Both the position numbers and the translations under genes were made by a program. A DNA stretch of 20,336 nt, taken from IMG/VR virus record IMGVR_UViG_3300002460_000202, positions 1-20,336 of that record. The stretch is one strand, 5' to 3'. The DNA comes from a virus. The notes under the pieces were generated by a model. The model had not been told where the DNA came from. It ran no database searches and saw nothing but the letters and a program-made list of their open reading frames with translations. This document shows positions 1 to 20,336 of this stretch, piece after piece (position 1 is the first letter of the stretch; every line of letters begins with the position of its first letter).

Positions 1-1
1 C

Positions 2-187
2 AAAGACCAAGAATACAAAGAGGATAAAGTCAAACTCCAAAATGTCATCTTAGAAATGGAAGCCAAAATCGCTATGCTGAAGGGGGCATTGGAGAAGATT
101 ACCAAGCACAACGAGTCCATCGAGTACTTTGGATATGAATTTGAGATTGCCAAAGAAACCTTAGCCAAACTAAGAGGTGAGGAATAA
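2..187 (+). CDS. 3' end of an unknown protein, likely coiled coil (partial)
   Basis: An open frame enters from the left edge and ends at TAA 185-187, giving 61 visible residues. The sequence is rich in Lys, Glu, Leu and Ile with heptad-like spacing (for example LQNVILEMEAKIAMLKGALE), which suggests an alpha-helical coiled coil. The stop overlaps the next start (TAATG), so the two genes are probably translationally coupled. The N-terminus lies outside the window. I do not recognise a family; many phages carry short helical proteins of this kind in their early or middle regions. Confidence 0.6.
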   Translation, partial: KDQEYKEDKVKLQNVILEMEAKIAMLKGALEKITKHNESIEYFGYEFEIAKETLAKLRGEE

Positions 188-384
188 TGAAGAACTCCAA
201 GGACTATACAATTAAATTCGACATAAGCTCTGATGATAAAAAAATCCTTATCATGCTACGTTCTATAGGAAAGTATCTATACAATAACTGCAATAAGCTC
301 TTAAAGATGCAAGCTAAATCAGAGACTTGGTCTTGGAAATCGTGTAAGAAAACATGGAAACAGAACAAAAGGAGTCACAAATGA
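187..384 (+). CDS. hypothetical basic phage protein, 65 aa
   Basis: ATG 187 follows a good purine-rich ribosome site (GAGGTGAGG) and shares a base with the preceding stop. The 65-residue product is Lys-rich, particularly at its C-terminus (KSCKKTWKQNKRSHK). Its centre is a hydrophobic/basic stretch (ILIMLRSIGKYLYNNCNKLL) that could be an amphipathic helix. There is no signal peptide and I recognise no domain. The stop overlaps the next gene by ATGA at 381-384, so it belongs to the same transcript. Basic composition fits a nucleic-acid or membrane contact, but that is only a guess. Confidence 0.65.
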   Translation: MKNSKDYTIKFDISSDDKKILIMLRSIGKYLYNNCNKLLKMQAKSETWSWKSCKKTWKQNKRSHK

Positions 385-1046
385 GCCTAAAAGATGACTT
401 TGATTCATTTGGAGAAATCACGATTAGCTGTGTGATATTGGTATTAGGCTTATTGGTTTGTAACCTGGCCTATGCTGAGGGAAAGGCAAGTGTGTGGTTT
501 GGCTGGCAACATACGGTCTCTTCTCAGTATGGAGAGTCTTACGTGGCGGGCGGCAGATCTGAAGCTATGGTTTACGAGGGCTTAAGCCTGGCCATCGAAT
601 ATGAGTACCATGGGCCGACGGCTCATGAATTCAAGGCTGATAACCCAGGTTCCTATGGGGATCTCTCAGGTCATGCGGTGCTTGGGGAGATTATCTACTA
701 TCCAAGAATCAAGATAAAGAGCATTCAGCCCTACCTCTTTGGTGGGCTTGGGTGGTCCTGGTGGGAATTTGAGCGTGAGGCAAGCCTTGCAGAAGCTGAC
801 ATCCAGGTGAAGCTTGGGGATTCATTCGCTAAGAAGGTAGGAGTTGGGATCGAATGGCCACTAGGTAATGGCTGGCTCCTTGGGATGGAATGGTCTTACT
901 TTCATAGCTATGTTCCAAAGGACTCATTTTATGAGGCCGATGGATCTTATGCCAATGTACTCGGGGATGATGCGTCCCACGGCGGTAGAATCAAGGTGGG
1001 CCAAGAAGAGACCAACCTTGTGGCAGTCATTAAGAGAACTTTCTGA
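381..1046 (+). CDS. secreted outer-membrane beta-barrel-like protein
   Basis: I chose ATG 381 because AGGAG at 370-374 lies 6 nt upstream and the codon overlaps the previous stop (ATGA); an upstream in-frame ATG at 354 lacks such a site. The 221-aa product has a hydrophobic segment at about residues 13-30 that ends in a signal-peptidase-I-like site (NLAYA then EGK). The rest alternates polar and hydrophobic or aromatic residues in strands typical of an 8-stranded barrel (ASVWFGWQHTV, PYLFGGLGWSWWEF, WLLGMEWSYF). It ends in Phe (AVIKRTF), like the BAM-recognised C-terminus of outer-membrane proteins. The fold resembles OmpA/OmpW-type small barrels, but I cannot assign a named family. In a phage this points to a Gram-negative host and a role in host-surface alteration or superinfection exclusion, which is inference. 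Confidence 0.75.
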   Translation: MSLKDDFDSFGEITISCVILVLGLLVCNLAYAEGKASVWFGWQHTVSSQYGESYVAGGRSEAMVYEGLSLAIEYEYHGPTAHEFKADNPGSYGDLSGHAVLGEIIYYPRIKIKSIQPYLFGGLGWSWWEFEREASLAEADIQVKLGDSFAKKVGVGIEWPLGNGWLLGMEWSYFHSYVPKDSFYEADGSYANVLGDDASHGGRIKVGQEETNLVAVIKRTF

Positions 1047-1060
1047 ACGAAAGGAAATGT

Positions 1061-1501
1061 ATGGTAGACAAAAAAATATCCGTTAATAATGAATTGTACG
1101 CTGCCCTTGCTTCTGCTGACGAGATCAAGGACGGCTCTGAGTGGTTCGGAAGTCAGTTTGAATCTTTGCAAGCTTCTCGGATGAAGTATCCTGCCGGTAA
1201 GACTTTTAGGATTCACCATCACATTTTGAACCCGAGGACGATTAAAAGGACTCAAGAATCTTTTATTGTGATAAGTGGCAGGCTTGCTGTCGATGTTTAT
1301 GCCAATCCAAAACCTTCTGGCGGGGGTCTTTTTAAAGAACCATTGTTTCTTGGTACTTTAGAAGCCGGGCCGGGTGAAGCTGTATTTATTTATCGCGGGG
1401 GTCACGGGATCAGGGTTTTAGAAGATTGCGTGGCTTATGAAGTGAAAGCTGGCCAATTTTCATATGTTTCAGAGGACAAGGAATTTTTGAACGATGTATG
1501 A
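1061..1501 (+). CDS. cupin-fold protein, probable sugar-nucleotide pathway enzyme
   Basis: This 146-aa single-domain cupin starts at ATG 1061 behind AAGGAA. Cupin motif 1 is seen around residues 52-73: a His cluster at 52-54, Glu66, and the E-x6-G spacing ESFIVISG. Motif 2 is seen at 105-115 (GEAVFIYRGGH, His115). The C-terminus GGHGIRVLED...YEVKAG matches, from memory, cupins that often sit beside DegT-type aminotransferases in surface-polysaccharide clusters. It lacks the RGxHAH-type signature I would expect of FdtA/QdtA/Tyl1a 3,4-ketoisomerases, so isomerase activity is possible but unproven. It overlaps the aminotransferase gene by 8 nt, which supports joint function. Confidence 0.75.
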   Translation: MVDKKISVNNELYAALASADEIKDGSEWFGSQFESLQASRMKYPAGKTFRIHHHILNPRTIKRTQESFIVISGRLAVDVYANPKPSGGGLFKEPLFLGTLEAGPGEAVFIYRGGHGIRVLEDCVAYEVKAGQFSYVSEDKEFLNDV

Positions 1502-2081
1502 ACGCAATACGGTGATAAGGCAGTTTGAAGAGACGATAGCAAAACACTGTGGTGCGCCTTATGGGATTGCGGTCGAGAGTTGTACCGCCGCCTTGTTCCT
1601 GTGTTGTCTGTATCTTAAAGTGAAAGAGGTGACGATCCCGAAGAAAACTTATTTCAGCGTCCCAATGAGTATTATCCATGCAGGTGGTTACGTCAAATAT
1701 GAGGATTTAGATTGGACTGGGGCGTACCAATTAAAGCCATACCCGATCATCGACAGTGCTATGAGATTCAAGAAGAATATGTGTATTCCAGGTACTTTTC
1801 ACTGCCTATCTTTTCACTACGCCAAGCATATTCCCATCGGCAGGGGTGGGATGATTCTTACGGATGACGAAGTGGCCGCCGCATGGTTCAGGGTAATGCG
1901 GAATGACGGTCGGAGAGAGATTCCAAAAGAGAAAGACAATGTAAAACTTTTCGGATGGAACTTTTACATGACTCCAGAACAGGCGGCGCGGGGATTGTCT
2001 TTGTACTACTGGAGAATTTTTAATCATAAAGACCCAGAAGATCTTCCAATGACTCACGGCGATATCAGCTATGTTTTCTAA
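1494..2081 (+). CDS. short DegT/DnrJ/EryC1/StrS-family aminotransferase
   Basis: The family uses PLP to aminate a keto group on nucleotide-linked sugars. Visible landmarks are the N-terminal FEETIAKHCGAPYGIAVESCTAAL cofactor region (residues 11-34), the aspartate expected to face the pyridine nitrogen in PIIDSAM (Asp87), and the Schiff-base lysine in SFHYAKHIPIGRGG (Lys111). The start is ATG 1494 with AAGGAA 9 nt upstream. The protein has only 195 residues, while typical members have about 370, so the C-terminal small domain is absent. The frame closes normally and runs into the next gene with an 11-nt overlap, with no obvious frameshift remnant. It may be a minimal form, may dimerise differently, or may be a decayed enzyme. 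Confidence 0.8.
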   Translation: MYERNTVIRQFEETIAKHCGAPYGIAVESCTAALFLCCLYLKVKEVTIPKKTYFSVPMSIIHAGGYVKYEDLDWTGAYQLKPYPIIDSAMRFKKNMCIPGTFHCLSFHYAKHIPIGRGGMILTDDEVAAAWFRVMRNDGRREIPKEKDNVKLFGWNFYMTPEQAARGLSLYYWRIFNHKDPEDLPMTHGDISYVF

Positions 2082-2712
2082 ATACGCTCGATATTACGAT
2101 CTATTTAACCAAAACAAACCCTACAAAAAAGAGATAGAGTTTGTATATCAGTGGGCTAAAAAACCCAGGACTATTTTTGATATTGGACCAGGGACTGGAA
2201 ATTATTGGAAGTTCTACCCAAAAAAAACAGTCCTTTTCGGGGTTGAGAAGTCAAAGTCTATGGCAGATAGGGCAAATGTTGTCGAAGAAATTGTCTGTGC
2301 TGACATAAGGAACTTTAGAATGGAATCTCGATTTGATTGTGCGACTGCTTTGTTTGATGTAATTAACTACATTTCAACAAATGACTGGTGGAAAAATATC
2401 CCTGTAAAAAAAGGTGGATATTTTATATTTGATATTTGGGATAAAGAAAAAGTAAATCAAGACGGATTCATTATAAAAGCAAAAGCAAATGGGACTTCCA
2501 TAAGAATCATTACACCGATCGGCTATGATGGAAAATCTGTGAGGTTGAATATCTCTGTTTTTGAGAATGACCTGCCACAGTTTGAAGAGATCCATCAAAT
2601 GTATGTTTACAGCCACGAAGATATCCTCCGCTTTTGCGGGAAAGAATTTGAAGTTGCCGAGGTGAAACCCACAGAGCGTTGGCAGGCTTGGTATAAATTG
2701 AGGCGTAAATGA
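2071..2712 (+). CDS. class I SAM methyltransferase, DesVI/TylM1-like
   Basis: This 213-aa Rossmann-fold methyltransferase has a clear motif I (IFDIGPGTGN, residues 35-44), an acidic residue ending strand 2 (GVEKS, Glu59) and a motif II/III region (CADIRNF, FDCATALFDVINY). The N-terminal pattern FSKYARYYDLFN and the FEEIHQMYVYSHEDI segment recall DesVI/TylM1-type N-methyltransferases, which methylate the 3-amino group of dTDP-amino-deoxyhexoses. It directly follows a cupin and a sugar aminotransferase, the same trio as in mycaminose/ravidosamine-type routes. Its frame overlaps the aminotransferase by 11 nt and the next gene by ATGA. The region is visibly A/T-richer than its neighbours, which suggests separate acquisition. 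Methyltransferase assignment is strong; the substrate is inferred. Confidence 0.82.
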   Translation: MFSKYARYYDLFNQNKPYKKEIEFVYQWAKKPRTIFDIGPGTGNYWKFYPKKTVLFGVEKSKSMADRANVVEEIVCADIRNFRMESRFDCATALFDVINYISTNDWWKNIPVKKGGYFIFDIWDKEKVNQDGFIIKAKANGTSIRIITPIGYDGKSVRLNISVFENDLPQFEEIHQMYVYSHEDILRFCGKEFEVAEVKPTERWQAWYKLRRK

Positions 2713-3683
2713 AGATCGCTTTGCTTCACCGATACACCCCAGACCGCATAAGCGAGACGAATGCCGCGTATCCGTATCTAGCCGCCAAAGGCATGGACAT
2801 TTTGACTTTCAAGAAGTTTGATAGATTGTCGAGACTGGGTAAGTTTTGGAAAAGCTTACTTTGGATTTTCTACGCGCCGTTCCTAGTTATTGGTAAAGGC
2901 TACGACGTTTTGTATCTCGATGATAGTTATCCTTTCTATCCAGTCCTCGTAAAACTTGCTTCTCCGCGATCTCGTGTCGTCATCCGGCTCGGCGATCTGC
3001 ATCTTATGTATTACTACTCTGGCTGGCTTTATAATTTCCTTCATTTCTTTGAGGAAATCGGCTGGACGGTTGCGGACAAGATTCTTGTTATCTCTCACGC
3101 TATGGCTGAGACTTTAAGAAAAGAAGGCTATCCATGTGAGGTTATTCGTGATCCGGTTGACCCAAAAGACTTCCCGTGGGTTGGCACCAAAGATGACGGA
3201 AATACCGTGATGTTTCATGGAGTTATGACTAAAAACAAGAACCTAGACATGCTCCTTGAAGCCGCCAAGCGAATGCCTAAAACGAATTTCTTGATAATCG
3301 GCGACGGCCCGGATCTTAATCGGTTGCAAAAGATAGCCCCAAGAAACGTATTTTTTGATGGGTGGACACCATTTAAAGATATTTGGCTTAAGATTGCTTC
3401 ATGCTCGGTGGGTGTGGCCTTGCGTAGTGATAACCCCGGCAACGAATATGTCGTCACTTCTCCATTTCTTCAATACGGAATTATGGGCAAGCCATGCCTT
3501 GTAACGCGCCGGAAGGTGTTCGGAGATTATGAATGGCAGTTTTCTGGCGTGGATGAGCTTGTCGAGAAGATAAAAATACTTATGACTAAGCCAGAAGAAG
3601 GCCAGAAGCTTAGAAAATTTGTCTTAGAAAACCACTTGGCAGAGAAAATTGCAGAGCAAATTTTTAGCATTATAAGTAATTGA
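2709..3683 (+). CDS. GT4-family glycosyltransferase (GT-B fold)
   Basis: The 324-aa protein starts in the ATGA overlap at 2709. The N-terminal half has the acceptor-domain opening MKIALLHRYTP and an ILVISHAMAETLRKEGYP segment (about residues 125-142) typical of GT4 enzymes. The C-terminal half has the donor-domain strand VMFHGVMTKNKNLDMLLEA (about 167-185), FLIIGDGPD (194-202), and a stretch resembling the EX7E donor-binding region followed by LQYGIMGKPCLVT (about 255-266). It would move a sugar from a nucleotide donor to a growing glycan on the cytoplasmic side. No signal peptide is evident. It is the last gene before the GGC-pentamer array, which begins 4 nt past its stop. Confidence 0.88.
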   Translation: MKIALLHRYTPDRISETNAAYPYLAAKGMDILTFKKFDRLSRLGKFWKSLLWIFYAPFLVIGKGYDVLYLDDSYPFYPVLVKLASPRSRVVIRLGDLHLMYYYSGWLYNFLHFFEEIGWTVADKILVISHAMAETLRKEGYPCEVIRDPVDPKDFPWVGTKDDGNTVMFHGVMTKNKNLDMLLEAAKRMPKTNFLIIGDGPDLNRLQKIAPRNVFFDGWTPFKDIWLKIASCSVGVALRSDNPGNEYVVTSPFLQYGIMGKPCLVTRRKVFGDYEWQFSGVDELVEKIKILMTKPEEGQKLRKFVLENHLAEKIAEQIFSIISN

Positions 3684-3687
3684 TTAG

Positions 3688-3780
3688 GGCGAGGCATGGC
3701 AAGGCGTGGCGAGGCATGGCAAGGCGCGGCACGGCGTGGCAAGGCATGGCAAGGCAAGGCGAGGCGCGGCGTGGCGAGGT
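3688..3780 (+). repeat. in-phase GGCRH pentamer array, 18 units
   Basis: Positions 3688-3777 are exactly 18 consecutive 5-bp units beginning GGC, with no insertion or deletion, followed by a partial GGT at 3778-3780. The two variable bases are, in order: GA, AT, AA, GT, GA, AT, AA, GC, AC, GT, AA, AT, AA, AA, GA, GC, GT, GA. The fourth base is always a purine and the fifth is never G, and all six allowed combinations occur. A 19-base block recurs at 3688-3706 and 3708-3726, which suggests growth partly by 20-bp duplication. On the + strand every unit starts GG, so the RNA or DNA could form two-tier G-quadruplexes with 3-nt loops. The composition excludes stop codons in all six frames. It is not a CRISPR array. 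Function unknown. Confidence 0.95.
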
Positions 3781-3809
3781 TAATTAAATGACAAATAGGA
3801 GATTTAAAA

Positions 3810-4355
3810 ATGAAAACAATAAAAAGAAAAGTGATATTGAATGGTCTTACGCCGATTTTGTTCGATCGCTACTCAGGAAACAACAAGGAGCAGTTGTCGA
3901 TAATGGAAAAAGCTTATTTCGAGAATCAAAGGATGGTTATACCGTCGACAAACATATTATCATTCTTATCTGCTCAGAACACCGAGAGTGCGCCTCAAAG
4001 AGTAGTAGGGCGTGGATGGAAAGCAGTGGCAAAATCAGCGCAAAGTTATGTTCAAATACACCCGTTTATGATTCCTTTTACAAGAAACGGCAAACAGCTA
4101 ACGCAGGAAAACGCTGATTTAAAAGTCCATTACGCCGTCGCAAAAATTATGAAAGGTAAGTTGGCTATTCCGAACCCAAAAGAGAGGCCGATGCTTGAGA
4201 CTCCGTGGGAGATTGCTTTTGATTTGGAACTTCTTGAAACGCCTGACCTTAACGAAAACCTGCTCAAGAAATTATTTGAGATTGGTGGCGTAGCCATTGG
4301 TCTAGGAACTTTTAGGGGGGTATTTGGAAAATTCAAAGTTACCGAATGGAAATAA
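3810..4355 (+). CDS. unrecognised 181-aa protein with C-terminal glycine-rich loop
   Basis: ATG 3810 has AGGAG (3797-3801) 8 nt upstream. The product starts with a strand-like basic segment (MKTIKRKVILNGLTPILFDR), has a VIPSTNILSFLSAQN segment at about residues 43-57, and ends with EIGGVAIGLGTFRGVFGKFK (about 157-176), a GxG-x-x-R-G-x-x-G-x-F loop followed by a short strand. I do not know a named family. From memory, phage proteins with a C-terminal GIG-R-x-x-YGxF element exist as unannotated single genes. The loop also superficially resembles the glycine-rich loop of RAMP/Cas5-Cas6-Cas7-fold RNA-binding proteins, which is untested. It lies between two glycosyltransferase genes but shows no glycan-enzyme feature, and it directly follows the pentamer array. 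Confidence 0.8.
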   Translation: MKTIKRKVILNGLTPILFDRYSGNNKEQLSIMEKAYFENQRMVIPSTNILSFLSAQNTESAPQRVVGRGWKAVAKSAQSYVQIHPFMIPFTRNGKQLTQENADLKVHYAVAKIMKGKLAIPNPKERPMLETPWEIAFDLELLETPDLNENLLKKLFEIGGVAIGLGTFRGVFGKFKVTEWK

Positions 4356-5178
4356 TCCTTACGCGACCGTCGTAATTTGTACAATGGGCGAACCAAAAAG
4401 AGTTCTTGAGTGTCTTAATGCCCAGACTTTTAGAGACTTTGAGGTTATTGTGGCCTCTGAGAAGGGGATCGTGAATGCACTGAATTTAGCTTTAGGTCGC
4501 GCTAGAGGTGAGATAACAATTCGCATAGACGACGACGTATATTTGCCACCAAGATGGCTAGAAGAGCTTATAAAGCCCTTTTCTGACCCTTGTGTGGCTG
4601 GTGCTACAGGGCCGACATTTGTACCTAGAGAGCTAAGACAGCACAGAGATAGCATAAGGATATGGGAAAATCCAAATAGATTTTTAAAATGGATGACAAA
4701 AACTAATTTCAGACCCCCATATAGCAATGAACTTGCACCGGCGGCGATTTATGATTGTGGGATGGTTTCTTACGATTCAAATTATGAAGAAAGATTTTAC
4801 GAAATAAAAACGATGCCATGTTTTCAGTGTGACCACCTTGAGGGAACGAACTGGGCTATGAGGACTAAGCTCATTCGAGAAGTCGGAGGTTTCAATCCAG
4901 CCTTTGATGGGGTGTGTGAGTGGTTCGACACAGACGTGGAGTTTAAAATAAAGAAACTTGGCTATGTCTTGCGGTATTGTCCAAAGGCTTACCTCTGGCA
5001 CTTGCTTGAATTTAGTCCGAATTACAATGAGCGTTTTGATGGTGTTGGTCGTATAAAGAATTGGATACGATTTCATCGTAGGCACTCAAAGTTTCATTGG
5101 AAGATGGTGGTTTATTTGATGGTGTGGGGAGGGTATTTTATAACAAGGAGATTTAAAAAATTATTTTTTCAATACTGA
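4324..5178 (+). CDS. GT2-family glycosyltransferase (GT-A fold)
   Basis: The only start that keeps the first Rossmann strand (ATVVICTMGEPKRVLECL) is TTG 4324, which has AGGGGGG at 4313-4319. The first in-frame ATG, at 4384, would cut that strand. The 284-aa product shows the nucleotide-binding N-terminus, the metal-binding acidic cluster RIDDDVYLPP (Asp69-71), an acceptor-region EGTNWAMRTKLIREVGGFNP and an aspartate-containing catalytic segment EWFDTDVEFKIKKLGY. The C-terminus is basic and hydrophobic (MVVYLMVWGGYFITRRFKK) and may touch the membrane. It overlaps the upstream gene by 32 nt. It transfers a sugar from a nucleotide donor; linkage cannot be predicted. Confidence 0.87.
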   Translation: MENSKLPNGNNPYATVVICTMGEPKRVLECLNAQTFRDFEVIVASEKGIVNALNLALGRARGEITIRIDDDVYLPPRWLEELIKPFSDPCVAGATGPTFVPRELRQHRDSIRIWENPNRFLKWMTKTNFRPPYSNELAPAAIYDCGMVSYDSNYEERFYEIKTMPCFQCDHLEGTNWAMRTKLIREVGGFNPAFDGVCEWFDTDVEFKIKKLGYVLRYCPKAYLWHLLEFSPNYNERFDGVGRIKNWIRFHRRHSKFHWKMVVYLMVWGGYFITRRFKKLFFQY

Positions 5179-5339
5179 AAAACAAAGAAATCGAAGCAAA
5201 AGCTAGGGAGCTTGGCGGTTATTACACTGCTGAATTTGCCACAGGATATATGATGACACACCATCCAATATTATTTATTTTGGATATTTTTATTCCTGTG
5301 GTGGTTATCTTAGGAATCTTTTTTATATTTTGCAGATGA
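5160..5339 (+). CDS. small single-pass membrane protein with non-standard start
   Basis: An open frame follows TAA 5154-5156 and runs to TGA 5337-5339, where it overlaps the next gene's ATG by ATGA. It encodes a charged helix (KNKEIEAKARELGG) and then one strong transmembrane segment (PILFILDIFIPVVVILGIFF). No ATG, GTG or TTG lies upstream of ATG 5250/5253. An AAGGAG at 5145-5150 sits 9 nt before ATT 5160, and CTG 5175 is another possibility. If translation starts at 5250 or 5253, the product is just the 28-29-aa membrane segment. The coupling overlap and protein-like composition argue that the frame is real; the start is unresolved. The gene lies between two GT2 genes and may anchor or assist them. 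Confidence 0.55.
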   Translation: MIFSILKNKEIEAKARELGGYYTAEFATGYMMTHHPILFILDIFIPVVVILGIFFIFCR

Positions 5340-6163
5340 AAGTATCAGTCATCATCCCCGCCATGAAAGGTCGCGAGGCCATGCTTGCGAAGCTTCTTTC
5401 TACCATCCCAGACAAATACGAAAAGATCGTGGTGGATGATGAGAACCTGCTTTTAGTGGCCAAAAGAAACAAGGGCGCACGACAGGAGAAAGGAGAGTAT
5501 TTACTTTTTATTGATGATGACAATTATTTGGAGGAGGAGCCAAAACCTATAGAAAACGCCTTAGAAATTATAGAACAATCAGGCATTGGAGTTGTCGGCT
5601 TCATAGCCTGCTATTCCGATAAGCCGTGGATAATTGCTGACGGTGGGTCAATGCGAAACTATCTGACAGGGTTTACATCTGGTGTGAATACAAACGCCTC
5701 ATGGCCGAAGTTGGATAAAACGCCTTACGAGGTGGACGAGGTCGCCAATGCTTTTATGATTCGTCGAGAGCTTTTTGAAGAGACAGGCGGCTTTGACGAA
5801 GTGAATTTTCCTATGGATATGAGTGAATCGGATATATGTCTTAGAATTAAGAAAATGGGCTATCGTATAGTTATGAACCCTCGGGCAATTTGTTATCACA
5901 AATCACAGACGTATTCTTGTTTTCCTAACTTCCGAAAGGAGATGTATGCGTACTTTCATGGAAACGGTCGCATTTGTTTTGCGCGAAAGCATTATCATGG
6001 TTTATGTTATTGGGGCCACATTAGCATTTTCCTTCCTCTATTTCTTTGTTTTTATACAGCATCGCTTCTTTGGAGAAAAAACTTCAAAGTAATTATTCCA
6101 TTTTTGGAGGGTGTGTTCGATGGACTACGAGGTCGTAGAACGAATAAATATCAACCGCGCTAA
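5336..6163 (+). CDS. GT2-family glycosyltransferase (GT-A fold)
   Basis: I chose ATG 5336 (ATGA overlap) over the TTG 6 nt upstream. The 275-aa protein opens with MKVSVIIPAMKGREAML and carries a DDD metal cluster in YLLFIDDDNYLEEE (Asp60-62), an acceptor segment VANAFMIRRELFEETGGFDE, and a catalytic acidic region MSESDICLRIKKMGY. A hydrophobic C-terminal stretch, HISIFLPLFLCFYTASLLW (about residues 225-243), suggests membrane association, as in other GT2 enzymes that act on lipid-linked acceptors. The gene runs 44 nt into the following gene. Sugar donor and linkage cannot be read from sequence. Confidence 0.87.
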   Translation: MKVSVIIPAMKGREAMLAKLLSTIPDKYEKIVVDDENLLLVAKRNKGARQEKGEYLLFIDDDNYLEEEPKPIENALEIIEQSGIGVVGFIACYSDKPWIIADGGSMRNYLTGFTSGVNTNASWPKLDKTPYEVDEVANAFMIRRELFEETGGFDEVNFPMDMSESDICLRIKKMGYRIVMNPRAICYHKSQTYSCFPNFRKEMYAYFHGNGRICFARKHYHGLCYWGHISIFLPLFLCFYTASLLWRKNFKVIIPFLEGVFDGLRGRRTNKYQPR

Positions 6164-6914
6164 CTGTATTAAGGTTGGCGCATTTTTGTATGACAAAGAA
6201 GTAGACGGGCTTTATCACGAAAGCCATTGGTGGTTCCCCGTCCAAATCGGAATCACGCATGGACTTACCCGGTGCCAAGTCACCCCAATGTTTTTGAAAT
6301 TGCCATTTTTAATGAAAGGGTGGGTTCAGGAATACATTCTTCTCCGTGAGATCGAACTCCTGAAACTCGCTCTCACAGGAAAAATCCTTATGCACGGCTC
6401 ATGCTATGACAACACTCTTGTCGTGGGTTTTTCCAATTCAGGAAAGACCTATCAGACCTACAAAGCAGTCTCGGAAGGAGCAAAGCTTATCTCCGAGGAA
6501 TACACGATCATCTACGATGGGAAAGCCCACCCCTACGAGCGCGTCATGAGGACGTGCTTTTCGGCTCGCACGATGAAAGATTGCGGAATCGAGACTTCAT
6601 TAAGAGAAAAACTTTGGCTCATGGCGGCGACACTTCGAGCGACTCTTTTTCCGTTCATGTATGAGGCCGTGATTTGGAAGAACATCCCTGTAAGCGGCGA
6701 GTCATCCGAAATAAAGAAAATCGTCTACGGCTCCACCGGACGAGAGGTAAAAGACTGGAAGGAGTTCGCTATTCTTTGTGAAAACGAGTTTCCTTTTATG
6801 TCGAGTGAGTTTTTGCAGGCGTATGCTCTTGTATCAGGGCTTGATTTGCTTGGAATTCAAGAGACGCAAAGGAATTTAATCAAGAAGTTTGTTGAAAGTG
6901 TATACCCGCTATAA
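6120..6914 (+). CDS. HprK-like P-loop kinase/ATPase domain protein
   Basis: ATG 6120 is preceded by GGAGG (6106-6110) at 9-nt spacing; a GTG at 6111 is the alternative. The 264-aa protein has an N-terminal domain of about 85 residues and then a P-loop unit: LMHGSCYDNTLVVGFSNSGKTYQT with Walker A GFSNSGKT (residues 103-110), followed by GAKLISEEYTIIYDG (120-134). The order His-Gly-Ser strand, Walker A, then an 'ISEE' acidic segment is typical of HPr-kinase-like domains found in polysaccharide and peptide-modification clusters. Such proteins bind ATP and may phosphorylate a small molecule or protein. The true substrate is unknown. The N-terminal segment could be a specificity domain. It overlaps the upstream glycosyltransferase by 44 nt. 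Confidence 0.75.
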   Translation: MDYEVVERININRANCIKVGAFLYDKEVDGLYHESHWWFPVQIGITHGLTRCQVTPMFLKLPFLMKGWVQEYILLREIELLKLALTGKILMHGSCYDNTLVVGFSNSGKTYQTYKAVSEGAKLISEEYTIIYDGKAHPYERVMRTCFSARTMKDCGIETSLREKLWLMAATLRATLFPFMYEAVIWKNIPVSGESSEIKKIVYGSTGREVKDWKEFAILCENEFPFMSSEFLQAYALVSGLDLLGIQETQRNLIKKFVESVYPL

Positions 6915-6921
6915 GGATTTT

Positions 6922-7071
6922 ATGGAAGAAAAATACGGAAGCATGGAACTTCCAAAAAAGAAGTGCGGACATGAGGTTGGTTATCGGTGTTGTTGCCATC
7001 CAAACAAACGAGATTTTATTGAAAAACCAATAGATGCTGTCGAAGAAATTCATAGAAAAAGACGGCGTTAA
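6922..7071 (+). CDS. cysteine/histidine-rich microprotein, 49 aa
   Basis: ATG 6922 has AAGGA (6913-6917) close upstream. TTG 6889 or GTG 6895 could extend the frame by 9-11 residues. The product contains a compact CGHEVGYRCCCH cluster (four Cys and two His within 12 residues), which could hold a zinc ion, and a basic tail (HRKRRR). No known family is recognised. The stop abuts the next gene's ATG with no gap (TAA 7069-7071, ATG 7072). It may be a small regulatory or adaptor protein for the neighbouring enzymes, which is inference from position only. Confidence 0.6.
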   Translation: MEEKYGSMELPKKKCGHEVGYRCCCHPNKRDFIEKPIDAVEEIHRKRRR

Positions 7072-7767
7072 ATGCCGTCTATCCTCCGAACTGGAAGTAA
7101 AGGATTCATCGCAAGCGGTCTTGTAGGCGAAGGAATCGACATCAAAGACGGTGTTGATATCTGCACCTACAAAGCCAAGAAAAAATATGACGTGGTAATT
7201 CACACGGCGGCCAAAACAAGTGTCGTGGAGTCAGAAAAAAATCCTGCATCTTATTTTGAAACGAACGTTAATGGCACTATGAATATGGTGAAACAACACC
7301 CGGAGGCACATTTTATATATTTATCTACCGCCGCCATTTATGGAGAAGGATTAGACCACACGGTAAATTCAATTCCACAATCGTCCTCGACATACGCTTA
7401 CACCAAATATTTAGGAGAAGGTATTATAAAACGATTTGCGAGGTCGTGGGTGATTCTTCGCTTGACTAATGTTATCGGGGAGGGGGAGCGCGGCGAGCCG
7501 AACGTCTATCAGGTTTTTGAAAAGGCCGATGTTCTTCCGATTTATGGCGACGGCCTTCAAACGCGCGACTTCATTCATGTCGATAAAGTCCGTGAAGTTA
7601 TAATGAAAAGTTTAGAGAAGCGCGGCGTATTCAACGTCGGATCTGGGGTATCAAAAACTATTATTGAAGTTGCGAAAGAATTTAACAAGCCGATGAAATT
7701 TTTACCGGCGAGAGACGGGGAAATTAGAAACTTTGGGGTTAAGGATGCTGTCAATTTTAATTCCTAA
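7072..7767 (+). CDS. NAD-dependent epimerase/dehydratase (extended SDR), compact
   Basis: The 231-aa Rossmann protein has an N-terminal TGSKGFIAS (residues 7-15; TGxxGxxA, last Gly replaced by Ala), the VVIHTAAKTSV strand (41-51), the catalytic serine/threonine region YLSTAAIYGE (83-92), and the YxxxK pair Tyr108/Lys112 in STYAYTKYLGE. A late IYGDGLQTRDFIHVDKV matches the typical sugar-nucleotide SDR segment. It is shorter than the roughly 310 aa usual for this family because the N-terminal Rossmann half is trimmed. The start at ATG 7072 directly follows the previous stop, with a weak ribosome site, so translation is probably coupled. It likely acts on a nucleotide sugar; specificity is unknown. 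Confidence 0.85.
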   Translation: MPSILRTGSKGFIASGLVGEGIDIKDGVDICTYKAKKKYDVVIHTAAKTSVVESEKNPASYFETNVNGTMNMVKQHPEAHFIYLSTAAIYGEGLDHTVNSIPQSSSTYAYTKYLGEGIIKRFARSWVILRLTNVIGEGERGEPNVYQVFEKADVLPIYGDGLQTRDFIHVDKVREVIMKSLEKRGVFNVGSGVSKTIIEVAKEFNKPMKFLPARDGEIRNFGVKDAVNFNS

Positions 7768-8335
7768 TCATCAAGAGAAAGAGATCCACGAAGTAGTCGA
7801 TGAAATAGAGAAATTGAATATAGCTCATGAGATTATTATTTCAAAAGATAGCGAAAGTAAAGGCAAGGGGTGGGCGGTCCGAGAAGCTTTAACCCACGCC
7901 AAAGGTGATCAAATAGCCATACTCGACGGCGATGCCGAGATCCCGGCACGTATGCTTTTAAGACTTTTGCCGTTCCTTCAAGATTTTGACGTGGTGGTTG
8001 GCAGTAAGAGAATCACCCGCGCTCCGCTTCGGCGTAAAATAATGACGCATGTTACCAGAATATGGTTTAGATTTCTATTCGGGGTTTTCGTGGACACACA
8101 GACGGGAATAAAACTTTTCAGGCGGTCGGCACTGAAAGCGTTGGATTATAATTGGGAAAGTAACGGTTTCGTGTTTGATTTGGAAATAATATCACGGTTG
8201 CAAAAAAAAGGTTTCAAGATGGTTGAAGTGCCGATTGAGTGCGAAATAAAAAGGCAGTTGGCATTCAAGACAATATTTAAAATAGCGGGAGAGAGTATTT
8301 GGTTATGGTTTCGATTATTATTCCGACAAAAATAA
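7745..8335 (+). CDS. GT2 glycosyltransferase, DPM1/GtrB-like
   Basis: ATG 7745 fits the conserved opening MLSILIPNHQEKE; TTG 7733 would add four residues. The 196-aa protein has the GKGWAVREALTHAKGDQIA helix-strand unit, the metal motif DGD (residues 61-63) and DTQTGIKLFRRSALKAL, all characteristic of dolichyl/polyprenyl-phosphate sugar transferases such as DPM1 and GtrB. These charge a polyprenyl-phosphate carrier with one sugar in the cytoplasm. It ends shortly after the catalytic domain and lacks the C-terminal transmembrane helices of GtrB, so a separate membrane partner may be needed. A polyprenyl-phosphate sugar would be a natural donor for the GT-C protein encoded at 11630-13000. Confidence 0.86.
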   Translation: MLSILIPNHQEKEIHEVVDEIEKLNIAHEIIISKDSESKGKGWAVREALTHAKGDQIAILDGDAEIPARMLLRLLPFLQDFDVVVGSKRITRAPLRRKIMTHVTRIWFRFLFGVFVDTQTGIKLFRRSALKALDYNWESNGFVFDLEIISRLQKKGFKMVEVPIECEIKRQLAFKTIFKIAGESIWLWFRLLFRQK

Positions 8336-8976
8336 TAGACACCTACGCCAAGCGGTGTATTGAATCTTGCGAGAAACTTCCGGAGGATAAGGAAATCCTC
8401 GTTATCACAGACGAGATTTGTCCAGGTTTCCCGGCAGGAAAAAGAAACTACGCAATGCAAATAGCAAAAGGAGATATCTATGCCTTCATCGACTCAGATG
8501 CGTACCCTTCTAAAGACTGGCTCAAAAAAGCGCTATACTGGCTCCAATGCTACCCGGCGGTATGCGGCCCAGGCATTCTCCCGCCGTGTGCGCCTTTTTC
8601 TGAAAGAGTCGCCGATCAAGTGCACAAATGGGTGTTTTGCCCTTATCGCGTCACCTCAAGACATCCGCAAATTGTTCCCTGGCACCCGACGTTCAATCTT
8701 CTCGTCAGAAAAGATGTGGCGAATGTTTTTGACAGTTATCTTACGGGCGAGGATGATCGCTTCTGTGAAAAAATAAAAGAAGGGATTTTTTACCATCCTT
8801 CGATCTTGGTTTACCACAACCGCCGGGGAGCTTTCAGGCCGCTTTGGAAGCAGTTCGGAACCTACGCGCGGCACAAAGGGGCGTTTCAGGGGATGGCGTT
8901 CGTGGCATGGGTCACGACGCTTTGGGTGTATGCGGTTAATTGGGTGAAGGGGTTTGTGAGGAGGAGACCCAATTGA
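8305..8976 (+). CDS. GT2-family glycosyltransferase, short
   Basis: ATG 8305 gives MVSIIIPTKIID, the usual first strand; TTG 8299 would add two residues. The 223-aa product carries AGKRNYAMQIAKGDIYAFID with the metal-binding DSD at Asp63/Asp65, a PWHPTFNLLVRKDVANVFD acceptor segment and an LTGEDDRFCEKIKEG acidic catalytic region. The C-terminus has a hydrophobic stretch (FVAWVTTLWVYAVNWVKGF) that could associate with membrane. It overlaps the upstream glycosyltransferase by 31 nt and the next microprotein by TTGA. Specific activity is unknown. Confidence 0.85.
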   Translation: MVSIIIPTKIIDTYAKRCIESCEKLPEDKEILVITDEICPGFPAGKRNYAMQIAKGDIYAFIDSDAYPSKDWLKKALYWLQCYPAVCGPGILPPCAPFSERVADQVHKWVFCPYRVTSRHPQIVPWHPTFNLLVRKDVANVFDSYLTGEDDRFCEKIKEGIFYHPSILVYHNRRGAFRPLWKQFGTYARHKGAFQGMAFVAWVTTLWVYAVNWVKGFVRRRPN

Positions 8977-9077
8977 GAGGCGTTGGTGGAAAGGTTGAAA
9001 AAACTCTCTACCATTGTGAATGGTGCAATAAGGAAATTTACGAATGGAGATGGGAAAAATGCCGAAAGCGCTCATAA
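8973..9077 (+). CDS. 34-aa cysteine-containing microprotein
   Basis: A TTG start at 8973 overlaps the preceding stop (TTGA), with a strong GAGGAGGAG site about 6 nt upstream. The 34-residue product has a zinc-knuckle-like pair in LYHCEWCNKEIYEW (CxxC), a third Cys near the C-terminus, and many basic and Trp residues. It runs 19 nt into the next gene, whose start lies inside it. The ribosome site and Cys pattern support it; its very short length limits confidence. It may mainly be a coupling leader for the epimerase gene. Confidence 0.45.
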   Translation: MRGVGGKVEKTLYHCEWCNKEIYEWRWEKCRKRS

Positions 9078-10057
9078 CCGGCTCTTGGGGTCTCGTCGGG
9101 ACAGAAGCCACAAAATATTATTTGAATGAAGCTTGGGAGGTGGTTGGAATTGATAATGATATGAGAAAGCATATGTTTGGCCCAGACGCTTCGGTGGTTA
9201 AAAACAGAATTGACCACAGAAATTATAGACATCATGGAATTGATATTTCAAAAATTGAGCCAATTATTGAAGCTGAAAAACCAGATTTGATTATCCATTG
9301 TGCCGCAGCGCCGTCCCACGATTGGTCAGCGACAAATCCGCTTCTGGACTTCGGGATTAACGCTTATTCGACGCTCATGCTGTTGGAAATGACACGAAAG
9401 CACACGCCGGAGGCGGTTTTTGTTTACCTTTCTACGAATAAGGTTTATGGGGACTGGCCGAATAGGGCTGGATTCCATGAGTACGGAACTCGATATGAAC
9501 CCATCCATCTTGATGATATGAACCCCGGATTTGATGAAAAAGTGTCTATAGATAATTCAACTCATTCTCCATTTGGTGTTTCCAAGCTCGCGGGCGACCT
9601 CTACACCCAAGAATACGCCCGCTATTTCGGCCTGAAAACGGGAGTCTTCCGTTGTGGCTGTATCACCGGCGCGGCTCATGCGGGAGCAGAGCTTCACGGA
9701 TTTCTTGCCTACATGGCAAAATGTAAGAAACAAAATATCCCTTACAAAGTTTATGGCTATAAAGGCAAGCAAGTGCGCGATCAGATTCACGCCCACGATC
9801 TCGTTAGAGCGATTGATTGCTTTGTGCGGAACCCGAAGCCGGGAGAAGTTTATAATATGGGCGGCGGCCGCCATTCTAACGTGTCAGTGTTGGAGGCGCT
9901 AAATTGGATGAAAATAAAAGATTGGGAATATGTCGACGAGCCACGTAAGGGCGATCATATTTGGTATATTTCGGACGTTTCAAAATTCAAGGGACATTAT
10001 CCAGAGTGGGACTACAAATACAACTTGTGGGCTATCATGGAGGATTTAATGAGATGA
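9059..10057 (+). CDS. NAD-dependent sugar epimerase, CDP-paratose 2-epimerase-like
   Basis: The protein has 332 aa from ATG 9059 (MPKALITG); ATG 9044 and 9050 are alternatives. Features are ALITGSWGLVGTEA (NAD loop, residues 4-17), DLIIHCAAAPSHDW, STNKVYGDWPN (125-135), IDNSTHSPFGVSKLAGD (164-180), FRCGCITG (197-204), AELHGFLAYMAKC, GYKGKQVRDQIHAHDLV and EVYNMGGG. This motif series matches the RfbE/Tyv (CDP-paratose 2-epimerase) branch of extended SDRs, which interconverts CDP-paratose and CDP-tyvelose. The usual YxxxK tyrosine is Phe172 here (FGVSK, Lys176); I recall related proteins with the same change, so it may define a subfamily. No other CDP-dideoxysugar gene is in the window, so the true substrate may differ. 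Confidence 0.85.
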   Translation: MPKALITGSWGLVGTEATKYYLNEAWEVVGIDNDMRKHMFGPDASVVKNRIDHRNYRHHGIDISKIEPIIEAEKPDLIIHCAAAPSHDWSATNPLLDFGINAYSTLMLLEMTRKHTPEAVFVYLSTNKVYGDWPNRAGFHEYGTRYEPIHLDDMNPGFDEKVSIDNSTHSPFGVSKLAGDLYTQEYARYFGLKTGVFRCGCITGAAHAGAELHGFLAYMAKCKKQNIPYKVYGYKGKQVRDQIHAHDLVRAIDCFVRNPKPGEVYNMGGGRHSNVSVLEALNWMKIKDWEYVDEPRKGDHIWYISDVSKFKGHYPEWDYKYNLWAIMEDLMR

Positions 10058-10149
10058 GCGATAATCAAAAATGGTTTTTAATTGGTGGAATTGTTAGTGC
10101 TGTCTCTTGTATGTTGATTGTTCTCGGTTTCATTTGGTTTCATTTATGA
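10054..10149 (+). CDS. 31-aa single-pass membrane microprotein
   Basis: ATG 10054 overlaps the epimerase stop (ATGA) and has GGAGG at 10039-10043. Its own stop overlaps the next start in the same way (ATGA at 10146-10149). The product is a short polar head (MSDNQKW) followed by a single transmembrane helix (FLIGGIVSAVSCMLIVLGFI). Double translational coupling and a clean membrane segment make it credible despite its size. I recognise no family. It may be an anchor or accessory for one of the adjacent enzymes; a holin-like role is unlikely from one helix this short. Confidence 0.65.
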   Translation: MSDNQKWFLIGGIVSAVSCMLIVLGFIWFHL

Positions 10150-11198
10150 GATACCTTTTCCCTCTTAATCCCTACAACCAACAACGTCAATTTCAGAAGC
10201 CAGTCTGGGTCTACCCAGCTCATTTGGCGATGTATGCGACTTATTTGAGGAATGAGGGGCATGAGGTTGTTTGGGATAGCGAAGTATCAAAAGACATGGG
10301 ATTTGATTTGTTGTTAGAACGCAACGATAAGAGAATAGCAAAAATAATCCAAGATGATTTTCAAATAGACGTTCCTTTTGAGGAGCTACCATTCCCAGAC
10401 CGCATATTTACTGATGCTAAGAACAAACGCTGGCAGTCATACGGAAATTATAAATACCATCCGGCTACCCACATGATGGCTTCAAACCTTTGTTGGTGGG
10501 GAAAATGTACGTTTTGTATTGATACCGCCAAACTTCAGGCAGGGGAGAAGCGCGGCATCCGATCGGTCGATCACGTCATGGAAGAAATAGATGATCTCAT
10601 AATAAATGGATATCGCGAGGTCTTTGATGATTCAGGGACTTTCCCTATTGGTGATTGGCTGAACGAATTTTGCCGAAAGATGATTAAGAGCGGTCGCAAT
10701 AAACAAATTGTTTGGGGTTGCAATATGAAACCAATCGCCGAGAAAGTGGTGCCTTTTAAACTGATGAAAGAAGCTGGGTGTCGGTTCATGTTAGTCGGAG
10801 TTGAATCAGCGAATCAAAAGACTATTGATATCATAAAGAAAGGTCAGGAGTCTCACAAGGTTATCGAGAACATGAAAGCCATGAATGACGCTGGCCTAGA
10901 GGTCCACCTGACTTCGATGTTTGGATATTCTTGGGAAATGTATGAGGACAATATGCGGACAGTAAATCTTGTCCATTATCTTTTGAGAAAAGGATATGTC
11001 AAAACCGCCCAAGCTTCTGTCTACATGTCGCCTCGCACGGCTCCTGATCCAAACTCGCCAGCGCAGAAATACATCCAAAAAGTTTACGATATCTATAAAG
11101 ACCCCCGGTATTGGCTCAGGAAGATTTTAGATTTAAGACGTTGGGAGGATGTGACGTATTTATTAAAAAGGATCGGGCATGTCAAACACGCTAAATAA
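10146..11198 (+). CDS. radical SAM enzyme, B12-type architecture likely incomplete
   Basis: I chose ATG 10146 (ATGA coupling); the upstream TTG 10107 is inside the microprotein gene. The 350-aa protein opens with MRYLFPLNPYNQ and a GHEVVWDSE segment that recalls the start of a cobalamin-binding-type Rossmann domain, though the domain is too short to be complete. The radical-SAM cluster is CWWGKCTFC (Cys116, Cys121, Cys124), a CX4CX2C variant of CX3CX2C. Downstream it has the typical barrel elements EVFDDSGTFPIG, WGCNMKP, GCRFMLVGVESANQKTID and TSMFGYSWE. It would use SAM and a 4Fe-4S cluster for radical chemistry, perhaps on a sugar or lipid in this cluster. The substrate cannot be inferred. 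Confidence 0.85.
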   Translation: MRYLFPLNPYNQQRQFQKPVWVYPAHLAMYATYLRNEGHEVVWDSEVSKDMGFDLLLERNDKRIAKIIQDDFQIDVPFEELPFPDRIFTDAKNKRWQSYGNYKYHPATHMMASNLCWWGKCTFCIDTAKLQAGEKRGIRSVDHVMEEIDDLIINGYREVFDDSGTFPIGDWLNEFCRKMIKSGRNKQIVWGCNMKPIAEKVVPFKLMKEAGCRFMLVGVESANQKTIDIIKKGQESHKVIENMKAMNDAGLEVHLTSMFGYSWEMYEDNMRTVNLVHYLLRKGYVKTAQASVYMSPRTAPDPNSPAQKYIQKVYDIYKDPRYWLRKILDLRRWEDVTYLLKRIGHVKHAK

Positions 11199-11316
11199 CC
11201 AATGGGGAAGCTTTGAAACAGCATTTGATTGAACTGGGAGAAAAGGAGTCAGATTTTGAACCAGTTTGAATTTATTTGGTGGATCATCATCAAACACGCA
11301 GAATAGGGGGTAGTTT
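11199..11316 (+). other. 118-bp gap with gene-tail-like remnant
   Basis: No standard gene is present. A 17-codon frame (ATG 11179 with AAGGA upstream, stop 11230-11232) runs out of the radical-SAM gene. A 25-codon TTG frame (11229-11306) follows by TTGA overlap and ends in IIIKHAE. The GGATC...TCAAACACGC element at the end of the radical-SAM gene (11170-11191) recurs at 11281-11299 in the same reading frame, so both frames end in KHA[K/E] and stop. This looks like the residue of a duplicated or replaced gene end. The segment ends with the ribosome site of the next gene. Confidence 0.4.
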
Positions 11317-11637
11317 ATGTATATTTTGCAATTTGTAATGAGCGGTGGAGGCCACGTTAATTTTCCATGCTGTAACATGGAAATTTTAAAGATTCATATT
11401 AATAATTTTCTTGAAGCGGTTAGAAGCACGAGCCCAAATGAAATTGAGGCAGTTATTTTTGCTGATGATGCTTTTGGAAATCATATTGGGATGGTTAGGT
11501 GTAAGTATTGTCTCGGTTACAATGTGTTTGATTTATCACAGGACAAGCAAACAGAACTTATAGAATCAAATAAAAAAATGGCGGACGCTATTACCAAAAG
11601 TATTATGTCCGGCGAGGGATGGAAAAATAATGAGTAA
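11317..11637 (+). CDS. hypothetical protein with Cys pairs, 106 aa
   Basis: ATG 11317 follows an AGGGGG-type site 6 nt upstream. The 106-aa product starts MYILQFVMSGGGHVNFPCCN and has a central VIFADDAFGNHIG strand followed by MVRCKYCLGYNVFD. The early Cys-Cys and later CKYC could together bind a metal. The C-terminus is a charged helix. I recognise no family. It overlaps the membrane glycosyltransferase gene by 8 nt, so it is co-translated with it. Confidence 0.7.
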   Translation: MYILQFVMSGGGHVNFPCCNMEILKIHINNFLEAVRSTSPNEIEAVIFADDAFGNHIGMVRCKYCLGYNVFDLSQDKQTELIESNKKMADAITKSIMSGEGWKNNE

Positions 11638-13000
11638 TTATATCTTTTGGATCATAATCGTTAATCTAGCTCTTTACTTAAAAACGCTTCGTTATAAATT
11701 TGTTTCAGATGACTTCTCCTGTTGGAAAAACCCGCCAGTCGCAAAGAATGCCTGGAACCGTCTTTGGCTTCAAATCACCGGCCAGATGAAAATCTACGCC
11801 AAGAGCGTTCAGTTTGTCCGCGCCAATGGGAAGCTCTTTATGGTGATTGTGAGGAAAGAAGAAATGGAGCACCTTTTGGCTTTGACGCTTCACATCGCTA
11901 TTTGCCTCTCTATCTATTTTGCGTTTGGCGCGTCATGGGTGTTATTTGTGGCTGCCATACTTTATTCAGTGAATCCTGTAAATAATCAAGGCACGATCTG
12001 GCCGTCAGGACGTGGGTATGTGTTTCCGATTCTTGGGATTACTCTTTCCATGGCTATACCTTTTCTTTCGCCTTTATTTCTTTTTGCTGGTACATGGTAC
12101 ACGGCCGGGTTTTTGGCTCCGCTCGCGCTTATTGGATCAAAGTGGTGGTACCTACTGGCCTTCATGCCTATTATTTGGTGGATTCACTCAAAGAAGTTTA
12201 CGAAGGCCGTAAAAAACAAGCAAGTTTCGGAAACTTTTACTGAAGATAAGATTGTCCATCCTAAAAAACTTATTCTTGGTATAAAGACTTTTGGATTCTA
12301 TCTATTTCTTTGTATTATCCCTTTTCGGATTACGTTCTACCATAATTTCCTTCAGTCCTCTGCTGGGAGCATGAAACATAAGAATTACACCCTTTGCAGG
12401 TATTTTTGGTTTGGTTTTACAGCCATTGCCATATGGGTCTATTTTGCTATTACAAGCCCGTGGTCAACACTTCTTTGGGCGTTTCTAGCCTTCTTCATTA
12501 CCATAGCACCATTCACGAATGTCGTTAGGGCGAACCAAGAGATCGCGGAACGCTTCGCGGCACTTCCGAACGTATTTTTGATGTACGCTCTAGCGCAGAT
12601 TATAGCACCCTATAGCATTTTATGCACAGCGTTCGTAGTCTTTTACGCCACCAGAACATTTTATACTTTAAAAATGTATCAAGACGAATATTACATAACC
12701 GAGGTTGCGATTATTGAAGATGAGGGTTCTTGGTGGGCTTGGCACTGCCGCGCCATGAAGCGATGGGATACTCAAAGCTATAAAGAGGCATTAATCCTTT
12801 GGGTGAGGGCTATGTTAATTTCTAAAAATGAATTTAAGGTTTTGATTAATATTGCCACTTGCCTGCGGTTATTAAAAAATGATGCCGAAGCTGACCATTA
12901 TCTTGTGTTAGCAGAACAGAACGTTGTTCCAGGACAAGAAAAGGAAGCAAAACAATTTATAGAAGATCATAGACGTGGTAAACTACCAATATTGCTTTAA
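11630..13000 (+). CDS. GT-C-type membrane glycosyltransferase with C-terminal TPR-like repeats
   Basis: The 456-aa protein opens with a transmembrane helix (residues 3-18) followed by LRYKFVSDDFSCWKNP, where the Asp27-Asp28 pair sits just after helix 1, as in the catalytic loop of GT-C enzymes. Several more hydrophobic helices follow between about 85 and 350. The ILYSVNPVNNQGTIWPSGRGY segment resembles the conserved 'HPVxxEaVawiaGR' block of TMTC-type O-mannosyltransferases. The last 90 residues are soluble and helical (WHCRAMKRWDTQSYKEALIL, then FKVLINIATCLRLLKNDAEAD) and look like two or three TPR units. It is shorter than the 600-900 aa of cellular TMTC-like proteins. It would transfer a sugar from a polyprenyl-phosphate carrier on the periplasmic face. 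It is the last gene before the head-module promoter. Confidence 0.72.
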   Translation: MSNYIFWIIIVNLALYLKTLRYKFVSDDFSCWKNPPVAKNAWNRLWLQITGQMKIYAKSVQFVRANGKLFMVIVRKEEMEHLLALTLHIAICLSIYFAFGASWVLFVAAILYSVNPVNNQGTIWPSGRGYVFPILGITLSMAIPFLSPLFLFAGTWYTAGFLAPLALIGSKWWYLLAFMPIIWWIHSKKFTKAVKNKQVSETFTEDKIVHPKKLILGIKTFGFYLFLCIIPFRITFYHNFLQSSAGSMKHKNYTLCRYFWFGFTAIAIWVYFAITSPWSTLLWAFLAFFITIAPFTNVVRANQEIAERFAALPNVFLMYALAQIIAPYSILCTAFVVFYATRTFYTLKMYQDEYYITEVAIIEDEGSWWAWHCRAMKRWDTQSYKEALILWVRAMLISKNEFKVLINIATCLRLLKNDAEADHYLVLAEQNVVPGQEKEAKQFIEDHRRGKLPILL

Positions 13001-13007
13001 AGAATAC

Positions 13008-13036
13008 TTGCTTTAAAAAAAGTCAAGTGATATTAT
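13008..13036 (+). promoter_or_regulatory. putative sigma70-type promoter for the head/packaging module
   Basis: TTGCTT (13008-13013) and TATTAT (13031-13036) are separated by exactly 17 bp in an A/T-rich stretch, and the first downstream gene starts at 13058. The -10 matches the consensus at 5 of 6 positions and the -35 at TTG plus spacing. TTGCTTTAAA occurs twice, at 12992-13001 and 13008-13017, 16 bp apart, and could be an operator pair. It lies at the junction between the glycan block and the structural genes, where a promoter is expected. Confidence 0.5.
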
Positions 13037-13057
13037 CATAGTAGTGGGAGATTCGAC

Positions 13058-13234
13058 ATGCCAACACCATTTGAAAAAAGGCCTTTCAGCATGTTTTCTG
13101 TTTCTGATGAAATCACTGTCAATCGAGTCGGGAAGAGAGTGACGATCAAAGGGCGGGACGGTACGTTTACGGATTCGGATTCAGTTGAGGCGAATTTACT
13201 TTTTGAAATACTTAAGGTGCTGAAAAAGAAATAG
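13058..13234 (+). CDS. hypothetical small phage protein, 58 aa
   Basis: ATG 13058 has GGGAG (13046-13050) 7 nt upstream, and the frame ends at TAG 13232-13234. The 58-aa product is mixed charge: an MPTPFEKRPFSMFSVSDEIT head, VNRVGKRVTIKGRDGTFTDS as a strand-rich centre, and a helical Lys-rich tail (LLFEILKVLKKK). The centre looks like two beta hairpins, reminiscent of a small SH3-like or DNA-contact fold, without a named family match. It is the first gene after the putative promoter and precedes the terminase genes by 24 nt. Confidence 0.7.
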   Translation: MPTPFEKRPFSMFSVSDEITVNRVGKRVTIKGRDGTFTDSDSVEANLLFEILKVLKKK

Positions 13235-13258
13235 TTACTATTTTAATATGAGGTTTTT

Positions 13259-13567
13259 ATGGCCGGAGTGAAAGGGAAAAGCGGAAGACGAAGCAACGCG
13301 AATGAAGATTTACGTCTTCGTGTACTCGATAAAGCCTGGGTTCTTATGGAAAGAGATCTTGATGATCCTGATTTAGACCCTATTGAAAAGCGAGAATTAT
13401 ATAAAGCCCTTTGTACTCGTAATGTTCCTCAACATGTTCAAGGTAATTTTAAACACGAAGTAACCGAAATGCCCGCGATCCAGAAAGAATATTCTGGTGA
13501 GGCCAATAATACCAACCGCATAGCGGAGTATTTCATTGGCTCGTCTCCTCCTCCCACAGATACTTGA
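13259..13567 (+). CDS. terS: probable terminase small subunit
   Basis: ATG 13259 follows GAGG (13250-13253). The 102-aa product starts MAGVKGKSGRRSNANEDLRL, a basic opening common to phage small terminase subunits, followed by a helical charged region (EKRELYKALCTRNVPQHVQG) and a disordered tail. Small terminases recognise the packaging site in phage DNA and feed it to the large subunit. The gene directly precedes the large subunit and overlaps it by 32 nt. Family assignment rests on position and composition; the sequence signature alone is weak. Confidence 0.65.
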   Translation: MAGVKGKSGRRSNANEDLRLRVLDKAWVLMERDLDDPDLDPIEKRELYKALCTRNVPQHVQGNFKHEVTEMPAIQKEYSGEANNTNRIAEYFIGSSPPPTDT

Positions 13568-14891
13568 TATCCCCGACAAGATTTTACCTCTTGTTGATCC
13601 TGATAACTTTAACAAGTATCGCTATTTCATTATCAAGGGCGGTCGCGGCGGCGGTAAGTCTCAAGGGGTGGCGAGGTTTGTTTTATACCTAAACGAGAAG
13701 TATAACCTTCGCACCGTCTGTGGCCGTGAGACGCAGAACTCAATATCTGAATCAGTCTATTCCCTTCTTTCAGATTTAATCCTCCAGTATCAATTGAATT
13801 TCGAAGTGGCCGCTTCTAAAATCTCATCCAGGGAAAAGTCAAGTGAATTGAATTTTAGAGGGTTTAGACAGCAGGGGGCGTGGAATATCCAAGGGCTTGA
13901 AGGGGTTGACCTTGTTTGGATTGATGAATCACAAGCTCTCACAAAGCCAACGCTCGACGTTCTTATTCCCACCATTCGTAAAGAAAACGCCAAGATCATA
14001 TTCACCATGAATCCCCACGTTCATAATGATCCTGTTATCGTCATGCTCGGCAAGCGCAAGGACTGTCTTGTTATAGACATCAATTACCTTGACAATCAGT
14101 TTTGCACCAATGCCCTTATCAATGAAGCCAATGAATGTAAAAAGCTATCCGAGAAAGATTATAAGCATATTTGGCTTGGGGAGCCTCTGGATCAGTCCGA
14201 GGACGCTCTTTATTCATTGGCTGACTTTGAATACGGCAAGAAGATGGCTCACTTACTCGCTCCGGGTTATGGGGTGAGGGTTGCCGGGTTTGACATTGCA
14301 AGGTTTGGGGATGATAAATGCGCCGCCTTCATCTTTCAACAAATGGGAGCATTGCACTGGGAAGAGATATTTTGTGATGAGTGGGACCATAAAGACTTAA
14401 ACTACACCACAGGCCGGATACTTATGATCTGCAATGAGCAGGGTGTCAACATGGCTGCCATTGATGAGGACGGAATAGGCTCTGGTCCCTTCGACACGCT
14501 CTCCAAAGGCCGTGGGCTTGAATACTTTGTTGGGTTTCGTAACCCAGGACTTAGTTATCAAGATAACAAGTCTTTCGGGAACACACGCACCTTAAACGCC
14601 TACAAGCTTAAAGACGGCCTTGTGAACGGCCATAGGCACGTAAAGAGTCAAAGAGCCATTGATGAGTGTTTAACTATTAAGTATACCTTCGATCATAATC
14701 AAAGACGCATTCTCGTATCGAAAGAAAAAATGAGAAAAGATGGGTTTAAATCTCCCAACATCGCGGACGCAATGATAATGGCCGAGAGTTTAATCGGTCA
14801 AGTTAAACAAAAACAGGATAGACAATACGAACCAAACATGCAACAATACGCGCATGAGGATAATCTTTTTAAAATAGCAGGAGTGAGATAA
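13536..14891 (+). CDS. terL: terminase large subunit (packaging ATPase/nuclease)
   Basis: The best start is TTG 13536, with GCGGAG 6 nt upstream. The 451-aa protein has Walker A GGRGGGKS (residues 35-42), Walker B VDLVWIDE (124-131), a coupling-type segment IIFTMNP (154-160) and a C-terminal RNase-H-like nuclease with acidic residues in AGFDIARFGDD (Asp253), MAAIDEDGIGSG (Asp310) and NIADAMIMA (Asp411). Length and motif order match the Terminase_3-type ATPase plus nuclease. It translocates and cuts concatemeric phage DNA into the procapsid at the portal. The gene overlaps the small subunit by 32 nt. Confidence 0.95.
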   Translation: MARLLLPQILDIPDKILPLVDPDNFNKYRYFIIKGGRGGGKSQGVARFVLYLNEKYNLRTVCGRETQNSISESVYSLLSDLILQYQLNFEVAASKISSREKSSELNFRGFRQQGAWNIQGLEGVDLVWIDESQALTKPTLDVLIPTIRKENAKIIFTMNPHVHNDPVIVMLGKRKDCLVIDINYLDNQFCTNALINEANECKKLSEKDYKHIWLGEPLDQSEDALYSLADFEYGKKMAHLLAPGYGVRVAGFDIARFGDDKCAAFIFQQMGALHWEEIFCDEWDHKDLNYTTGRILMICNEQGVNMAAIDEDGIGSGPFDTLSKGRGLEYFVGFRNPGLSYQDNKSFGNTRTLNAYKLKDGLVNGHRHVKSQRAIDECLTIKYTFDHNQRRILVSKEKMRKDGFKSPNIADAMIMAESLIGQVKQKQDRQYEPNMQQYAHEDNLFKIAGVR

Positions 14892-15164
14892 ATGGCACTT
14901 GGAACAACAGCGACAGTATTACTCGCTTTAGGCGCAGGTGGCGCGGCAGGATTTGGTGTTTCAAAGCTTATTTCAACTGGTGTTGGTAGTAAACTATCTT
15001 CACCAACGCCTTTACCTCAACCGCCAAGCGTAGAAGCCGCCGCTGGTAAAGCGGAGGAAGTGACCAGAAAGAAACGCGCCGCCATGACTCAAAGCATTTA
15101 CACCTCGCCTCTTGGAGTGGCGGGTGAAGCGCAAATAGCTCGCAAAACGCTTCTTGGACAGTGA
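14892..15164 (+). CDS. small phage head-module protein of unknown function, 90 aa
   Basis: ATG 14892 directly follows the terminase stop, with AGCAGGAG just upstream. The N-terminus is a short hydrophobic Ala/Gly stretch (TATVLLALGAGGAAGFGVSK), followed by a Pro-rich linker and a basic helix (GKAEEVTRKKRAAMTQ) that ends in SPLG...RKTLLGQ. From memory, short proteins with this Ala/Gly head, 'RKK' helix and terminal TLLG motif recur between terminase and portal genes of podoviruses. The head could be membrane-seeking or a packing helix. The role is unknown; a minor virion or ejection component is plausible. Confidence 0.75.
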   Translation: MALGTTATVLLALGAGGAAGFGVSKLISTGVGSKLSSPTPLPQPPSVEAAAGKAEEVTRKKRAAMTQSIYTSPLGVAGEAQIARKTLLGQ

Positions 15165-15598
15165 GGGTTGAAACCTATTCCGACCGTTATTTCCTAGATG
15201 TGGTTAAGCTCGTTGAGAACTTCCACCACGAGGCAGTCGGAGAGTATGATGATTTACTTGACCCTGATTCCGTGATTGAGACGATTAAATCATCCGATCA
15301 CGAAAACGCCTTTCTTCTTACTATTGAAGGTGCTTGCCAGGGCATTCTATTCGGTGTGACGTTCAAATCTCTGATAAACGGCGGGACGGTATTCCAAGAG
15401 ATCATTTGGTACGTGAACGAACCATTCAGACGATACGGCGTAAGATTGCTTCACGAAGTGGAAAAGTTATTGAAATCTCGCGGAGTTAGTATTATGATAA
15501 TGGCGGTGCTTGAAAACTCAAAGACCGAGAAGCTCAAAAGCTTTTATGAACTTCTTGGGTTTAAAAAGATGGAAACGCATTACGTGAGGTCACTTTAA
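15161..15598 (+). CDS. GNAT-family N-acetyltransferase
   Basis: GTG 15161 overlaps the previous stop (GTGA). The 145-aa protein has the GNAT layout: an N-terminal helix (YFLDVVKLVENFHHE), the acceptor strand FQEIIWYVNEPFRR, acetyl-CoA motif A as RRYGVRLLHEVEKLLKSRG (about residues 89-107; the usual R/QxxGxG/A loop is partly altered), the MIMAVLENS strand, and a terminal FYELLGFKKMETHY. It would transfer acetyl from acetyl-CoA to an unknown amine. GNAT genes between terminase and portal are seen in several podovirus genomes; whether the target is virion or host is unknown. Confidence 0.83.
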   Translation: MRVETYSDRYFLDVVKLVENFHHEAVGEYDDLLDPDSVIETIKSSDHENAFLLTIEGACQGILFGVTFKSLINGGTVFQEIIWYVNEPFRRYGVRLLHEVEKLLKSRGVSIMIMAVLENSKTEKLKSFYELLGFKKMETHYVRSL

Positions 15599-15657
15599 TC
15601 GGATATGCTGAACGGTGTAACCCTAACAGCGAATGGAACAAGAAACGCGCACTAAAT

Positions 15658-15846
15658 ATGTCCTCAAACGTAGCATCTCCAATTTCAAATAGTCCAATAA
15701 AACAGGTGTTGATTCCGGCCTCGCCGGATGAGCCTATGGTCATAGAGATAACCCCTAGAAGCGTTTTTGGCTTCTTTAAGGAGTTCTTATGCCGTATGCT
15801 CAGACTGAATCGAAGCCGGTTTCAAAGCCCCGCGCCGACGAGTTAA
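15658..15846 (+). CDS. possible 62-aa protein overlapping the portal start
   Basis: This frame fills much of a 190-bp gap between the acetyltransferase and the portal. ATG 15658 has no clear ribosome site. The product has a Ser/Pro-rich start and then QVLIPASPDEPMVIEITPRS and FGFFKEFLCRMLRL, which could be a strand and an amphipathic helix. It overlaps the portal gene by 58 nt, which is more than usual here. The frame stays open upstream to 15565 without a standard start. The composition is protein-like, but weak initiation makes this uncertain. Confidence 0.35.
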   Translation: MSSNVASPISNSPIKQVLIPASPDEPMVIEITPRSVFGFFKEFLCRMLRLNRSRFQSPAPTS

Positions 15847-17462
15847 TCCAGCAATACGAACAAGAATTAAGTAAACGCCGTAACTTTGAGAGTTACTGGC
15901 AGACCCTCCATGACTATTTTTACATCGAATCAGCCGATGTAAACAACACCTATTCGATTGGCAACGAAATTGACCCGTCCATGCTTTGGGATTCCACGAC
16001 CCTCGAAGCGTCGGATGTATTCGCATCCGGGTTTATGAACTATCTCACGCCTCCGACCTCCAAATGGTCAAGACTCCGTTCTAGAGATCCGGCGCTTCAA
16101 TCAAACGAAGCGGTCAACGTGTTCCTTGAAGACGTGATGGCCGAAGTCAATTACGCTCTTAACCGTTCTAACTTTTATGATCAGATGTTCCCGGCTTATA
16201 AGTCAAGCGGAGTGTATGGCACTACCTGTCTTTTTGAAGAAGAAGATGTCGAGGACGACATTCGTTTCTACAATATGCCACTTAAGCAGTGCGTGATTGT
16301 AGAGGACGCAAGAGGGAGAGTATGCAAATTTTACATTGAGTTTGAGTACACCTCAGAACAAGCCGCAGGCAAGTGGGGCGAAGATGCTTTATCCTCCGAG
16401 ATGAAGCAGGAAATTAGGGAAGGAAAAGGCCAATCCGTTAAGCATAAATTCCTTCTTTTTATAGCGGATCGTTACGTGCGGGAAATCCAAAAAGAAGACA
16501 AGCGAAACCTCCCAATCGAGGCCGTATGGATTGACGTTAAAGGACGTATGATCGTGGATGAGTCAGGGTACAACGAGTTTCCAGCGTTCGCGCATCGTTT
16601 TGACAGGAGGCCTTTTGTTCCTTGGGGTTTCTCTCCAGCTATGAAAGCACTGCCTTTCGCGAGGCTTTTAAACGCTATTGCCAAGACCAATCTTCGCACT
16701 ATGATGAAACACACCGACCCCCCGATTGCCGTGCCTCACAACGCCTTTTTAGCACCTTTTAACATGAATCCAAGAGCGATCAACACCTATAGAAAAGAGC
16801 AGATGAAAAGTGGTAAAGACATCTTCGCCTTCGGGAACTTCGGCGATCCTGGTATTGGCCTTCAAGCAGTCGAATATTATGCAGGGAAAGTAAAAGTCCT
16901 GATGTACCACGATGTGTTTCTTGCTTTCTCGAACATCACCAAAGACATGAATAACCCAGAGATCATGGAGCGAATCAACGAGAAAATGACGATGTTGGGG
17001 CCCGCGGTAGGCAGGTATTTGGATGAGGTCATAAGTCCAATTATTCAAAGAACCGTCGGAATCTTAGCGCGTCGCGGAAAGCTCCCCGATCCACCCATTG
17101 AGTTTCTTATGAGTTCGGGTTATGAGATTGACTTTGTTGGGGTTCTCGCGCAAGCCCAGCGCAGGGCCGAACTTAATACCCTCGTCACAGGACTCACGAT
17201 GATAGGGAATATGGCGCAGTTCTCACCTGAAGTCTTGGATAAGATTGACCCGGACAAGGTGACAGACGAAGTTTGGAGCATTACAGGCGCACCGGTGAAG
17301 GTTTTAAGGGATGACGATGAAGTACGTCAGATTAGGGAGGGACGAGCGGAGGCGGCCTTAAAACAGCAGGAAATGGCCGAGATTCACGCAGGGTCAGAGA
17401 TAGCAAAGAACGCCGGAGCCGCCGAGGCTGGATTTGCAAAGGCGAAGGAAACGAATAAATGA
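15789..17462 (+). CDS. head-tail connector (portal) protein, T7/BPP-1 type
   Basis: ATG 15789 follows AAGGAG (15777-15782). The 557-aa protein begins with a helix (RADELIQQYEQELSKRRNFE), then DPSMLWDSTTLEASDVFASG (about residues 58-77) and NYLTPPTSKWSRLR, all typical of the podovirus 'head to tail connecting protein' family. Further marks are RPFVPWGFSPAMKALPFARL, LNAIAKTNLRTMM and an Ala/Glu-rich C-terminal tail. Twelve copies form the DNA-entry ring that binds terminase during packaging and the tail afterwards. This family is the main evidence that the phage is podovirus-like. Confidence 0.93.
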   Translation: MPYAQTESKPVSKPRADELIQQYEQELSKRRNFESYWQTLHDYFYIESADVNNTYSIGNEIDPSMLWDSTTLEASDVFASGFMNYLTPPTSKWSRLRSRDPALQSNEAVNVFLEDVMAEVNYALNRSNFYDQMFPAYKSSGVYGTTCLFEEEDVEDDIRFYNMPLKQCVIVEDARGRVCKFYIEFEYTSEQAAGKWGEDALSSEMKQEIREGKGQSVKHKFLLFIADRYVREIQKEDKRNLPIEAVWIDVKGRMIVDESGYNEFPAFAHRFDRRPFVPWGFSPAMKALPFARLLNAIAKTNLRTMMKHTDPPIAVPHNAFLAPFNMNPRAINTYRKEQMKSGKDIFAFGNFGDPGIGLQAVEYYAGKVKVLMYHDVFLAFSNITKDMNNPEIMERINEKMTMLGPAVGRYLDEVISPIIQRTVGILARRGKLPDPPIEFLMSSGYEIDFVGVLAQAQRRAELNTLVTGLTMIGNMAQFSPEVLDKIDPDKVTDEVWSITGAPVKVLRDDDEVRQIREGRAEAALKQQEMAEIHAGSEIAKNAGAAEAGFAKAKETNK

Positions 17463-17656
17463 ATATCACTTTCAATTTTGAAATAGGCGATATCGTGAAG
17501 CTTCCAATCGGTGGAATTGGCAGAGTTCTAGGACAGCGTTCTTTCGGCCAAGGCTCCGAATATAATGTCAGATATTTCAATAACGGTGATGAGAAGTCTG
17601 TATGGTTTTTTGAAGATGAGATTGAATTAAAAGAACGAAAAAATGACAAACCTTAA
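17459..17656 (+). CDS. small SH3-like barrel protein, 65 aa
   Basis: ATG 17459 overlaps the portal stop (ATGA). The 65-aa product reads as a row of short strands: NITFNFEIGDIVKLPIGG, IGRVLGQRSFGQGSEYNVRY and KSVWFFEDEIEL. The 'GDxVxLP..GxGxV' opening and 'WFxExELE' ending look like a small SH3-type barrel of the kind often encoded beside phage portal genes. I do not know its function. It overlaps the next gene by 14 nt. Confidence 0.7.
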   Translation: MNITFNFEIGDIVKLPIGGIGRVLGQRSFGQGSEYNVRYFNNGDEKSVWFFEDEIELKERKNDKP

Positions 17657-17900
17657 AAACATCGACGATGTCAAAGCCCTTCAATCTAATCTCCGTGCTT
17701 CACTTGATACGCCTCAAGGCAAAGAGGTTGTTACCTTCTTAGAGGAAATATGTGGTTGGTATGACTTTGAGGAGAGCGACCCAAACAAGATTTTAATCGC
17801 TCATGGCAAGAGACAAATTTTGGCAACACTGAAAACTCTGCTCAGACTACCGGCAGAGCAAATCGTAACGATAGCACAAAAAGGAGAATACAATGGATAA
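17643..17900 (+). CDS. Bbp19-like phage head-module protein
   Basis: The 85-aa, mostly helical protein contains DTPQGKEVVTFLEEICGWYD and PNKILIAHGKRQILATLKTL. The 'TPxGKxVLxxLE' followed by 'GxRxILxxI' pattern matches, as I recall it, the Bbp19-like family (from Bordetella phage BPP-1) that lies between portal and scaffold genes. The ATG at 17643 lies inside the previous gene, and the end overlaps the next by 8 nt. The precise role is unknown; gene order suggests head assembly. Confidence 0.7.
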   Translation: MTNLKNIDDVKALQSNLRASLDTPQGKEVVTFLEEICGWYDFEESDPNKILIAHGKRQILATLKTLLRLPAEQIVTIAQKGEYNG

Positions 17901-18753
17901 TCCCGATCCGGCAGCACCGCCGATAAATCCCGACCCAGCAGCACCACCCGTAACACCACAGGCACCAGCAGCATTTAATTGGAAGGCGAGTTTAGCTCCA
18001 GACTTGGCTAATGCGCCTTCAATGAAGAAGTTTGAAGACACAAAAGAAGGTTTTAACGAAGCCGTTAAAAGCCACCTTCTTTTGGAAAAACTCTTGGGGT
18101 ATGAGAAAGTCCCTATCCCAAAAAGCAAGGATGATACGGTGGCATGGGAGATTTTCTCAAAAGCAATGGGTATCCCCGTCAAACCAGATGGATATGGGCT
18201 GCCTGACGTTGAGATCCCCGCGACAATGAAGGGACTGACATTTGATAAGGCGAAGTTCTCGGAAATCGTCCATCAGAATAAGCTTACTCCAGATGCCGCG
18301 AAAGGCTTGTGGGGGGCTTATACCGATATGACAAAACAAGCCTACGCCAAGGCTATGAAAGATCAGCAAGACAAAATAACTGGTCTTATCAATCAGCTTA
18401 AAGGCGAATGGGGAGACGCCTATCAGTCAAAGGTTGAGCTTGGTCAAATGGTCATAAATAAATTCTCAAGCGATCAAGAAACCAATGATTTTGTCACGGC
18501 GACTCTTTCGTCAGATCCGCGCGGTGTGAAATTTCTAGCGCTGATCGGAGATCAGTTCGCAGAGAATAAGATCGGGGAATTTAAGTATCAGAGGCATTCA
18601 TTAACGCCTGACGAAGCGCAAGCCGAGATTGATTCGATCCGTAGGGATATGAATCATCCGTACAACAACGCGAAATCTTCTCAGGCTGAAAGAGATCGAG
18701 CGATTGATTTTGTAAACTCGCTTATCGGAGTAGCAAGAAGACCCAAAGGATAA
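17893..18753 (+). CDS. capsid scaffolding protein
   Basis: ATG 17893 has AAAAGGAG upstream. The 286-aa protein begins with a Pro/Ala-rich repeat (two PDPAAPP blocks, residues 4-20), then FNWKASLAPDLANAPSMKKF (28-47), a 'LLLEKLLGYEKVPIPKSKDD' block, and GIPVKPDGYGLPDVEIP. It then becomes a highly charged helix with MKDQQDKITGLINQLKGEWG. This 'lap-d.l...s..kf.d....LlekllG....P' opening is typical of phage scaffolds that lie just before the capsid gene. Scaffolds guide procapsid assembly and then leave. The PDPAAPP repeats are probably disordered. Confidence 0.85.
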   Translation: MDNPDPAAPPINPDPAAPPVTPQAPAAFNWKASLAPDLANAPSMKKFEDTKEGFNEAVKSHLLLEKLLGYEKVPIPKSKDDTVAWEIFSKAMGIPVKPDGYGLPDVEIPATMKGLTFDKAKFSEIVHQNKLTPDAAKGLWGAYTDMTKQAYAKAMKDQQDKITGLINQLKGEWGDAYQSKVELGQMVINKFSSDQETNDFVTATLSSDPRGVKFLALIGDQFAENKIGEFKYQRHSLTPDEAQAEIDSIRRDMNHPYNNAKSSQAERDRAIDFVNSLIGVARRPKG

Positions 18754-18890
18754 GCTTTAAGCCCCCGAAGGTTTAAGTGATTGGCCAGATAACTTGAAAT
18801 AGCCTGGCAAGGTTCGCGCAAGATGCGACCCTCTTTGTTAGAGGACAATCAAATCCCAAGCTTGGTTTAACTTTAACAAGGAGAATCACA
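18754..18890 (+). promoter_or_regulatory. structured leader before the major capsid gene
   Basis: This is the longest uninterrupted gap of the head module (137 bp). By eye it holds four local hairpins: 18755-18763 with 18770-18777 (8 bp, one bulge, one G-T); 18784-18788 with 18804-18808 (GCCAG/CTGGC); 18811-18817 with 18825-18830 (one bulge); and 18830-18834 with 18840-18844 (CCTCT/AGAGG). A 10-bp palindrome CCAAGCTTGG lies at 18856-18865, and AAGGAG (18878-18883) sits 7 nt before the capsid ATG. No T-tract follows the first hairpin, so a terminator is doubtful. It may stabilise or regulate the capsid mRNA; an RNA-processing site is another option. Confidence 0.5.
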
Positions 18891-19781
18891 ATGGCAGACA
18901 CACAAGCCAACGTATTTGCGCAAGCGTATGCCGCGAATATAATGCAGTTGGCGCAACAGAAGTATTCCAAACTCCTGCCCATCGTGTACATGAAACCAAA
19001 CGTCAAGGCGAAGGTCTTTTTCCAAGACCAGATTGGCCAATGGGAAATGTCCACAAAGGGTAGCCGCAACGTGCAAACCCCGAACAACGATCCGAACCTC
19101 GGTCGCCGCAGGGGTACGATGGTTGATTTCCACGACAATCGAATGCTCGACCGTGGGGATGAGCTAAGGATGTTGTCCGATCCACGTTCAGCCTACACAA
19201 TCGCCGCAGCGCAGTCTCTTGGAAGACAGATTGATACTGTCATCGCCGAGAAGATTCTGGCTACGGCGAATACTGGTGAAACCGGATCTAGCACAATCAC
19301 ACTTGGGACGACCGCTATTGCGGCGCACTTAAACCCAACCGGTGGCTTAACGCAAGGAACGGCGGCAACGTTGACGTTCGCTCGCGTTCGGGCAGTCAAG
19401 AGGGTTTTGGACTTGGAGGATGTCGAAGAAGAAGACCGCTTTTTCGTCATCACGCCTCAAGGTTTGGACGCTCTCTTAAATACCACCCAAGCGACATCCT
19501 CGGACTACGTGGCTATCAAGGCACTTGTCAGAGGTGACATCGACACTTGGATGGGTTTCAAGTGGATCGTCTCAAATCAGCTCTCGTCCTCTGGGACTGT
19601 AACGAGCTGCTTTGCCATGCAGAGGTATGGTCTCTGTTTGGCGATGGGCGCTGAGCCGATGGTTAGGACAGATGAACGTACTGACTTGTCTTATTCTTGG
19701 CAGGTCTACTACGAGTTGAACATCGGAGCGGTTCGTTTGGAAGAAGCCCGCGTTTGCGAAGTTCAGTTAACGAGTGAATAA
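18891..19781 (+). CDS. major capsid protein, HK97-fold type
   Basis: ATG 18891 has AAGGAG 7 nt upstream. The 296-aa protein begins ADTQANVFAQAYAANIMQLA (N-arm) and contains GQWEMSTKGSRNVQTPNNDP (about residues 48-67), SAYTIAAAQSLGRQIDTVIA (103-122), TFARVRAVKRVLDLEDV, and RFFVITPQGLDALLNTT (about 183-199), then TDLSYSWQVYYELNIGAVRL. This is the pattern of the podovirus 'phage capsid' family found downstream of scaffolds. Hundreds of copies would form the icosahedral shell. The strong ribosome site and the structured leader fit high expression. Confidence 0.9.
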   Translation: MADTQANVFAQAYAANIMQLAQQKYSKLLPIVYMKPNVKAKVFFQDQIGQWEMSTKGSRNVQTPNNDPNLGRRRGTMVDFHDNRMLDRGDELRMLSDPRSAYTIAAAQSLGRQIDTVIAEKILATANTGETGSSTITLGTTAIAAHLNPTGGLTQGTAATLTFARVRAVKRVLDLEDVEEEDRFFVITPQGLDALLNTTQATSSDYVAIKALVRGDIDTWMGFKWIVSNQLSSSGTVTSCFAMQRYGLCLAMGAEPMVRTDERTDLSYSWQVYYELNIGAVRLEEARVCEVQLTSE

Positions 19782-19806
19782 TCCCTATAGGGGAGAGGAG
19801 TAAGTC

Positions 19807-20298
19807 ATGGCAGAAGCAAGCAATGTAGCAAAGTATACCGCAGGCGGTAGTGGCGATAACGTCATCGCTGACGGATATATCAAAACCGTGGAGAAGGTGT
19901 GGATCGATTCTTATACAATCGCATTCACGAATACCAACACCACGATTGATATTGCCGTGTTGCCGCTCAACAAGAAGATCACCAGTATTGATGTTGAAAT
20001 TGAAACGAGCATAACCCAGACCTCTGGGACTGTTTCGGTAGGTTTCAGCACTGACGCTTCGGTTGATACCTTCATGGCGCCGCATACGTTCACCCATAAT
20101 CTGACGAGAACCGGCATTCAGCTCCCACGCGGGGGCGGGTATATCGGGCCTACGACGACGGGTGTTTCGGTTGCGTTTCATGGGGCTTTCGACGGTTATC
20201 AGTTTGTGACGACGGGGACGCAAGTCACCGTCTCGGTCAAGCTGAATAACTGGATCATGACGACTGGAACTTTAAAGTCAGTCGTGCGGTACACGTAA
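19807..20298 (+). CDS. probable capsid decoration/cement protein
   Basis: ATG 19807 follows GAGGAG. The 163-aa product is almost entirely beta-strand and Thr/Ser/Val-rich (AFTNTNTTIDIAVLPLNKKI, TSIDVEIETSITQTSGTVSV, GYQFVTTGTQVTVSVKLNNW). It has no hydrophobic segment. Position directly after the capsid gene and an all-beta make-up match capsid cement proteins such as BPP-1 Bbp16. A CCCTATAGGG palindrome (19783-19792) lies in the 25-bp gap before it. Similarity is by position and fold type, so moderate. Confidence 0.65.
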   Translation: MAEASNVAKYTAGGSGDNVIADGYIKTVEKVWIDSYTIAFTNTNTTIDIAVLPLNKKITSIDVEIETSITQTSGTVSVGFSTDASVDTFMAPHTFTHNLTRTGIQLPRGGGYIGPTTTGVSVAFHGAFDGYQFVTTGTQVTVSVKLNNWIMTTGTLKSVVRYT

Positions 20299-20315
20299 CA
20301 AATAAAGATCGGCGG

Positions 20316-20336
20316 GGGGCGTCCAAAAGACGCTCT
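20316..20336 (+). terminator. likely intrinsic terminator, cut by window edge
   Basis: The hairpin 20316-20323 pairs with 20329-20336 (six good pairs GCGTC/GACGC plus flanking G-C and two G-T) around a 5-nt loop CAAAA. It starts 18 bp after the cement-gene stop in a G-rich stretch. A T-tract would have to lie beyond the window, so this is provisional. A terminator here would make the capsid and cement genes a high-level transcript. Confidence 0.45.

Follow-up and report, generated by a model that had tools for sequence, protein, structure and literature searches.

The window analysed here, positions 1 to 20,336 of IMG/VR record IMGVR_UViG_3300002460_000202, is 20.3 kb of DNA from an uncultivated virus; its head genes are podovirus-like, and the record may be a fragment. 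Between two glycosyltransferase genes it carries an array of GGC-headed pentanucleotides and a 181-amino-acid (aa) open reading frame (ORF) assigned below to vipr (Table 1). The array is intergenic, 4 nt past the stop of the group-1 glycosyltransferase ORF and 32 nt ahead of vipr. A recount agreed exactly with an earlier note on this DNA, made from the letters, in which 18 in-phase GGC units over 90 bp had been reported along with the counts of their variable pairs (NN; AA 5, GA 4, AT 3, GT 3, GC 2, AC 1). All 18 GGC cores are perfect, and the pairs run GA AT AA GT GA AT AA GC AC GT AA AT AA AA GA GC GT GA. The GGT that closed the span given in that note is the opening of a 19th GGY unit, GGTTA. 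In the DNA, the putative guide thus counts 18 GGC units, or 19 in the GGY register. The near-unchanged return of units 1-4 as units 5-8, also pointed out earlier, was recovered by tandem-repeat search as a 20-bp period.

The array has a G+C content of 73%, against 44% for the whole record, and its pattern gave 0 matches in 100 dinucleotide shuffles (chance expectation, zero). No second array of this kind was found elsewhere in the 20.3-kb record; the GT2 glycosyltransferase ORF overlaps the 3' end of vipr, so there is none downstream. Motif scans near the array returned no promoter or terminator motif, an Rfam scan gave no match, and plain RNA folding was unremarkable (z -1.5). Apart from the pentamer array, tandem-repeat search of the window yielded a single unrelated repeat in two copies and no CRISPR repeat-spacer array, and Pfam recognised no further cas genes among the main window ORFs scanned, in a record that may be a fragment.

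Table 1. Features of the putative VIPR locus in the window, and a candidate accessory gene in related loci
Feature	Position	Strand	Basis
Putative vrRNA (guide) repeat tract, 18 GGC-NN units	3688..3777	+	Exact match; like arrays adjoin vipr in 54/66 independently chosen loci
19th unit in GGY register (GGT-TA), or start of 3' tail	3778..3782	+	Sequence; family GGY consensus permits GGT (also PMC13142463)
Short A+T-rich stretch, putative vrRNA 3' tail; includes vipr ribosome-binding site AGGAG (3797-3801)	3783..3809	+	Sequence
vipr gene, 181-aa RAMP (Cas7/Csm3-like) protein with C-terminal G-rich loop, GLGTFRGVFGKF	3810..4355	+	phrog_4652; SUSP1 Vipr profile match; predicted fold
Flanking group-1 glycosyltransferase ORF (context, outside the system)	2709..3683	+	Pfam Glyco_trans_1_4 and others
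Flanking GT2 glycosyltransferase ORF (context); as listed, overlaps vipr 3' end	4324..5178	+	Pfam Glycos_transf_2; ORF list
Metallophosphoesterase-like gene	L228:2278-3090; also L235, L233, L236, L249, L251, L295 and 5 more by clustering		

An exact scan of IMG/VR for (GGCRH)x8, where RH denotes a purine followed by a base other than G, returned 94 contigs; the reversed pattern was about 10 times rarer (9 contigs in all, 3 of them shared with the forward scan). Mixed-unit arrays were present in 79 of the 94 contigs, the window included (122 clusters altogether). Arrays were masked prior to ORF calling, because they are stop-free and false ORFs run through them; on these crude ORF calls, the nearest ORF lay on the same strand as the array in 98/118 cases upstream and 88/112 downstream, typically at gaps of tens of bases. 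The earlier impression that similar tracts occur in other phages was thus borne out in 79 mixed-array contigs, and this regex-type scan, of the kind suggested there, found GGC and phase intact, units shuffled and gene context fixed. A scan of bacterial genomes gave, among the matches listed, nearly all single-unit or low-diversity repeats and at least 6 mixed arrays.

Clustering of ORFs from the array contigs produced one dominant family of ~200-aa proteins (49 contigs, array-adjacent in 43), to which the window ORF next to the array belongs. A six-frame profile search added 19 contigs, bringing the family to at least 68 of the 79 array contigs, usually directly beside the array. In the family alignment, whose 42 rows are 15-59% identical to the window protein, W133, G164 and G173 are invariant and the C terminus holds a conserved glycine-rich motif, the G-rich loop; the window frame is intact and carries the family-invariant residues. 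All 42 aligned members, the window as first row, match phrog_4652 (function unannotated in PHROG). Pfam and NCBIfam gave no meaningful match for the family, PADLOC gave none, and exact peptide patterns of the window protein found no relatives in IMG/VR.

For a reverse test, loci were fetched by protein alone, with no selection for arrays (80 loci, 66 distinct), and a GGYNN run of at least 6 units was scored in the 1 kb before or the 1.2 kb after the gene. A same-strand array stood beside the gene in 54/66 loci, with 0/66 on the opposite strand, 0/66 farther away and 1 in the reversed control; runs of at least 6 units were upstream of vipr in 38/66 loci and downstream in 40/66. The positive control, a Felixounavirus SUSP1-type vipr locus, showed GGY-NN arrays of 10, 11 and 12 units on both sides of the gene. 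Arrays in the protein-selected loci reach up to 39 units, and some precede genes other than vipr. Arrays on the same contig have in common the stretch that follows the repeats, which varies from contig to contig (L277, L271, L272 and L275). At L266:2703-2768 and 2849-2914, this tail stretch looks hairpin-capable.

With an E-value of 9.7e-34, a profile built from the 42 array-linked proteins matched PDB entry 36pp_D, "SUSP1 Vipr protein". AlphaFold2 modelled the window protein with a pLDDT of 96.9, and this model resembled the type III backbone proteins Csm3/Cas7 (Foldseek E 6e-6; VIA Z 12.6, rmsd 4.2, 162 residues); the protein is predicted with high confidence to be a minimal RAMP fold, an RRM core with a G-rich loop. 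Vipr is the protein of Viral Interference Programmable Repeat (VIPR), described in a 2026 preprint (PMC13142463; bioRxiv 2026.04.26.720920), the single report on which VIPR as a system rests. There, Vipr is a minimal RAMP and the vrRNAs consist of alternating GGY and NN; the NN pairs set which double-stranded DNA is recognised, under a one-base-skip rule, and competing phages are silenced. RNA expression, complex formation, the skip rule and silencing are reported for other members, the studied vrRNAs having 9-16 repeats and an invariable 3' tail, with accessory (vap) genes typical but not universal and other single-vrRNA systems existing. VIPR is presented as RNA-guided DNA recognition, a relative of CRISPR proposed to predate it, in a scheme that spans types I-VII and places SUSP1/Felixounavirus-like systems in type II (PMC13142463).

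On the strength of the array-protein linkage, the SUSP1 Vipr homology and the Csm3/Cas7 RAMP fold, we assign the window array to a VIPR system as its guide-RNA (vrRNA) gene, and take the gene that follows for its Vipr, with a probability of about 93%. By analogy with the studied members, the + strand would be transcribed through the array, and Vipr subunits would align along the RNA, one per five-nucleotide repeat, gripping the constant GGY and exposing the NN pairs. These pairs would read double-stranded DNA by base-pairing at three-base intervals, passing over one base each time. Once bound, the complex would silence the gene so matched, which would most likely belong to a rival phage, satellite or prophage in the same host. 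The earlier idea of coded-looking bases on a fixed frame, with a protein reading them 5 nt at a time, was right in spirit, given the link to a RAMP family in 54/66 loci.

The window shares with the published systems a Vipr-family RAMP, an adjoining GGY/NN repeat RNA gene, a constant GGY with variable NN, and a phage setting. It differs in having 18-19 repeats rather than 9-16, a single array, no recognised vap, NN pairs that are all RH, and a position within a glycosyltransferase/nucleotide-sugar cluster. With class 1 CRISPR-Cas (Cas7/Csm3) it has in common the RAMP fold, the RRM core and the G-rich loop, but its RNA is a 5-nt repeat and not a spacer. The protein is homologous to that of SUSP1/Felixounavirus-like type II systems and the array logic is the same; in a maximum-likelihood tree, however, the window, L079 and L056 fell within a clade of 17 rows (100/100), separate from the Felixounavirus/SUSP1-like group, so that the window Vipr did not group with type II. 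The Felixounavirus relative also mixes GGT and GGC, whereas the window's relatives are mostly GGC. Searches by tblastn of 50,697 isolate phage records gave no match for the window protein or for clade member L063, and 134 matches for a SUSP1-like relative. What appears to be new, judged from sequence comparison, is thus a Vipr clade separate from the SUSP1-like one and undetected among those 50,697 records, which widens Vipr diversity. New as well is the combination of a single guide, no recognised accessory gene, a place inside a glycan-gene cluster and all-RH pairs. The carbohydrate cassette in which the locus is embedded is long (1061-11195) and contains a DegT aminotransferase, several glycosyltransferases, two epimerases, a methyltransferase and a radical-SAM protein.

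The constraint seen in the earlier note, a purine in fourth place and never a G in fifth, was over-read there: it holds for the window array and not for the family. Among protein-selected relatives (141 arrays, 1781 units), RH units make up 57.6%, and not one relative's array of at least 9 units (107 in all) is entirely RH; the RH restriction is therefore a peculiarity of the window guide. What is invariant across the family is GGY (1694 C, 87 T). Under unit independence an 18-unit all-RH array would have a probability of ~5e-5, a figure that is no test, the array having been picked for this feature. A coding target on the sense strand could produce a bias of this kind, with a purine first and no G second. 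Among six codon-phase/strand readings, the window NN units were best read as sense codon positions 1-2, ~4 natural-log units above the next; this reading, which is suggestive, post hoc and modest, fits a skip at the wobble base. Over all arrays, codon-phase coherence was above an all-shuffle null (1/500) but not above a within-contig null, and was dropped as evidence because the latter reached it in 73/500.

Under the one-base-skip rule, the target of the window array would be the 53-bp 5'-GANATNAANGTNGANATNAANGCNACNGTNAANATNAANAANGANGCNGTNGA-3'; with the skipped base in the wobble position, its codons translate to [DE][IM][KN]V[DE][IM][KN]ATV[KN][IM][KN][KN][DE]AV[DE]. Exact seeds of 11, 10, 9 and 9 units found no extendable match in IMG/VR, and no target was found within the window itself, in a 4.7-Mb two-strand set of collected loci, or, with up to 3 mismatches allowed, among 37 related virus records. 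Comparing skip rules 0-3 inside the collected loci, a set too small to decide among them, gave no true target for any array. In-frame DINVDINAT-like stretches at six places (L311:1804, L312:649, L315:4125, L313:7036, L314 and L316) match guide units 1-9 under the skip rule; none extends beyond 22-24 of 36 bases, and they were taken as chance.

By analogy with the studied systems, we expect on balance that the window copy actively silences a rival element. Rather doubtful is a more specific version, in which this is a stand-alone variant from a clade absent from the isolate phages searched, with one 18-19-repeat guide and Vipr only and no accessory protein, placed in a glycan cluster and directed in frame at a single coding sequence, which it would silence (NN as codon positions 1-2).

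A variant compatible with the VIPR reading is that the vrRNA and vipr are real and inactive, a degenerate orphan remnant. The lone guide, the want of a recognised vap in the window and the empty target searches are what such a remnant would show, but the Vipr frame is intact with its family-invariant residues, single-vrRNA systems are reported elsewhere (PMC13142463), the fold is confident and all 18 GGC cores are perfect; we consider decay improbable. The trp RNA-binding attenuation protein (TRAP) offers a different model, an RNA of triplets with short spacers read by repeated protein subunits. Vipr might likewise bind GGCNN repeats in its own mRNA leader and control its own translation, with no external target, and the place of the array in the vipr leader near the ribosome-binding site agrees with this, as do the relatives' arrays that precede other genes. 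Yet arrays also follow vipr (the 40 downstream loci set against 38 upstream), the NN pairs vary freely, which a pure binding site does not need, and in the relatives that have been studied it is NN that determines the DNA target (PMC13142463), so that autoregulation is very unlikely. TRAP itself has another protein fold and spacers with no coding content, whereas the window neighbour is a RAMP by its fold matches.

Highly improbable is growth of a neutral pentanucleotide microsatellite by slippage: the 20-bp period and the single-unit repeats that make up most of the bacterial matches listed would suit it, but arrays in viruses mix their units, lie between genes on the same strand as their neighbours and go with one protein family, the reversed pattern is ~10 times rarer, and the protein-first test contradicts it. 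Equally implausible are the roles put forward in the earlier note, which found no support: control by a G-quadruplex (G2N3) formed in DNA or RNA, a hotspot of recombination, or a signal for replication. A GG every 5 nt could in principle give two-tier quadruplexes, but ordinary RNA folding was unremarkable, and neither the constant C/T that follows GG nor the RAMP-protein link is explained. Since the arrays are so closely tied, on the same strand, to a RAMP-fold protein whose family binds guide RNA, such roles are not needed.

Under the preferred reading, a vrRNA gene with its Vipr, the array was flagged from raw letters alone and its protein link was recovered without using PMC13142463, so a simple repeat-pattern scan finds VIPR loci; one pass yielded 79 mixed-array viral contigs. 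The window locus, with its 181-aa protein, one guide and no known helper, is a small candidate system for asking how little suffices for VIPR.

Several mixed GGCNN arrays had no Vipr homologue in the locus DNA examined (L013, L014, L020, L022, L023, L026, L032, L047, L054, L058 and L086); L022 alone holds 211 units over 15 runs. Another partner protein is possible at such loci, some of which are short. No accessory (vap) gene was recognised among the window's neighbours, in a record that is possibly incomplete and has some ORFs with no annotation. Elsewhere in the window's clade, a ~270-aa gene with metallophosphoesterase motifs (DxH, GDxxD, SHVHY) lies directly beside vipr and arrays in 12/66 loci. 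Two members tested had no Pfam or PHROG match, and a model of the protein (pLDDT 71) matched phosphoesterase-fold proteins, including Mre11, PolD DP1 and LpxH; it is a candidate vap, a nuclease or phosphoesterase. A second family of ~162 aa, found at L068:7041-7529 (- strand) and 11 further loci, is possibly another accessory gene; the one member tested matched phrog_15946, again without an annotated function, and the family is array-adjacent in 12/12 loci.

Follow-up and report, generated by a model that had tools for sequence, protein, structure and literature searches.

VIPR (Viral Interference Programmable Repeat) has been described in Escherichia phage SUSP1 and in a Pseudomonas fulva prophage (bioRxiv 2026.04.26.720920, PMC13142463), and this preprint (April to June 2026) was the sole description of the system found in our literature search. 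Vipr, a small phage-encoded RAMP with an RRM core and a glycine-rich loop, binds a vrRNA built of GGY/NN repeats, which comprises 9-16 YNNGG repeats plus an invariant, structured 3' tail (PMC13142463). The NN pairs read double-stranded DNA with one base skipped, and transcription of competing phages is repressed (PMC13142463). Seven VIPR types are distinguished, among which arrays and accessory genes vary and some types carry predicted nucleases; the system resides mainly in phages, proviruses and some prokaryotes, a vap accessory is typical but not universal, and VIPR has been proposed to predate CRISPR (PMC13142463).

Here, we analysed a locus in a virus record (G000), the whole 20,336-nt stretch of which is referred to as the window. 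The window encodes terminase, a head-tail adaptor and the major head protein, preceded by a run of glycan genes that harbours the following features:

2709-3683, plus strand: upstream glycosyltransferase (group 1) by Pfam, context outside the system
3685-3782, plus strand: putative vrRNA repeat tract of 19 YNNGG repeats and a terminal TTA, assigned from sequence, the family feature described below and the grammar of PMC13142463
3797-3801, plus strand: AGGAG, a putative ribosome-binding site by sequence, 8 nt before the ATG of the 181-aa gene
3810-4355, plus strand: vipr gene, 181 aa, encoding a predicted RAMP-fold Vipr (ORF, profile matches, fold model)
4324-5178, plus strand: downstream GT2 glycosyltransferase ORF by Pfam, start codon uncertain, context outside the system

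The sequence confirms the GGCRH array and adjacent 181-aa gene inside a glycan operon that the preliminary description had reported, with glycosyltransferases on both sides. Eighteen consecutive GGCRH units, all perfect, span 3688-3777, with TAG before and GGTTA (3778-3782) after them; read as GGY units there are 19 in succession (3688-3782) with seven kinds of NN, and the tract is not a simple repeat. The YNNGG register, which is the better one, gives 19 repeats at 3685-3779. The array starts 4 nt past the stop codon of the upstream glycosyltransferase and its last GGY unit lies 27 nt from the start of the 181-aa gene, the 3' end of which is overlapped by the GT2 ORF if the TTG start of the latter is correct. 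Five GGYNN units in a row were matched 15 times in the window, always within the array (0.01 expected from shuffles), and four GGCRH units, searched with a tolerance of 3 mismatches, had a single match outside it (16726-16745, minus strand); the pattern read backward had none in the virus record. A sigma-70 site before the array was not supported and no promoter- or terminator-like site was recognized by simple consensus. A special RNA fold was likewise not supported (z -1.28), and Rfam gave no match. Pfam scans of ten other window ORFs revealed no cas gene, and no longer-unit array of the CRISPR type was listed in the window. The notion that array and gene form a mobile cassette found no support; in the comparison made for it, the upstream glycosyltransferase had no match among phage records. 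Within the same phage glycan cluster, the ORF at 10107-11195, without a PHROG match, contains a cysteine-rich stretch which we take to resemble radical SAM enzymes.

Single-sequence searches were nearly blind to the protein family. Pfam and NCBIfam hold no family for the window protein, a viral-contig search with this protein alone gave no match, and tblastn against 50,697 phage records returned one weak match (E 5e-3) and missed SUSP1; blastn of the array region yielded short matches only. The AlphaFold2 model of the protein (29-row alignment) reached a pLDDT of 95.9 and a pTM of 0.88, and its best VIA structural matches were Csm3 and type VII Cas7-like backbone subunits (Z 12.6 for a Lactococcus Csm chain, with 164 residues aligned at 4.2 A, and Z 12.4 for a type VII chain). 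Foldseek of the model gave an E of 6.5e-6, and among viral models a phage protein named "Cas system-associated RAMP superfamily protein" ranked third (E 1.4e-7). Two alignments were used as profiles, A1 with 29 proteins and A2 with the 12 rows of the window clade, and the window protein carries every residue invariant in either, as follows from the construction of those alignments. Against the PDB, A1 matched a single sequence (E 6.8e-19), 36pp chain D, which is labelled "SUSP1 Vipr protein", and A2 again found only 36pp (E 7.7e-6; hhalign probability 94.8), in a match that covers just 54 profile positions of the C-terminal region, where the glycine-rich loop lies. Both profiles single out a minus-strand ORF of the SUSP1 record, 28474-29061 (A1, E 7.2e-22; A2, E 1.5e-8), which is flanked on both sides by GGYNN arrays of the same strand. 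Furthermore, SUSP1 Vipr (1.4e-96) and the window protein (4e-6) have a PHROG in common, phrog_4652, a family of unknown function. The Cas7/Csm3-type model, the profile matches and the common PHROG identify the 181-aa protein as a predicted RAMP-fold Vipr homologue.

The pairing of arrays with this protein was approached from both sides. Viral contigs were scanned for eight exact GGCRH units, yielding 94 stretches; the backward motif gave 9, three of them shared simple repeats. Before any profile was made, a phmmer search of the ORFs of these array loci, with the window protein as the only query, detected relatives in 29 loci at E < 0.01, 24 of them below 1e-28. Profile A1 matched 65 of the 94 loci, 54 of them within 300 nt of an array; the matched loci comprise 64/80 with diverse arrays vs 1/14 with simple repeats. 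Since 28 of the 94 loci had supplied rows to A1, this count is partly circular, and more weight is given to loci selected by homology. A2 picks viral loci by protein only, and the best 80 of 155 relatives were used. In 62 of these 80 loci, at least six perfect GGYNN units are found no farther than 300 nt from the gene, either side counted, vs 0 of 784 random gene-sized positions in the same loci, all over 2 kb away from it. The preliminary description had asked whether arrays lie within 300 bp upstream of homologues, and with both sides counted the pairing is supported. Extending the distance to 1500 nt gave 66/80, and lowering the threshold to at least four units within 300 nt gave 71/80. The association persisted when the 7 contigs common to the array-selected set were removed (55/73) and when only distinct proteins, with near-identical ones also removed, were counted (43/59).

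All 172 arrays within 1500 nt share the strand of the gene in the homologue-selected loci, and only 3 arrays are farther away in 540 kb. The backward-motif control gave 1 chain vs 175; GCYNN and CCYNN were set aside as controls, being the other-strand reading of the same arrays and hence not independent. Among 21 control loci, six had been picked by the backward motif (three with simple GGYNN arrays), and the other 15 had none. In four of five loci from cellular genomes, arrays of at least four units occur no farther than 1500 nt from the gene. An array of at least four units was absent within 1500 nt in the Paraburkholderia locus, and one of six units within that distance from 14 of the best 80 of 155 viral homologue loci; imperfect or lost arrays are the only explanation we can offer for these relatives. 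The array-protein pairing is real.

For the window locus, the analysis shows the array, the gene, their pairing across many viruses, the same-strand orientation, the modelled RAMP fold and homology to SUSP1 Vipr. A predicted Vipr protein, an adjacent GGY/NN tract and a viral genome are features that it shares with VIPR, and we conclude with a probability of about 0.92 that a tailed phage carries here a minimal VIPR locus, a guide RNA with its reader Vipr. Points against this reading are the repeat number, the relatives that lack arrays, the absence of promoter- or terminator-like sites by simple consensus, the short match of the window clade to SUSP1 Vipr, and the negative target searches and skip comparison given below. 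The repeat and reader-protein pair suggested earlier can accordingly be named from fold, sequence and literature as vrRNA and Vipr. The class of system is already published, and the window locus is a new, compact and remote member of it. As in SUSP1, a RAMP-fold protein of about 180-200 aa stands beside same-strand GGY/NN pentamers in a phage genome, and relatives of the window locus show the published kind of layout, in which arrays flank the gene on either side and 3' tails are common within a locus. Nevertheless, similarity between the window protein and SUSP1 Vipr is only remote. SUSP1 has four vrRNAs of ~100 nt and vap1, whereas the window has one 19-unit array inside a glycan operon with no accessory seen; its 19 repeats exceed the 9-16 stated for vrRNAs. 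Architectures are said to vary among types (PMC13142463), and repeat number was not treated here as defining. With class 1 CRISPR RAMPs (Csm3 of type III-A, type VII Cas7-like) the protein shares the overall fold, according to the model, and the glycine-rich loop, but it is smaller and has 9-16% identity to them. Class 1 CRISPR-Cas uses ~30-nt repeats and spacers, in contrast to a putative guide of period 5 with 2 variable bases in the window.

Expression of the window locus, RNA binding, reading with 1-nt skips and repression are inferred by analogy with the SUSP1 and P. fulva VIPR. Transcription of the array on the plus strand would produce a vrRNA guide of about 19 GGY/NN repeats, which several copies of the 181-aa Vipr would coat by means of the RAMP fold and the glycine-rich loop. 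The protein would grip the GGY triplets; base-pairing with double-stranded DNA would be the task of the NN pairs, with one base of the target passed over between consecutive pairs. Transcription of the bound target gene would be blocked, the target most likely lying in a competing phage, satellite or prophage. We would guess that the guide is either cut from the glycan-operon mRNA or transcribed from a promoter within the gene upstream. With no nuclease-like partner seen on the contig, we would also guess that the window VIPR represses rather than cuts. A more specific proposal, tentative and in its entirety rather doubtful, is that of a stand-alone unit of one Vipr and one unusually long guide between two glycosyltransferase genes, the guide being excised from the 5' leader of the vipr message. 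Such a unit would repress and not cut, unlike the sister loci with a predicted metallophosphoesterase, and may link expression of the surface-glycan genes of the phage to the silencing of competitors. A one-guide and apparently accessory-free member from a remote clade helps to define the smallest working VIPR unit. Where sister loci have a nuclease-fold partner, they would make repression and cutting comparable inside one family. Moreover, a VIPR pair can be found from raw sequence through its repeat grammar alone.

The nearest relatives found, L087 and L110, both viral contigs, group with the window at 100/99 support, and the L087 protein has 60% identity to the window protein. They carry four and three arrays, respectively, on the strand of the gene, as opposed to one in the window, and an adjacent predicted metallophosphoesterase gene, none being seen in the window:

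L087, 2278-3090: gene of a conserved 260-270-aa protein
L110, 6630-7442: gene of the same protein, with 13 further loci carrying it

This protein stands beside vipr, among the arrays, in 15 of the best 80 of 155 loci (12 distinct tree rows) and has the motifs DxH, GD, GTxYH and HVH; three members of the family gave no Pfam and no PHROG match. Its model (pLDDT 83.6) has a metallophosphoesterase fold, best matched by the proofreading exonuclease PolD DP1 (Z 18.2) and matched also by Mre11 and Vps29, and on this model it is likely a nuclease-type VIPR accessory. The window locus might on these grounds be a DNA-destroying VIPR whose nuclease partner is encoded elsewhere in the phage, destruction of target DNA being suggested for the sister loci with a metallophosphoesterase. 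The presence of the gene in 12 distinct clade rows, both nearest relatives included, the resemblance of the model of its product to PolD DP1 and Mre11, and the chance that the window contig is a fragment speak for it. We consider it unlikely, however: no homologue is found among the ORFs of the 20,336 bases of the window, the gene in the relatives adjoins vipr instead of being remote, and the enzyme activity of the metallophosphoesterase-like protein is only predicted.

Less probable than a remote nuclease is a decayed or self-regulatory Vipr locus, in which the array would be bound by Vipr as the leader of the vipr message and would no longer guide to foreign DNA. The end of the array 27 nt before the start codon, with a ribosome-binding-like site in between, would suit such a leader, as would a single array with no accessory seen and no target found. 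Nothing at the locus looks decayed, though, since 19 of 19 GGY units are perfect and the invariant residues are kept (as the alignments were constructed); the string of NN is not a simple repeat, and relatives have arrays downstream of the gene, away from its start. Finally, a coincidence in which a GC-rich microsatellite happens to lie beside an unrelated gene, conceivable in so far as viral contigs do contain simple GGCAA-, GGCGA- or GGCAC-type repeats, 13 of 14 loci of this kind lacking a homologue, is refuted by the homologue-selected association (62/80 vs 0/784), the single strand of 172/172 arrays and the diverse NN.

Targets of the putative guide were searched for under the minimal VIPR reading. 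Decoded with one-base skips, units 1-12 had no exact match in viral contigs, and units 9-18 (10 units) had none in genome contigs. The decoded 9-unit seeds 1-9, 6-14 and 11-19 matched 6, 6 and 3 viral-contig stretches, which were rejected as targets: the remaining units agreed about as expected by chance, the best stretch reaching 26/38 bases vs 22-23 for shuffled guides in the window. Within the window itself, the decoded guide reached 24/38, shuffled guides 22-23. When 332 distinct arrays (at least 9 units and at least 4 kinds of NN) were compared with 1.77 Mb at skips of 0-3, no skip length, that of 1 nt included, rose above shuffles. For L210 (Candidimonas), a relative, one array had no match across 268 genomes from its family even when 3 mismatches were allowed. 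The second L210 array, searched in the genome that carries it with a tolerance of 2 mismatches, gave 41 matches vs 25 for the backward pattern, which were taken as noise. The missing target says little, because these searches required exact seeds or used small collections.

Across the family, the repeat follows GGYNN. The GGCRH motif first proposed for the array describes its 18 perfect units in the window and is too narrow for the family; among 116 distinct arrays of at least 9 units from homologue-selected loci, the window array is the most RH-biased (18/19 GGY units, vs a mean over all units of 59%). A pyrimidine three bases ahead of the first GG occurs in 92% of 64 array starts and is thus a family feature. 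With 19 units, the window array belongs to the 17 of the 116 that have at least 19. The last units are often GGCAA (second-last unit, 63 of the 116 arrays), so that the 3' units of arrays may be constant and not targeting; the window array deviates from this. Arrays within one locus have common 3' tails in L114, L146 and L152, the window having a single array only. A TATAAT-like box before arrays was dismissed, its occurrences being scattered with no fixed placement. If the window array is read in codons whose third base is passed over, polar and non-polar residues would alternate, which is only suggestive.

Several loci of the survey display features of their own. L030 contains 13 GGYNN arrays of at least 7 units in 13.7 kb (across the whole locus, e.g. 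12607-13204) with no Vipr profile match, and these are possibly orphan guides that use a Vipr encoded elsewhere; 15 further diverse-array loci are also without a Vipr profile match. In L100 (11092-14020), a GGATACTTTGTGGATT-like stretch recurs after the arrays and has the appearance of an invariant guide tail shared by a dispersed group of arrays. In L124, a long near-perfect hairpin (TGGCTTCGTGATGCC...GGCATCACGAAGCCA, 6673-6742) directly follows the array and is a candidate structured vrRNA tail or terminator.
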